Source: an uncultured Prevotella sp. (GTDB taxonomy: Bacteria > Bacteroidota > Bacteroidia > Bacteroidales > Bacteroidaceae). Taken from it: DNA of 64,000 nucleotides. Under the pieces are notes generated by a model. The model was not told where the DNA came from. It did no database searches and saw only the letters and a program-made list of their open reading frames with translations. The stretch is taken from contig CAMCBZ010000007.1 of NCBI GenBank assembly GCA_945873145.1, forward strand, positions 31,354 to 95,353, given 5' to 3'. The position numbers and the translations under genes were made by a program. Of the stretch, positions 1 through 64,000 are shown piece after piece; the first letter of the stretch is position 1, and each line of letters begins with the position of its first letter.

Positions 1-753
1 GATGTCTCCTATGGTACGGCAACGCACGAGTTTCTTCACTACTTGCTCAGTGGGCTTGCGCTTGATGACGGGCAGAGCAGCCAACCATTGTCCGTCTCTC
101 TGGAATACCTCACGCTCATGAGTGAAGTAGAGGTTCGGCATGGGAATGTTCTCTTGGTAGATATATTGCCACACATCCATCTCGGTCCAGTTGGATATGG
201 GGAAGACGCGGAAGTGCTCTCCCATGTTTTTGCGGCCGTTGAAGATGTTCCACAACTCAGGACGCTGGTTCTTGGGGTTCCACTGTCCGAATTCGTCGCG
301 GTGGCTGAAGAAACGCTCCTTAGCGCGTGCCTTCTCCTCGTCGCGTCTTGCGCCTCCGATGGCAGCGTCGAACTTATATTTGTCGATGGTGTCGAGCAGC
401 GTTGTAATCTGTAGCTTGTTGCGGCTTGCGTAGAAGCCTGTCTCTTCTTTCACTCGTCCCGTGTCGATACTCTCCTGCACCGATCCGACGATGAGTTCCA
501 GTCCGAGTTTCTTTACCAGCGCGTCGCGGTAGTCGAGTGTCTCCTGGAAGTTGTGTCCCGTGTCGATATGCAGAAGAGGAAATGGAATCTTGGCAGGGTA
601 GAAAGCCTTGTAGGCCAGATAGGTGCACACGATGCTGTCCTTGCCGCCAGAGAAAAGGATGACAGGTCGCTCGAACTGTGCTGCCACTTCACGCAGCACA
701 TAAATGCTCTCCGATTCGAGTTCCTTGAGGTGTTGAATGGTTTTGTTGTCCAT
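1..753 (-). CDS. cysD: Sulfate adenylyltransferase subunit 2 (CysD), 3' end cut by window edge
   Basis: Reverse-strand reading from ATG at 753: MDNKTIQHLKELESESIYVLREVAAQFERPVILFSGGKDSIV...LLHIDTGHNFQETLDYRD...; PP-loop SGGKDS and CysD-type HIDTGHNF motif. Continues past position 1. Confidence 0.93.
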   Translation of the reverse strand, partial: MDNKTIQHLKELESESIYVLREVAAQFERPVILFSGGKDSIVCTYLAYKAFYPAKIPFPLLHIDTGHNFQETLDYRDALVKKLGLELIVGSVQESIDTGRVKEETGFYASRNKLQITTLLDTIDKYKFDAAIGGARRDEEKARAKERFFSHRDEFGQWNPKNQRPELWNIFNGRKNMGEHFRVFPISNWTEMDVWQYIYQENIPMPNLYFTHEREVFQRDGQWLAALPVIKRKPTEQVVKKLVRCRTIGDI

Positions 754-785
754 ATATAATAATGTGATGTTATCTCGTTTACTGC

Positions 786-887
786 TTGCAAAGTTACGGC
801 AAATCCGTGATTATAGAAATACCACACTATGACCATTTGGTATCCCATCAATGTGGTAGAAAGGGATACCCCAAAGAGGGTATTACG
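786..887 (-). promoter_or_regulatory. Promoter/operator region upstream of cysD
   Basis: Reverse strand: GTAATACCCTCTTTGGGGTAT...CTACCACATTGATGGGATACC...AGTGTGGTATT-N25-TTTGCAAGCAG; same architecture at 5411-5542 and 11070-11196. Confidence 0.7.
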
Positions 888-941
888 TAGTGATATGGAT
901 GAATAAAATAGCAAAGAATAAATGTAGATAAAAAAGAGTGG

Positions 942-1427
942 TCAGCTCATATCGAGCTGACCACTCTCTATCAATGCTTTTATACGATTGCGAATGCGTA
1001 TCGATCGTCGTACATCCTTACCGTCAGAGCCGACAGCGATGGTGATGTTGTCTTGTCGGACGATGGCGGGTGAGATGAAATCACAATAGGGTTTGTCGTC
1101 ACAGACGCAGGCAAGGATACCACGGTCGTGTGCCATGCGATAGATGCTGTGATTGCGCTGGGCATCATCGGTACAGATGAAGAGTATCTTCACTGCGTCG
1201 AGGTCATCGGTCTCAAAGTCCTTTTCCTTGAGTGTGAAGCCGAGGCTACGCACACTGTCTGGGATGTGAGGAGCGATGAAGGTGACGTCTGTGGTCAGGC
1301 GGGCCAAGCGTTGTGCTTTGCGCACGCCCTCGTCGCTGCCTCCGATGATGACAACGGGAGCCTCGGCGAGGGCAAGAGCGATGGGTAGATAGTTCAAAGC
1401 TACTTCTTTTTGATGAGTACTTTCCAA
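942..1427 (-). CDS. Precorrin-2 dehydrogenase/sirohydrochlorin ferrochelatase-like (Met8p/CysG N-terminal type)
   Basis: 161 aa; NYLPIALALAEAPVVIIGGSDEGVRKAQRLARLTTDVTFIAP Rossmann start, typical of siroheme synthase. A TTG at 1397 just after the upstream stop may be the true start. Confidence 0.85.
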   Translation of the reverse strand: MESTHQKEVALNYLPIALALAEAPVVIIGGSDEGVRKAQRLARLTTDVTFIAPHIPDSVRSLGFTLKEKDFETDDLDAVKILFICTDDAQRNHSIYRMAHDRGILACVCDDKPYCDFISPAIVRQDNITIAVGSDGKDVRRSIRIRNRIKALIESGQLDMS

Positions 1428-3817
1428 TAGTTGTCGACCTTCTCGGTGGAGAGCACGGTGTGTCCCTCGTTCTTCACGCTTCCCGGTACGTTTTGAATGG
1501 GCTGTCCGTCGTCGAGGAGAATCTCGAGCACCTGACCGCTCTTCATGGGAGTGAGCGCGATCTTCGTCTTGACGAAGTTCATCGGGCAGGCTACACCACG
1601 GAAGTCTTTCTTCACATCGGGTGCAGGTTCATCAGACGTAGAAGGCTTGGCTGTTGGCGCCGTTGTAGCAGGTGCTGTTGTCGGTGTAGCGGGCTTCTGC
1701 GTATCGGATGGCTGAGAAACAGCTGACTGTGGCTGTGTTGTTGCCGAAACTGTTTTGAACTGCAGGTTATCGTCCATACCCTTGTAGAGTTCGTTGAGCA
1801 AGTCGGCAAGATCATAGATAAGTGGCTGCTGGTCAGCGAGCGGCTCGTGGTTGCGGGCACGGTCAGTGAGCACGCTGAACTTTTGAGGAACGATGCCAGT
1901 GGCGATGAACTCTTTGAGGAAGCCGTTGTATACGTCGTCGTCGGTGCGCGGATCAATGCCACGCGTGACGAGAAGCATACGGTTCTCAGAGAACACGATA
2001 TTGTGGAGCTCTTTCTCCAAGTCTTTGGCTGTACCAGAGGTGATAGCCTTGCGCTTCTCAGCGATCGTGTCCTGGTCGAGTTCTATGATGTCGAAGAGTC
2101 CGGCAGAGCACTCAGCCTGACCATATTTGATGAGGCTAAACTTCTCGTCATCCTCCCAGTCGTGATAAGCCTCGGGCTCCTCGGCGTAGGGTTTGACGGG
2201 CTTGTATTTCTCAAGCAACTGCTTTACTACTTCAGCACCATGCTTCACGACATAGTCGTAATAGTCAGCAAAGTTGTCTTTCTCGGCGATGACATCTCTG
2301 AGGTAGTCCTCGACGAAACCGGGGAGGTGTCGTGCGGGGATGTATCCCACGCTGAGGTCAATCTCGTTGCGTCCCTTGAGTGGCAGCCATACCGTGTAGG
2401 CCGGGAACGGATCGTCGCCTACGCGACCGATACGTCCGCTAAAGCCGAGGTCAGCCCAGGTAGCATTGGCACAGATATTCGTACAGCCGTTCATCTTCAG
2501 CTCGAAGTCAGGGATGGCATCGAGGTCGAGGTCACTGGCAAGCAATTTCTTGGTGATAGCATTGATGGCCCCTTTTGGCAGGCAGATACCCAAGCGGCAG
2601 GTGTCGGCACCGGTGCACGATGTGAAGTTCGTGACTACCACGGGATAGTCGACCTGATAGTCGCCCAGGCGCTTGAAGAAATGGTAGATGTTGGGCAGAT
2701 ATTCCTCAGGGATATTGCGCACCTGTATTTGCTCACGTTTGGTGAAGCGAATGACGTCGTTGCCATAGTTGCCCAGGTAGTCAGCCACCTCAGCAAAGAA
2801 CTCAGGGCGGTTGTTGCCATGGTCAACGGGCAGATAGGCAAACCACAGGTTCTCACGCTTTCCCTCATCAGTGGTTTGTGCGTGGGCATAGCGCCGTTTC
2901 CAGCGAAGATACTCCTCGCTGTCGTCTTTCTCTGGCGCAAAGTCGGGGCGATGATGTTCGAGGGGCAGTGTCGGCACGAAGAAGTCGAGGGCTCCGTCTT
3001 TCTTCAGTTCGTTGAACTCTTCGAGATAGAGTCGTTTGGCCTCCTCTTCACCATATTTATAGAACACGTAGCGCATACGTGCCTTGTGGCGGTTGCGGCG
3101 ATTACCGTATTTGTTGAACCAGTTTTTCAGAGCTTTGGCAGCGCGATAGAGATCCACCTCTGGCAGGAAGTCAAAGACCTGCCAACCCGTGTGTGGATTC
3201 GGAGCCGTACTGCCGGCGATGAGCACGCGGTAGCCCCGTTGTCCGTCGACAATCCTTGCCTGCAATCCGAAGTCAGCCACAAAAGAGTAGTGTGCGTCCT
3301 GCTCGTTGTAGTCCATGGCCACCTTATATTTTCGTGGCATGGTGAACGAGTCGCGTTCAGCGATGAGGCGAGAGGTGAGTTCCTCCACAACTGGGTAGAC
3401 ATCAAAAGCCTCCTCGGCCACCAGTCCGCTTCGGTCGTTGACCATCATGTTGCGAACCGTGTTACCACCGCCACCGGCTGTGGAGAGTCCTACCTTTTCG
3501 AGTTTGCGCAGTGCGGGAACAGTGTCGCGCAGGTCGACGTTATGAATTTGTATCTCTTGACGTGTGGTGATATGCAGGTGCGAAGTGGATACCAGTCGCC
3601 CCACATAAGCCACCTCGGCAAGTTGCTTGGGAGTGATAAGTCCGCCTGCGCACCGTACGCGGAGCATATAGTGCTCGTTTTTGCGTTGCTCATAGATGCC
3701 CATGGGCACGCGGTTGCTTTTCAGTTCACCGGCTTTGATCTCACCGGCCTGATATTTTTTGATCAGTGACTCGGTGTAGTCCAAGTCGCTATTGAGTGTG
3801 GAAGGTATGCGGTACAT
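1400..3817 (-). CDS. Nitrite/sulfite reductase hemoprotein with C-terminal TusA-like sulfur-transfer domain
   Basis: 805 aa; siroheme/4Fe-4S motifs (TSCTGADTCRLGIC, MNGCTNICAN); Pro/Thr-rich linker then DFRGVACPMNFVKTKIALTPMKSGQVLEILLDDG (TusA-like). Confidence 0.92.
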   Translation of the reverse strand: MYRIPSTLNSDLDYTESLIKKYQAGEIKAGELKSNRVPMGIYEQRKNEHYMLRVRCAGGLITPKQLAEVAYVGRLVSTSHLHITTRQEIQIHNVDLRDTVPALRKLEKVGLSTAGGGGNTVRNMMVNDRSGLVAEEAFDVYPVVEELTSRLIAERDSFTMPRKYKVAMDYNEQDAHYSFVADFGLQARIVDGQRGYRVLIAGSTAPNPHTGWQVFDFLPEVDLYRAAKALKNWFNKYGNRRNRHKARMRYVFYKYGEEEAKRLYLEEFNELKKDGALDFFVPTLPLEHHRPDFAPEKDDSEEYLRWKRRYAHAQTTDEGKRENLWFAYLPVDHGNNRPEFFAEVADYLGNYGNDVIRFTKREQIQVRNIPEEYLPNIYHFFKRLGDYQVDYPVVVTNFTSCTGADTCRLGICLPKGAINAITKKLLASDLDLDAIPDFELKMNGCTNICANATWADLGFSGRIGRVGDDPFPAYTVWLPLKGRNEIDLSVGYIPARHLPGFVEDYLRDVIAEKDNFADYYDYVVKHGAEVVKQLLEKYKPVKPYAEEPEAYHDWEDDEKFSLIKYGQAECSAGLFDIIELDQDTIAEKRKAITSGTAKDLEKELHNIVFSENRMLLVTRGIDPRTDDDVYNGFLKEFIATGIVPQKFSVLTDRARNHEPLADQQPLIYDLADLLNELYKGMDDNLQFKTVSATTQPQSAVSQPSDTQKPATPTTAPATTAPTAKPSTSDEPAPDVKKDFRGVACPMNFVKTKIALTPMKSGQVLEILLDDGQPIQNVPGSVKNEGHTVLSTEKVDNYWKVLIKKK

Positions 3818-3898
3818 GTTATTTCGTCATTTTATTCATTCATCATCCAACATTGGATCATTCATCACCCAACATTGGAATCATTCAACATTCATCAT

Positions 3899-4291
3899 TC
3901 ATCCTTCATAATGACTTTCTTTGTCCACGACTTCACCTTTTAGAATCTTGAAGGAGTTGAGGTGAATGCCGTCGTGGAGCGAAAGAATAGCATAGCGGAT
4001 GGTAGGATCATTAGCCAATCGTATGTCCTCTTGCGAGGGCCGTGAAGGACTGGCTGGATGAGAATGCCAGTTAGCGAGAATCTTCAGATGCTTGGAACGA
4101 GCGTATTTCAAGGCAGCGAACTGATCCTTAGGCGCAAAGGAGAAGTGCTCCGAACTGTGATCGATATTCTCCATCCAATAGTTCTCGGTCACCACGCCGT
4201 CGTTGCCGAGCAGATAGCCGCAGGTCTCGATGGGAGCGTCTTTCTGCGCTTGTGCAATCATTTGTTTGATGACATCATCGTTGATTTTCAT
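3899..4291 (-). CDS. JAMM/Mov34-family metallopeptidase (HcyD/Mec+-like)
   Basis: MKINDDVIKQMIAQAQKDAPIETCGYLLG...LKILANWHSHPASPSRPSQEDIRLA: JAMM signature E...HSHP...S..D. The longer ORF to 4411 overlaps hcyF, so the start is set at 4291. Confidence 0.9.
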   Translation of the reverse strand: MKINDDVIKQMIAQAQKDAPIETCGYLLGNDGVVTENYWMENIDHSSEHFSFAPKDQFAALKYARSKHLKILANWHSHPASPSRPSQEDIRLANDPTIRYAILSLHDGIHLNSFKILKGEVVDKESHYEG

Positions 4292-4337
4292 GGTGCTGTA
4301 TATTATAAATAGGTGTGGGAGACAGTGGTGTGAATGC

Positions 4338-5141
4338 TTAGTGCAGGTCGCAAGCCGTCTGCTCGTAGTCGATGAGATGGTCGATGGTAGGATGTTCACC
4401 ACAGATCTCACAGTTGGGCCGGCGTTTCACCTTGATCGTACGGAAGTTCATCGTCTTGGCGTCGAAGGTAAGCAGGCGGTTGGTGAGCAGTTCGCCCACG
4501 CCAAGGATATATTTCAGCGCTTCGACAGCCTGTATGGTTCCCAACATGCCGGCGATGGCACCGAGCACTCCTGCCTGTGAGCAGGTGGGTACGGCTCCGG
4601 CTGGTGGCGGCTCCTTGAAGAAGCAACGGTAGCAGGCTGAGCCCGGCACATGGGTAAACGTCTGACCGCGGAAGCGCAGGATGCCGCCATGACTAAAAGC
4701 CTTGCCGAGCATCACGCAGGCGTCGTTGATGAGGAACTTCACGGGGAAGTTGTCTGTGCCGTCGATGACGAAATCCCATGGCTCAATGATCTTTTTGGCA
4801 TTGGATGAGTCCATGAACTCATGGTAGGTGGTCACCTCTACATCGGGGTTGATGGCGAGCATCTTCTCTTTTGCACTCTCCACTTTAGGCTGTCCCACGT
4901 CTTTGGTGAAGTGGATGATCTGCCGTTGCAGGTTGCTCAAGTCCACTACATCAGCGTCTACAATGCCGATATGTCCTACGCCAGCCGCAGCCAGATACAT
5001 GGCAGCTGGCGCTCCTAAACCACCGGCACCGACGATGAGCACGCGAGCGTTGAGAATTTTCTCCTGGCCTTCCAGTCCCACATCCTGCAAGAGAATATGT
5101 CGGCTGTAGCGCTCTATCTGGTCTTCTGTCAAATCTATCAT
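4338..5141 (-). CDS. HesA/MoeB/ThiF-family E1-like adenylyltransferase (HcyF-like)
   Basis: RYSRHILLQDVGLEGQEKILNARVLIVGAGGLGAPAAMYLAAAGVGHIGIVDADVVDLSNLQRQ; canonical ThiF/MoeB. Confidence 0.94.
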   Translation of the reverse strand: MIDLTEDQIERYSRHILLQDVGLEGQEKILNARVLIVGAGGLGAPAAMYLAAAGVGHIGIVDADVVDLSNLQRQIIHFTKDVGQPKVESAKEKMLAINPDVEVTTYHEFMDSSNAKKIIEPWDFVIDGTDNFPVKFLINDACVMLGKAFSHGGILRFRGQTFTHVPGSACYRCFFKEPPPAGAVPTCSQAGVLGAIAGMLGTIQAVEALKYILGVGELLTNRLLTFDAKTMNFRTIKVKRRPNCEICGEHPTIDHLIDYEQTACDLH

Positions 5142-5350
5142 AAGCTGCCTCCTCCCATAAAATAGAGGAAGTCCACGTGGTCGCCTTCCTTGATTTGTGT
5201 CTTGTCGTAGTCCTCCTTTTCCACAAACTCCTCGTTGACCTGCACGGTCACCATTTCTGGCTGAAACACTTTGTTCAGCTTGATGAGCTCGCTGAGTGTC
5301 AGCGGCAGTGTCACGTTTTGCTTTTCGTCGTTTACGATAATCTGTGCCAT
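5138..5350 (-). CDS. ThiS/MoaD-like sulfur carrier protein (HcyS-like)
   Basis: MAQIIVNDEKQNVTLPLTLSELIKLNKVFQPEMVTVQVNEEFVEKEDYDKTQIKEGDHVDFLYFMGGGSL; ThiS fold pattern. ATGA start/stop overlap with the next gene (5138-5141). Confidence 0.92.
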   Translation of the reverse strand: MAQIIVNDEKQNVTLPLTLSELIKLNKVFQPEMVTVQVNEEFVEKEDYDKTQIKEGDHVDFLYFMGGGSL

Positions 5351-5410
5351 AATGCTATATTTTGATGTTTTTGTTGCGTGATTGAAGCAATACAACTTTC
5401 GTTGATTTCT

Positions 5411-5542
5411 GCTTGCAAAGTTCGCTATTTTTTGCATGGTATGTAATACCCCTCTATCGGTATATTGCCATCCCACGATTGTGGTAGGCATCTACTCTAA
5501 CTATGGTATTGTCTGTTTACGATTATTGGCATAACTTTGCAC
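5411..5542. promoter_or_regulatory. Bidirectional promoter/operator between sulfur carrier gene and TonB receptor
   Basis: Plus: GTAATACCCCTCTATCGGTATA...TCCCACGATTGTGGTAGG...CTATGGTATT-N25-TTTGC; minus: GGGGTATT-N25-TTTGCAAGCAG. Matches the cysD and pstB upstream regions. Confidence 0.72.
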
Positions 5543-5594
5543 TTTGTTAGGCTTTGACAATCGAAGAGCCCAGTATATCATCAAAATAGAAAGC

Positions 5595-7643
5595 ATGAAG
5601 CATAGACAAAGCACTACACCTCTTTTATTATTATTTGTCTCGTTGCCCTTGGCTGCCCAAACCGACAGTGTGGCAAAGCAACGCGTCTATAGTCTCAATC
5701 CCGTGGTGGTCACAGGTACTGGGCATCATCAGCGTCTGCGTGCTGCCATCAGTCCCGTGGAGGTGATCGGGCAGGGGAGTATTCTCTCGGCTTCGCCTCG
5801 GCTGTTCCAGGATGTTGTGGTCAGGCAGTTGCCCCAACTTTCTATCTCACCCAATTCCACAGGCGCCTATCTGCGGCTCAACGGACTGAGCAACAAATAT
5901 GCGCTTATCCTCGTCAATGGCAAGCGGCTCATCGGTGACATTTCGGGCAATGTCAATCTCAACCGTATCGACATGACCAACGTGCGGCGCATAGAGGTGC
6001 TCGACGGAGCCGCCTCGTCGCTCTATGGCAGTGATGCCATCGGTGGCGTGGTCAACATCATCACGCAGCAGGAGGCCACAAAGCCTTTCTCGTTTTCCTC
6101 TGACATGAGGGTGTCGGCCCACGGACAGTTTCGTCAGGCTGCCAACGTACAACTGGACTTTCATGGCTTTAGCAGTCTGACCTCGTTCTCTCACGACCAG
6201 AGCAGCTATTATCGCAACAATCCCTTGACTTATAAGAGTGGTACAGAAGGAGAGACTTACCAGTCGCTGGCCCCGCTGTCCTCGGGTTGGCGTAGCAATC
6301 TCGTTACCCAGCGCTTTGCCTATGACAGTCATCATGCACTCAGTCTCTTTGCCGAGGGAAGCTATAACTGGCATAAGACGGTGAGGCCCGAGACACAGGC
6401 AGACGTGGCCGGTGGCTTTGACTATGAACTGCGCGCTGAAGCCTGGCGGTGGGATGCGGGCGCCACCTATCGTCTTTCTCCCAAGAACAGCCTGCAACTG
6501 CGTTTCGACGGCGACCATTATACCTATGGTAACGAGTATGATGTTGCTACCAAGCAATATGCTGTAGGTGATTATGTGCGCAAGAAGACGCAACGGCTCT
6601 ACGAAGGTGAACTGAAAGGAGTGTTCTCGCTTTTGCAAGGTGCGACGACCATTGCAGGAGTGGACTGGCAAAACAGTTTCCTTGATGCCGTTTCGGGCAG
6701 TGTCAACCGACATGTGTACACTTGGGCTGGATACCTGCAGCACGAGCAACCGCTGACCAAGCGGTTGAAGGCTCTGGCAGGTCTGCGCTATACCTATCAC
6801 GAGACCTTCGGCAACAACCTAACGCCTAAGGTGGCTCTGCTCTACAACTACGATCATTTGCAGTTGCGGGCCTCGTACAGCCGTGGCTATCGCGCGCCTG
6901 GACTCGACGAACTCTATTACCATTACTACACTTTCGTTCGCAACTTCCCCACGCTGACGATTGGCAACAGTAAGCTCAAGGCCGAGACCAGCGACTATTT
7001 CTCGTTCAACGCGGAATATCAGTCACGCCAATGGAGCGTCGGCGTTACGGCCTTCGTCAACAATATCCACGATATGATCGTCAAGACAATTATCGACGTC
7101 AACGCCAATGAGCTTGCTGCTCTCCGCCGCGACTTCCCGGAGATTACCGACGCTCAGGCTACGAAGATCACGCACTATAACCGTTACGACAACAGCGACC
7201 GTGGGCGCGTTTACGGCTTGCGAGCCCATTTCATGGTTGAACCAGTCGACGGACTTAGCCTCTTTGCCAACTACAGCTATATCTTGGCACGCCAAGAGTC
7301 CGAGGGAATATGGTCTAACGTGGAGCGTAGCATTCGCAACACCGTGACGTTAGGCGCTGACTATTCTCATCGCTGGGGACGCTACACGCTTGGTCTCCAT
7401 GCCGACGGACGCCTGCAAAGCAAGACCTATTATCCCGCACCCTACGAGGATGCGCCGGGATATGGCCTGTGGAATATCTCCACCACGCATACGTTCCGGC
7501 TTCATGGCTTTGAGCTCATTCCGAGTTTGGGCGTAGACAATGTCTTCAATACCCGCGACCGGCGTATCGACAGCACGTTGCGGAGATATTCCAACTTTTC
7601 CTCAGGGACAACGATTGTTGCGGGACTGAGGATCAAATATTAG
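5595..7643 (+). CDS. TonB-dependent outer-membrane receptor
   Basis: Signal peptide, plug domain (NPVVVTGTGHHQRLRAAISPVEVIG...RRIEVLDGAASSLYGSDAIGGVVNIIT), beta-barrel, terminal LRIKY. Confidence 0.93.
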   Translation: MKHRQSTTPLLLLFVSLPLAAQTDSVAKQRVYSLNPVVVTGTGHHQRLRAAISPVEVIGQGSILSASPRLFQDVVVRQLPQLSISPNSTGAYLRLNGLSNKYALILVNGKRLIGDISGNVNLNRIDMTNVRRIEVLDGAASSLYGSDAIGGVVNIITQQEATKPFSFSSDMRVSAHGQFRQAANVQLDFHGFSSLTSFSHDQSSYYRNNPLTYKSGTEGETYQSLAPLSSGWRSNLVTQRFAYDSHHALSLFAEGSYNWHKTVRPETQADVAGGFDYELRAEAWRWDAGATYRLSPKNSLQLRFDGDHYTYGNEYDVATKQYAVGDYVRKKTQRLYEGELKGVFSLLQGATTIAGVDWQNSFLDAVSGSVNRHVYTWAGYLQHEQPLTKRLKALAGLRYTYHETFGNNLTPKVALLYNYDHLQLRASYSRGYRAPGLDELYYHYYTFVRNFPTLTIGNSKLKAETSDYFSFNAEYQSRQWSVGVTAFVNNIHDMIVKTIIDVNANELAALRRDFPEITDAQATKITHYNRYDNSDRGRVYGLRAHFMVEPVDGLSLFANYSYILARQESEGIWSNVERSIRNTVTLGADYSHRWGRYTLGLHADGRLQSKTYYPAPYEDAPGYGLWNISTTHTFRLHGFELIPSLGVDNVFNTRDRRIDSTLRRYSNFSSGTTIVAGLRIKY

Positions 7644-7658
7644 CAGAGAGGATTGATG

Positions 7659-7763
7659 CTATAGGAGGCATAGAATCTATAGAGGCATAGAATCTATAGA
7701 GGCTATAGAATCTATAGAGACTATAGAATCTATAGAGACTATAGAAAATATAGGAATCATAGA
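7659..7763. repeat. Tandem repeat, ~17-18 bp unit CTATAGAATCTATAGAGA
   Basis: About 5-6 consecutive copies read directly (gcatagaatctatagag x2, then [g/a]ctatagaatctatagag, then degenerate). Confidence 0.9.
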
Positions 7764-7808
7764 AAAAGAAACAGAGGATAGAGTCGTTGGATTCTATCCT
7801 CTTTTTCT
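7762..7808. terminator. Bidirectional hairpin terminator between TonB receptor and FecCD permease
   Basis: AGAGGATAGA...TCTATCCTCT stem flanked by A-rich and T-rich tracts, between convergent genes. Confidence 0.7.
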
Positions 7809-8846
7809 TTTTAGCAACACGCTGACGACCACCGGAGCACCAACGAGCGCCGTCACAGAGTTGACTGGGAGCACGCCCTCGTAGCCCGGCATGCGGGCGA
7901 CCAAATTGCAGAAGAGAGCCAGCAAAGCTCCCGTGAGCAGACAGGCTGGTACCAGCAGACGGTGACTACCCGTCTGCAGAGCTCCACGACACAGATGAGG
8001 CACAGCGAGACCAATGAATAGAATAGGACCGCAATAGGCGGTGACGATGGCTACGATGGTACCACTGAAAAGGATGACCAGGGCGCGTGCCTTGCGAATG
8101 TTCAACCCTAAATTGCGGGCGTAGCTGTCACCAAGCAAGAGCTGGTCCATGGGCTTTACCATGAAAAAGGTGAGTGGCAACAGAATAGCCATGACAGAAA
8201 CAAACAGAGTGACCTCGTCGCCAGAGACGCGTGAGAAGCTGCCCAAGCCCCAGATGACATATTCGCGCACGTCGTCGTCGTTGGCAAAGAACTTCAACAC
8301 GCCGATGGCCGCATTGGCTATGTAGCCAATCATCACACCGATGATGAGCAACGTTACCGTGTTCTCGACACGGCGGGCGATGAGCGTCATCAGCAGAAGT
8401 GTGGCCATAGAGCCGAGAATCGCCGCCGTTGTCAGCGCTATATTGCCGAGAAAGCCAAGACTGCTTAGGGCGACAGTGCCCAAAGCACCGGCCAGCAGGA
8501 CGACTAAGGCGACACCGAGCGAGGCTCCCGATGTGATGCCCAAGACCGAAGGACCCGCCAAAGGATTGTGGAAAACGGTTTGCATCTGCAAGCCAGACAC
8601 AGCCAGACCTGCTCCGGCTACCACGGCAGTCAGTGCTTGTGGCAGTCGGGAACTCAGGATGATATTGCGGTGGATGGTGCCGAGGGCAGTCTCCTCACCG
8701 CCATGAAAGAGAATGTCTATCGTCTCGTGCAAAGAAATGGGAACAGAGCCCCACAGCAGGTTCATGATAAACAACAGCACTAAGCCGACAGTGAGTAAGA
8801 CAAAAGTTGCGATAGGATTGCGGTGCATCATGTGCGTGATTTTCAA
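7794..8846 (-). CDS. FecCD/BtuC-family ABC transporter permease
   Basis: 350 aa multi-TM; SSRLPQALTAVVAGAGLAVSGLQMQTVFHNPLAGPSVLGITSGASLGVA typical of the FecCD family. Confidence 0.92.
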   Translation of the reverse strand: MKITHMMHRNPIATFVLLTVGLVLLFIMNLLWGSVPISLHETIDILFHGGEETALGTIHRNIILSSRLPQALTAVVAGAGLAVSGLQMQTVFHNPLAGPSVLGITSGASLGVALVVLLAGALGTVALSSLGFLGNIALTTAAILGSMATLLLMTLIARRVENTVTLLIIGVMIGYIANAAIGVLKFFANDDDVREYVIWGLGSFSRVSGDEVTLFVSVMAILLPLTFFMVKPMDQLLLGDSYARNLGLNIRKARALVILFSGTIVAIVTAYCGPILFIGLAVPHLCRGALQTGSHRLLVPACLLTGALLALFCNLVARMPGYEGVLPVNSVTALVGAPVVVSVLLKRKRG

Positions 8847-8894
8847 TTCAGAGTCAGCAGAGCAAGAATCATACCAACTGTTGAAGCATAGCGA

Positions 8895-10043
8895 TCAGAG
8901 CAGCTTATAGAAATGAGGCTGATAGGCGGGCAACAGCTCCGGGTGAATGGCTTTGATGAAGTCGGCCAACAGCCAGTCGGGGCGCAGGGGCGCCTGTTCG
9001 TGATAGCCGCTGGAAGCGATGTTGCAATAGATCACATGGTGACGTTGAAAAGCCAGAAACTGTTCGTTGCGCCGGTCCTCAGCCTTGAGAGCTTCATAGG
9101 AAAACCTGCCAGGATAGCTGTTCATCACCCGCCAATAGTCGGCTTGGGCAGCCATGGCATACATCGACTCAAAGTCTGAGGGATAGCCACCCGTGTGGTG
9201 ATCGTGTTGTGGCAGATAGACAGCTCCGGCATCGCGCAGGAGTTGTGCAAGGTAGCTCTTGCCACCCATAACAAACCACTGCCCGCTCTTTTGCTCTCCG
9301 CTGAAGATGGTGGGGCGGTGCTTAGCTTTTGCGGCTAAGGCTTGATAAGCGTGATAGTGTTGTTCCACTTGCTGGAAGAAAGCGTTGGCTTCCTTCTCTC
9401 TACCCGTGAGCATACCCACGAGTTTCACCCATTCGGCCTGACCCAGTGGTGTGGACTCCTTGAAAGCTGTATAGGGAATCAGCGGACTGCCCACTTGCTG
9501 CAGGGCTTCATAACCGCCTTTCTTAAAAGGAGAGACGAGAATGGCATCGGGTTGGAGAGCCATGACCGTCTCGGTGGCGAAGTTTCCTTCATATCCAATC
9601 TTGGCGATCTTACCCTCAGCGATGCGGTGCTTCACGTCTTTGTTTTGCAAATGGCGTACGCTGGTGATCGCCGAAACCTGGTCGAGTGCATGTAGCTGGA
9701 TGAACGCTGCCAACTGCTCCGTGCCCATGGGAATGCAACGCTCCACCGGCACTTCCACCCGATGATCGTATTCCTTGGGAATGCTGGAGACGTTGACGCC
9801 ACGCGGAATCAGTGCCAGACGATAAGTGCTCCGACTCTTATGTCCTGCCACACTGATGTCAACAAGACGCGTGCCGTCGGAGAGATAACGTACGGTGAAG
9901 TTCTTGGCATAGCGGAGCGTGACGTGAGCACTGTCAGAGAGAATCTCGCTCACGTCGGCTTTCTGTCCACGATTGCTGACCGTGCCTGGTCGGCAGGTAG
10001 AAAACACAAGAAGGCACAGCACGACGGCTATGCCCTTCTTCAT
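8895..10043 (-). CDS. FecB/BtuF-like ABC transporter substrate-binding lipoprotein
   Basis: Lipobox VFSTC; IAKIGYEGNFATETVMALQPDAILVSPF. ORF extends to 10091; start set at the signal-peptide Met. Confidence 0.85.
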   Translation of the reverse strand: MKKGIAVVLCLLVFSTCRPGTVSNRGQKADVSEILSDSAHVTLRYAKNFTVRYLSDGTRLVDISVAGHKSRSTYRLALIPRGVNVSSIPKEYDHRVEVPVERCIPMGTEQLAAFIQLHALDQVSAITSVRHLQNKDVKHRIAEGKIAKIGYEGNFATETVMALQPDAILVSPFKKGGYEALQQVGSPLIPYTAFKESTPLGQAEWVKLVGMLTGREKEANAFFQQVEQHYHAYQALAAKAKHRPTIFSGEQKSGQWFVMGGKSYLAQLLRDAGAVYLPQHDHHTGGYPSDFESMYAMAAQADYWRVMNSYPGRFSYEALKAEDRRNEQFLAFQRHHVIYCNIASSGYHEQAPLRPDWLLADFIKAIHPELLPAYQPHFYKLL

Positions 10044-10172
10044 CTCTCTCACCAGTAAATATCTGTCAATCAAAAAATGGTTCGCTTTCATATTGTTCTT
10101 GATAGAGTGGGGCAGTCCGTGACGTTTTCAAACACACAGTCTAAGTCCGTGGCAGCCTAAACCTAATTTTTT

Positions 10173-11048
10173 TTAGCTGAATGCGCCGTTGAGATATTTG
10201 CGTGTCAGCTCATTCTTCGGATGGCGGAAGACCTGTTCGGCATCGCCTTCCTCCACCACTTTGCCCATGTACATGAAGATGACGTGGTCGGCAATGCGGA
10301 GAGCTTGGCTCAGCGTGTGTGTGACCATCACGATGGAGTTGGTAGCCTTCAGCTCAGTAAAGAGTTCTTCTATCTTGTGGCTGCTGATCGGATCGAGTGC
10401 ACTCGTGCTCTCGTCGGCGAGCAGATAGGTCGGCTCCACAGCCAGACTGCGTGCCAGGCAGAGACGTTGCTGCTGTCCACCACTCAGACGAGAGGCCGGA
10501 GCGTTGAGGCGGTCCTTGACCTCATCCCACAATCCCACGGCGCGCAGATAGTGGCGCACGATTTGGTTTTGCTGATGACGGTTGCGGATGCCGTGGATGC
10601 GGCAGCCGTAAGCCACATTGTCGTAGATGCTCATCGGCAGAGGGCAGGGACGCTGAGGCACCAGGCCGATATTGCGGCGAAGTTCAGAGAGGCGGCTACT
10701 GCCAGCCTTGAGGATGTTGGTACCGTCGAAGGTGACCTCGCCGGTCATGCGCAGACCTTCCACGCTGTCGTTGAGACGGTTGAACGTGCGAAGCAGCGTA
10801 CTCTTACCGCAACCTGAGGGGCCGATGATGCAGGTGATCTTGTTGCGGGGAATCTCCACGTTGATATCCTTCAGTATGTGAGCCCCATGGATGTAGACGT
10901 TGAGATGACGGGTCTGCAGACGCGCTCCCGTAGCGTGAGCAAACTTGTTGGTCACGGAGAAGGAAGTATCCTCTCTGTTGAGGCTACTGAAAGCAAACGG
11001 GAGGAAACCGTTGCCGAAGTGGTGAAGTGTACTTGCTATTGCGTTCAT
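10173..11048 (-). CDS. pstB: PstB-type (phosphate family) ABC transporter ATP-binding protein
   Basis: Walker A GPSGCGKST, GLVPQRPCPLPMSIYDNVAYG, signature LSGGQQQRLCLARSLAVEP, LADESTSALDP; PstB family. Start at MNAIAST just downstream of the promoter. The symbol reflects family, not proven substrate. Confidence 0.85.
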   Translation of the reverse strand: MNAIASTLHHFGNGFLPFAFSSLNREDTSFSVTNKFAHATGARLQTRHLNVYIHGAHILKDINVEIPRNKITCIIGPSGCGKSTLLRTFNRLNDSVEGLRMTGEVTFDGTNILKAGSSRLSELRRNIGLVPQRPCPLPMSIYDNVAYGCRIHGIRNRHQQNQIVRHYLRAVGLWDEVKDRLNAPASRLSGGQQQRLCLARSLAVEPTYLLADESTSALDPISSHKIEELFTELKATNSIVMVTHTLSQALRIADHVIFMYMGKVVEEGDAEQVFRHPKNELTRKYLNGAFS

Positions 11049-11069
11049 AAGCGTCTCTGTTTTTACAGT

Positions 11070-11196
11070 CGCAAAGTTACGGAAAACCTCAACACTGGGG
11101 AATACCACGCTAATAGTATTTTCATACCACAATGATGGTATGGTCAAATACCCTCATAGGGCGATTGCTTATTTGGTTGATTCCTTCTATCTTTGC
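11070..11196. promoter_or_regulatory. Bidirectional promoter/operator between PstB-like and PstS-like genes
   Basis: Minus: CCCTATGAGGGTAT...CATACCATCATTGTGGTATG...GCGTGGTATT-N25-TTTGC; plus -7 box TATCTTTGCA at 11189-11196. Confidence 0.7.
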
Positions 11197-11220
11197 ACGT
11201 AGATTAATAAGCAGTATGCA

Positions 11221-12219
11221 ATGAAGAAAAACTCGTGCAAAGAGAAACCAATCCAACACATGCTATATATAATAAGGAGTAGAGCGACGAAACTCGTCAT
11301 CGTGCTTTTTTTGTTGCCCATACTTTTCAGCGGTTGTGGGCGTAAGCCAGCGGCCAAAGCCGGAGACCTGCAAGGCAACATCGCCGTGTCGGGGGCGTTT
11401 GCGCTCTATCCGCTGATGCTTCGTTGGGCCGATGCCTTCAGCCAGCGTCATCCCGGTGTGACCATAGACGTGTCGGCAGGAGGCTCAGGCAAGGGCGTCA
11501 CCGACGTGCTGGCGGGACAGGTAGACTTGGGTATGGTGTCGCGAGACTTGAAAGCACCCGAGCGGCAGCATGGTGCCGTGGCAGTGGCTGTAGCCCGGGA
11601 TGCTGTCGTGCCCATCATCAACATCCATCACCCGCTCTATCGTCAGTTGCTTCAGCGGGGACTCTCGCAGAAGACGGCAAGTGGTATTTGGGTTACCGGA
11701 CGTGTCAAAACCTGGGGACAGGTGGCGGGCCTTATCAATCAGACACCCATCAATGTCTACACGCGCAGCGACGCTTGTGGGGCAGCGGAGACCTTTGCCG
11801 CCTGGCTGAAATCCCATCAGGAGGACTTGCTCGGCACGGGTGTCTACGGTGACCCGGGCATCGTGCGTCAAGTGGCCAATGATCCCTATGGCGTCGGCAT
11901 GTGCAATATCAGCTATGCTTTCGACGATCAGACCGGGCGTCCCAACGATGGCATTGCGCTCTTTCCCATTGACACCAACGATGACGGACGGATCAGCAAG
12001 GAAGAACAGTTCTATGCTTCCAAGCAGACGCTGATCAAGGCTATTCAAGACGGACGGTATCCCTGTCCTCCGGCTCGGCAACTCTACGTGGTGAGCAAGG
12101 GCAAACCTCAGAATGCCATCGTCAAGGCTTTCCTTCGTTTCATCTTAGAAGAGGGACAGCAATACAATGTCCCGGCGGGCTTCATACCGGTGAATGAAAA
12201 GAACAAGGCAAAGCACTGA
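11221..12219 (+). CDS. PstS-like phosphate-family substrate-binding lipoprotein
   Basis: Lipobox LFSGC, IAVSGAFALYPLMLRWADAFSQRHPGVTIDVSAGGSGKGVTDVLAGQVDLGMVSRDL; PBP-like superfamily. Confidence 0.85.
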   Translation: MKKNSCKEKPIQHMLYIIRSRATKLVIVLFLLPILFSGCGRKPAAKAGDLQGNIAVSGAFALYPLMLRWADAFSQRHPGVTIDVSAGGSGKGVTDVLAGQVDLGMVSRDLKAPERQHGAVAVAVARDAVVPIINIHHPLYRQLLQRGLSQKTASGIWVTGRVKTWGQVAGLINQTPINVYTRSDACGAAETFAAWLKSHQEDLLGTGVYGDPGIVRQVANDPYGVGMCNISYAFDDQTGRPNDGIALFPIDTNDDGRISKEEQFYASKQTLIKAIQDGRYPCPPARQLYVVSKGKPQNAIVKAFLRFILEEGQQYNVPAGFIPVNEKNKAKH

Positions 12220-12367
12220 ATCGTTGCACACCGCTTGGGGGTGTTGTGCAGAAAGCGTTGAGTATGTTTTAAATTTGTTTAATTGTACCCTTAGGCTTAA
12301 TAGTATAAAGCGGAAATTGGATAACTTTGTTATAAACTTAAAGTTTTGAAAGTGTTAAAGTCAATCA

Positions 12368-13999
12368 ATGATGATAGATTTTAAAGAAATATTTGAGAGT
12401 CGCTACACATGGATTGAGGGATTTATGCGCAATGTCCGCCGCTATGGATGGCGCACGGCAATGATCGATCCCATTCAGAAGAAAACATGGACTTACCGTG
12501 AACTCAACGCTGAGGTCAACCGTTTGACCAACCGTCTGGTGACCGACGGACTGAAAAAAGGTGACGTGATGATGATGATGATGCTCAACAGCCCGGAGTT
12601 CGCCTTTATCTACATTGCAGCCCACAAGGGACATTTTGTCAACAGCCCGGTGAGCTATCGACTGTCGTCGGGCGAGCTGGCTGATCTGTTGAAGACCAAC
12701 AAACCCAAAATACTGTTCTTTGACGAGGCTCGCAAAGGCGATGTCCTCGCTGCCGTGAAGATGAGCGGATGGCGTCCCCAACGCCTCGTGGTCATCGACG
12801 GAGCCAGTGATGACACGGTCATCTCGTTTGTCGACTATGTCGATGGGAGCACAGCTGAGGAACCGGCATTCACCTGCGAGTATAACATCTACGACGAGAC
12901 GACACGTCTCTTCACGTCCGGTACGACGGGACACGCCAAGGCTGTGCCTCTGACAAGCATCAACGAGGTGCTCTCCAGCCACGACGTGATGATTCATTTC
13001 CCGATGAGCTATAAAGACGTTACGATGAACACCACTCCTTGGTTCCACCGCGGAGGACTGCACTGCGCCGGTCCTTGTCCTACATTCTACGCCGGAGCCG
13101 CCTTGGTGGTGATGCGCAAGTTCGACGCCGGACTGACACTGAAATATGTCGACCGCTACAAGATCACGTTTGTCATCGGCGTGCCTACCGTCCTGGAGCG
13201 TCTTGCCGACGAGCAGGAAGTCAAGGGCTACGACATCAGCACGCTACACGGCATCGTGACGATGGGCAGTCCGCTTGAGCGTTCGGCCTGCATCCGCTAT
13301 CAGAAAGTGCTCACGCCGAACATCTTCAACGGCTATGGCACGACAGAGACCTTCTGGAACACCTTCCTCCGTCCTTTCGATCTGCCGGAGAATGCCGGTA
13401 CGGCCGGTGCCTCTTGCGTCGATGATGACGTGCGCGTAGTGAAGGTCTATGAGGACCGTCGCGCCGAGCCTGATGACCTGGCCAAGGACGATGGCACGGA
13501 GATCGGCGAGGTGATCATCTCGTCACCGGCCAAGTCGCCATTCAAATATGTCAATAATCCTGAGGAGACCGAGCAGAAATACTACAAGGGATTCCTCTAT
13601 ACAAACGATCTGGCAACGTGGGACGAGCATCAGTTTGTTACCATCGTTGGCCGTAAGGACGACATGATCATCTCTTCGGGCGAGAATATCTACCCCGTAG
13701 AGATCGAGGAAGTGCTCAACCTCAATCCTAAGGTGAAAGACTGCATCGTCACGTCTGTGCCCGACAAGATGCGCGGACAACTCGTCACGGCATACGTCGT
13801 CAAGGCTGATGAGAGCCTGACAGCCGAGGAGCTGGACGAGTTCTGCAAGGAAAGTCCCGAGATTGCCAACTTCAAGCGCCCACGCTACTATCGCTTCGTG
13901 TCGAGTGTTCCACTCAATGCTACGGGAAAAAAGCTCCATGCCAAGATCAAGGCCATCGCCGCCGAAGACCTGCGCAATGGTTTGCTCTATCGCGTATAG
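12368..13999 (+). CDS. Class I adenylate-forming enzyme (AMP-binding, acyl-CoA ligase family)
   Basis: LFTSGTTGHAKAVPLT, NGYGTTETFWNTF, YTNDLATWDEHQFVTIVGRKDDMIISSGENIYPVEIEE, terminal KRPRYYRFVSSVPLNATGKKLHAKIK. Confidence 0.93.
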   Translation: MMIDFKEIFESRYTWIEGFMRNVRRYGWRTAMIDPIQKKTWTYRELNAEVNRLTNRLVTDGLKKGDVMMMMMLNSPEFAFIYIAAHKGHFVNSPVSYRLSSGELADLLKTNKPKILFFDEARKGDVLAAVKMSGWRPQRLVVIDGASDDTVISFVDYVDGSTAEEPAFTCEYNIYDETTRLFTSGTTGHAKAVPLTSINEVLSSHDVMIHFPMSYKDVTMNTTPWFHRGGLHCAGPCPTFYAGAALVVMRKFDAGLTLKYVDRYKITFVIGVPTVLERLADEQEVKGYDISTLHGIVTMGSPLERSACIRYQKVLTPNIFNGYGTTETFWNTFLRPFDLPENAGTAGASCVDDDVRVVKVYEDRRAEPDDLAKDDGTEIGEVIISSPAKSPFKYVNNPEETEQKYYKGFLYTNDLATWDEHQFVTIVGRKDDMIISSGENIYPVEIEEVLNLNPKVKDCIVTSVPDKMRGQLVTAYVVKADESLTAEELDEFCKESPEIANFKRPRYYRFVSSVPLNATGKKLHAKIKAIAAEDLRNGLLYRV

Positions 14000-14026
14000 T
14001 TCAATCGCAATGAAGGCTTAAAACAC

Positions 14027-14078
14027 ATAGGAGAAGCAACGGAAACGATAAAAATCCGTTGCTTCTCCTATTTTTTTA
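14027..14078 (+). terminator. Rho-independent-type terminator after AMP-ligase
   Basis: ATAGGAGAAGCAACGGA-loop-TCCGTTGCTTCTCCTAT followed by TTTTTT. Confidence 0.9.
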
Positions 14079-14162
14079 TGTCTTACTCTCAGTTTTTCTC
14101 TTTTTTTGTCATCACTTTACCCGTGTTTTCTTATTTTTGCAATAAGTTTAATCTTTAAACCT

Positions 14163-15062
14163 ATGGCTATGAGAAAACAGTTATATTCTCTTATACTATT
14201 GTGTTGCTGTCTGTCGCTGTTCTCCTGTCAGAAGGCTTATGTAGGCGATGACGACTCAGAAGAAGTCCGTAAAGAGGACTGTGTGAATCTACAGCTCAAC
14301 ATTGCCAGGCTTGGCGATGCAGACTTCGAGAAGTCCTGTCAAGTGTCGCGCAGTACGGATGTCACCACTTTGTGCAATAGGGTGAGCGTCGCTGTTTACC
14401 AAAATGGCACCAAAGTGAAGCAAGTGAATCAAACGACATCGGACCAAGACTTCGGAAAGATACAGCTTACACTGCCTGCCGGAAAGTACAAAGTCGTGAT
14501 TCTGGCCTACAGTGGATCGAAGAGTGCGACGATGACCGATGCGGAGAAGGTGACTTTCAGTGGTGGGATGAGTGATACCTTTTGGTATTGCAAGGATATA
14601 GACTTGGAGTCCGACACGTCGGAAGACATCATGATGAAGCGTATCGTGGCCATGTTTCGCTTGTCAATGACCGATGCCATGCCCTCGAATGTCAAGACCT
14701 TGAAGTTTGCCTATACAGGCGGCAGCTCTACGCTCAATGGTGTGACGGGCTTAGGGTGCGTCAACTCCAGGCAGAGTGAGGAGTTTACAATCACGTCGGA
14801 TATGGTTGGCAAAGCGCATGACTTCGACATCTTTACATTCCCCAAGCCCGACAGTCAGACTTTAAAGGTCACAGTGACAGCCTTGGACGCAAGTGGCAAT
14901 CAACTTATCCAACATGTTTTTGATGGCGTGGAAATCCAATGCAATATGATTACGAAGTACACCGGCGCTTTCTTCACTGATGTAGGTTCGGGAACCAACG
15001 CCAGTTTCTCCGGTCGGTTGCTGACCAATGATGAGTGGAGACTGAGCGATAACACGTTCTGA
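14163..15062 (+). CDS. FimB/Mfa2-like fimbrial-type lipoprotein
   Basis: Lipobox LFSCQ; VYQNGTKVKQ...LPAGKYKVVILAYSG...KRIVAMFRLSMTD...NVKTLKFAYTG pattern of Bacteroidetes FimB/Mfa2-type anchors. Confidence 0.6.
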   Translation: MAMRKQLYSLILLCCCLSLFSCQKAYVGDDDSEEVRKEDCVNLQLNIARLGDADFEKSCQVSRSTDVTTLCNRVSVAVYQNGTKVKQVNQTTSDQDFGKIQLTLPAGKYKVVILAYSGSKSATMTDAEKVTFSGGMSDTFWYCKDIDLESDTSEDIMMKRIVAMFRLSMTDAMPSNVKTLKFAYTGGSSTLNGVTGLGCVNSRQSEEFTITSDMVGKAHDFDIFTFPKPDSQTLKVTVTALDASGNQLIQHVFDGVEIQCNMITKYTGAFFTDVGSGTNASFSGRLLTNDEWRLSDNTF

Positions 15063-15073
15063 AACAAATAGAA

Positions 15074-15108
15074 AATCCCCGGCTTGAGCCGTTTGCTCAA
15101 GTCGGGGA
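15074..15108. terminator. Hairpin between convergent genes (lipoprotein / sigma factor)
   Basis: ATCCCCGGCTTGAGC-cgttt-GCTCAAGTCGGGGAT. Confidence 0.75.
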
Positions 15109-15141
15109 TATACTTCTGATAGACAAAGTCAGGGAGCCCGC

Positions 15142-16011
15142 TCATCCAAGATATTGGGTGAGTATCTTGGCGTAAGGACTATGTCTGATTTTCTCAATCG
15201 CCTTTTCGCGTATCTGACGCACCCGCTCGCGGGTGAGTCCCAATCGCTCACCGGTTTCCTCGAGCCCTTCCTCTTGACATCCAATGCCGAAGCTACGCGT
15301 AATCACCTCTTGCTCACGTGGTTTCAATACTTTCTTAAAGATGCTCTCTAAGTCGATGCGCATCGATTCGCGGTTGGTGATATTCGACACCGTATGGTCG
15401 GATGAAGGCAATAGATCAGCCAGGCTGTTGCTATCGTCTTCGTTGAATGGTGCGTCGATGCTCATGTGCCGCGTGTCAGCCGTCAGGGCGTCTTGTATCT
15501 TATTGCTGTCGATGTCGGTGAGAGCACTTAGCTCTTCTGTGGACGGCTTGCGGTGGTTGGTCTGTTCAAACTTCTCTATCTCCTGGTTGATCTTCGAGAT
15601 CGCTCCCACTTGGTTGAGTGGTAGTCTGATCATTCTGCTCTGTTCGGCGATGGCCTGCAAAATGCTCTGACGGATCCACCATACTGCGTAGGATATGAAT
15701 TTGAAGCCTCGTGTAGGATCGAACTTCTCAGCCGCCTTGACCAGTCCAATGTTGCCCTCGTCGATGAGGTCGGACAGTGGAAGTCCCTTGTGCTGATATT
15801 GCTTGGCAACGGACACGACGAAGCGCAGGTTGGCACGGATGAGTTTGTCCTTGGCACGCTCACCCTCGCGTCCTCCTTTCTGTATCTTCATGGCCAGCTC
15901 TTCCTCCTCGTCGATGTCGGCCATCGGAATGCGGCCTATCTCCAAGAGGTATTTGTCGAGTGACTCATTCTGCCGGTTGGTGATGCTACGTTCAATCTTT
16001 AACTGTCTCAT
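15142..16011 (-). CDS. RpoD-type sigma-70 factor (paralog 1)
   Basis: [29 protein letters not shown]...[56 protein letters not shown]...[20 protein letters not shown]. Confidence 0.95.
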
Positions 16012-16099
16012 GACTTTTATGATCCTTTCTCTTCTAATTTTCTCGGTTGCAAAGACGCAAAAACCGTACCAATTAAACGGTTGCGTCTGACTTTGCTTT

Positions 16100-16398
16100 T
16101 TTGTTGGATAAAGTGACATTTTTGCGGCCAAATACAGGCGTTCTTTTGAAACGACACCCATCTTGCTCCGATTTTTGCGAATTTCAGCTCGTTTTTGTAA
16201 ATCTCTAATAACCAATAAGATACAAATATGGAACTGTTTTCGACTAATCAGAAAGGTACTTTGGCGAAAAATTTTCTAGAGAATTTCTCGTCAAAGTACC
16301 TTTTTCATAGGGTCAGAAAGGCTTTCTGACATGGTCAGAAACGGTTTCTGATAGGGTCATCAAACGTTTCTGTTAGTGTCATCACGCCTTTTTGATCG
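16100..16398 (-). repeat. Composite intergenic element, copy 1 (22-bp palindromic tandem units plus conserved flank)
   Basis: Consecutive 22-mers from 16245: TAATCAGAAAGGTACTTTGGCG / AAAAATTTTCTAGAGAATTTCT / CGTCAAAGTACCTTTTTCATAG / GGTCAGAAAGGCTTTCTGACAT / GGTCAGAAACGGTTTCTGATAG / GGTCATCAAACGTTTCTGTTAG / TGTCATCACGCCTTTTTGATCG; flank 16100-16200 resembles 44744-44845 in reverse orientation. Confidence 0.8.
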
Positions 16399-16735
16399 GG
16401 CCAACTCATAATTTTGGTTTGTTCATCTCGCTTTTCCCCATTTTCGTTTCTCTAGATTGAAAGTTCACGCGGACCTACTTTTGTAATATTTTCTACAAGG
16501 TCTATAAGTTTTAAGCACCTTTCGCCCAATAGATGCCCAGTGATGATCATTTGCTGAAGAAAGAAGCGTTTTAACAGAATAATTAGTGGCAGACCTTCAT
16601 ATTTCTTATTCTTCTGACGCAGATTTCGATTATTTTTTGTAAGTTTGCCAAAGAAATGGCGATGTCTATGAACTTTTAGTTGGATCATGCATTGCTATTG
16701 TCGAGTATTATTTACTAAATACCAATAACAAGTAT

Positions 16736-17170
16736 ATGAAGAAACTCATTCCTGCATTGGGCCTCGCCCTGATGATGGCAGCCTGCGGTGGCAAGAAAGC
16801 CCAGCCGGCTGCAAGTGCTGACTCCACAAAGGTGGCAACCAACGATAGTGCGGTTGTAGACACATCCTACTGTGGCACTTATCGCGGTACCCTGCCTGCA
16901 GCAGACTGTGAGGGCATTAAGACCGTGCTCACGATCAGTTCTGACAGTACCTATAATCTGTCGAGCGACTACATTGGCAAGAAAGACGGACAGTTCGTCA
17001 CCAGTGGCGTCTATCATCTCAAAGATGGTAAGCTCATAGAGCTCGTCACCCCTTCTTCCGGCGAGAAGACATACTACAAGGTGAAGGACGCCAAGTCCAT
17101 CGTTATGACCGACTCTCTTGGCACGGAGCCTGAGGGCGAGACGGCAAAATTCTATGTGTTAACGAAGTAA
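16736..17170 (+). CDS. NlpE-like lipoprotein
   Basis: Lipobox MAACGG; YCGTYRGTLPAADCEGIKTVLTISSDSTYNLSSDYIGKKDGQFVTSGVY, typical NlpE N-terminal domain. Confidence 0.8.
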   Translation: MKKLIPALGLALMMAACGGKKAQPAASADSTKVATNDSAVVDTSYCGTYRGTLPAADCEGIKTVLTISSDSTYNLSSDYIGKKDGQFVTSGVYHLKDGKLIELVTPSSGEKTYYKVKDAKSIVMTDSLGTEPEGETAKFYVLTK

Positions 17171-17232
17171 ACAGAACTTAAATTTTTAGAAGAGGGAAAA
17201 GCCGCGAGAGACTGGTAAACGAATAGTTACGC

Positions 17233-17742
17233 TTATTGTTTAGTGACTTTCTGATAAGCCAGTCTCTCGTCGCCATTGAGCAGATGGATGATGCCGCAAT
17301 AGCTGAATCCGGCTTTTTGTAGGCAATGCTGCATGATGAGATTGTCGCGATGTGTGTCGATGCGGATGTTGTCGGTGTGAGCGAAACAATAGCCGAGAAG
17401 TTCTGTCATCACCCCATGGCGGTCGGGCAGGCTGGCCACGCGGTGGATGACATAGTAGGGCTTCGCATCGTCGAGCCATCGGCCTTGCTCTATCTTGCGA
17501 TAGGTGATGTCGGGGCCGGGGATAAAGGCAAAGGTGGCGATGCTCGTGCCGGCTTCTTTCAGCAGATAGCAGTGGCCATGCTCAATGTCGTCTCGCAGTT
17601 GGTCCACAGAAGGGTGGTTGTCGTCCCACTGATGTAGATTGCCGTTTTCGCGCATGATGCGCCTTCCGGCATCTATCAGTCCGACCACTTCCGGCAGTTC
17701 TGTTATCCTGGCGCGTACCACTTCTCTTGTTGTTGTGTTCAT
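17233..17742 (-). CDS. GNAT-family N-acetyltransferase
   Basis: RRIMRENGNLHQWDDNHPSVDQLRDDIEHGHCYLL...HRVASLPDRHGVMTELLGYCFAHTDNIRIDTHRDNLIMQHCLQKAGFSYCGII. Confidence 0.85.
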   Translation of the reverse strand: MNTTTREVVRARITELPEVVGLIDAGRRIMRENGNLHQWDDNHPSVDQLRDDIEHGHCYLLKEAGTSIATFAFIPGPDITYRKIEQGRWLDDAKPYYVIHRVASLPDRHGVMTELLGYCFAHTDNIRIDTHRDNLIMQHCLQKAGFSYCGIIHLLNGDERLAYQKVTKQ

Positions 17743-17943
17743 GATAAAGACTTTGTTTGGTACAAAGGTATAACAAATCGATGAACCAGCCAAACATCAG
17801 ATACGACACAGAGAATGTTTATCTATATAATAAGGAGTGCCCTTCGTTGAGGTTAATGAAGCTTAAACCTAAGGGCAGTCACTAAACGAACGTCATCAAA
17901 TGGCATCAAAGAGTTATCATTTATCAGAAAAAATAAGTCGAAT

Positions 17944-19296
17944 ATGATTAAGAGAAACACAAAGATTCTAATGAGTGCTTTACTGTTGCTCGGCGGTAGC
18001 AACATGGCGCTTCAGGCCAAACAGTGGTCACTGAGCGACTGTGTCAACTATGCGTTGGCCAACAATATCTCGTTGCGCAAGACGGTAGTGAACTATCAGA
18101 GCGCGCAAGAGACCTTGTTGCAGAGCAAGTCGGCCCTGTTGCCCTCGCTGTCGGCGTCGACATCGCAAAACGTCACCTACAACCCGTGGCCCGAGCGTGG
18201 CAGCTACATGATTGCCGGCGACAAGGTGCAGACCAATGCCGACAAGGCTTACTACAATGGTTCATACGGCATCAACGCCTCCTGGACGGTATGGAACGGC
18301 AACAAAAACCACAATCAGGTGAAGCTCGACCAACTCTCCGTCGATGAGTCTCGCCTTGACTCCGCCACCACTGCCAACAGCATCCAGGAGCAGATCGCAC
18401 AGCTCTTCGTGCAGATCCTCTATTCCAAGGATGCCGTCGACGTCAACAAGGCCACACTTGAGGCTTCCAAGGCCAACGAGGCACGCGGCAAAGAATTTGT
18501 CAAGGTCGGCAGCATGAGCAAAGCCGATTTGGCACAGCTCACCGCCCAGCGCGCCCAAGATGAATACGCTGTAGTGCAGGCTGAGAGCAGTCTGAGAGAG
18601 TATAAGCGCCAGCTCAAGCAACTGCTGCAAATCACCAGTGAGGAGGAGTTTGACGTGGTCGTGCCGACTACGACTGATGCGATGGCCTTGGCAGCAGTGC
18701 CAAGCGTCTCGTCTGTCTATGAGAGTGCACTGGCCAACCGGCCGGAGATACAGCGTGCTGCGACAGCCATCAAGGCCAGCGACTTGCAGTTGAAGATAGC
18801 CAAAGCGGGGAAGATGCCTACTATCAGCTTAAACGCCGGACTGAACAGTAATACCACGTCGATGAGCAACAACAACTGGGGCACTCAGCTGAAAAACAAT
18901 TTCGCCTTTGGCGGTGGCGTGACGCTCAGCGTGCCACTCTTCGACAACCGGCAGACCAAAACCGCTGTCAACCGGGCCATCCTTGAGCGGCAGTCCAATG
19001 AGCTTGACCTTCGCGACAAGCAGACCACGCTCTATTCCACCATCGAAAACTATTGGTTGCAGGCGGTGAACAACCAGGCGCAATACCGAAGTGCCAAGGT
19101 CAGCACCGAGAGCGCGCAAACCAGTTATAACCTGCTGCAAGAGCAGTTTAAGCAAAACTTGAAGAATGTCATTGAGCTCATGAATGGTAAGAATGCGCTG
19201 CTCAAGGCACAGCAAGCTGAACTGCAAGCTAAGTATCTGGCTATCCTCAATCAGGATATGCTGAAATTCTATCAAAACGGAACCTTGAAACAATAA
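17944..19296 (+). CDS. TolC-family outer membrane efflux protein
   Basis: WSLSDCVNYALANNISLRKTVVNYQSAQETLLQSKSALLPSLSAS; TolC repeats. Confidence 0.93.
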   Translation: MIKRNTKILMSALLLLGGSNMALQAKQWSLSDCVNYALANNISLRKTVVNYQSAQETLLQSKSALLPSLSASTSQNVTYNPWPERGSYMIAGDKVQTNADKAYYNGSYGINASWTVWNGNKNHNQVKLDQLSVDESRLDSATTANSIQEQIAQLFVQILYSKDAVDVNKATLEASKANEARGKEFVKVGSMSKADLAQLTAQRAQDEYAVVQAESSLREYKRQLKQLLQITSEEEFDVVVPTTTDAMALAAVPSVSSVYESALANRPEIQRAATAIKASDLQLKIAKAGKMPTISLNAGLNSNTTSMSNNNWGTQLKNNFAFGGGVTLSVPLFDNRQTKTAVNRAILERQSNELDLRDKQTTLYSTIENYWLQAVNNQAQYRSAKVSTESAQTSYNLLQEQFKQNLKNVIELMNGKNALLKAQQAELQAKYLAILNQDMLKFYQNGTLKQ

Positions 19297-19377
19297 GAGA
19301 GTACGAACACAACACAGACACAGCACGAATCAAACACAAGCAAGAAAACACAAAACAGAAATTGATAAAAGAGAAAA

Positions 19378-20613
19378 ATGAAAAGGATTAAAATCAGCAA
19401 AGTCTGGATATTGGTCGCCATCGTTGTCGTGCTGGCCGTGGTGGCTTTCCTCTTATCCGGCAACAAAAAGAAAGAGCAGGTGCAGTTCAACACCGCCGAG
19501 GTGGCTCCTGACAACATTGTGAACACGGTGACGGCTACGGGTACAATAGAGCCGGTGACTTCCGTCACGGTGGGTACTCAGGTGTCGGGTATCGTCAGCA
19601 AGCTCTATGTCGACTACAACAGTGTGGTGAAGAAAGGACAGGTCATCGCTGAACTCGACAAGTCAAACCTGATCAGTGAACTGAACTCAGCGAAGGCAAA
19701 CCTCGAACAGGCCAAGGCTTCACTGGCAAGCGCAGAGAGCAGTCTGAGCTATCAGGCTGCCAACTTCCGCCGCAACAAGACGCTCTATCAGAAGGGACTC
19801 ATCTCGGGCAATGACTACGAGAGCGCCCGTCTGAGCTATCAGACGGCGATGGCCAGTGTGTCCTCTGCACGCGACCAGGTGTCGGCAGCCCGTGAGCAAG
19901 TGGAAAAAGCGCAGACCAACCTGGGCTACGCCACGATCACCTCGCCAATCGACGGTATCGTGCTCTCGAAGAGCGTGGAGGAAGGGCAGACGGTGGCCGC
20001 CAGCTTCAGTACGCCTACGCTGTTCACCATTGCCAAGGACTTGACCAATATGCAGGTGGTGGCCGATGTTGATGAGGCCGACATCGGCAACGTGAAGGTG
20101 GGAGAGCGCGTGACGTTTACCGTGGATGCTTATCCCGACAACACTTTCTCCGGTACGGTCAAGCAGGTGCGACAGGAAGCCACAACCACCAACAATGTGG
20201 TGACTTACTCTGTCGTGATCAGTGCGCCGAATGCCGACTTGAAGCTGAAACCGGGACTGACGGCTACGGTCACCATCTATACTCAGGAGAACAAGGGTGT
20301 GCTCAGCGTGCCCAGCAAGGCACTCCGCTTCACACCCGAGAAAGAGACTGTTGGCGGCATGAAGATCAAAGACATCGCCAACGCCAAGAACAAGGTTTGG
20401 ACGATTGAGGGCAACACTGTGGTGGCTCATCGTGTCAATATTGGTATGACAGACGGTTCGCATACTCAGATACTTAGTGGCATCCGTCGTGGAGCTAAGG
20501 TCATCACGGGCATCAGTTCCGCTACGCCCGATGATGACAGCAGTGACGACGCGGCTTCTTCCGGCGAGTCCAGTCCGTTTGCACCAAAAGGACCGGGAAG
20601 CAAGAAGAAATGA
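19378..20613 (+). CDS. MacA-like periplasmic adaptor (HlyD family)
   Basis: N-terminal TM, VTATGTIEPVTSVTVGTQVSGIVSKLYVDYNSVVKKGQVIAELD, coiled coil, LKPGLTATVTI. Confidence 0.93.
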   Translation: MKRIKISKVWILVAIVVVLAVVAFLLSGNKKKEQVQFNTAEVAPDNIVNTVTATGTIEPVTSVTVGTQVSGIVSKLYVDYNSVVKKGQVIAELDKSNLISELNSAKANLEQAKASLASAESSLSYQAANFRRNKTLYQKGLISGNDYESARLSYQTAMASVSSARDQVSAAREQVEKAQTNLGYATITSPIDGIVLSKSVEEGQTVAASFSTPTLFTIAKDLTNMQVVADVDEADIGNVKVGERVTFTVDAYPDNTFSGTVKQVRQEATTTNNVVTYSVVISAPNADLKLKPGLTATVTIYTQENKGVLSVPSKALRFTPEKETVGGMKIKDIANAKNKVWTIEGNTVVAHRVNIGMTDGSHTQILSGIRRGAKVITGISSATPDDDSSDDAASSGESSPFAPKGPGSKKK

Positions 20614-20730
20614 TGAGTGTTGAATGATGAATGTTGAGTGTTGAATGATGAATGGAAACAATATTGAGTGTTCAATGTTGAATGTTGAATAGGAGCAATG
20701 TTGAATGCTCAATGTTGAAGGATGATTGAT
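20612..20730 (+). repeat. ATGA/TTGA-rich degenerate repeat between macA-like and macB ATPase genes
   Basis: atgatgagtgttgaatgatgaatgttgagtgttgaatgatgaatgg... starting at the macA stop codon. Confidence 0.75.
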
Positions 20731-21535
20731 TCAACAAAACAGAAAAGCCACAATGAACAACAATAATCATGATAACAGCAATGGCGACAACCGCAAAGTC
20801 GTCATTGAGTTGCGCGATGTGAAGCGTGACTTCTTGGTCGGCGACGAAACCGTACATGCGCTGCGTGGGGTGTCGTTCAAGATCTATAAAGGTGAGTTTG
20901 TCACCATCATGGGTAAGTCCGGTTCCGGAAAGTCCACGCTTCTCAACCAGCTCGGCTGTCTCGACACGCCCACGAGCGGCGACTATTTCCTCGATGGCGT
21001 CTCCGTGCGCACAATGTCGAAAAGCCAGCGTGCCGTGCTGCGCAACCGCAAGATAGGTTTTATCTTTCAGAACTATAATCTGCTGCCAAAGACGACATCG
21101 GTGGAGAACGTGGAGCTGCCGCTGATGTACAATCCCGATGTGTCGGCCCAAGAACGTTTCCGTCGGTCGGTAGAAGCCTTGAAGGCTGTGGGACTGGGCG
21201 ACAGACTCTATCACAAGTCCAACCAGATGTCGGGTGGTCAGATGCAGCGTGTGGCCATCGCCCGCGCGCTGGTCAACAATCCTGCCGTGATTCTCGCTGA
21301 TGAGGCAACGGGTAATCTTGATACCCGTACGTCGTTTGAGATCCTCGTGCTCTTTCAGAAACTCTATGCCGAGGGACGCACGATCATCTTCGTGACTCAC
21401 AATCCCGATATCGCACACTATTCCTGCCGCAACATCCAGTTGCGTGACGGACGTGTCATCAGCGACGAGTATAACCCACATATACAAAGCGCCGCGGAGG
21501 GCCTCGCCGCTCTTCCGGCCAATACCGACGAATAG
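20726..21535 (+). CDS. MacB-like ABC transporter ATP-binding protein
   Basis: MGKSGSGKSTLLNQLGCLDTPTSGDYFLDG, IGFIFQNYNLLPKTTSVENVELPLMY, MSGGQMQRVAIARALVNNPAVILADEATGNLD. True start may be the internal MNNNN. Confidence 0.94.
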   Translation: MIQQNRKATMNNNNHDNSNGDNRKVVIELRDVKRDFLVGDETVHALRGVSFKIYKGEFVTIMGKSGSGKSTLLNQLGCLDTPTSGDYFLDGVSVRTMSKSQRAVLRNRKIGFIFQNYNLLPKTTSVENVELPLMYNPDVSAQERFRRSVEALKAVGLGDRLYHKSNQMSGGQMQRVAIARALVNNPAVILADEATGNLDTRTSFEILVLFQKLYAEGRTIIFVTHNPDIAHYSCRNIQLRDGRVISDEYNPHIQSAAEGLAALPANTDE

Positions 21536-21540
21536 GAAAC

Positions 21541-22779
21541 ATGAACTATACCAATCTTTTCAAAATAGCCCTGCGTGCGATTATGGCCAACAAGATGCGG
21601 TCGTTTCTCACGGCACTGGGCATTATCATTGGCGTGGCGTCGGTCATCACGATGCTCGCCATCGGACAGGGGTCGAAGCGAAGCATTCAGGCCAACATTG
21701 CAGAGATGGGTTCCAATATGATCATGATCCATCCGGGTGCCGACATGCGCGGTGGCGTGCGTCAGGATCCGTCGGCCATGCAGACACTGAAACTCTCGGA
21801 CTATGAGTCACTGCGCGATGAGTGCAACTACATCAAGGGCATCAGCCCTGTGGTCAGCAGTTCGGGACAGTTTATCTATGGCAACAACAACACGCAGTCG
21901 ACGCTCTATGGTGTCAACCGGGAGTACCTCGACATACGCCAGCTGAGCGTCAGCGACGGCGACATGTTCACCGATCAGGACATCAAGGCGGGCGCGAAGG
22001 TGTGTATCCTCGGACAGACCGTGGTGGACTATCTCTTCCCCGACGGCAGTGATCCCGTGGGGCGTGTGGTACGCTTCAACACCATTCCCTTTCGTGTCAT
22101 CGGCGTGCTGAAGAAGAAAGGCTACAACTCCATGGGCATGGATCAGGACGATCTTGTACTCGCACCTTACACGACGGTGATGAAGCGAATCCTCGCCCAG
22201 ACCTATCTGAGCGAGATACAGGCCTCGGCGATCACCGAGGATGTCACCGACAAAGCAACGGCAGAGATGACCACCATCCTTCGACGCAACCATAAACTCA
22301 AGGATGCCACAGACACTACACAGGGCGACGACGACGATTTCAACATACGGTCGCAGGAAGAACTTTCGTCGATGATGAATTCCACCACCGACATGATGAC
22401 CATTCTCCTGGGCTGTGTGGCAGGCATCTCGCTGATAGTGGGTGGTATTGGCATCATGAACATCATGTATGTCAGCGTCACTGAGCGCACCCGCGAGATC
22501 GGTTTGCGCATGAGTGTCGGCGCCCGTGGCGTGGACATCCTCAATCAGTTCCTCATCGAAGCCATCATGCTGAGTGTCACGGGTGGCATCATCGGTGTGT
22601 TGCTCGGCATTGGTGCCAGTTATGCCGTGAAGCTGTTTGCCCACTGGCCCATCTACATAGAGTTGTGGAGCATCATCATGAGTTTTGCAGTCTGTACGTT
22701 CACGGGCGTTTTCTTCGGCTGGTATCCTGCCAAGAAAGCAGCGCGTTTGGATCCAATCGAGGCAATCCGGTATGAGTAG
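21541..22779 (+). CDS. MacB-like ABC transporter permease
   Basis: FLTALGIIIGVASVITMLAIGQGSKRSIQANIAEMGSNMI...GGIGIMNIMYVSVTERTREIGLRMSVGA...YPAKKAARLDPIEAIRYE. Confidence 0.95.
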   Translation: MNYTNLFKIALRAIMANKMRSFLTALGIIIGVASVITMLAIGQGSKRSIQANIAEMGSNMIMIHPGADMRGGVRQDPSAMQTLKLSDYESLRDECNYIKGISPVVSSSGQFIYGNNNTQSTLYGVNREYLDIRQLSVSDGDMFTDQDIKAGAKVCILGQTVVDYLFPDGSDPVGRVVRFNTIPFRVIGVLKKKGYNSMGMDQDDLVLAPYTTVMKRILAQTYLSEIQASAITEDVTDKATAEMTTILRRNHKLKDATDTTQGDDDDFNIRSQEELSSMMNSTTDMMTILLGCVAGISLIVGGIGIMNIMYVSVTERTREIGLRMSVGARGVDILNQFLIEAIMLSVTGGIIGVLLGIGASYAVKLFAHWPIYIELWSIIMSFAVCTFTGVFFGWYPAKKAARLDPIEAIRYE

Positions 22780-23000
22780 TCTCGATGGATATTAGTTATA
22801 AGGCGGCCGTCACGATGCTTTCGTGGCGGTCGTTTCTGTTATACTGAACCTCTTCCTTATTATTCCAGTTCACTTCATACTGGCTTTCATATTCCTGTCA
22901 TCGTTCAGCTACAGTCTGTTTCCTGCTGAGTGACGCTTATTATTTGGTGCATCTCTTTGCGCTTTGCGTTTTTTTTTGTAAGTTTGCAAAAAAGAATGTT

Positions 23001-23984
23001 ATGAAAGAGATCAGTTGGGGATTCATAGGTTGTGGCGAGGTGACAGAGAAGAAGTCCGGCCCCGCTTTCAACGTTGTGGAGGGATCGCATGTCGAGGCTG
23101 TGATGAGCCGCAACGAGGACAAGGCGCGCTCCTATGCCGAGCGTCATCATATCCGCAAGTGGTATACCGATGCCCAGCAGCTCATCGACGACCCTGATGT
23201 CAACGCCATCTATATTGCCACGCCACCTTCGAGTCATGCCACATTCGCCATCATGGCCATGCGGGCCCATAAGCCTTGCTATGTCGAGAAGCCCTTGGCG
23301 TCGAGCTATGAGGATTGTCTGCGCATCAACCGCATCAGCGAGATGACCGGTGTGCCCTGTTTTGTGGCCTATTACCGTCGCTATCTTCCTTACTTCCAAA
23401 AGGTGGAGGAGATCATCAACGACGGCACGCTGGGAAAGATCCTCAATGTGCAGATACAGTTCTCCGTGCCACCGCGCGACCTCGACTACCGTGCCGGCAA
23501 CACGCTGCCGTGGCGTCTGCAACCTGATATTTCGGGTGGCGGCTACTTCTATGATCTGGCTCCGCACCAGCTGGACATCCTGCAACATATCTTCGGCGTC
23601 ATCACGCGGGCCCATGGCTATCCCACCAACCGTGCTCATCTCTATAAGGCTGAGGACACGATCAGTGCCGCCTTTATCTTTGCCTCAGGCATCCCAGGCA
23701 GTGCGTCGTGGTGTTTCGTGGGGCATGAGAGCGCCAAGGAAGACCGCATCACCGTGGTTGGCGACAAAGGCTCGCTCTACTTCTCGGTCTACAACTACGA
23801 TCCCATTCATGTCGTGACCAGCGAGGGCAATGTCAGCTACGTCGTCCCCAATCCATCCTATGTGCAGTTGCCGATTATCCGTGAGGTGATCCGCCATCTG
23901 CAAGGCGAGGCAGAATGCGAGTGCACGAGTGTGAGTGCTACTCCGGTCAACTGGGTGATGGACCGCATACTTGGTAAGTTCTGA
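23001..23984 (+). CDS. Gfo/Idh/MocA-family oxidoreductase
   Basis: ISWGFIGCGEVTEKKSGPAFNVVEGSHVEAVMSRNEDKARSYAERH...KPCYVEKPLASSYEDCLRI. Confidence 0.93.
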   Translation: MKEISWGFIGCGEVTEKKSGPAFNVVEGSHVEAVMSRNEDKARSYAERHHIRKWYTDAQQLIDDPDVNAIYIATPPSSHATFAIMAMRAHKPCYVEKPLASSYEDCLRINRISEMTGVPCFVAYYRRYLPYFQKVEEIINDGTLGKILNVQIQFSVPPRDLDYRAGNTLPWRLQPDISGGGYFYDLAPHQLDILQHIFGVITRAHGYPTNRAHLYKAEDTISAAFIFASGIPGSASWCFVGHESAKEDRITVVGDKGSLYFSVYNYDPIHVVTSEGNVSYVVPNPSYVQLPIIREVIRHLQGEAECECTSVSATPVNWVMDRILGKF

Positions 23985-25060
23985 TGTCGATGTTGAGGCT
24001 TCGATACGTTATATTTCTCCTTTTCTGCATGATCGCTCTGCTGTCGTGGGGCGACGAATGCAGCGATTCCACACAGCACAAGATCAGCCGTGTGCGCAGG
24101 ATTGTGCGTAATTTTTCCAGCATCGACACCACGTACATAGAGCCGCAACACTACAACTGGTCGGCAATGATTCAGAACACCAACACGTTTGAGAGCTACC
24201 ACTTGCGCAACAAAAATGGACATGAGTATTATTTCTCACCCGATCCTTCGTATAAGTTGGGCCCTTATTTCGGTTGGCGGTGGGTTTTCCTGGGCTATAC
24301 CATCGACTTGGTGCATTTGGGTGCTTCGGACAAGAAGCAGGACTTTAACCTGAGTTTATACAGCAATCAGATTGGCGTGGATCTCTTCTACCGCAAATCA
24401 GGCAATGACTATCACATTGCGCGTGTTGATCTCGGAAAGAAGTATGATACGTCGGCAATGAAGAATGTGGACTTCAAAGACTTGAGTTCTTCCATCAAGG
24501 GCTTTAACCTCTACTATATATTTAACCACAGAAAATTCTCATATCCAGCTGCTTACGCACAGAGTACGAGGCAGAAACGCTCATGCGGTAGCGCCATTGC
24601 AGGTATCGGATATACCAAGCATAGCCTCGACATCAATTGGACGGCTCTGCAGGAACTGGCATCTACAAGACTGTCGAAAGAAGCCATGTCGGTGTTGGAC
24701 TCCTCGATGACTTTCAGTAACATCGACTATTCAGCCTACAACATTTCCGGGGGATACGCTTATAACTGGGTTTTCGCACGCAATTTCTTGTTCGACATCT
24801 CGGTGCAGGCCTGTCTGGCATATAAGCGGGCAACCAATGAGGTGAAGTCAGCAAATCTCAAGAATTTCCTGGACTTTGACTTCCGCAACTTGAATGTCGA
24901 TGGTGTCGTGAGAAGTGCTGTCGTGTGGAACAACAACCGGTGGTATGCCGGATGCAGCTCTGTATGGCAGTTCATCACTTATTACCGCAAGGAGTTCTAC
25001 ACCAATAATATTTTCGGGAGCCTCTATTTCTATGTAGGTTTCAACTTTGGAAAGCGATAA
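23984..25060 (+). CDS. DUF4421-family protein
   Basis: IDTTYIEPQHYNWSAMIQNTNTFESYHLRN...LGPYFGWRWVFLGYTIDL...FNLSLYSNQIGVDLFYRKSG pattern. Confidence 0.75.
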   Translation: MSMLRLRYVIFLLFCMIALLSWGDECSDSTQHKISRVRRIVRNFSSIDTTYIEPQHYNWSAMIQNTNTFESYHLRNKNGHEYYFSPDPSYKLGPYFGWRWVFLGYTIDLVHLGASDKKQDFNLSLYSNQIGVDLFYRKSGNDYHIARVDLGKKYDTSAMKNVDFKDLSSSIKGFNLYYIFNHRKFSYPAAYAQSTRQKRSCGSAIAGIGYTKHSLDINWTALQELASTRLSKEAMSVLDSSMTFSNIDYSAYNISGGYAYNWVFARNFLFDISVQACLAYKRATNEVKSANLKNFLDFDFRNLNVDGVVRSAVVWNNNRWYAGCSSVWQFITYYRKEFYTNNIFGSLYFYVGFNFGKR

Positions 25061-25094
25061 ACACGATATTTCAATCAGGATAATAGCTCATCAG

Positions 25095-25955
25095 ATGAAG
25101 AAGAAAATCAAATATCTATTGTTCCTTTGCCTGCTCTTCATGGGAGTGGCAAAGGCTAACGCTGCCAAGATCGACTATTGGCGCAGCGATTCTATTAAAA
25201 TCATGAAGCTGTTCAGAAAGGCGCACCGCGAGGTACGTGATTCCAACTACATGCTGTTCTTCGGTCGTCAGTTCATCGGACTGCCTTATGTGGCCAAGAC
25301 GCTTGACCAGCATAAGGAAGAGCAGCTTGTAGTGAACCTACGGCAGTTTGACTGTACCACATTGGTGGAAACAGTCTTGGCACTCTCGGAATGTATGAAG
25401 CGGAAAACACCGGATTTCACCCATTTCTGCAAAGAGTTGGCGCTCATCCGCTATCGCGATGGCATCGTGTCTTATCTAACGCGTCAGCACTATTTCACCT
25501 ATTGGGTTAATCAGAATGTGAGAAAACGACTGGTCACCGACTTGCAGGGACCGGTGCCTCCGTTCACGGCAAAGCAGTTGGTCAGCGTGAATTACATGAC
25601 TACACACCCGTCGGCATATCCAATGTTGAAGGCACATCCCAATTGGGTCGGCGAGATCAGGAAGATGGAGGACAGTATTTCTGGACACACCTATCGTTAT
25701 ATTCCCAAGGCCGCATTGGACAATAGCGCACTGCTGAGGTCTACCATTCACAATGGCGACATCATTGTCATCCTCACCTCAAAGCGTGGTCTCGACACCA
25801 GTCATATCGGTATTGCTGTTTGGCATGCCGACGGCCTTCATCTGCTCAACGCTTCCGCCATCCGTCATCGTGTGGTTGAGGAGCCAAAACTCTTCCGCAC
25901 TTACATGATGGAGCATCCGACGTTTACGGGAATAAGAGTCGTGAGAGCTATGTAG
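25095..25955 (+). CDS. DUF1460 (N-acetylmuramoyl-L-alanine amidase-like) protein
   Basis: GLPYVAKTLDQHKEEQLVVNLRQFDCTTLVETVLAL...GDIIVILTSKRGLDTSHIGIAVWHADGLHLLNAS. Confidence 0.88.
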   Translation: MKKKIKYLLFLCLLFMGVAKANAAKIDYWRSDSIKIMKLFRKAHREVRDSNYMLFFGRQFIGLPYVAKTLDQHKEEQLVVNLRQFDCTTLVETVLALSECMKRKTPDFTHFCKELALIRYRDGIVSYLTRQHYFTYWVNQNVRKRLVTDLQGPVPPFTAKQLVSVNYMTTHPSAYPMLKAHPNWVGEIRKMEDSISGHTYRYIPKAALDNSALLRSTIHNGDIIVILTSKRGLDTSHIGIAVWHADGLHLLNASAIRHRVVEEPKLFRTYMMEHPTFTGIRVVRAM

Positions 25956-26022
25956 TGAAAACAGCTCCTTTATAATATTAAGGTGTATTTGGCGCAGGAA
26001 GATCGCATCCCACAAAACCAAA

Positions 26023-26078
26023 AAAGCACGGAGACAAAAGAGAGTTACCTTTCTCTCTCCTGTCTCCGTGCTTTAGTA
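26023..26078. terminator. Bidirectional terminator between DUF1460 gene and dapA
   Basis: AAAGCACGGAGACA ... TGTCTCCGTGCTTT, 14-bp arms, between convergent genes. Confidence 0.85.
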
Positions 26079-26100
26079 TTGTGTAGCTGTGTGGAGTGTC

Positions 26101-26988
26101 TTACAGTCTAAGTCCTTTGAGGATGTCAGCCATCTTCTGCTTGGTTTCGATGTTGGTCGGTACGAGCGGCAGACGGAGCACGTTCTCGATCATGCCCATG
26201 TCGTTGAGCAGTGCTTTCACGCCGGCCGGGTTGCCGTCGACAAAGAGCAGGGAGTAAAGCTCGGTGAACTTATGATGGATCTTGCGGGCGGGCTCATACT
26301 CGCCGTTGAACTCCAGGCGGATCATGCGGGAGAACTCCTTGGGAAGTGCATTGCCGATGACAGAGATCACGCCGGCAGCTCCGCTGGCAACCATCGAGAA
26401 CGTCAGCGCATCGTCGCCACTGATGACGTCGAAGTTGTCGGGCTTGTTCTTGATGATCTCGTCGACCTGCTCCAGACTGCCGCTGGCTTCCTTCACAGCT
26501 ACGATGTTGGGGCAGTCCTTAGCCAGACGCACCGTCGTGGCGGCCTTCATGTTCACGCCCGTGCGACCGGGGACATTATAGAGAACGAGGGGCAGTGGGC
26601 TTTCGGCGGCAATGGCTTTGAAGTGCTGATAGAGTCCCTCCTGTGATGGTTTGTTGTAGTAAGGGCAGATGCTCAGGATGCCACTGATGCCACTCCAGTC
26701 GGTTTGTTTCATCTCTTCGATGACAGCTGCAGTGTTGTTGCCGCCACAATATTTCAGGATAGGCACGCGTCCCTGGTTCACACGTTTCACCACTTCCGTG
26801 ATCTTGTCCTTTTCCTCTTTCGTCAGACAAGGGGCTTCGGCCGTTGTTGCGAGAATGCACAGAAAGTCGGCACCATTGTCGAGCTGATAAGCCACCAGCT
26901 TCTCGAGTGCAGGATAATCCACTTCTCCCTGAGGAGTGAAAGGAGTGATGAGGGCGATGCCCAGACCTTTGAAAATATTGTTTGCCAT
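26101..26988 (-). CDS. dapA: 4-hydroxy-tetrahydrodipicolinate synthase
   Basis: GLGIALITPFTPQGEVDYPALEKLVAYQLDNGADFLCILATTAEAPCL...YYNKPSQEGLYQHFKAIA...LYNVPGRTGVNM. Confidence 0.96.
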   Translation of the reverse strand: MANNIFKGLGIALITPFTPQGEVDYPALEKLVAYQLDNGADFLCILATTAEAPCLTKEEKDKITEVVKRVNQGRVPILKYCGGNNTAAVIEEMKQTDWSGISGILSICPYYNKPSQEGLYQHFKAIAAESPLPLVLYNVPGRTGVNMKAATTVRLAKDCPNIVAVKEASGSLEQVDEIIKNKPDNFDVISGDDALTFSMVASGAAGVISVIGNALPKEFSRMIRLEFNGEYEPARKIHHKFTELYSLLFVDGNPAGVKALLNDMGMIENVLRLPLVPTNIETKQKMADILKGLRL

Positions 26989-27290
26989 AACAAATAGTTG
27001 TTGTTTGTTGCTTAATGACGATATTGCTACAATCTTTTTGCAAAGTTACGCTTTTTTCTTCATATTGCAAAGGAAAAAGTCTAATCCTTTATAGTTTGTT
27101 TGCTGATTTCGTTGAGTTTCATTAAGCATACAGGTCAATATGATGATGGCATGAGGTTCGCATACTCGTGTTTGTATTGAATGGTATAGGCAATTATTTT
27201 TGTGCTGAATGCCACCCACCTTAAATATTTGTTGTAACTTTGCAGTATATTTGAGAGAATATACAATATTAAGTAATAGAATTCATCCCC

Positions 27291-28208
27291 ATGTGGTTGT
27301 TTTTAGCTTTTATGTCTGCTGCCCTGCTGGGCTTCTACGACTCGTTTAAGAAAAAGTCGCTCAATGGCAACGCCGTGATCCCTGTGCTGTTTCTCAACAC
27401 TGTCTTCTCGTCGCTTATCTTCCTGCCGTTCATCATCCTTTCGGCTACGACCTCCTGCCTTGACGGAAGTATCTTTCATGTGGCCACAGGTGGCTGGGAG
27501 ATGCATAAATATATCGTTCTGAAGAGCTTCATTGTTCTCTCCAGTTGGATCTTCGGCTACTTCGGTATGAAGCACCTGCCACTGACAATCGTGGGTCCGA
27601 TCAATGCCACACGGCCGGTGATGGTGCTCGTGGGTGCTATGCTCGTCTATGGCGAACAGCTCAACGTGTGGCAGTGGATCGGTGTGCTGTTGGCAGTGGC
27701 GTCTTTCCTGATGCTGAGTCGCTCGGGACGGCGTGAGGGTATCGACTTTAAGCATAACCGATGGATATGGGCGATTGTACTCGCTGCTGTCTTGGGAGCT
27801 GTCAGCGGACTCTATGACAAATATCTGATGGCAGCGCCGGAGGCCGGTGGCATCGGCATCGACCGCATGGCCGTGCAATCGTGGTACAACATCTATCAGA
27901 TGGGGCTGATGCTCGTCATGCTGCTCTTGCTGTGGTGGCCTTCCCACAAGAAGACCACACCATTTCGCTGGCATTGGTCGATCATTGGCATCAGCGTCTT
28001 TCTCTGTGCTGCTGACTTTGTCTACTTCTATGCATTGAGTCTGCCGGGCGCGATGATCTCCATTGTGTCGATGATCCGTCGTGGCAGTGTGCTCGTAAGT
28101 TTTCTCTTTGGCGCTCTTGTCTTCCATGAGCATAACCTCAAGGCCAAGGCACTTGATCTGGCTCTCGTACTGCTTGGCATGGTATTCCTCTATATCGGCA
28201 GCAAGTAG
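27291..28208 (+). CDS. EamA/DMT-superfamily transporter
   Basis: Ten hydrophobic segments; AALLGFYDSFKKKSLNGNAVIPVLFLNTVFSS...PINATRPVMVLVGAMLVYGEQLNVWQWIGVLLAVASFLML. Confidence 0.88.
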   Translation: MWLFLAFMSAALLGFYDSFKKKSLNGNAVIPVLFLNTVFSSLIFLPFIILSATTSCLDGSIFHVATGGWEMHKYIVLKSFIVLSSWIFGYFGMKHLPLTIVGPINATRPVMVLVGAMLVYGEQLNVWQWIGVLLAVASFLMLSRSGRREGIDFKHNRWIWAIVLAAVLGAVSGLYDKYLMAAPEAGGIGIDRMAVQSWYNIYQMGLMLVMLLLLWWPSHKKTTPFRWHWSIIGISVFLCAADFVYFYALSLPGAMISIVSMIRRGSVLVSFLFGALVFHEHNLKAKALDLALVLLGMVFLYIGSK

Positions 28209-28229
28209 ACCTTTGACTAAGCGAAGGAT

Positions 28230-28958
28230 TTAGTATACGATGTCCCAAAGAAACAAACCGTGAGCAGGCATCGACTCGCCGGCATCGGAGCGAGTACCTG
28301 TGGCCACTACCTCGTGGAACTGCTGCAGTGTCATGCGGTGACGCCCTACCTCGAAGAGCGTACCCACCACAGCCCGCACCATGTTGCGGAGAAAGCGGTT
28401 GGCGGCAATCTCGAAATACCACGTTGTCGGTGACGTGCTTACCCATTGGGCTGTGGTGACCTGACAGAGCGTTGTCTTGTTGTCAGCACCGGCCTTGCAG
28501 AATGCTTTGAAGTCGTCCTGTGTGGTGAGCCATAGAGCGGCCTCGTTCATCATCTCGAAATCGAGTTTCCAGTGAGTCTCTACAGAGTAGTGACGAAGGA
28601 AAGGATCGCGCTGGGTGTGGATGAAATAGCGGTAGGTGCGTCGTTTGGCCGAGAAGCGCGCGTGCATGTCCTCGCTGACGCGCTCGGCACGCCCGCAGCT
28701 GATGTCGCGTGGCAGTATGCGGTTGAGGCGGTAACAGAGTTGGTCAGTGTCAAGCTCTTTGTCGATGTCGAAGTGACAAACCATTGTACGGGCATGGACA
28801 CCGGCGTCTGTACGTCCGGCTCCGGTCACGGCAATCGGTTGGCTGAGCAATGTGCTCAGACACTGCTGTACCTTCTCCTGAACCGACATGCCGTTGGGCT
28901 GTATTTGCCAGCCATGGTAGGCCGTGCCGTCGAAGCTCAGCCAAAGGAATATTCTCAT
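28230..28958 (-). CDS. truA: tRNA pseudouridine(38-40) synthase
   Basis: LWLSFDGTAYHGWQIQPNGMSVQEKVQQCLSTLL...VTGAGRTDAGVHARTMVCHFD...FLRNMVRAVVGTLFEVGR. Confidence 0.96.
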   Translation of the reverse strand: MRIFLWLSFDGTAYHGWQIQPNGMSVQEKVQQCLSTLLSQPIAVTGAGRTDAGVHARTMVCHFDIDKELDTDQLCYRLNRILPRDISCGRAERVSEDMHARFSAKRRTYRYFIHTQRDPFLRHYSVETHWKLDFEMMNEAALWLTTQDDFKAFCKAGADNKTTLCQVTTAQWVSTSPTTWYFEIAANRFLRNMVRAVVGTLFEVGRHRMTLQQFHEVVATGTRSDAGESMPAHGLFLWDIVY

Positions 28959-28977
28959 ATTATATTGTTTTCTTAAT

Positions 28978-29886
28978 CTAAATCTGATTATTTGCTTTAT
29001 CTAAATCTGACGATTTGCTTAAACCAAATCTAATCAATGCCCGATCGTCAAAAGACACATTGCCCAGCATAAGTCCTTTGGTGGCTTTGAACGTGTAGAT
29101 GTTATAGGGGTCGTTGGCTAACTGCTCACAGAGGGCAGCTTCACTGTCTTTTAGTGTTGGGCGGAGAAAAGGATAGCCGTCGCTCGCCAACACGATGTCG
29201 TGAGGCTCGTCTTGTCTCAATGGGATCACCTTGACGCCCGGCATGAAGATGTCGAAGCCGTCGATGACAGCATAGGTGCGGTTCTCGCCTTGCATGCTCG
29301 CGATGAGCTTCGGGAGAATGGCGTCACGGGCATAGTCGTGGACGATTCGCCCGTCCTTTACCATGCCGGGATGCTCTGTCAGCAGGGTAGGGAAGAGACG
29401 GCTGCGCTCCTCGGCAATCGTTGCTTCCGATGGCTTGTCATTGGTGTATAGTTGTCCGTCGACCATGCACTGGCAGTCGCCGATCATCCAAATTTCCTTT
29501 CGCAGAAGACTACAGACCACAGCGCTGGCGCACAGCCGTTGCTCGGGTGAGCGTTGAGGCTGTGAGTCATCCAATGGATAAGCCTGATGGATGACTTGTG
29601 TGACACGGGTGCAGAACTCGGTGACACTCAGCGAGGCAGGAGCTTGGCGCAGAAAGTCGCTAATGAGCGTCATGGCATAACGTCCATTGCGCATGGTCGG
29701 ATGGTAATGTTTTGGCGTCTTGCTCGTACTGCCGTCGATGACAGCGATATAGTTGTCCGTCACTACGATGCCATCTTCACACGTTGCCGGCGAGTGCTTG
29801 CCGGTGAGCGCTTGCTCAATGACGACGGCCCTTGAACTTGCCGTTGGAGGTGAAGTTAGGGTTGAACGATTTCCGTTTGTCGCCAT
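28978..29886 (-). CDS. PP2C-like phosphatase-domain protein, 5' end overlapping ygiQ
   Basis: EDGIVVTDNYIAVIDGSTSKTPKHYHPTMRNGRYAMTLI...GDCQCMVDG...DIVLASDGYPFLRPTL. The long N-terminal ORF (to 30162) lies antiphase inside ygiQ; start near 29886 proposed. Confidence 0.6.
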   Translation of the reverse strand: MATNGNRSTLTSPPTASSRAVVIEQALTGKHSPATCEDGIVVTDNYIAVIDGSTSKTPKHYHPTMRNGRYAMTLISDFLRQAPASLSVTEFCTRVTQVIHQAYPLDDSQPQRSPEQRLCASAVVCSLLRKEIWMIGDCQCMVDGQLYTNDKPSEATIAEERSRLFPTLLTEHPGMVKDGRIVHDYARDAILPKLIASMQGENRTYAVIDGFDIFMPGVKVIPLRQDEPHDIVLASDGYPFLRPTLKDSEAALCEQLANDPYNIYTFKATKGLMLGNVSFDDRALIRFGLSKSSDLDKANNQI

Positions 29887-31987
29887 TGCGTTGATCGTTG
29901 TTTCGCTTGTCGCCATAATGTTTGTTGCCGTTTTGTCTTTCGTCGTTTCTTCTGCCAGCGTAAGGCTTGTCGTCGAATTTTCTTCTATCGTAAGGCTTGT
30001 CGTCGAATCTTCTTTCCCCATTGACTTTCGCACTATAGGCTTGTCTGTCGTCGTGATCTCTTTGGTTGCGGTCTCTTCTTCCGTTTGGCTGATGAGCGGC
30101 TTTCTCGGGTGTACTGCCGATGGCCTTGCTGTCGTAATGAACATGACCATGGAAAGGAGCACCGTTGTAGAGCTTCTTGATCAAGTCGGGGCGTCCGATG
30201 CGGCGCAACTCACGCTCTATGCCCTGCCGCTCCTCGGGTTTATACCAGAAGAAGAACTGCCGCTGCGCCAGCTTCTCACGTGGTGTCTTGGCAGAGAAGA
30301 CCTGTTCAAGTGTGTAGGGGTCGTAACCCGTATACCACGTCTCGGTGCTGACGGTCATCGGCGTGGGCGTGAAGTCCTGCACCTGCTCAAGGTGGAAGTC
30401 CAGGTCTTTGGTGATGACTGCGAGCTCGGCCATGTCCTCTTCCTGACAGCCAGGATGACTACTTATAAAGTAAGGTATGATCTGCTCTTTCAGTCCCTCC
30501 TCCTTATTGATGCGGTCGAAGATGCGCTTAAACTCATAGAACTGTTCAAACGACGGCTTACGCATGAGCTTGAGCACCCGATCGGAGGTATGTTCGGGAG
30601 CCACCTTCAGGCGGCCGCTGACATGGCGTGTGATGAGCTCTCGGGTATATTGTCTGGCGGCTTCGTTGGCCTTCTCATCCTTACTCTTATAGAGCAGGAG
30701 GTCATAGCGCACACCGCTGCCGATGAAGCTCTTCTTCACGCCGGGCAATGCGTCGACGGCATGGTAGATGTCAAGCAGACGGGAGAGATCCGTGTTGAGG
30801 TTGGGACAGATCTGTGGGTTGATGCACGACGGCCGCTTGCAGTGCTCACAGGCTTTCTTGTTGCGTCCGCCCATGCCATACATGTTGGCAGACGGACCGC
30901 CGAGATCAGAGATATAGCCTTTAAAACCGTCCATGGCAATGACCTGACGGGCTTCGCGGAGGATGCTCTCCTTGGAACGGCAAGCGATGAACTTGCCCTG
31001 ATGGGCCGAGATGGTGCAGAAGGCGCAGCCGCCGAAACAGCCGCGATGGAGATTGATCGAGAACTTGATCATCTCGTAGGCCGGTATTGTCTTGCCCTTG
31101 TATTTGGGATGAGGCAGACGCGTGTAGGGCAGGTCATAAGCCTCGTCCACCTCTTCCGTTGTCAGAGGAGGATAGGGAGGATTGACGACAGCGAACTTGC
31201 CGTCGACAGCCTGCAGCAGTCGCTGGGCGTGCATCTTGTTTGACTCTTCCTCGATATGACGGAAGTTCTCGGCCTCAGCTTTCTTGCTTTGCAAACACTC
31301 CTCGTGAGAGTGGAGTACAATGTCGTCGTCGCTGATGCCCCCAGGGATGTCTTCCTGTTTGCAGAGATAGACAGTCTGCGGGATGTCACGGATGTCCTTG
31401 ATGTTGCGTCCCTCTTCGATCTCGCGGCAGAGCTGGATAGTGTTCTTCTCGCCCATGCCATAGAGGATCATGTCGGCACCGCTGTCGCAGAGAATGCATT
31501 TCATCAACCGGTCCTGCCAATAGTCGTAGTGCGTGAGTCGTCGCATAGATGCCTCGATGCCGCCTAAGACCACGGGCACGTCGGGGAAGAGCTGCTTCAA
31601 GATCTTGGTGTAGACGATGCTGGGATAGTCCGGCCGCATGTCATGGCGGGCATCAGGACTGTAGGCATCGTCGTGGCGCATGCGCCGGTTGGCCGTGTAG
31701 CGGTTGACCATAGAGTCCATGGCACCGGCCGACACAGCAAAGAAGAGCCGTGGGCGTCCGAGTTTCTTGAAGTCGCGGTAGTCGCCATGCCAGTCGGGCT
31801 GAGGTACGATCGCCACTTTATAGCCCTTTGCCTCAAGGAGCCGGCCGATGACAGCCGCGCCAAACGAAGGATGGTCGACATAGGCATCGCCGGAAAAGAG
31901 AATCACGTCGAGCTCATCCCACCCGCGCAACTCGCATTCCTTGCGGGTGGTGGGAAGGAAGTCTGTCAGCTGATATTTCTGCGTCAT
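29816..31987 (-). CDS. YgiQ-family radical SAM protein with charged low-complexity C-terminal tail
   Basis: LPTTRKECELRGWDELDVILFSGDAYVDHPSFGAAVIGRLLEAKGYKVAIVPQPDW; RGCFGGCAFCTISAHQGK radical SAM motif; RRFDDKPYDRRKFDDKPYAGRRNDERQNGNKHYGDKRNN tail. Confidence 0.95.
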   Translation of the reverse strand: MTQKYQLTDFLPTTRKECELRGWDELDVILFSGDAYVDHPSFGAAVIGRLLEAKGYKVAIVPQPDWHGDYRDFKKLGRPRLFFAVSAGAMDSMVNRYTANRRMRHDDAYSPDARHDMRPDYPSIVYTKILKQLFPDVPVVLGGIEASMRRLTHYDYWQDRLMKCILCDSGADMILYGMGEKNTIQLCREIEEGRNIKDIRDIPQTVYLCKQEDIPGGISDDDIVLHSHEECLQSKKAEAENFRHIEEESNKMHAQRLLQAVDGKFAVVNPPYPPLTTEEVDEAYDLPYTRLPHPKYKGKTIPAYEMIKFSINLHRGCFGGCAFCTISAHQGKFIACRSKESILREARQVIAMDGFKGYISDLGGPSANMYGMGGRNKKACEHCKRPSCINPQICPNLNTDLSRLLDIYHAVDALPGVKKSFIGSGVRYDLLLYKSKDEKANEAARQYTRELITRHVSGRLKVAPEHTSDRVLKLMRKPSFEQFYEFKRIFDRINKEEGLKEQIIPYFISSHPGCQEEDMAELAVITKDLDFHLEQVQDFTPTPMTVSTETWYTGYDPYTLEQVFSAKTPREKLAQRQFFFWYKPEERQGIERELRRIGRPDLIKKLYNGAPFHGHVHYDSKAIGSTPEKAAHQPNGRRDRNQRDHDDRQAYSAKVNGERRFDDKPYDRRKFDDKPYAGRRNDERQNGNKHYGDKRNNDQRNGDKRKSFNPNFTSNGKFKGRRH

Positions 31988-32014
31988 ATCGGAATTATGT
32001 GTCAGAGCTGTTGT

Positions 32015-32347
32015 TTAGTCGTTGACGTTTTGTGGGTCGTTGTCGTCTTCTGTTGGTTGGGCAGCTTTCCACTGCTTGTAGGCATCGACAAGCTGCTGGA
32101 GGCCAAAGGCCTTCATGTTGTTGTTGTAAATGACATCCAGGCAGAGGTCGAGCAGGTCGTTGTCCTTCACGGTCTCAGACTCCAACATTGAGCGCACGTT
32201 GAACTTCAACTTGTCCAAGACGGGCTCGTCGATGATGCCGTTGCTGTCTACGAGGTTGTCCAAAAGAGAATATTTCTCAATGGTCTGAAGATGTTTCTCG
32301 CTGATCTCGATACTCCGGGTGCCGGAATGGTTTGCTTGTATTTTCAT
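32015..32347 (-). CDS. Hypothetical protein, 110 aa
   Basis: ORF with start at 32347 in a plausible intergenic context; no family recognised. Confidence 0.6.
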   Translation of the reverse strand: MKIQANHSGTRSIEISEKHLQTIEKYSLLDNLVDSNGIIDEPVLDKLKFNVRSMLESETVKDNDLLDLCLDVIYNNNMKAFGLQQLVDAYKQWKAAQPTEDDNDPQNVND

Positions 32348-32396
32348 AATGTATTGTTTTGAAATTAACTTCTTTATAGAGTGATGGTTATGTTGT

Positions 32397-35288
32397 TTAC
32401 TTCAACAGGAAGTTCAGTATGCCGGTCATCAAGCGTCGCTGCATGTTCTTATCGGTGATACATTCAAAGGGGAAGGCCATTGTGAAGCTACGGTAGTCGT
32501 TGCCTTTGTAGGCTACGGCAGCAGAGTAGCCATTGTTGTACTGCATGGCGCAGACGGCTCCATCAGCAGGCTGGAGAATGTCGGCACGTGTGGCTGCATA
32601 GTGGTCGGCGTTGGGAATGCGATAGAAGTCGAAGTTCTGTTGCAGGCCGTTGACACCCTGTAACGTGTCGGTTTTGAGCGAACCGGAGTAGTTCACTTTC
32701 AGTGTGGCGGACAGCCAGTCTGCCTCTTTGGTTCCCATCATGTCTGCTCCTACATAGGCTCCGCTGACCAAGAGTTTACCACCGCTTCTGGTGTAGGCTG
32801 TGAGTTGTTTTTGAATGTTGTCGGTAAAAGTCTTGTCGTAGACCAATGCGTCAGGAGAGTATTTCTCCAGTCCCAGCACCATGTCGACGGCATCGAAGTC
32901 ATGGAGTGCCACCCGTTTGGTCTCCACAGCGTGGGAGGAACAGCTGACGACATTGTATTTTCCGGAACCGGCTATGGCCTCGACATGGGCTGTGGCAGCA
33001 TCGAGGTTGTTGCCCGCAATAACCTTTCCGGCAAGGCTCTCGTCGGTATATCCGAGTCCGTCGGAGCTTTCGCGTCCAATGCGGCTCTTGTTGAAACTCT
33101 GCTGATAACCCAACCATCCAATCGTCGGTCCGTAGCTTACTCCTATGTCATCTCTCAAGTCGAAGCCCTGCTGGCTGCTGTTGTCGATGACGGTAGGGGC
33201 TGAGAGACGGTAGAAGCCATTGACGACGAGAATACTTTTCTGTGCTCCCGTTTGTGTTGACAGAGCTATTTCCTCAGAGGGGAAACTCTCTCCGCCACGG
33301 TTGATGGCTGTAATCTTGAATCTGTAGAGCACACCGGGCTTCACGTCAAGGTCGACAGATGTGGTCTTTACTTTCTGCCCGTTGTCGTAACCGCCCTTGC
33401 CAATGGCTGTGTAGAGGACGAAATAGTCGGGATGTGCGGATGGCTCCTGGGGATCGTCCTGCGCTATCCATGAGACGTGGGCCTGATGACGGCTGTTGAT
33501 AGTGACGGCAGGATCCTTGGGCGACAGAGGTTCGATGATTGTCGGACGGCCGTGCATCGTGTTGACGTAGCGAGCCAGAGTCTTATAGACCGAGCGGGCC
33601 ATCGTGAACTTGAAGTGCGGATCCTGCGCCAGCTTCATGTCTGGGAAGTTTTGGTGGGACAGCGTTTCGAGGATTGCCGAGGGCACTTCGGGCACACGGG
33701 TCTCGGAATAGTTGCGGTCCCAAAGGTATCGTTTTGCCCAATTACCATATTTATATGTAAGGTCTCGTGTGAGGTTGTCGAGCAGATCCTTTGCCAGCAT
33801 CTTCGAAGCCTGGCGTGTGAGTCCGGAGGAAAGCTGGCCGTCGTTGTAGTTTGTGGTGCAGATGGCCAGGGAACCTACAAGGTCTTTCCCGTTGGGCGCA
33901 TAACCTGCATCGCTGTGAACGGCCAATGATAATTCAAAGGGTACGTGCTCACCTTCAATGCTAGGTACATAGACAGAACCTCCCGCCAGCCAGTTGAGCA
34001 TACGTGAGCGGCTGTTGATGTCGTCAGCATAGTCGTCGGAGCCTCCTCGGCTGCTATATATATTATAAGGAGCGCCGGCCCACTGACAGAAATATCTGGA
34101 GCCTTCCAAGACACGTGGCAGTCCGCTGGTAACGCCACCTCGCGAGATGTTGCCCATGCCGCCACCAAAGCGCACGGCATCTGCAGTGACAATACCACGG
34201 CGCTTGCTCTGGTTGGTGAGCATGACACAGTTGTCGATGCTCTTGCCTTGGGCAAAGTCGAACGTTCCGAGATAGACCCAGGTGCCGCTGCCCATCTGCT
34301 GGTTGACGCGCACCTCCGTGGCCTGCCCTTTGTGAAAGACGACATAATGCGCGTCGTCCACACTCTTGTCGACTGTCTGATAGCTGACGTAGACAGCATA
34401 GTGCCCAGCCTTTTGGAAGCGCGGCTGCCACAGCGCAAAGGTGCCGTTGCCTTTCTTTGTGGTTGTGGTCATTCGGGCTGTGCCGTCTTTGAAGGGATTC
34501 TGTCCGTCGACATAGTTGCCCAGCCGGTATGCGAAGCCCGAACGCGGACAGTTGTTCCATTGTTTGCCCTCGTCTGATTCGGAGTATCCGGGAGCATTGA
34601 TGCCGTCGTTGTCCACGATATACTCTTTGGTCTGCAAGTCCCTCTCTCGCGGTGTGTAGACGACAGCCCCCGCATTCTCCAGCATTGGGATGAGATAGGG
34701 CAGGACGATCGTCTCGGTGAAGAGATCCTCGCAAGTACCGAACAGTGGCGGCCGCTGCCATTGCCATTGACCTTTTTTCGCATCGTAGTAGCGGCCATGT
34801 GAGGCCCAAACTACCAAATGACGGTTATAGAGTCCATGGGTGATGCGAAAGGGATGCGACACATTGCTGACCCAAGGCTGGCCGTCGTAGCGAATCTTTC
34901 CCCAAAGAGCGTTGCCCGAGAGTGAGGTATAGTCTGTGGCATAGTTCTCAAGCGGCAGGCCTGAGACGACGATGCTGAGGTCGTAGTCGCGGTAGGCCTT
35001 TGGGAGCAGTTTGTGAACCTTCTTGTAGATTTTGCCGATCTGCTTATCGTTGAGCTCTTGCTGGGCGAAGGAGGGATCCGGCACGACGGTGACCTTCCGT
35101 TGCTTATCGTCGATGCGCAACTCCTTGAGTCTGGGCTGACGGGAGAAGTCGGTATGTTTTGCCTGATAAGAGACAAAGTATGCATTCAAATCCTTCTTGG
35201 CCTTCTCCTGATAGGCAGCATTCTGTGCAGAAATCTGCGTACCGGGGAGGAGCAACAGAGCTAAAGCGAAATAACTTTTATATAGCAT
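32397..35288 (-). CDS. Secreted protein with amidase_3-like core and golvesin/xly-type domain (often annotated xanthan lyase)
   Basis: Signal peptide MLYKSYFALALLLLPGTQISAQ; SLAVHSDAGYAPNGKDLVGSLAICT...SETRVPEVPSAILETLSHQNFPDM; KAGHYAVYVSYQTV...VYLGTFDFAQGK golvesin-like segment; FnIII-like segment. Confidence 0.75.
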   Translation of the reverse strand: MLYKSYFALALLLLPGTQISAQNAAYQEKAKKDLNAYFVSYQAKHTDFSRQPRLKELRIDDKQRKVTVVPDPSFAQQELNDKQIGKIYKKVHKLLPKAYRDYDLSIVVSGLPLENYATDYTSLSGNALWGKIRYDGQPWVSNVSHPFRITHGLYNRHLVVWASHGRYYDAKKGQWQWQRPPLFGTCEDLFTETIVLPYLIPMLENAGAVVYTPRERDLQTKEYIVDNDGINAPGYSESDEGKQWNNCPRSGFAYRLGNYVDGQNPFKDGTARMTTTTKKGNGTFALWQPRFQKAGHYAVYVSYQTVDKSVDDAHYVVFHKGQATEVRVNQQMGSGTWVYLGTFDFAQGKSIDNCVMLTNQSKRRGIVTADAVRFGGGMGNISRGGVTSGLPRVLEGSRYFCQWAGAPYNIYSSRGGSDDYADDINSRSRMLNWLAGGSVYVPSIEGEHVPFELSLAVHSDAGYAPNGKDLVGSLAICTTNYNDGQLSSGLTRQASKMLAKDLLDNLTRDLTYKYGNWAKRYLWDRNYSETRVPEVPSAILETLSHQNFPDMKLAQDPHFKFTMARSVYKTLARYVNTMHGRPTIIEPLSPKDPAVTINSRHQAHVSWIAQDDPQEPSAHPDYFVLYTAIGKGGYDNGQKVKTTSVDLDVKPGVLYRFKITAINRGGESFPSEEIALSTQTGAQKSILVVNGFYRLSAPTVIDNSSQQGFDLRDDIGVSYGPTIGWLGYQQSFNKSRIGRESSDGLGYTDESLAGKVIAGNNLDAATAHVEAIAGSGKYNVVSCSSHAVETKRVALHDFDAVDMVLGLEKYSPDALVYDKTFTDNIQKQLTAYTRSGGKLLVSGAYVGADMMGTKEADWLSATLKVNYSGSLKTDTLQGVNGLQQNFDFYRIPNADHYAATRADILQPADGAVCAMQYNNGYSAAVAYKGNDYRSFTMAFPFECITDKNMQRRLMTGILNFLLK

Positions 35289-35325
35289 TACTACAAGAAA
35301 ATGGTTGATGTATGAGAGCAGGAGG

Positions 35326-35892
35326 TCAGTTGTTTTCTTCTGGCAGTCCCGTTGTGAATTTCTCAGGGTGTTTGCCCTGCACATGGATGAAATAGCGTTT
35401 CACCCTCACCATGTCGGCGTCTATATCACCTTGGGGAATGAAGCTGTCGGCACATCTGATGAGCTTCTTGCCATAGTCCAAGGAATAGAGTAGAATAGGA
35501 ATTTGGGCTTTCTGTGCAATGAAATAGAATCCCTTCTTCCAGTCGGCATTCAGCGATCGTGTGCCTTCCGGTGTGATGCACAGCCGGAAGGTCGGATTCT
35601 TGATTGCGGCTTCAGCGAGTGCGTCAGTCATGTGGGAGTGTTTGGCTCTGAAGACTGGTATGCCGCCGATGGAGCGGAAGATAGGACCGAGCGGCCATCG
35701 AAACCATTCTTTCTTCATCAGAAAGTTGATGCGAATGCCACGTGAGAACATATAGAGCACGCCCATGATGAAATCCCAGTTGCTGGTGTGCGGTGCCAGA
35801 CAAATGATGCATTTCTCTGGGAGTGGCTGCTGATCCTCAATGGTCCATTTCATACGTTTGACAAGAAGCCAATTGCAGAACTGTTGAATCAT
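35326..35892 (-). CDS. 1-acyl-sn-glycerol-3-phosphate acyltransferase-like (PlsC domain)
   Basis: CIICLAPHTSNWDFIMGVLYMFSRGIRINFLMKKEWFRWPLGPIFRSIGGIPVFR...LCITPEGTRSLNADWKKGFYFIA. Confidence 0.88.
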   Translation of the reverse strand: MIQQFCNWLLVKRMKWTIEDQQPLPEKCIICLAPHTSNWDFIMGVLYMFSRGIRINFLMKKEWFRWPLGPIFRSIGGIPVFRAKHSHMTDALAEAAIKNPTFRLCITPEGTRSLNADWKKGFYFIAQKAQIPILLYSLDYGKKLIRCADSFIPQGDIDADMVRVKRYFIHVQGKHPEKFTTGLPEENN

Positions 35893-35924
35893 AATCGTGT
35901 GTTCAGAAACCAGCAATCCGACCC

Positions 35925-36197
35925 TTAGCCGAGGTTGCTGATTTGGTCGATGATGTCGGAGATCTGGTGATTGAAGTCGTTGATGAGGTTGGTGTAGTAC
36001 TGCTTAGGTTTCATTCCCGGTTCAGGATGTGAGACACGCTTGACAAAATCGTCACGCAGGACAATGATGGAAGAGAGAAGTTGCTGGGCGTCGGTGCCCT
36101 CTTTCTCTGCACCATACAACGATGCGGCGACAGCCTCAGCGAAGAGGTCGCTGCAGATGCAATTGATGGAATGCTTTAAATCCTTTTTCTTAGCCAT
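35925..36197 (-). CDS. Small conserved-looking protein, 90 aa
   Basis: ORF MAKKKDLKHSINCICSDLFAEAVAASLYG; no family assigned. Confidence 0.65.
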   Translation of the reverse strand: MAKKKDLKHSINCICSDLFAEAVAASLYGAEKEGTDAQQLLSSIIVLRDDFVKRVSHPEPGMKPKQYYTNLINDFNHQISDIIDQISNLG

Positions 36198-36388
36198 AAT
36201 AGTAATGATTAAGTGAGTGATACTTTATTTTTCTCCAAAGATAAGAAAAAAAGATGAAACGTCGCTCGTTGTACAAAAAAAATGTTTCAAAAACTGGTTT
36301 TCTTTCTTTTTTCTTCTCATTTCTCAATGAAAACATGTACTTTTGCATTCAGTATACTGTTTTTAATTATTTAATCGAACTTTCTAAA

Positions 36389-38044
36389 ATGAAAAAGAGT
36401 CTTTTGCAGAAAGCCCGTGCCCAGTATCAGCCAAAGTTGCCGAAGGGCCTCAAAGGTGCTGTCAGCGTAAAAGAGGGAGCTCCTACACAGAGTGTAGGTG
36501 ACCAGGAAGAAATCAAGAAGCTTTTCCCGAACACTTACGGGATGCCGCTCATCGAGTTTGTACCCGGCGAGGAGTCTGCCAACCGTAAGATGAATGTCGG
36601 TGTGATCCTTTCCGGTGGTCAGGCACCTGGTGGTCATAACGTCATCTGCGGTATCTTCGACGCAGTGAAGAAGATGAACCCCGAGAACAAGGTCTATGGT
36701 TTCCTCATGGGTCCCGGCGGTCTTGTTGACCATAAGTATATTGAGCTCACTCCCGAGTTCGTTGACGACTATCGCAACACCGGTGGCTTCGACATGATCG
36801 GTTCCGGTCGTACCAAGCTGGAGAAGGTAGACCAGTTTGAGAAGGGTCTTGAGATTCTGCGTAAGCTCGACATCAAGGCTGTTGTCATCATCGGTGGTGA
36901 CGACTCCAATACCAATGCTTGCGTGCTCGCTGAGTACTATGCTGCCAAGAACTATGGCATTCAGGTCATCGGCTGCCCGAAGACTATCGACGGCGACTTG
37001 AAGAACGATCAGATCGAGACCAGCTTCGGCTTCGATACCGCTACTAAGGTGTACTCTGAGCTGATTGGCAACATCGAGCGTGATGCTAACTCTGCCCGTA
37101 AATACTGGCACTTCATCAAGCTGATGGGTCGTTCTGCATCTCATATCGCTTTGGAGTGCGCTCTGCAGACTCAGCCAAATATCTGCATCGTCTCTGAGGA
37201 AGTGGAGAAGAAGGATATGACGCTCAACCAGATTGTGGAGCAGATTGCCACTGCTGTCGCTAAGCGCGCAGAGGACGGCAACAACTTCGGTGTGGTGCTC
37301 GTTCCCGAGGGTCTCATCGAGTTCATTCCTGCCATCGGCCGTCTGATCGATGAGCTCAACGACCTGCTCGCTGCTCACGGTGCCGACTATAAGGATCTTG
37401 AGAAGGACGCACAGCGCGAGTACATCCTCGCTCACCTGAGCAAGGAGAATGCTGAGACCTTCGCTACACTGCCTGAGGCTGTGGCACGCCAGCTCTCCCT
37501 CGACCGTGACCCGCACGGAAACGTACAGGTGTCTCTCATCGAGACCGAGAAGCTGCTCTCTGACATGGTGGCCGCAAAACTCGACGAGTGGAAGAAAGAG
37601 GGTAAGTACTGCGGCAAGTTCGCTGCTCAGCACCACTTCTTCGGCTATGAGGGCCGTTGCGCAGCTCCTTCCAACTTCGACGCTGACTACTGCTACGCTC
37701 TCGGTGTGAGTGCTGCCCACCTGATTGCCAATGGCAAGACCGGTTACATGGCTATCGTTCAGAACCTCTCTGCTTCTACCGATGAGTGGAAGGCTGGTGG
37801 CGTGCCAATCACTATGATGATGAACATGGAGCGCCGCAATGGTGAGATGAAGCCTGTGATCCGCAAGGCTCTCGTTGAGCTCGACGGTGCACCTTTCAAG
37901 AAGTTTGCTGAGAAGCGTGACGAGTGGGCTCGTGAGACCTGCTATGTCTATCCCGGTCCTATCCAGTACTGGGGTCCCTCTGAGGTCTGCGACCGTGAGA
38001 CCCGTACGCTGGCTTTGGAGAACGAGGCTAAGGCAAACCGCTAA
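36389..38044 (+). CDS. Diphosphate--fructose-6-phosphate 1-phosphotransferase (PPi-PFK, beta-subunit type)
   Basis: [28 protein letters not shown]...[19 protein letters not shown]...[25 protein letters not shown]. Confidence 0.96.
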
Positions 38045-38117
38045 TTGAACCTTGGGAATCGTTCGTCGGTTCTCTATGATAAGGATGCTCACGAAAGTTG
38101 TGAGACAATCCTCTTTT

Positions 38118-38175
38118 GACGAGGCATCCTCCTTATGTGGTAACATGGTTGGAGGATGCCTCGTCTTTATATATA
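38118..38175 (+). terminator. Terminator after PPi-PFK
   Basis: GACGAGGCATCCTCC...GGAGGATGCCTCGTC followed by TTTATATAT. Confidence 0.85.
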
Positions 38176-38198
38176 TAATAAGGAGACGAATCTAAGAG

Positions 38199-39098
38199 AT
38201 GACAAACACACGACAAACCACCAGACGAAGGAAATCTTCTTCCCGCCGACGCTCTTCATCGCGTTCGCGGTCGTCACGTCGTGGCTCCGTGGGCATACGT
38301 CTTCCTTTTCTTCACATACATCTCAGTCGTGCAGCTATCTTTGGTGGATTGGCCGGTATCGTGGTTTATGTGTGGGCCTTCTATTATTTCTTTGTAGGGC
38401 CAACCGGTTTCCGTTGGCGTGCGCTCTATGGCGATGACAAATATCCTGAAGGTTATGAGGTGCATGGCATAGACATTTCGCACTATCAGGGTACAATCAA
38501 CTGGGACCGGCTACGCTCCAATGCGATGGTCGATGGTTGTCCTATCCGTTTTATCATCATCAAGTCCACAGAAGGATCCTCGCGCATTGATCCCAACTTC
38601 GACGAGAACTTCTATCAAGCGCGGGAATATGGCTTTATCAGAGGCGTTTATCACTTTTGGAGCAACAACTCCTCAGCCCGATCTCAAGCCAATTATTTCC
38701 TGAGCAAAGTACATCTGCTGGACGGAGATCTGCCTCCGGTGCTCGACGTGGAACATAAGCCGAAGAACGAGAGTGTGGAGGATTTCCAAACAGATATACT
38801 TACGTGGCTTCATATCGTGGAGAATAAATATGGTGTGAAGCCAATCATCTATACTTATTACAAATTCAAGGATGCTTATCTGAGTGCTCCGGTCTTTGAC
38901 GACTATCCTTATTGGATTGCGCACTATTATGTCGACAAAGTGGAATATCAGGGCAAATGGAAATTCTGGCAGCATACCGATGTGGGTAAACTGCCAGGTA
39001 TCAATGGTCATGTAGACTTGAATATCTACAATGGTTCTTATTACGATCTCATGCGTCTGACGATAGGCAATCAGGAGAATGTCGTGGTGGCAGAGTGA
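38199..39098 (+). CDS. GH25-family lysozyme, membrane anchored, Arg/Ser-rich N-terminus
   Basis: YEVHGIDISHYQGTINWDRLRS...FIIIKSTEGSSRIDPNFDENFYQAREYGFIRGVYHFW...PPVLDVEHKP; N-term TTRRRKSSSRRRSSSRSRSSRRGS then TM. Confidence 0.93.
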   Translation: MTNTRQTTRRRKSSSRRRSSSRSRSSRRGSVGIRLPFLHIHLSRAAIFGGLAGIVVYVWAFYYFFVGPTGFRWRALYGDDKYPEGYEVHGIDISHYQGTINWDRLRSNAMVDGCPIRFIIIKSTEGSSRIDPNFDENFYQAREYGFIRGVYHFWSNNSSARSQANYFLSKVHLLDGDLPPVLDVEHKPKNESVEDFQTDILTWLHIVENKYGVKPIIYTYYKFKDAYLSAPVFDDYPYWIAHYYVDKVEYQGKWKFWQHTDVGKLPGINGHVDLNIYNGSYYDLMRLTIGNQENVVVAE

Positions 39099-39104
39099 AA
39101 ATTC

Positions 39105-41345
39105 TCAGTCGATGTCTGCCATCACTTTCTGTGCGGTATCGTCTATCCCGTAGTGTTTTAGAATGTTCTGATCCGTATGGAACTTCTCTAAAAGGAAGGA
39201 AGACGCGCTTTCACCTTCCTCCGGCTTGCTCAAGCCTATATATTTCCGAAGCATTTCCCGGGCTTGCATCCGCTGACCTTGGAACCAGTAGCAGTAAGCA
39301 GCGTTGAGCGTGTCGTCGGGTATAGCTTTGTCGCCGGAGCAAAGCCTCTTGTAGATTTTCTGAGCTTCCTCTATCCGGTCAATCCACAAAAGTCCCCAAG
39401 CTAAAGTACGCTGTACCTCTGTGTTGTCGGGATGTTCGTAATCCAACTTGTAAAGCACAGAGATGGCCTCCTCTGCCTTACCACAATATATGAGCGAGAT
39501 GGCAAGACCCAAAGCATAAGACATCTTTTGAGGATAGCGTTGTGTCAAGGTCTTGTAGCTCTCTGAGGCCTCCTCAAAGTGCCCCGACTTAAATATGGCT
39601 AAGGCATATTGGCGCAGCAATGATTCATTGTCCGGTTCCATCTTGCAGAGTTCTTTAAGATACTCAGCCGCCAAAGCGTAGTCGGAGTTGTGCATATACA
39701 ACGCTGCTGTGGCCAATTCCAGACTCTTCCTTACCTCATTGCCCTGCTCAGAGGTCTCTTTCTCGTCTGTGATCTTAAAGCACGTTACTATGGACAGAAG
39801 AGAATTCCACAATTTCTTTTTCAGCAGGAAGCTGATCAGTGCTGGAAGCTGTTGACGCATCTCCGTGCTTATCATGTCTTTGGTGAAGAACATGATTGGA
39901 TTAGCGTAGCCAAAGGCATTGAAGAAGGGATGCCGCTGATCGCAGAGCTTGAAGAAGCGGTAGAGGTCTTGAAGATACATCCGACGGATGTAGGCCGACT
40001 GATGCCAGGGTTCCTCGCTGTCGTCAGGCATGTTGAAACCCACCTCGCCACTCATCAACACCTTTCTCACCTCCTGCGGCAGGCGCTGATAGACAGATGA
40101 GAGAGCAATGGAAAAGCTGTATTTGTCAGAGTCGCAGAAGGGACCCTCTTTAAACAACTTGTCCAAGAAACCCGAATTGCGAAGCTCTTCCGGCAGCATC
40201 GTCAAGTCGGGATGAGTGGGCGTGTAGGGTATCAGCCAGTTATAGAGCTGGTTGAAGAAGGCGAAGCGCTTCATCTGTGAGAATCCACCGAAGTAGATGT
40301 CCATGCCCTGCTTGCGCATGTCGTTCATCTTGTTGATACTCTTTTCAAGACTTTCCATACGCTTGTCATCCTCGTCGGGATGAAGAATCTCCTCTAAAGA
40401 ACTTTCATCGGTAGGCGTCGATCCCATATTCATCATCTGCCAGTCATGGCTTTTGATGATGTTGGGCATAATGTTTTTGCGCAACTCGTCATTGTCTCTT
40501 TCGGCATTGTGACAATAGACCACTTGCATCTGCATGTCGAGCAATGCACTCTTCACGCTGTTATCTGACAAGACATCTTTCACGGCGTGGCGAACAGAAT
40601 CATAAAGCTGGTATCTGCCATTGGAGAGTGCGAACACCCATCCGACAAAGGCGCGTTGCTTGACCCGCTCGTCCTGACTCTTCTGAAAGACATGGATAAG
40701 CGTCAGAATCTTCTCAGCATCCGCTACCAAGAGACAGGCGAGCGTCACTGCCGATACCAGTAATTGCGCATCGGCGGAGTCGATAGCCGGAGAGAGCAGC
40801 AGATCCTCGAAACTCACAGCATATTCATGCCGCCACTGAGGAGAAGCGACAGTGAGATTGAAAAAAGATCGCAGGTTATTGGCATGACGCTTATGGATGT
40901 CAGCCAGATTATTGTTTGTTCCGTTGAGAGCAGACAGCGAAGCCATAGCCATGTCGGTGACATAGCTCTCCAGTTGTTGACGCATATCGTCGACAGACGG
41001 TATCTGCCGTTGGGGATTGAGATATTTGAGATAGGGGTATTCGGCTTTCTGATCCTCCAATATCAAATCCCGGATGACACCATCTAACTGAGCTGCCAGC
41101 TGCTGATAGAACTGCTGTCGCTGTGGGTCTTCGTAGCCTTGCAGATAGAAGTCAGACATACGGTGGTAGTTGTCCGTGATGTCGTCCAGCCGCTCACGTA
41201 TCCAGGACGCATCTTGCTGCCCTAACAGTTTATTGAGTTGGCGCAAAGTCTCGCCAACATTACAGTCTTTCTCCAGTTTCCGTCCTAATATGATGAGTTG
41301 ATCTCTGCTTTTGACAGCAGCATCCTCTTGTGCATTTCCATCCAT
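39105..41345 (-). CDS. TPR-containing protein, 746 aa
   Basis: TPR-like C-terminus (YAIFKSGHFEEASESYKTLTQRYPQKMSYALGLAISLIYCGKAEEAISVLYKLDYEHPDNTEVQRTLAWGLLWIDRIEEAQKIY); rest unassigned. Confidence 0.8.
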   Translation of the reverse strand: MDGNAQEDAAVKSRDQLIILGRKLEKDCNVGETLRQLNKLLGQQDASWIRERLDDITDNYHRMSDFYLQGYEDPQRQQFYQQLAAQLDGVIRDLILEDQKAEYPYLKYLNPQRQIPSVDDMRQQLESYVTDMAMASLSALNGTNNNLADIHKRHANNLRSFFNLTVASPQWRHEYAVSFEDLLLSPAIDSADAQLLVSAVTLACLLVADAEKILTLIHVFQKSQDERVKQRAFVGWVFALSNGRYQLYDSVRHAVKDVLSDNSVKSALLDMQMQVVYCHNAERDNDELRKNIMPNIIKSHDWQMMNMGSTPTDESSLEEILHPDEDDKRMESLEKSINKMNDMRKQGMDIYFGGFSQMKRFAFFNQLYNWLIPYTPTHPDLTMLPEELRNSGFLDKLFKEGPFCDSDKYSFSIALSSVYQRLPQEVRKVLMSGEVGFNMPDDSEEPWHQSAYIRRMYLQDLYRFFKLCDQRHPFFNAFGYANPIMFFTKDMISTEMRQQLPALISFLLKKKLWNSLLSIVTCFKITDEKETSEQGNEVRKSLELATAALYMHNSDYALAAEYLKELCKMEPDNESLLRQYALAIFKSGHFEEASESYKTLTQRYPQKMSYALGLAISLIYCGKAEEAISVLYKLDYEHPDNTEVQRTLAWGLLWIDRIEEAQKIYKRLCSGDKAIPDDTLNAAYCYWFQGQRMQAREMLRKYIGLSKPEEGESASSFLLEKFHTDQNILKHYGIDDTAQKVMADID

Positions 41346-41359
41346 AAATTCAATACTAA

Positions 41360-42277
41360 TTAAGGTGTGAACCTCGCTCCGCGGGCTATGTCTCTCTGTC
41401 GGGGAGCAGTGGCATGGTGATAGGTCATCTTGGGCAGGGCGTTTACGGTGCGCATGTCCACCCCCATATATTTGCAGATGATCTTGCCGTAGTGCCTCAC
41501 ACCGTGTTTGTTGATCGAGTCCACGGCGTCGTCGTAGACTTTCAGGAACTTCTCGACTTGTAGTTTCCGGTCTTTATTGTCCATGACTTTCTGTCGGAAG
41601 GCGATCACGCCTAAGTTCAGATTCTTGTCACGGCTGTCCATCAACATAGGGTTCTGAAAGAGACGCGCCTGCGTAGCCTGAGGCTCTGGGAGCAGTGCGG
41701 CGTCAATTTCATTGTTGAGGATCATCTTCAATCTGATGTTGACATCATTGACCTCAATGCGATAGACCGTCTCCTTGGGTCGGGCACTGTCTATGGCCAA
41801 GTCGGCCAGCAGCTGTGTAGCGGAGTAGGGGGCAATGGCCACCATCTTGTCAGAGAGTTGTTTCAATTCTGAAAGGCGGGCGATGCGGTTGCTGATGAAT
41901 TGCCATGAAGCGTTGGTAGAGGTCACAAAGTTCAGCGCGACACCTTGGCGGCGCAAGCGCTCAGCTTTGACGAGATCTGTGACAATGCCTTCCGCTCTCT
42001 TGCTGCGAAGCAGGGTGTCGCCATCAGTCTGACTGCCGTATCGCTTCAGTCTCACGTCTACGCCTGCTTTTTGAAACAGACTGTCTTCCGCAGCGATGAA
42101 AAGAGGAAGGCAGTCCATCGTTGGCACCGTGGCAATCTTGAGAGCCGCAGAGTCCTGGCGGGCAGCTTCGATCTGCTGTTCGCGGTTGAGACGTTGCTGC
42201 TCTTTATATGACTTTCCACAAGAGACCAAAAAGGCGATGGAAAGCAAAGAGAACAGAAGGTATTGATATTTTCTCAT
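41360..42277 (-). CDS. NMT1/SsuA-like ABC substrate-binding lipoprotein (orphan)
   Basis: Lipobox LVSCG; LKIATVPTMDCLPLFIAAEDSLFQKAGVDVRLKRYGSQTDGDTLLRSKRAEGIVTDLVKAERL. Confidence 0.8.
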   Translation of the reverse strand: MRKYQYLLFSLLSIAFLVSCGKSYKEQQRLNREQQIEAARQDSAALKIATVPTMDCLPLFIAAEDSLFQKAGVDVRLKRYGSQTDGDTLLRSKRAEGIVTDLVKAERLRRQGVALNFVTSTNASWQFISNRIARLSELKQLSDKMVAIAPYSATQLLADLAIDSARPKETVYRIEVNDVNIRLKMILNNEIDAALLPEPQATQARLFQNPMLMDSRDKNLNLGVIAFRQKVMDNKDRKLQVEKFLKVYDDAVDSINKHGVRHYGKIICKYMGVDMRTVNALPKMTYHHATAPRQRDIARGARFTP

Positions 42278-42352
42278 GACTATGCAAAGGTACGAAATAT
42301 TTTGTAAACACAAAAAAAAATGCTACTTTTGCAATCATAATCAGAAACGAAT

Positions 42353-43756
42353 ATGGCCAAAGATAAAACAATGTATGTCTGCAGCAACTGTGGCTACGAG
42401 TCGGTAAAGTGGCTGGGCAAGTGTCCGCAGTGTGGTGAATGGCAGTCGTTCAAGGAAATCAAGGTTGCCGCCGACACGGGTTCGTCGGCCGCCCGCAATG
42501 CGGCGTTGAGTGTCAAACAAGCGAGACAGTCACCTTTCAGCCGACAGAGTGCGGCTCCCGTCCGCTTGCGTGACATTCCCTTGCAGGATGAGCCGCGCAT
42601 TGACATGCACGATGCAGAGCTTAACCGTGTCTTGGGCGGCGGACTCGTGCCGGGCAGTATCACACTGTTGGGCGGTGAGCCTGGTATCGGAAAGTCTACA
42701 CTTACTTTACAGACACTCTTGAAGATGCCGGAGAAGAAGATTCTCTATGTCAGTGGAGAGGAAAGTGCTCATCAGATCAAGATGAGGGCAGAGCGTCTGT
42801 CGCCCACTTTTCCAGAGTCTCTGCTGGTACTATGCGAGACCTCGTTGGAGAAGATCTTCAAGCATATCCAGGACGTGGCACCGGATATCGTCGTGATCGA
42901 TTCCGTGCAGACCATTGCCACGGAAAGCGTTGACTCGTCTCCCGGCAGCATCTCTCAGGTGAGAGAGTGCGCCGCGGCGCTGCTGCGCTTTGCCAAGTCG
43001 AGCGGAGTGCCTGTGATCTTGATCGGACATATTAATAAGGAGGGGACACTGGCCGGTCCAAAGATATTGGAACATATCGTTGACACGGTGATACAGTTCG
43101 AGGGTGACCAGCACTATCTCTATCGGATGCTACGCAGCACGAAGAACCGTTTCGGCAGCACGTCAGAGATGGGCATCTATGAGATGCGTCAGGACGGACT
43201 GCGGCAGGTGTCCAATCCTTCTGAGCTGTTGATAGCAGAAGAGCATGACGGGCTGTCCGGTGTGGCGATTACTTCGGCCATTGAAGGTGTTCGGCCGTTT
43301 CTGGTAGAGACTCAGGCGTTGGTTTCCACAGCCGCTTATGGCACGCCCCAGCGCTCGGCGACCGGCTTTGACCAGCGCCGGCTCAACATGCTCTTGGCCG
43401 TCTTGGAGAAGCGCGTCGGCTTCAAGTTGATGCAGAAAGACGTGTTTCTGAATATTGCCGGAGGTTTGCGTGTGACGGATATGGCCATGGATCTGAGTGT
43501 AATAGCTGCCGTACTCTCCAGCAATGTAGACACGCCGATAGAGCAAGGGTGGTGTATGTGCGGTGAAGTGGGCCTCAGTGGCGAGGTACGTCCGGTGGCA
43601 CGATTGGAGCAGCGAATTGCCGAAGCTGAGAAACTGGGCTTCCAGCATATCATCGTTCCGGCTTATAACATGAAGAATATCGACACAAAGAAATATAAAA
43701 TCGAACTCCATCCTGTACGCAAAGTAGAGGGAGCGCTCAGAACGCTGTTCGGTTAA
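42353..43756 (+). CDS. radA: DNA repair protein RadA
   Basis: YVCSNCGYESVKWLGKCPQCGEWQSF zinc finger; GGEPGIGKSTL Walker A; KNRFGSTSEMGIYEM motif. Confidence 0.97.
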   Translation: MAKDKTMYVCSNCGYESVKWLGKCPQCGEWQSFKEIKVAADTGSSAARNAALSVKQARQSPFSRQSAAPVRLRDIPLQDEPRIDMHDAELNRVLGGGLVPGSITLLGGEPGIGKSTLTLQTLLKMPEKKILYVSGEESAHQIKMRAERLSPTFPESLLVLCETSLEKIFKHIQDVAPDIVVIDSVQTIATESVDSSPGSISQVRECAAALLRFAKSSGVPVILIGHINKEGTLAGPKILEHIVDTVIQFEGDQHYLYRMLRSTKNRFGSTSEMGIYEMRQDGLRQVSNPSELLIAEEHDGLSGVAITSAIEGVRPFLVETQALVSTAAYGTPQRSATGFDQRRLNMLLAVLEKRVGFKLMQKDVFLNIAGGLRVTDMAMDLSVIAAVLSSNVDTPIEQGWCMCGEVGLSGEVRPVARLEQRIAEAEKLGFQHIIVPAYNMKNIDTKKYKIELHPVRKVEGALRTLFG

Positions 43757-43772
43757 TCAATAATAAAGACAG

Positions 43773-44426
43773 ATGAAAGATTCAGTGATTATTGTCAGTG
43801 GTGGCATGGACTCCATCACGATGCTTTATGAGTTCAAGGACCGCATTGCCCTTGGCATTTCCTTTGACTATGGCAGCAACCACAATGCGCGCGAGATACC
43901 CTTTGCGGAAATGCATTGCAAGCGGTTGGGCATTCCCCATATCACCATTCCTTTGGACTTCATGCCGAAGTATTTCAAGTCGAGTCTGCTTGAGGGTGCG
44001 GATGCCATCCCGGAAGGCAACTACGACGAGGAGAATATGAAGTCTACAGTGGTGCCATTCCGCAATGGCATCATGCTCAGCATTGCCGCAGGCATCGCAG
44101 AGAGCCATCAACTCAAATACGTGATGATGGCCAACCACAGCGGTGATCACACCATCTATCCCGACTGCCGTCCTGAGTTTGTAGAGGCTTTCTCACATGC
44201 TACCAAAGCCGGTACGTATGTGGGTGTGGAGATTTGGGCTCCTTACACCAACATCACGAAGGCTGACATCGCCCGTCATGGCAAGGCGCTGGGCATTGAC
44301 TACAGTGAGACGTGGAGCTGTTATAAAGGTGGAGAAAAGCACTGTGGCAAGTGTGGAACCTGCCGCGAACGCAAGGAAGCGCTCAAAGAGGCTGGTATCG
44401 AAGACACCACAGAGTATGAAGATTAG
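43773..44426 (+). CDS. queC: 7-cyano-7-deazaguanine synthase
   Basis: VIIVSGGMDSITMLYEF PP-loop; ETWSCYKGGEKHCGKCGTCRERKEALKEAGI zinc motif. Confidence 0.95.
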   Translation: MKDSVIIVSGGMDSITMLYEFKDRIALGISFDYGSNHNAREIPFAEMHCKRLGIPHITIPLDFMPKYFKSSLLEGADAIPEGNYDEENMKSTVVPFRNGIMLSIAAGIAESHQLKYVMMANHSGDHTIYPDCRPEFVEAFSHATKAGTYVGVEIWAPYTNITKADIARHGKALGIDYSETWSCYKGGEKHCGKCGTCRERKEALKEAGIEDTTEYED

Positions 44427-44471
44427 GTTATTTGGCGTAGCCTCGATACATGTTTTTTTCTTAACAAAAGT

Positions 44472-44519
44472 CTGTTCGCTGCAACTCACAATCTAGAGAG
44501 CAGCGAACAGGCTTTTTTA
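44472..44519 (+). terminator. Terminator after queC
   Basis: CTGTTCGCTGC...GCAGCGAACAG GCTTTTTT. Confidence 0.9.
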
Positions 44520-44593
44520 TTTGTGAAGCAGCAAAAAGGAGACTCTTTCATCGATTTTTGCCTGATGAGAGTCTCATCTCAGTGAATTTACTT

Positions 44594-44845
44594 GGTCATC
44601 TTGGCGTTTTTTAGCGGTCAAAAAGGTAAGATGACGTGATCATCTCGCCTTTCTGACCGAAAATTCTCTAGAGAATTTTCGGTCAGAAAGGCACTTTGAT
44701 AAGAGTGAAAAAGTGCGTATTTTATAACGTGCTGATTGTCAGAACTTTGTAAAATGGCTCAAATTTCGCAAAATTTCGGCCAACTCTACTTTTATTTTCA
44801 ACGAGCGCCTTCTCGTGGCCCGATTTTTGTCAGTTTATCGGACAG
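44594..44845 (+). repeat. Composite intergenic element, copy 2 (22-bp units, perfect 46-bp palindrome, conserved flank)
   Basis: 22-mers GGTCATCTTGGCGTTTTTTAGC / GGTCAAAAAGGTAAGATGACGT / GATCATCTCGCCTTTCTGACCG / AAAATTCTCTAGAGAATTTTCG / GTCAGAAAGGCACTTTGATAAG; perfect palindrome 44647-44692 checked base by base. Confidence 0.8.
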
Positions 44846-44854
44846 TTATGTTTT

Positions 44855-45325
44855 TTATAACTGATCGAAGGACAATGGCAGCAGATCGTGGATGCTGCTG
44901 ACCCGATAATACTTTTCTTTGCCACAAAGCAGGATTTCTACAGGCTTGTGATAGCGCTGTTCCATCTGCAGGATCACTTGCCGGCACGATCCGCAGGGTG
45001 TCACGGGTTCCTCGGTCTGCTCTTCTCCGTTTCTCGCTGCAATGGCAAGGATGCGGATGGGCTGGTCGGGATATTGCGACTGGGCTGAGAAGATGCAGGC
45101 ACGCTCACCACAGAGTCCTGACGGAAATGCTGCATTTTCCTGGTTGGCACCTATGACGGTGATGCCATTCTCCAAGAGTACGGCCGCACCAACATGGAAA
45201 TGACTGTATGGTGCAAACGAGTGATAAGAGGCTTGCAGGGCGCGGTCGGTCAACTGCTGCTCCTCTGTTGTCAGTTCCGACTTGGAGCAGACGTCGATAT
45301 TGATATTGAAGTTGAGGTGTTCCAT
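44855..45325 (-). CDS. cdd: Cytidine deaminase
   Basis: YSHFHVGAAVLLENGITVIGANQENAAFPSGLCGERACIFSA...PCGSCRQVI. Confidence 0.95.
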   Translation of the reverse strand: MEHLNFNINIDVCSKSELTTEEQQLTDRALQASYHSFAPYSHFHVGAAVLLENGITVIGANQENAAFPSGLCGERACIFSAQSQYPDQPIRILAIAARNGEEQTEEPVTPCGSCRQVILQMEQRYHKPVEILLCGKEKYYRVSSIHDLLPLSFDQL

Positions 45326-45399
45326 AGTTGCTGTTGTATTAAGTTCTTGGTTATCTTTTATTGGTAGAAATGATTTGTTGTCTTTAGAAGGGCAAGGGC

Positions 45400-46866
45400 C
45401 TATTTGCCATCTTCCTTTCGGTATTCATAAGCACCGATGTCCGGCAGTTCGTCTCTTTTCGCACCGTCGCGGTCGATAGGCCGAGCTGTCTTTGCGTTTG
45501 CCTTGTCCACGGCAGCGGAGATCTTGCTCAGGTGGAAATCGTAGTATTGCTTGTCAGCGTCGATCTTCACGAAGTTCTTCTCCCCGTATATCGTCGTGTC
45601 TTTGACATCTTCGTATATGATATTCTTGAAATATACGCTATCTGCTGTTGTGGGCTTCGGTGTACGCAGCACGCAATCCTCAAAGTTGAAGTTAAAGGGC
45701 TGATCCGCATTTTTCGGGCGGTCGCCACTGATCTGGTCATCAGCGTAGCCGGTAATCAAAGAGTTTGTGACATTCAATTTAGTGAGAGGGTGATTGGCAC
45801 TGAAATGCAGGGCATATCCGCGGTTTCCGTCAAAGGGATAGAACTGTGCCAACGTGCTGTTGTTGATCTCCACAATGCCACCATCTACTTCAACGCAGTC
45901 GCCTAATGTATTGGTAATCTGTGCATTGTTCAAGACAATATTACTGTTGGTGATCTTCAGTCCTGCGCCTTGGCAGTTGTGGATAGTAATCTGCGAAGCC
46001 GTCAGTTTCTGCTTGTTGACATCTGAAGAGTCGACGACCACACCGTCAAAGGCGCTGTGGAGATCTGTGTACTCAAGTTGATTATTATATGATGAGGTAT
46101 AGATGTGCATTCCTTTCCACTGTCCTGGCACACGGTCGTAGGGCAGGTAGTCAAACATCCTGTCGAGTCGGTCGCCCCGCAACGTGATGGGCTGCCGGTC
46201 ATTGCCCTGGGCGATGAGCGTACCGTAGACATCCAGTCGGGCATCGCCATGGAAGTAGATCGTTTGTCCGGCTGCAATCTTCAGCGTAGCAGCACTGTCC
46301 ACCTTGATGCCTCCATAGATGACAAGCGGACGCCCTTGAGAGTTGATGGTCGTGTCATGGCTTATTTCCATGTTGCGTGCCATGAGCGCATTCCAAGTGT
46401 AGGCATTGAGATGGATCTTCTGCTCGGCACCGTCGCCTAAGGAGAAGACGAGATCATCCTCAGTCAGAGTAGGGGAATCGGAAGAGGCTTTCGGGGCAGT
46501 CAGTTCCACAAACACCCTGAGGCTGTCACCCTTTCGCAGCTCTATATCGCTGCTTTGGTAGTTGTTTTCAGCTCCCAAGTAGATGCCGTCGACATTCACG
46601 CGAAAGCCTGATTGTGCAGCCCGACTGGTGCTCACATTTTGGAACCGTATGTTTTCGTTGGAGTGATTGTAGACCCAAACAGACCGTGTCGTGGAAGGTA
46701 CATTGGCAAAGAGCGTGTCAAAGCGGATGGTGTCAGCGGAGAAGGCCACGCGATTGGCCGACGATATCACGAAGTCATCGTCGTTGGTACATGCTGCCAT
46801 CATCAAGACTGTCAACATGCAGAGTAAGGTGGCCACGAGCCCGCTGTTTTTTTCTGTTTTCATCAT
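45400..46866 (-). CDS. Lipoprotein with right-handed beta-helix-like region, 488 aa
   Basis: Lipobox MMAACT; repeated beta-strand pattern (IHNCQGAGLKITNSNIVLNNAQITNTLGDCVEVDGGIVEINNSTL). Confidence 0.75.
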   Translation of the reverse strand: MMKTEKNSGLVATLLCMLTVLMMAACTNDDDFVISSANRVAFSADTIRFDTLFANVPSTTRSVWVYNHSNENIRFQNVSTSRAAQSGFRVNVDGIYLGAENNYQSSDIELRKGDSLRVFVELTAPKASSDSPTLTEDDLVFSLGDGAEQKIHLNAYTWNALMARNMEISHDTTINSQGRPLVIYGGIKVDSAATLKIAAGQTIYFHGDARLDVYGTLIAQGNDRQPITLRGDRLDRMFDYLPYDRVPGQWKGMHIYTSSYNNQLEYTDLHSAFDGVVVDSSDVNKQKLTASQITIHNCQGAGLKITNSNIVLNNAQITNTLGDCVEVDGGIVEINNSTLAQFYPFDGNRGYALHFSANHPLTKLNVTNSLITGYADDQISGDRPKNADQPFNFNFEDCVLRTPKPTTADSVYFKNIIYEDVKDTTIYGEKNFVKIDADKQYYDFHLSKISAAVDKANAKTARPIDRDGAKRDELPDIGAYEYRKEDGK

Positions 46867-47107
46867 ATCCTCATAACGGACACCTTATTATATTATTGTA
46901 GTTCAATTCAAAGAATCAGTATTATAGGACAAAAGGATCACTGAATCGTGGCAAAACGTATATCCTCGGAAAAACATGCTTTATTTTCGTTTTAAATGTT
47001 TTGCCGTATGGGAAAAAACTTGTAACTTTACACCTTGAAAAATCATCCAAACGGCTTAAAACGCAAATAAAGGCCGTTAAACGGAATTTAAACAACAAAA
47101 AGATAAC

Positions 47108-49741
47108 ATGGACGAGAATCGGACAATTGACCAGGACCGCATCATGAAGATCAATATAGAAGAGGAGATGAAATCCTCCTATATTGACTATTCTATGTCA
47201 GTGATCGTGGCCCGTGCCCTTCCGGATGTCAGAGACGGATTCAAGCCGGTGCACCGGCGTATCCTCTATGGTATGCTTGGACTGGGCAACACTAGTGATA
47301 AACCTTACAAGAAATGCGCGCGTGTCGTGGGTGAGGTGCTTGGTAAGTACCATCCTCATGGCGACAGTTCAGTCTATGGTGCTCTTGTGCGTATGGGCCA
47401 GGACTGGAACATGCGCTATCCGCTTGTAGACGGACAGGGTAACTTCGGTAGTGTTGACGGTGACTCTCCTGCTGCCATGCGTTATACCGAGTGCCGTCTC
47501 TCCAAGATGGGTGAGCATATCATGGACGATATCGAGAAGAATACCGTCGATATGGTCAACAACTTCGACGATACGCTGCAAGAGCCCTCGGTGATGCCTA
47601 CCAAGGTGCCCAACCTGCTGGTCAACGGCGGCAATGGTATTGCCGTGGGTATGGCTACCAATATTCCTACCCACAACCTGAGCGAGGTGATTAATGGCTG
47701 CTGCGCTTATATCGACAATCCCGACATCGACACCGAAGGATTGATGAAGTATATCCCGGCTCCCGACTTCCCCACAGGTGCCTACATCTATGGACTGAAA
47801 GGTGTTAAGGAGGCTTACGAGACCGGTAAGGGACGCATCATCATGCGTGCCAAGGCCGAGATCGAGAGCGATGACAGCCACGACCGCATCGTGGTCACGG
47901 AGATTCCTTATGGTGTCAACAAGCAGCAGCTCATCGAGTATATCGCTGACCTCGTGAAGGAAGGCAAGTTGGAGGGTATCTCCAATGTCAACGATGAGAC
48001 CGGGCGTCAGGGTATGCGCATCGTCGTCGATGTGAAGAAAGACGCCAACGCCAAGGTCATCCTCAACAAGCTCTTTAAGATGACGGCGCTGCAGAGCTCT
48101 TTCGCAGTGAACTGCATCGCGCTGGTGCCGAGCAAGCACGACCATCTGCAGCTTCGTCCGAAGTTGCTCTCTCTGAAAGAGTGCATTCGCTATTTCATTG
48201 AGCACCGTCATGAGGTGACCATCCGTCGTACTCAGTTCGATTTGAACAAGGCCAAGGAGCGTGCTCATATCCTCGAAGGACTGATCATCGCCTGCGACAA
48301 TATCGATGAGGTGGTGCATATCATCCGTGGCAGCAAGACACCGGCTGAGGCTCAGACCAATTTGGAGAAACGCTTCAACCTCGACAATCTCCAGAGCAAG
48401 GCTATCGTCGACATGAGACTCTCTCAGCTCACCGGACTGAGAATGGATCAGTTGCACGCCGAATATGAGGAGCTGGAGAAGCAGATTACTTATTTGCAGT
48501 CTATTCTCGATGATCCTGAGCTTTGCAAGAAGGTGATGAAAGACGATCTCAATGAGGTGAAGGAGAAATATGGTGATGACCGCCGCACGCAGATCATTCC
48601 CGACGAGCATGAGTTCAACGCTGAGGACTTCTATCCCAATGATCCTGTGGTGATCACGGTGAGCCATCTCGGATATATCAAGCGCACACCGCTGAGCGAC
48701 TTCCGTGAGCAGGCCCGTGGTGGCGTAGGCTCGAAGGGTGCCCATACGCGTGAGAAGGACTTCACAGAGTATATCTATCCTGCCACGATGCACCAGACGA
48801 TGCTCTTCTTCACAAAGAAGGGCCGCTGCTACTGGCTCCACTGCTACGACATTCCTGAGGGCGACAAGACATCGAAGGGACGGGCTATCCAGAATCTGCT
48901 CAACATTGATCCCGATGATGCCGTGAACGTATCTCTGCGTCTCCGTGGACGTGGACTGGAGGATGAGGACTTTGTCAACAGCCACTATGTCGTCTTCGCT
49001 ACCAAGAATGGTATCGTGAAGAAGACGTCACTCAAGGAATACTCTCGTCCGCGTGCCAATGGTGTGCAGGCTATCAACATCCTCGACGGTGATGAGGTGG
49101 TCGACGTGCGTCTGACCAATGGTCATAACGAGCTGATCATGGCCGATCGCAATGGTAAGGCCGTCCGCTTCGACGAGAACGACGTGCGCTGCATGGGCCG
49201 TGTGTCTACCGGTGTGCGTGGCATGCGCCTCGACGAGGGCGACGACGCTGTCGTCGGCATGGTCGTTGTCAACGATGCAGAGACCGAGACGGTGATGGTC
49301 GTCAGCGAGAACGGCTACGGCAAGCGGTCGATGGTGGAGGACTACCGCAAGACCAACCGTGGCGGCAAGGGTGTCAAGACGATGGCTGTCACTGAGAAGA
49401 CCGGTCGCTTGGTGGCTATCAAGAATGTCACCGACGATAACGACCTGATGATCATCAACAAGAGTGGCATCGTCATCCGACTGGCCGTGAAGGAGGTCCG
49501 CGTCATGGGTCGTGCTACCCAGGGCGTGCGTCTGATCAACCTTGCCAAGAAGAACGACATCATCGCCAGCGTCTGCAAGGTGATGAGCTCTGAGCTGGAG
49601 GCTACCGTAGAGGAAGAAAGCCACCAGAAGATGCTTGAGAAGAATGAGCAGTTCGACGAGTCGACAGTGGGAGAGCAGCCTGCGGCTGATGCTCCGGCAG
49701 ACGACACGACGACACCTGACGATCCCGAGACTCAGGCATAA
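47108..49741 (+). CDS. gyrA: DNA gyrase subunit A
   Basis: [33 protein letters not shown]...[22 protein letters not shown]...[18 protein letters not shown]. Confidence 0.97.
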
Positions 49742-49787
49742 GAGAGTAACCAATAGATAACAACCGTATAATTTTATCTTAACGTCT

Positions 49788-51023
49788 ATGAAGAAAATGA
49801 TGATTGCAGCCATGTTGGTGCTGGGCGCCTCGGCTGCGTTCGCCGGTGATAGCGATGTGTTGAAGGCTATCACAAAGGAGAAAGACTATGCCAAGGCTGT
49901 GGAGCTGGTGAAGTCCAGCCTCGGTCAACTGGCCAACTCTGGCGAGAAAGCTAAAGCCTATGAGCATCTGACCCGTCTGGCTTTGCAGAAGTTCGACAAG
50001 GAGAATGCAATTCAGGCTGCCAACATGCAGGCTCAGATTACCAAACAGAAGGTTGAGCCTTACGACACACTGGGCTTCTATCAGGCAGCTTACGATGCTA
50101 CCCAGAATGCCTTGGAGTGCTTCAAGTATGATGCCGAGCCCAACGAGAAGGGTAAGGTGAAGCCACGCTACACCGAGGCCTTGACTCCGCTGATTGCCAA
50201 TGCTCGTATGCAGCTTGTCACAGCCGGCAACTACTATGCTCAGCTCAACGATCAGGACAACGTGTTGAAGTATTGGGGCTCATTCCTCGATTCCGACAAC
50301 CTGCCTTACTTCAAGTCTACAAAGGAGCAGGAGAAGCAGTTCTTGGGTCAGGTCGCTTACTACACAGCTCAGTATGCTAATCAGGCAAAGAAATACGATC
50401 TCGCTGAGAAGTATGCCGACATCGCTACTCAGGACACTTCTGTTGCTAAGCAAGCTCAGGCCTTCAAGCTGGCTATGGCTCAGCGCAACCTCAAGACGAA
50501 GGCTGACTCTGTGGCTTATGTTCAGAAGCTGGCTGCTATGTATGAGAAGGAGCCTGACAATGAGATGATCTTCGGTCAGCTCAGCAACTTCTACAGCCTC
50601 ATGGGTATGACCAAGGAGTTCGACGCTCTTGTTGAGGCTAAGATTGCCAAGAATCCTAACGACTTCACAGCATGGGCTCTCAAAGGTCAGGCTTTGATGA
50701 ACCGTAACTCTACAGCCACAAATCCTGATTGGAAGGGCTGCGTTGAGGCTTTCAAGAAGGCCGTGTCTATCGATCAGACCAATCCAGTAGTGTACACCTA
50801 CCTTGGCTTCTCTATGAACGCTATGGCTTCTGCCATCAATGGCGACCGCGCTCAGCAGATTGCTCTCTACAAAGAGTCTATGGGTTACCTCGACAAGGCT
50901 AAGGAGCTGGATCCTAACCGTGAGAAAGCTAACTGGGCTTATCCTCTGTATCAGTGCTACTACTCTGTCTATGGCGCCAACGATCCTAAGACAAAGGAAT
51001 TGGAAGCCATGCTGAAGAAGTAA
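49788..51023 (+). CDS. Secreted TPR-repeat protein
   Basis: Signal peptide MKKMMIAAMLVLGASAAFAGD; TPR-like repeats. Confidence 0.85.
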   Translation: MKKMMIAAMLVLGASAAFAGDSDVLKAITKEKDYAKAVELVKSSLGQLANSGEKAKAYEHLTRLALQKFDKENAIQAANMQAQITKQKVEPYDTLGFYQAAYDATQNALECFKYDAEPNEKGKVKPRYTEALTPLIANARMQLVTAGNYYAQLNDQDNVLKYWGSFLDSDNLPYFKSTKEQEKQFLGQVAYYTAQYANQAKKYDLAEKYADIATQDTSVAKQAQAFKLAMAQRNLKTKADSVAYVQKLAAMYEKEPDNEMIFGQLSNFYSLMGMTKEFDALVEAKIAKNPNDFTAWALKGQALMNRNSTATNPDWKGCVEAFKKAVSIDQTNPVVYTYLGFSMNAMASAINGDRAQQIALYKESMGYLDKAKELDPNREKANWAYPLYQCYYSVYGANDPKTKELEAMLKK

Positions 51024-51069
51024 GATAAAGCTAATTAGACCGTTCGCCTTCTCGTATGAGAAGATGAAT

Positions 51070-51117
51070 ATCCATAAAAAAAGGCCGACACAATTGTGTC
51101 GGCCTTTTTTTATGGAT
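51070..51117. terminator. Perfect 48-bp palindromic bidirectional terminator
   Basis: ATCCATAAAAAAAGGCCGACACAATTGTGTCGGCCTTTTTTTATGGAT between convergent genes. Confidence 0.93.
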
Positions 51118-51141
51118 GTTGTGAATAAAAGACTAATCTGA

Positions 51142-52764
51142 TTATTGTTGCAGATACTGTGCTGCCATGTCGGCACAACGCTCACCGTCGATGGCGGCGG
51201 AGACGATACCACCGGCATAGCCTGCTCCCTCGCCACAGGGGAAGAGACCTTGGAGGCGGATGTGCTGCAAGGTGAGGTCATCGCGGAGGATACGTACCGG
51301 ACTGGAGGTGCGGGTCTCTGTAGCGATGAGTGTGGCTTCATTGGTCAGAAAGCCATGACGCTGACGGCCAAAGACTTTGAAACCCTCTTGCAGTCGATGG
51401 GCAATGAACGAAGGCATCCAGAAATGCAGCGGACTGCTGACAAGTCCGGGGGCATAGCTGCTGTCAGGGAGATCGTAGCTCAGATGACCATTGACGAAGT
51501 CTGCCATGCGCTGGGCCGGAGCCGTCTGCTTTCTGTTGCCCTGCTGCCAGCAGTTCTTTTCCAGCTGCTCTTGAAAGCGCATCATGCAGAGCGGATCCAG
51601 TCCCTGAGCCGCATCAGTGTGGTCGTTGTCGGCAGCAGCAGTGCCGCCACGCTCTATCTCTGCGAGGTCCTCGGGATGCACCTCCACGACCATGCCGCTG
51701 TTGGACCAGCGTGTGCCGCGGTTGCTCGGTGACATGCCGTTGACGACGATCTGCTCAGGACCTGTTGCCGCCGGAATGATGAAGCCGCCGGGACACATGC
51801 AGAACGAGTAGACACCACGCCCTTCCACCTGAGTGACAAACGAATACTCGGCAGCTGGCAGATACTTGCCGCGGCCATTGCGGCTGTGGTATTGTATCTG
51901 GTCGATCAGCTCGGCAGGATGCTCCAGTCTCACACCCACTGCAATGCCTTTGGCTGCAATCTCTATATGCTGGTCGTTGAGGTAGCGGTAGACGTCGCGT
52001 GCGCTGTGACCGGTAGCCAGGATGACGGGGCCGTGAAGCTCCATCTCTTGGTTGTCGACATGGTTGACGGCACGGATGCCCACCACACGCTCGTTCTCAA
52101 TGAGCAGTTCTGTCATCTTGGTGTTGAAATAAACCTGACCGCCCGATTGCAGAATCTGCTTCCGCATGTTCTCAATGACGCGCGGCAATTTGTCCGTGCC
52201 GATATGGGGATGGGCATCACAGAGAATAGATGTGGAAGCGCCGTGTTGGCAGAAGACGTTGAGGATCTTTTCCACGCTGCCACGTTTCTTGCTGCGTGTA
52301 TAGAGTTTGCCGTCGGAGTAGGCACCGGCGCCGCCTTCGCCAAAGCAATAGTTGCTTTCGGGATCGACACACTGGTTGCGTGAGATCGCTGCCATGTCCT
52401 TCTTGCGCTCTCTGACATCCTTGCCGCGCTCAATGATCACCGGACGATAGCCCAGCTCGATCAGGTGCAAGGCTCCGAACAAACCACCGGGACCGGCTCC
52501 CACGACGATCACCTGAGGAGCGTCAGACACGTCGGGATATTCCACCCGCTGGTATTCGTCATCTTGTGGCAGCTCATTGATATATACTCTCACTTTGAGG
52601 TTGACCATCACCTGCCGTTGCCGGGCATCGATGCTGCGCCGTAATATTCTGACGCGGTTGATCGTACGGATGTCGAATCCCTTCTCCTTTGAGAGATAGG
52701 AAGCAAGGTTTTGCTCGTTGTATGCGATTTGCGGTTGTACGCGTATTTGGTATTCCTGAACCAT
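51142..52764 (-). CDS. NAD(P)/FAD-dependent oxidoreductase
   Basis: VIVVGAGPGGLFGALHLIELGYRPVIIERGKDVRERKKDMAAI...CFGEGGAGAYSDGKLYTRSKKRG...LFPCGEGAGYAGGIVSAAIDG. Confidence 0.93.
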   Translation of the reverse strand: MVQEYQIRVQPQIAYNEQNLASYLSKEKGFDIRTINRVRILRRSIDARQRQVMVNLKVRVYINELPQDDEYQRVEYPDVSDAPQVIVVGAGPGGLFGALHLIELGYRPVIIERGKDVRERKKDMAAISRNQCVDPESNYCFGEGGAGAYSDGKLYTRSKKRGSVEKILNVFCQHGASTSILCDAHPHIGTDKLPRVIENMRKQILQSGGQVYFNTKMTELLIENERVVGIRAVNHVDNQEMELHGPVILATGHSARDVYRYLNDQHIEIAAKGIAVGVRLEHPAELIDQIQYHSRNGRGKYLPAAEYSFVTQVEGRGVYSFCMCPGGFIIPAATGPEQIVVNGMSPSNRGTRWSNSGMVVEVHPEDLAEIERGGTAAADNDHTDAAQGLDPLCMMRFQEQLEKNCWQQGNRKQTAPAQRMADFVNGHLSYDLPDSSYAPGLVSSPLHFWMPSFIAHRLQEGFKVFGRQRHGFLTNEATLIATETRTSSPVRILRDDLTLQHIRLQGLFPCGEGAGYAGGIVSAAIDGERCADMAAQYLQQ

Positions 52765-52783
52765 GTTTGCTGGAATGTATATA

Positions 52784-53176
52784 TTAAATAAGGTGTAGTG
52801 GAGTGGGGAGGCTTTGGATCAGTCGCTTCACATAGTCTCTGGTCCAATCGTCCTCATGATAATGTTTGTGGTCGAAACTTAGAATGTCGATGTCTATTCT
52901 GACGATGTTGTCTTTCCGCTCTTCCTGACTGGAATGCATCAGTCGCTCTATGGCTTTGGTCTTATCGTGAAGACAGGAAAGACTGTCCTCGATCGTCATG
53001 GTTGCAAGGCAGTTGAGATAGGGTGGCGAAACGACGCCAACGGGTTCTGTCCAGATGGAAGGCGTGAAGATTATTGACGCATATTCATTGCGGAGCAACT
53101 GTTGCGCCCGTTGAATATTCGTCTCCTGGTCGGTATTGGAACCTAAGCATAAGATGACAGAATGACTTTCCTTCAT
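52784..53176 (-). CDS. folK: HPPK-like 2-amino-4-hydroxy-6-hydroxymethyldihydropteridine diphosphokinase
   Basis: VILCLGSNTDQETNIQRAQQLL...SIWTEPVGVVSPPYLNCLATM...DNIVRIDIDILSFDHK. Confidence 0.85.
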   Translation of the reverse strand: MKESHSVILCLGSNTDQETNIQRAQQLLRNEYASIIFTPSIWTEPVGVVSPPYLNCLATMTIEDSLSCLHDKTKAIERLMHSSQEERKDNIVRIDIDILSFDHKHYHEDDWTRDYVKRLIQSLPTPLHLI

Positions 53177-53285
53177 ACCAAAGACAAACTACAGAATAGA
53201 GTGGGGGATAAAAACGAAAAGTGCAGTGCCGCCGTAACCGTCAACACTGCCCTCTTCATAGCCCACTTTCCCTCACGAAATGGGT

Positions 53286-54158
53286 TTAGCCTAAATACTT
53301 GATCAAGAGTTTGGCGTAGCCGCTCTCACGCAGCTTCACAATGCTCTTCTCGCGGATCTGGCGCACGCGCTCACGGGTCAGTCCGAGCTGGTCACCGATC
53401 TCCTCCAGACCTTTTTCGTGGCAGCCGATGCCGAAGCATTCGCGCACGATGGTGATCTCACGGTCTTTCAGCACGTTGCGGAGCACCACGTCGAGCTCCT
53501 TTGCCATGCTCTCGTAGTCGACCTGCTTGTCAGCGCGGCTGTCATCGCCGGAGGCGAGTACGTCAGCCATGCTGTTGTCGTCATCCTCCTGGAAAGGAGC
53601 GTCGATGCTCATGTGGTGGTTGTCGGCCTTGATGGTCTGGTCGATCTTTGCCTCCTCGATGTTTGTCAGATTGGACAGCTCCTGCACGGAAGGACGGCGT
53701 TGATTCTTCTGCTCGAACTTAGAGATCTCTGAGTTGATCTTCGACAGCGCACCTACCTGGTTGAGCGGCAGACGTACGATACGGCTCTGCTCAGCGATGG
53801 CCTGCAGGATGCTCTGGCGAATCCACCACACTGCATAAGAGATGAACTTGAAGCCACGAGTCTCGTCAAACTTTTCAGCGGCTTTCACCAGTCCGATGTT
53901 GCCCTCATCGATCAAGTCTGTGAGGCCCAAACCTTGGTGCTGATATTGTTTGGCGACGGAGACGACGAAGCGCAGATTGGCTTTCACCAATTTGTCCTTA
54001 GCACGTTCTCCTTCACGTCCACCGCGACGAATAGCCTGAGCAAGCTCAATCTCTTCATCTACGGAAATCATTGGGACACGACCAATCTCTACCAAGTATT
54101 TGTCCAATGCTTCACTGGAACGGTTGGTGATGCTTTTTTGAATCTTAAGTTGACGCAT
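53286..54158 (-). CDS. rpoD: RpoD-type primary sigma factor (paralog 2)
   Basis: MRQLKIQKSITNRSSEALDKYLVEIGRVP...[33 protein letters not shown]; 290 aa. Confidence 0.95.
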   Translation of the reverse strand: MRQLKIQKSITNRSSEALDKYLVEIGRVPMISVDEEIELAQAIRRGGREGERAKDKLVKANLRFVVSVAKQYQHQGLGLTDLIDEGNIGLVKAAEKFDETRGFKFISYAVWWIRQSILQAIAEQSRIVRLPLNQVGALSKINSEISKFEQKNQRRPSVQELSNLTNIEEAKIDQTIKADNHHMSIDAPFQEDDDNSMADVLASGDDSRADKQVDYESMAKELDVVLRNVLKDREITIVRECFGIGCHEKGLEEIGDQLGLTRERVRQIREKSIVKLRESGYAKLLIKYLG

Positions 54159-54333
54159 GATGTTATTTTTGACCTTTGAATAAACAAACTAATACCTTGA
54201 CTGATTATATACGAGAAAAGTGTCTCTTTGAGAGACCCTTGATGTATATCCAAGTAGCATACAAAGGTAAGAATATTTTTGAAAACCGGCAAAAATATTA
54301 AGTGATTTTTGAATAAATAAAGTTTCATTATAG

Positions 54334-54372
54334 AAAAGTCCTATCCCGATTTTCGTCGGAATAGGACTTATA
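54334..54372 (-). terminator. Hairpin downstream of GGGtGRT gene
   Basis: AAGTCCTAT-CCCGATTTTCGTCGG-AATAGGACTT. Confidence 0.75.
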
Positions 54373-54425
54373 TTATCGTTTTGTCCTTCTGCTTCTACAC
54401 CGAGAAGCAGGCGGCAAAGTGTGTT

Positions 54426-55442
54426 TTACTTCTTGTTCAGAAGCAGGTCGGTCTGTACGGCTACAGCTACGGTAGCACCCACCATTGGGTTGTTGCCCAT
54501 GCCCAGATAGCCCATCATCTCAACGTGAGCAGGTACAGAAGAAGAACCTGCGAACTGAGCGTCGCTGTGCATACGACCCATGGTGTCGGTCATACCATAA
54601 GAAGCAGGACCTGCAGCCATGTTGTCCGGGTGCAGCGTACGGCCCGTACCACCACCGGAAGCAACAGAGAAGTAAGGCTTGCCAGCGGCTATGCGCTCCT
54701 TCTTATATGTACCGGCAACTGGGTGCTGGAAACGTGTCGGGTTGGTGGAGTTACCAGTGATGGAGACATCCACATTCTCGTGCCAGAGGATGGCAACGCC
54801 TTCGCGGACATCGTCAGCGCCATAGCACTTTACCTTCAGACGGGCAGGATTGTTACCGTAAGGAATCTCCTCGACAATGTTCAGCTTGCTTGTGTAGTAG
54901 TCAAACTTAGTCTTGACGTATGTGAAGCCATTGACACGGCTGATGATCTGTGCGGCGTCTTTGCCCAGACCGTTCAGAATCACGCGCAGCGGTTTTTTAC
55001 GTACTTTGTTTGCCATCTCAGCAATCTTGATGGCACCCTCAGCAGCTGCGAAAGACTCGTGGCCGGCCAGGAAGGCGAAGCACTCGGTCTCTTCACGGAG
55101 CAGACGGGCTGCCAGATTACCATGACCCAGACCTACCTTACGGTCGTCAGCCACACTTCCGGGGATGCAGAAAGCCTGCAGACCGATACCGATGGCCTCG
55201 GCGCACTCAGCAGCACTCTTGCAGCCCTTCTTGATAGCGATAGCAGCACCGGCAACGTAAGCCCACTTTGCATTCTCAAAGCAGATGCGCTGTGTGTCCT
55301 CGCAAATCTGATAAGGATCGATGCCCAGCTTGTCGCAAATTTCGTTTGCCTCTTCGAGGTTCTTGATGCCATTGGCCTGGAGGGCAGCGTTGACCTGTGC
55401 CTCACGACGCTCCTGGCTTTCGTATTGAACTTTTCTAATCAT
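54426..55442 (-). CDS. GGGtGRT protein
   Basis: Contains signature FSVASGGGTGRTLHPDNMAAGPASYGMTDTMGRMHSDAQFAG. Confidence 0.9.
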   Translation of the reverse strand: MIRKVQYESQERREAQVNAALQANGIKNLEEANEICDKLGIDPYQICEDTQRICFENAKWAYVAGAAIAIKKGCKSAAECAEAIGIGLQAFCIPGSVADDRKVGLGHGNLAARLLREETECFAFLAGHESFAAAEGAIKIAEMANKVRKKPLRVILNGLGKDAAQIISRVNGFTYVKTKFDYYTSKLNIVEEIPYGNNPARLKVKCYGADDVREGVAILWHENVDVSITGNSTNPTRFQHPVAGTYKKERIAAGKPYFSVASGGGTGRTLHPDNMAAGPASYGMTDTMGRMHSDAQFAGSSSVPAHVEMMGYLGMGNNPMVGATVAVAVQTDLLLNKK

Positions 55443-55456
55443 ACTGTGGTTCCTCC

Positions 55457-56161
55457 TTATTCTTTACGTGGGTCGATAGATTTAACAATGCCCTGGTCGG
55501 CAGTGGTGCGGCCATAGCGACCTGTGAACTTCTTCACAGCCTCGTTAGCGTCCATACCGTTCTTGATGGCTTCCATCATCTTGCCCAGGTGAACATACTC
55601 ATAGCCACACACGAAGTCGTCCTTGTCGAGGAACATCTTGGTGATGTAGCCCTCGGTGAGCTCGAGGTAGCGTGTGCCCTTAGCCATAGTACCATAGAGT
55701 GTACCTGTCTGAGAGCGGAGGCCCTTGCCCAGATCCTCAAGGCCGGCGCCGACAGCGAGACCATTCTCAGAGAATGCGCTCTGTGAGCGGCCGTAGACGA
55801 TCTGCAGGAACAGCTCGCGCATAGCGGTGTTGATAGCGTCGCAAACCAAGTCGGTATTCAGAGCTTCCAGGATGGTCTTGCCCGGCAGGATCTCAGAAGC
55901 CATAGCTGCAGAGTGAGTCATACCGGTGCAACCGATTGTCTCGATGAGGCACTCTACGATGACGCCCTCCTTGATGTTCAGAGAGAGTTTGCAGGCACCC
56001 TGCTGAGGTGCGCACCAACCCACACCGTGGGTATAGCCAGAAATGTCTTTGATTTCCTTGGCCTGAATCCACTTACCCTCTTCAGGGATTGGAGCTGGGC
56101 CGTGGTAGGCACCCTTTTTGACAACGCACATGTTGTCAACTTCCTTAGAATAAATAATCAT
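55457..56161 (-). CDS. NifU-like iron-sulfur cluster assembly scaffold protein (GGGtGRT partner)
   Basis: GWCAPQQGACKLSLNIKEGVIVECLIETIGCTGMTHSAAMASEILPGKTILEALNTDLVCDAI. Confidence 0.85.
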   Translation of the reverse strand: MIIYSKEVDNMCVVKKGAYHGPAPIPEEGKWIQAKEIKDISGYTHGVGWCAPQQGACKLSLNIKEGVIVECLIETIGCTGMTHSAAMASEILPGKTILEALNTDLVCDAINTAMRELFLQIVYGRSQSAFSENGLAVGAGLEDLGKGLRSQTGTLYGTMAKGTRYLELTEGYITKMFLDKDDFVCGYEYVHLGKMMEAIKNGMDANEAVKKFTGRYGRTTADQGIVKSIDPRKE

Positions 56162-56301
56162 ATTCGCTACAAATTAAATATGTAAATGTGTATTAGCTTG
56201 TGCAATTGCTATTATGTATTGCAAAAATACAAAAAGTATGTGGAATAGCTATAAGGCAGTTTCTTTTTTTAACTTTTTTAAGTGCCTCTTCCACCTTTGC
56301 T

Positions 56302-56928
56302 TTAGTGATGACCGATGAAGCCGAGCAAGAATTCCACGGCACCGTTGACACCGTAGCCGCCTACGTCGAGACAGAGGTCGTAGTTGCGGGCATCGTAGCG
56401 CTCACATCCCGTGTAGGTCTTGGTGTAGAGCTCGCGGGTGTAGTCGTTGTCCTCGATGAGTATCCGTGCTTTGTGCTCGTCGACATGATAGAGTTTCATG
56501 ATTCTCTCTACGCGCTGCGGCATGGGAGCATGAAGGAAAATGCTGAGTTTGTTGGGATGGTCTTTAAAGACATGGAAGCCACAGCGTCCGACGATGACAC
56601 ACGATTCCTGCTCGGCTACTTCTCTCATTGCCTTGGCTTGTGCATAGAAGAGCTGTCGCGAGGTGATGTCGTTGGTAGTTGGTGTATATTCGCTGATGCT
56701 TACGAAGTTCTGATAGAACTTGGTGAAGTCTTCCCACCAGGAAGGTCTCTTCTTCTCTAAGGTGACGGCCTCCTCTTCGGTGAGATTGAATTTCTGTGCG
56801 ACGGCTTTCAGTATCTGCTTGTCAATGAGCTTGACGTCGAGACGTCGTGCCAGTTCTGCGCCAATCTCGTGTCCGCCTGTACCAAACTGGCGGTTGATGG
56901 TGATGATGTATTGATCGTTGAGGTTCAT
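56302..56928 (-). CDS. Cytidylate kinase-like family protein
   Basis: YIITINRQFGTGGHEIGAELARRLDVKLIDKQILKAVAQKFNL...CVIVGRCGFHVFKDHPNKLSIFLHAPMPQRVERIM. Confidence 0.9.
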   Translation of the reverse strand: MNLNDQYIITINRQFGTGGHEIGAELARRLDVKLIDKQILKAVAQKFNLTEEEAVTLEKKRPSWWEDFTKFYQNFVSISEYTPTTNDITSRQLFYAQAKAMREVAEQESCVIVGRCGFHVFKDHPNKLSIFLHAPMPQRVERIMKLYHVDEHKARILIEDNDYTRELYTKTYTGCERYDARNYDLCLDVGGYGVNGAVEFLLGFIGHH

Positions 56929-57125
56929 AGTGTAGGGCTTTAAAGTGAACATAAAGAGTGGGCGAAGGGGATGAAAGCATCATCATACGCTCATTGCAAA
57001 AGTAGCCAAAAAAACGATATGTTCCAAATGTTTCCTTAGAAAAAATGTGTTGGAAGCAAAAGAAGACTGTTCTGTAGAGAAAAGAAAAACAAAAAAGCAG
57101 TGATAAGATTATCACTGCTCCTCTG

Positions 57126-57196
57126 AGGTGCCTGGCGGAGTCGAACCGCCTTGAACGGTTTTGCAGACCGTTACCTAACCGTTCGGACAAGGCACC
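57126..57196 (-). tRNA. tRNA-Cys (anticodon GCA)
   Basis: Reverse strand GGTGCCTTGTCCGAACGGTTAGGTAACGGTCTGCAAAACCGTTCAAGGCGGTTCGACTCCGCCAGGCACCT: acceptor, anticodon CTGCAAA and T-loop GGTTCGACTCC recognised. Confidence 0.95.
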
Positions 57197-57304
57197 AATG
57201 TCCTGCTTTAGTTAAGCGGTTGCAAAGGTAATAACATTTTTTGGAACGACCAAACTTTTCTTCTACTTTTTTCTTCGTGGACGCAAAATCATTCTCTTTG
57301 TACT

Positions 57305-58933
57305 TTACTTTTTTACTTTGAAGTAGCCCAGCTTGTGGCTGATGCCTTTGTTGCCAAGTGATCGCAACTGGTAATAGCCGGGTGACAGACTACGTACATC
57401 GGTTTGTTTGCCTTTGTATGGAATTACCATCATCTGCTGTCCCATCAAGTTATCGATGACGAGCCATTGCGCATCGAGTACTTTGCTCTTGGCGGGAAGG
57501 GAGAGCTGACCGTCGTGACAAGGGAGCAGTCCTGGAAGGTTATTGCTTTGTTTGGTGTGGCTTTGCAACGGCAGGCTCTCGTTGCCATATCGGTCCATGG
57601 CTGTCACGGCAAAGTAACGGCCTGCCGTAGGCACGGAGACCATCGTGGTGTTCAGGCGTGTAGCCACCAGATTACGGGTGTCGTGGATATCTACGGGCCA
57701 TGTCCGGCTGCTATATATATTATAATAAGGTGTAGAGCCCTGCCACGAGAGCGTGTTGTCAGTGAGTTGCAGTCGTATGGGCGCTGCAGGAATAGTATTG
57801 CTTTCCCATGTCATGGCGGGAATCAAAGCCGGCGTGCCGTCGAAGGCCTGTGCGAAATGGTAGATGCCTTGGATGTCGTCGGTGAAGAATTCCCCACGGA
57901 AATAGGTATGTCCGAGATGGTATTTCCTGAGCAGATACATCTCGCGCGTGACGTCTTCCAACCGCCACTTGCCCTCTTTGGGATCGAGAAAGTATATGCC
58001 CAGTCCAGGTGCCACGATCTTGCCGTGGCTCTGTTCTGCCCAGTCAACGGCAAACGGGAAGAACTGCTCATTGCGGAAGTACATCATCGGGAACAGTTCG
58101 TCCATCAGTCCGTCTTTAAGCCAGCCTTGTGCATCCTGGCAGACTTTGTCGTAGGCATTCCAACCATGGCTCCAGTATCGGGAGAGATCATTGAACTTGC
58201 CAATTGGCGAACAACTGATCTTTACCCAAGGCTTGAGAGCCTTGACACTGTCGTGAATGGCTTTGACGATCCGTGTGATGTTGTTGCGTCCTTGCTCTTT
58301 GCTGACCTTCATCTTCCAAGTTTCGGGATAGCGGATGTAATCGAGATGGATGCCGTCGATGTCGTAGTTCTGTGTGATCTCCTTGCAGATGTCTGCTATG
58401 TAGCGTGCCGTCCTGGGATCCTCAGGATTCATATATCCGTCGGCATCGATCTTGCGGATGAGTCCCGGAAACTTTTTGCGCAGCTGTGTACAGCCGAGCT
58501 TGTTCCATTTGCCCACGGGTAGGGTGACGACCCACGCCTGCAACTCCATGCCTCTTTTATGGCATTCGTCGATGGCAAACTTCAAAGCATCGTAACCCGG
58601 TGACTTACCTGGGAAGCCGCTGAGACAGCCGTCGTATGGCTCGTATTTCGAAGGATAGATAACCGTGCCGCGAACACGTGTCTGAATGAGTACGGTGTTG
58701 ATACCTGCTTTTTGGTACTGGTCCAGGAGCGAGCATAGTTCCTGTTGCTGAATCTGAGCGCTGTGCGCGCTTTGTGCATAGTGGTGAGGCCAGTCGAGTC
58801 CTCCGATGGTAGTGAGCCACACTGCTCTCACTTCGTGTTTGGGAGAGGCAAAGAGGGAAGAGGTGGACTGAGCTTTTATATTTGCACAAAATATGAAAGA
58901 AATCAGCAAACAGAATAAAGTACTTTTCTGCAT
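57305..58933 (-). CDS. GHL10-type (family 10 glycosylhydrolase-like) secreted protein
   Basis: KHEVRAVWLTTIGGLDWPHHYAQS...AGINTVLIQTRVRGTVIYPSKYEPYDGCLSG...YDIDGIHLDYIRYPETWK...VKISCSPIGKFND. Confidence 0.92.
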   Translation of the reverse strand: MQKSTLFCLLISFIFCANIKAQSTSSLFASPKHEVRAVWLTTIGGLDWPHHYAQSAHSAQIQQQELCSLLDQYQKAGINTVLIQTRVRGTVIYPSKYEPYDGCLSGFPGKSPGYDALKFAIDECHKRGMELQAWVVTLPVGKWNKLGCTQLRKKFPGLIRKIDADGYMNPEDPRTARYIADICKEITQNYDIDGIHLDYIRYPETWKMKVSKEQGRNNITRIVKAIHDSVKALKPWVKISCSPIGKFNDLSRYWSHGWNAYDKVCQDAQGWLKDGLMDELFPMMYFRNEQFFPFAVDWAEQSHGKIVAPGLGIYFLDPKEGKWRLEDVTREMYLLRKYHLGHTYFRGEFFTDDIQGIYHFAQAFDGTPALIPAMTWESNTIPAAPIRLQLTDNTLSWQGSTPYYNIYSSRTWPVDIHDTRNLVATRLNTTMVSVPTAGRYFAVTAMDRYGNESLPLQSHTKQSNNLPGLLPCHDGQLSLPAKSKVLDAQWLVIDNLMGQQMMVIPYKGKQTDVRSLSPGYYQLRSLGNKGISHKLGYFKVKK

Positions 58934-59027
58934 CGTTACAATTATTTTCCACAAAGGTACTGATATTTTTTTTGTTTTCAAAAATAAACATTACTTTTGC
59001 AATATAATTCGTCAGTTTTCATCGATT

Positions 59028-60554
59028 ATGATATCATTTACGATTGCGTTGTTGGCATTGCTTGCCGGCTATTTACTTTACAGTAAGTTCATTGAACGCA
59101 TCTTTGGTCCCGACGACCGTCCTACTCCGGCGGTAGCCCATTCCGATGGTGTGGACTTCGTGACGTTGCCGAGTTGGAAGGTGTTTATGATTCAGTTCTT
59201 GAACATTGCGGGCACCGGTCCTATCTTCGGAGCCATCATGGGAGCGTGGTATGGTCCCGTGGCTTACCTGTGGATCATCTTCGGCTGCATCTTTGCGGGT
59301 GCTGTCCACGACTATCTCAGTGGTATGCTCAGCGTGCGCCACAATGGTGCCAACCTGCCTTTCTTGGTTGGCCGCTACTTGGGTGGCAAGGCTCGTGCCG
59401 TGATGTTGGTATTCTCAGTATTCCTGCTGATGATGGTCGGCGTGGTCTTTGTCTATAGTCCGGCTTTACTGCTGAAAGACTTTGCTGGCTCTACGACACT
59501 TTGGGTGATCGTGATCTTTGTCTATTATATCCTGGCCACCATGTTGCCTATCGACAAGATCATCGGCAAGTTCTATCCGATTTTTGCCTTTGCCTTGCTG
59601 TTTATGGCTGTGGCGTTGATGGTCTGTCTCTTTGTGAAGATGCCGGAGTTGCCGGAGCTGTGGAGTAATCTCGATGACTGCAACCGCAATACCAACACGG
59701 CTTGGTTGGGCACGACGGTCTACATGGCGAAGAATCCATTGTTCCCCTGCCTGTTCCTGACGATAGCTTGTGGCGCTATCAGTGGTTTCCATGCTACTCA
59801 GAGTCCATTGATGGCACGGTGCATCAAGTCAGAGAAGATGGGTCGCCCCATCTTCTACGGAGCAATGATCACCGAGGGTGTCGTAGCTTTGATTTGGGCC
59901 ACTGTGTCGATGTACTTCTTCTATTATGGCGGTTGGCGCGAGTGTGTCGATGCTCAGACAGCCAACGAGTTCATTGCGCAGTTCCAGGGTGGTAACGGCA
60001 AGACGCTCATCCAGTTCTTTGCTGCACCGAGTGTCGTGGAGAAGGTATGTACCGGTTGGCTGGGTCTCTTTGGTGGCATCCTTGCCGTCTTTGGTGTCGT
60101 GGCCGCTCCTATCACCAGTGGCGATACCGCGTTCCGCAGTGCCCGACTGATCATTGCAGAGGCTTTGCATCTCGATCAGAAGAGTATCACAAAGCGCTTC
60201 TATATTGCTATTCCTATGTTCATCGCTGCCATTGTTCTGCTTCTTTGGCAGATGGAGAACCCCGACGGCTTCAATACCGTGTGGCAGTGGTTCGGATGGT
60301 CCAACCAGACGCTTGCTGTCTTCACGCTTTGGACGATTACCGTCTATCTCGTGCAGAAACGCAAGCTGTTTGTCGTGACACTTGTCCCGGCATTGTTCAT
60401 GACTGTGGTGTGTGCCACCTTCTTGTTGGTATCACCTATGGCTGCTGGTATTGACACATCCATCGGATACTGGGGCTCGCTCGTTGTGCTTCTCATCGCC
60501 ATCGTGTGGTTCTCGGTATGGTATAAGAAACAAGCAAAACATAATAACCAATAA
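59028..60554 (+). CDS. CstA-family carbon starvation (peptide/pyruvate-type) transporter
   Basis: LNIAGTGPIFGAIMGAWYGPVAYLWIIFGCIFAGAVHDYLSGMLSVRHNG...VVAAPITSGDTAFRSARLIIAE. Confidence 0.95.
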   Translation: MISFTIALLALLAGYLLYSKFIERIFGPDDRPTPAVAHSDGVDFVTLPSWKVFMIQFLNIAGTGPIFGAIMGAWYGPVAYLWIIFGCIFAGAVHDYLSGMLSVRHNGANLPFLVGRYLGGKARAVMLVFSVFLLMMVGVVFVYSPALLLKDFAGSTTLWVIVIFVYYILATMLPIDKIIGKFYPIFAFALLFMAVALMVCLFVKMPELPELWSNLDDCNRNTNTAWLGTTVYMAKNPLFPCLFLTIACGAISGFHATQSPLMARCIKSEKMGRPIFYGAMITEGVVALIWATVSMYFFYYGGWRECVDAQTANEFIAQFQGGNGKTLIQFFAAPSVVEKVCTGWLGLFGGILAVFGVVAAPITSGDTAFRSARLIIAEALHLDQKSITKRFYIAIPMFIAAIVLLLWQMENPDGFNTVWQWFGWSNQTLAVFTLWTITVYLVQKRKLFVVTLVPALFMTVVCATFLLVSPMAAGIDTSIGYWGSLVVLLIAIVWFSVWYKKQAKHNNQ

Positions 60555-60564
60555 ATAAGTGAAT

Positions 60565-61053
60565 ATGAAAAAGATTTTATTGCTTCTTTTCGTTTTCTCT
60601 TTGAGCGTGGTAAGCGCCAGTGCCCAGTTTGAGGAAGGGAAGAAATATGCAGGAGCCTCATTGTCTGGCCTTGACATGAACTACAGTGGTAATGGCAAGT
60701 TCTCTTTAGGTGTCCAGGGCAAGGCTGGCTACTTCTTCAGCGACACCCTGATGCTGTTGGCTGAGGCCGGCTATGACCATCAGGGCAACCAGGACAATGG
60801 TGACGCTATCCATGTTGGAGTGGGTGGCCGCTACTATATCACACAAAACGGTATCTTCTTAGGTGCCAACTGCAAGCTGATGCACTTCAACCACAACTAC
60901 AACGATTTCATGCCTGGTGTAGAAGTGGGTTATGCCTTTTTCATCAGCCACACAGTTACCATCGAGCCGTCGCTCTATTACCAGCAGAGCTTTAAGAACC
61001 ATTCTGATTATTCCACGATCGGCTTCAAGGTGGGATTTGGCATTTACCTTTGA
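60565..61053 (+). CDS. Small outer-membrane beta-barrel protein
   Basis: Signal peptide [22 protein letters not shown]; alternating beta strands, terminal VGFGIYL. Confidence 0.85.
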
Positions 61054-61664
61054 TGCAGCAATATCCCTCAGTATTATTACAGCGGGCGGTTGACGAGTTC
61101 AGCCGCCTGCCTGGCATTGGCAGTAAGACAGCATTGCGGTTGGTTCTGAATCTGCTCAAGCAGCCCGAAGAATCTGTTGAGCATTTCACATCGGCGATTT
61201 CTCATCTGCGCAAGGACATCAAGTACTGTTCCGTCTGCCACAATATCAGTGACACTGATGTTTGCTCTATCTGTTCTGACAGCCATCGCGACCATGGGCT
61301 CGTGTGTGTCGTGGAAAATGTGCAGGATGTCATGGCGATCGAGAACACGCAACAATACGACGGGCTCTATCATGTCTTAGGCGGTATCATCTCGCCGATG
61401 GAAGGCATAGGTCCCGGTGACTTGCAGATAGCGTCGTTAGTAGAGCGTGTGGCGAAGGGTGGCATTCGTGAAGTCATTCTGGCTCTCAGTTCTACAATGG
61501 AGGGCGATACGACGAGTTTTTACATTTCCCGCCAGTTGAAACCTTATCCCGTGAAGTTGTCGGTCATTTCCCGTGGCATCTCTGTCGGCAACGAACTGGA
61601 ATATACCGACGAGGTGACGTTAGGCCGCTCAATCCTTAGCCGCACGCCACTGGACAAATCATAG
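61053..61664 (+). CDS. recR: Recombination protein RecR
   Basis: [27 protein letters not shown]...[39 protein letters not shown]. Confidence 0.96.
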
Positions 61665-61668
61665 TATC

Positions 61669-62085
61669 ATGAAAAGTGTATTGAATATCCTTCGACTTGA
61701 AGCAGGCTTGTCTGTACTGATCAGTCTGTGCTTTGTCGTGCTATACGAGAATGACATACTGCTCGTCGGACAGTGGGGCGCAGACCGCATCGCCGATTAT
61801 TATTGGGCCATCTTCATGGAGGTGGCTACGATCTGCCTGATCCCTCTGAGTCTGCGACTGTTCAAGTGGAAACATGTAGAGTCGACCATTCATCGTGATG
61901 GCGACAAGGCTATGCTTCGGTGGGGCACTGTGCGCTTGGCGATGCTCTGCGTGCCGATGGTGCTCAACACTTGGCTCTATTATCAGTTTATGAATGTTGC
62001 CTTCGGCTATATGGCCATCATCGGACTGCTGAGTCTGGCCTTTGTCTATCCCACCCGTACAAGATATATCCAGGAGAAGAAATGA
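61669..62085 (+). CDS. Hypothetical integral membrane protein, 138 aa
   Basis: Four hydrophobic segments; coupled to the next gene by an ATGA overlap. Confidence 0.75.
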   Translation: MKSVLNILRLEAGLSVLISLCFVVLYENDILLVGQWGADRIADYYWAIFMEVATICLIPLSLRLFKWKHVESTIHRDGDKAMLRWGTVRLAMLCVPMVLNTWLYYQFMNVAFGYMAIIGLLSLAFVYPTRTRYIQEKK

Positions 62086-63290
62086 AACTCTCGGTAGTGA
62101 TTGTCAATTACAATGTCAAGTACTATGTAGAACAGTGCTTGAAGTCGCTTCAGCGTTCATTTGCTACAGTGGACGCTGAGGTGTTTGTGATGGACAACCA
62201 CTCTCGTGACGGTTCTGTTGACTATCTTTCTTCCCGTTTTCCTTGGGTGAAGATCGTCAGACTCAATCACAATCTCGGCTTTGCCAAGGCCAACAACAAA
62301 GCCATCATGATGAGCCATGGCGAGTACGTTCTATTACTCAATCCCGATACCTTGCTGAGTGAGTCGCTCATCCCTTGTGTCCTGTCGTTTATGGATGCCC
62401 ATCCCCGCGTGGGTGCGTCGGGCGTGTGGATGATGGATGCTTCGGGCGAGAATGCCAAGGAGAGCCGTCGTGGAGTGCCCACGCCGATGACATCTTTCTA
62501 TAAGCTTTCCGGCCTTTGTTCCTGTTTCCCTCACCATCCCCGTATTGGCAAATATTATATGTGTGCCCATCCTTGGGACCAGGCCGAACAGATCGAGATC
62601 GTCAGTGGCGCCTTTTGTCTGCTTCGCCGCAAGGCGCTGGAGGATGTAGGTCTTTTGGATGAGGACTTCTTCATGTATGGCGAGGACATTGATCTCAGCT
62701 ATCGCATCCTCAAGGCAGGGTGGGAGAACTGGTATCTGCCCTATAAGATGCTGCATTATAAAGGAGAGAGCACCGAGAAGTCAAGCTTTCGTTATGTCCA
62801 TGTCTTCTATGAAGCCATGCTTATCTTTTATCGCAAGCATTATCGCCACTTCAATGCTCTTGTCAACATTCCGGTGCAGACTGCCATCTATGTGAAGGCT
62901 TTCCATGCGCTGGTCAGTATGCAGTTGCATAAGATGCGTAAGAGCCTGGGATTTGTATCCAAGTCAGTCCGGCGAGATCCACTTTATGTGGTTTTTGCTT
63001 CTGCTTCTTCTCAATCCATTTGTGAGGACATCACCGCTTTCAATGGGCTAAACGCTGAGCTACATGTGGTCTCGCAGTGGGATGAGGTCTTGAAGATTGC
63101 GTCAGAGGTGCTCAAGCGTCAACTACCGCAACCAAACATAGTCTTCGATACCTCCTTGTTTTCTTATCAGAAGATCTTTGATCTGCTCAATAGCCATCCA
63201 AGGCAGTGCCTCGTGGGTTGGCTTGATCCTGAGGCTCAGCTTATCATCACGTCGAAAGATGTGTTTGCCTCAGAGTCAGCTCATAAGTAA
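62082..63290 (+). CDS. Glycosyltransferase family 2
   Basis: KLSVVIVNYNVKYYVEQCLKSLQRSF...EVFVMDNHSRDGSVDYL...VLLLNPDTLLSESL...FMYGEDIDLSYRILKAGW. Start re-set to ATG 62082. Confidence 0.94.
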   Translation: MKLSVVIVNYNVKYYVEQCLKSLQRSFATVDAEVFVMDNHSRDGSVDYLSSRFPWVKIVRLNHNLGFAKANNKAIMMSHGEYVLLLNPDTLLSESLIPCVLSFMDAHPRVGASGVWMMDASGENAKESRRGVPTPMTSFYKLSGLCSCFPHHPRIGKYYMCAHPWDQAEQIEIVSGAFCLLRRKALEDVGLLDEDFFMYGEDIDLSYRILKAGWENWYLPYKMLHYKGESTEKSSFRYVHVFYEAMLIFYRKHYRHFNALVNIPVQTAIYVKAFHALVSMQLHKMRKSLGFVSKSVRRDPLYVVFASASSQSICEDITAFNGLNAELHVVSQWDEVLKIASEVLKRQLPQPNIVFDTSLFSYQKIFDLLNSHPRQCLVGWLDPEAQLIITSKDVFASESAHK

Positions 63291-63312
63291 TACATATATA
63301 TAATATGTAGTT

Positions 63313-63861
63313 ATGGAAAAGAATCCTTCACTTTCCTCATCTTGTTCCCATCGTCGTCCCTTTGTACTGTTGCGTGCAATGGAGCCTGAAGACTTGGATC
63401 TGCTCTATCGTATCGAGAACGATTACGACCTCTGGCAGGTGGGCAGTACCAATGTTCCTTATTCCCGCTATGTCCTTCATGACTATATTGCCAACGCCAC
63501 GGGCGACATCTTCACCGACAAACAACTGCGTCTGATCATCACCGACGGCAGTGGAGCAAATGTCGTAGGCATCGCCGACCTGGTGAATTTCAATCCTCAG
63601 CACCTGCGGGCAGAGGTGGGGCTGGTCATTGAGAAAGCCTATCGTGGACAAGGGTATGGCAAGGCGGCCATGGAAGAGTTGATCACCTATGTCCGTGAAG
63701 TGCTCCATCTCCATCAACTCTATGCTTTGGTGGCGCAAGACAACGATGATTGCTTGAGAGTCTTTAAAGCTGTTGGCTTTCAACAAAATGCACAGCTCAA
63801 AGACTGGCTCTACGATGGGAATGGTTACCATGATGTAGAGGTCTTGCAATTTTTTTTGTAA
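63313..63861 (+). CDS. GNAT-family N-acetyltransferase
   Basis: LLRAMEPEDLDLLYRIENDYDLWQVG...AEVGLVIEKAYRGQGYGKAAMEELITYV...LYALVAQDNDDCLRVFKAVGF. Confidence 0.93.
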   Translation: MEKNPSLSSSCSHRRPFVLLRAMEPEDLDLLYRIENDYDLWQVGSTNVPYSRYVLHDYIANATGDIFTDKQLRLIITDGSGANVVGIADLVNFNPQHLRAEVGLVIEKAYRGQGYGKAAMEELITYVREVLHLHQLYALVAQDNDDCLRVFKAVGFQQNAQLKDWLYDGNGYHDVEVLQFFL

Positions 63862-63948
63862 AAAAGTTGCCCGATTGTTTGGTGGTATCAGAAAAAACGA
63901 GTACCTTTGCACTCGCAATTCAGAAATGAAGCGCAAAGACACAAAAAT

Positions 63949-64000
63949 GGTGCGTTAGTTCAGTTGGTTAGAATGCCTGCCTGTCACGCAGGAGGTCACG
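63949..64000 (+). tRNA. tRNA-Asp (anticodon GTC), truncated by window edge
   Basis: GGTGCGTTAGTTCAGTTGGTTAGAATGCCTGCCTGTCACGCAGGAGGTCACG; upstream TTTG-N20-TACCTTTGC promoter. Confidence 0.9.

Follow-up and report, generated by a model that had tools for sequence, protein, structure and literature searches.

The element between queC and cdd

The window analyzed here, a stretch of 64,000 nucleotides (G000:C7:31354-95353), belongs to a draft genome of an uncultured Prevotella sp. from the rumen (Hallella/Prevotella; 3.09 Mb, assembly 93.5% complete). On the basis of QueC, the closest relatives that bear a name are uncultured Prevotella RUG318, Hallella mizrahii and Prevotella UBA7764. Two copies of a non-coding element with 22-bp tandem repeats are found in this window (Table 1): copy 1, the end 1 of which lies upstream of a sigma-70 gene, and copy 2, situated, as had been predicted, between the convergent genes queC (+) and cdd (-), the latter encoding cytidine deaminase. 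The limits of copy 2 were set by alignment of 26 end-1 and 25 end-2 sequences. The original prediction of a dispersed element of 250-300 bp at positions 44594-44845 was right about dispersal but not about size, with about 130 bp on the queC side having been missed.

The perfect 46-bp palindrome of copy 2 is borne out by the sequence, and is one of only two perfect palindromes of at least 18 bp in the window (the other, a perfect 48-bp palindrome behind a gene at 51070-51117 with AAAAAAAGGCCGACACAATTGTGTCGGCCTTTTTTT inside, looks like an ordinary bidirectional terminator). The words of the adjoining array include GTCAGAAAGGC and GTCATCTCGCC. The homology between copies 1 and 2 that had been proposed outside the core extends over both flanking parts, which align far above shuffled controls (leader, 102 of 150 positions identical, z = 7.2; tail, 103 of 162, z = 4.9).

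Table 1. Coordinates of the two element copies and of the neighboring genes in the window.
Feature	Position	Strand	Remarks
Sigma-70 gene	15142-16011	minus	end 1 of copy 1 lies upstream
Copy 1, whole element	16101-16484	plus	384 bp
Copy 1, core	16272-16283	none	TTTTCTAGAGAA, one change versus consensus
Copy 1, tandem repeat	16300-16381		period 22 (TRF)
queC (PF06508)	43773-44426	plus	flanks copy 2
Copy 2, whole element	44464-44845	minus	382 bp, running from end 1 (44845) to end 2 (44464)
Copy 2, end 2	44464-44500	minus	CTCTAGATTGTGAGTTGCAGCGAACAGACTTTTGT
Hairpin between A and T runs	44466-44520	none	overlaps end 2 of copy 2
Copy 2, array	44550-44646	minus	22-bp units, each of 11-bp half-units; boundary with tail approximate
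Copy 2, perfect 46-bp palindrome	44647-44692	none	invariant center AAATTCTCTAGAGAATTT
Copy 2, leader	44693-44821	minus	CTGACAATCAG then GTTAT; family form CTGATWATCAG; from copy alignment
Copy 2, end 1	44822-44845	minus	CTGTCCGATAAA + CTGACAAAAATC
Cytidine deaminase, cdd (PF00383)	44855-45325	minus	flanks copy 2

Family architecture and length

A genome search with positions 44580-44850 returned roughly a hundred matching segments spread over dozens of locations, the core pattern is matched 64 times (both strands) compared with 14 times for a reversed control, and at least 41 copies, every one of them between genes, could be delimited end to end. Neither of the two outcomes looked at as counting against a dispersed family, a lack of further copies or an alignment at the level of shuffles, came about. 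The order of parts is end 1, a leader with CTGATAATCAG, in most cases a palindromic core (AAATTCTCTAGAGAATTT), the 22-bp array and end 2. The consensus of end 1 is TTGTYGRRWAAA followed by (C/G)TGACA, that is, TTGTYGRRWAAA-CTGACAAAA, with a TGT present without exception (26 of 26 copies) and a sharp onset of conservation from random sequence outside, while that of end 2 is CTCTAGATTG...TTTTGT, beyond which some ten bases are weakly conserved. The inverted pair at the element ends is short, at only about 8 bp (CTGACAAAA/TTTTGTC), and the clearer likeness between the two ends is a direct, degenerate repeat, TTGTYRRNWAAA; within one element, the likeness of the two copies of this direct repeat is not above chance.

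The distance from the core to CTGACA is constant at 158-161 bp in most copies and is otherwise 182 or 236-237 bp, corresponding to a shift of one unit or of three and a half, and about a dozen copies have an array and no core. The core arms are complementary at 11.7 of 15 positions versus 9.9 in shuffles (maximum 10.9 of 2000), and nine pairs are changed on both sides (RNAalifold); the 46-bp palindrome of copy 2 is the best-paired case of this general feature.

The delimited copies are 351-417 bp long, with lengths that follow 384 +/- n x 11 bp (362, 373, 384, 395, 406, 417; Rayleigh R = 0.86 at period 11, n = 66). The 22-bp unit spacing noted at the outset is real: in the autocorrelation for 41 copies, the maximum lies at lag 22 (0.46, with 0.43 at lag 44 and a baseline of 0.26). 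Because the lengths change in steps of 11 bp despite this period of 22 bp, the 11-bp half-unit is the natural building block of the array. A reading of each unit as a hairpin, prompted by a single conspicuous compensatory change that distinguishes the copy at queC in the window from that in H. mizrahii, was rejected (stem complementarity 3.27 versus 3.05 of 7 in shuffles, 79 units); with the stems at shuffle level, the units resemble words taken from a limited vocabulary.

The genes on either side of the copies are tandem at 22, convergent at 10 and divergent at 6 of 38 sites, and since their orientation is so mixed, the copies do not form a set of operators, in keeping with the original view that copy 2 belongs to a dispersed element and is no plain promoter operator. 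It is accordingly quite improbable that the copies are operator or promoter elements of a regulon, or RNA genes, even though end 2 contains, in some copies, TACTTTTG, which is close to the Bacteroidetes -7 box, and the hairpin at end 2 of copy 2 (RNA fold -27.7 kcal/mol; z = -6.1 versus mononucleotide shuffles) appears terminator-like for queC and, judged from its fold, could end transcription of that gene. Ten of the 38 sites lie between convergent genes and not upstream, a hairpin as strong as this is found in only 3 of 40 copies, Rfam contains no match to the element, and the unit stems, as described above, do not differ from shuffles.

Copies in related species

Related species contain dozens of copies each. 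The sequence model R1, built on leader and core and also picking up the leader of the element in relatives, has 71 matches in RUG318, 115 in H. mizrahii and 111 in UBA7764, counts that are upper bounds as the palindrome is matched on both strands; core pattern sites number 29, 40 and 28, respectively, with none for the reversed control. Weaker R1 matches are found within the same genus (32 in G002, 27 in G012, 18 in G014 and 17 in G016), where nhmmer confirms the homology of the leader (E down to 1e-13), and genomes of other families give at most one marginal match each. The copies of G012 and G014 consist of a leader with CTGATWATCAG plus an array, and those of G014 additionally have an end like end 2 (CTCTAGATTGCAACTTTCAGACGAGCG). 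The array period peaks at 22 or at its double, 44, in G012, G014, G002, G016 and G061 (the figures for G002 and G016 deriving from two copies each), and the frequent array 8-mers of the window genome are not common to G012, G014 or G061. Leader, architecture and the 22-bp period are thus kept in other species, and the unit sequences differ.

In G061, which represents another genus, the motif TTTN3AAN4YTGATWATCAR occurs 108 times, and the ten sites inspected adjoin 22-bp arrays; these copies are alike in period and motif, with no significant sequence similarity to the element by nhmmer. Counts of this motif alone were rejected as evidence of the family, the inspected sites of G124 mostly belonging to an IS, and a recurrent 23-mer in other genera is likewise something other than this element. 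The IS-like repeat of G124 (L366-L371) has an end containing TTTGATAAATGATTGATAATCAAG, which resembles the leader motif of the element. RUG318 also harbors a second array family (L244, L247, L271), whose units, again of 22 bp, resemble GTTGAAACTGTGTTCTCGTGGG and are accompanied by a long palindrome, GATCGTTTGCT..AGCGAACGATTG; this second family adjoins or sits inside copies of the first.

The element was not found in plasmids and phages. The core occurs in four viral contigs. Three have this element, at least one of them at a locus also present as bacterial chromosome, and the fourth has other repeats around the core. In the viral contig collection, L325 has a pair of AAATTCTCTAGAGAATTT palindromes next to 11-bp repeats (GCCTACACAAA) but lacks the remaining parts of the element.

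Conservation, gain and loss at orthologous sites

Comparison of flanks indicates that many copies have been inherited at the same site across species, and such copies may differ by 22 bp. In a set of 17 orthologous pairs, chosen partly by a model score that favors conserved cores, identity amounts to 270 of 272 positions in the 16-bp core, 97% in end 1, 90% in end 2, 82% in the leader and 75% in the array with the tail. Pairs chosen by flank only have a core identical at 80 of 80 positions (two loci only), 88% identity in end 1, 83% in end 2 and 76-78% in the rest. The constancy of the core would be maintained either by selection or by gene conversion.

No precise empty site was detected with 18 joined-flank constructs for three relatives or with 4 for the reverse direction, the constructs instead giving orthologous copies, replaced interiors or rearranged flanks. 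Between queC and cdd, where an empty site in relatives had been suggested, the RUG318 gap is without the element, yet it is not a clean empty site. In H. mizrahii and UBA7764 (G031, G032), a decayed end 2 alone remains at one site (L209), which we read as a probable loss of the element, and at another (L086) the element is absent and the neighborhood rearranged. At a third site (L206), RUG318 has the same outermost ends with the interior replaced by another 22-bp array. With no clean empty site found, mobility of the element is only inferred, from sharp boundaries at unrelated sites, and the many copies common to species at the same site leave recent movement apparently unsupported.

The same comparisons bear on the possibility, which we regard as open to considerable doubt, that the copies are chromosomal sites owned by the host, with arrays bound cooperatively by a nucleoid or chromosome-organizing protein and maintained by selection, their dispersal being ancient and the elements now immobile. 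The far greater conservation of core and ends than of array or leader in same-site copies would be expected of such sites, as would a period fixed at 22 bp though the words change and a step of 11 bp, equal to one helical turn. However, two sharp conserved ends are expected of a mobile element and not of a binding site, and both the coreless copies and the loci where relatives lack or have replaced the element are at odds with this explanation.

Possible mobilizing enzymes and described elements

No transposase was found for the element, which has no room for one and no coding capacity. A classical MITE of a DDE transposase, with terminal inverted repeats and target duplications, would be consistent with the size, the copy number, the absence of an ORF, the short inverted pair at the ends and a build analogous to that of BrickBuilt, for which such an origin with IS5 relatives has been proposed (PMC4596501), but is unlikely on three counts. 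There is no target-site duplication signal above chance in 66 copies, although old insertions could have lost their duplications; in the genome (assembly 93.5% complete), end 1 was found on no IS and on no other kind of element, 41 of 43 pattern matches being element copies and two unrelated; and the ends differ from the IS5-type GAGACCTTTGCA of BrickBuilt (PMC4596501). The direct motif shared by both ends would, at a guess, fit a recombinase with loose target choice. Read as the attachment sites of a tyrosine-recombinase cassette, the two copies of this degenerate motif are, as noted above, no closer to each other within one element than expected by chance; recombinase genes of that type are common, and the ends point to no particular one.

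The suggested association with REP/BIME and TnpA(REP) did not hold up, and mobilization of a REP/BIME-like element by a RAYT has hardly any credibility here. In G000, the distance between one copy (L083, on contig C4) and a Y1_Tnp gene is about 500 bp, and a core copy is also near the orthologous gene in G032; however, the Y1_Tnp gene has palindromes of its own behind it (CCCCAAGTCG..., GTCCCTGAAAGGGAC), no Y1_Tnp match was found in G012 or G061, two genomes of 99% completeness with many elements of this kind, and the element is about ten times the length of a REP. Intergenic palindromic repeats in many copies are common to both systems, whereas a 382-bp element with leader, array and two ends, and with no RAYT link, is unlike REP/BIME. 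The RAYT-type gene itself (L377, G000:C4:91768-92115; L376) is followed by several different palindromes (CCCCAAGTCGTCGAGC, GTCCCTGAAAGGGAC, GACCTCGAAGAGGTC), and the block of gene and palindromes is duplicated in a relative.

Compared by description, the closest described kind of element is BrickBuilt of Porphyromonas gingivalis, which has 23-nt units, ends (GAGACCTTTGCA) related to IS5 and about 20 copies (Klein et al., 2015; PMC4596501). Like BrickBuilt, the present family is non-coding, intergenic and dispersed, with a leader, a spacerless tandem array and a tail, and its repeat number varies at a locus; in contrast, its period is 22 and its lengths change by 11, its ends are TTGTYGRRWAAA-CTGACAAAA and TTTTGTC, and it has a conserved palindromic CTAG core, of which there is no mention for BrickBuilt in the parts of that account drawn on here (PMC4596501). 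In size class, copy number and lack of coding capacity it resembles MITEPgRS (41-nt units; PMC4596501), MITE464 and other bacterial MITEs, falling within their range of 50-1000 bp with many copies and no transposase, but it differs from them in that neither an autonomous counterpart nor a target duplication was found. No description of such an element in Prevotella or Hallella was found in open-access full text.

A probable MITE-like family with a minisatellite

The ends of the element are defined, its sites are numerous, unrelated and intergenic, its length is quantised and leaves no room for a transposase, its palindromic core covaries, and core and ends are constant in same-site copies. The family is probably a non-coding, non-autonomous, MITE-like interspersed family of Hallella and relatives, each copy of which carries a minisatellite. 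Copies of this MITE-like family may have been spread by an enzyme acting in trans on both ends, which share the degenerate direct repeat TTGTYRRNWAAA and carry the short inverted pair. Given its invariant two-fold core and its helical phasing, the element is probably a protein-binding site, with the core as a two-fold symmetric putative site and the 11-bp half-units, each of about one helical turn, placing further sites on one face of the helix. Array units would be gained or lost through slippage or recombination, and after insertion copies would be inherited for long periods, during which gene conversion, if ongoing, could also keep the cores alike. A few copies may have become useful to their neighbors, the hairpin end behind queC possibly being one of these.

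A pattern in which core and ends are nearly unchanged while the 22-bp repeats are rewritten between species was not found described for this group in open-access full text, minisatellite-bearing elements as such being known for Porphyromonas. Considerably more tentative is the proposal that the constant architecture and period, combined with genome-wide replacement of the unit sequence between species, mark a satellite-like class in Prevotellaceae, in which dozens of dispersed arrays would be homogenized and a binding protein would co-evolve with them. Elements comparable to the minisatellite-bearing ones of Porphyromonas are thus abundant in a genus of the gut and rumen; their repeats turn over, yet their core is invariant and their period fixed. 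They provide a system for asking what keeps a period but not a sequence constant, by what means these elements move, and whether they live as parasites or have been taken over as sites of the chromosome.

The element explains unannotated intergenic repeats in these genomes. Other repeats noted include a dispersed palindromic repeat, CACCCCCGTACCCCTCTCCAAGGGGAGAGGG, which is very common in G030-G032, and two further tandem repeats in the window, at 7659-7764 and 20609-20725 (18-bp CTATAGAGGCTATAGAAT and a 37-bp unit).
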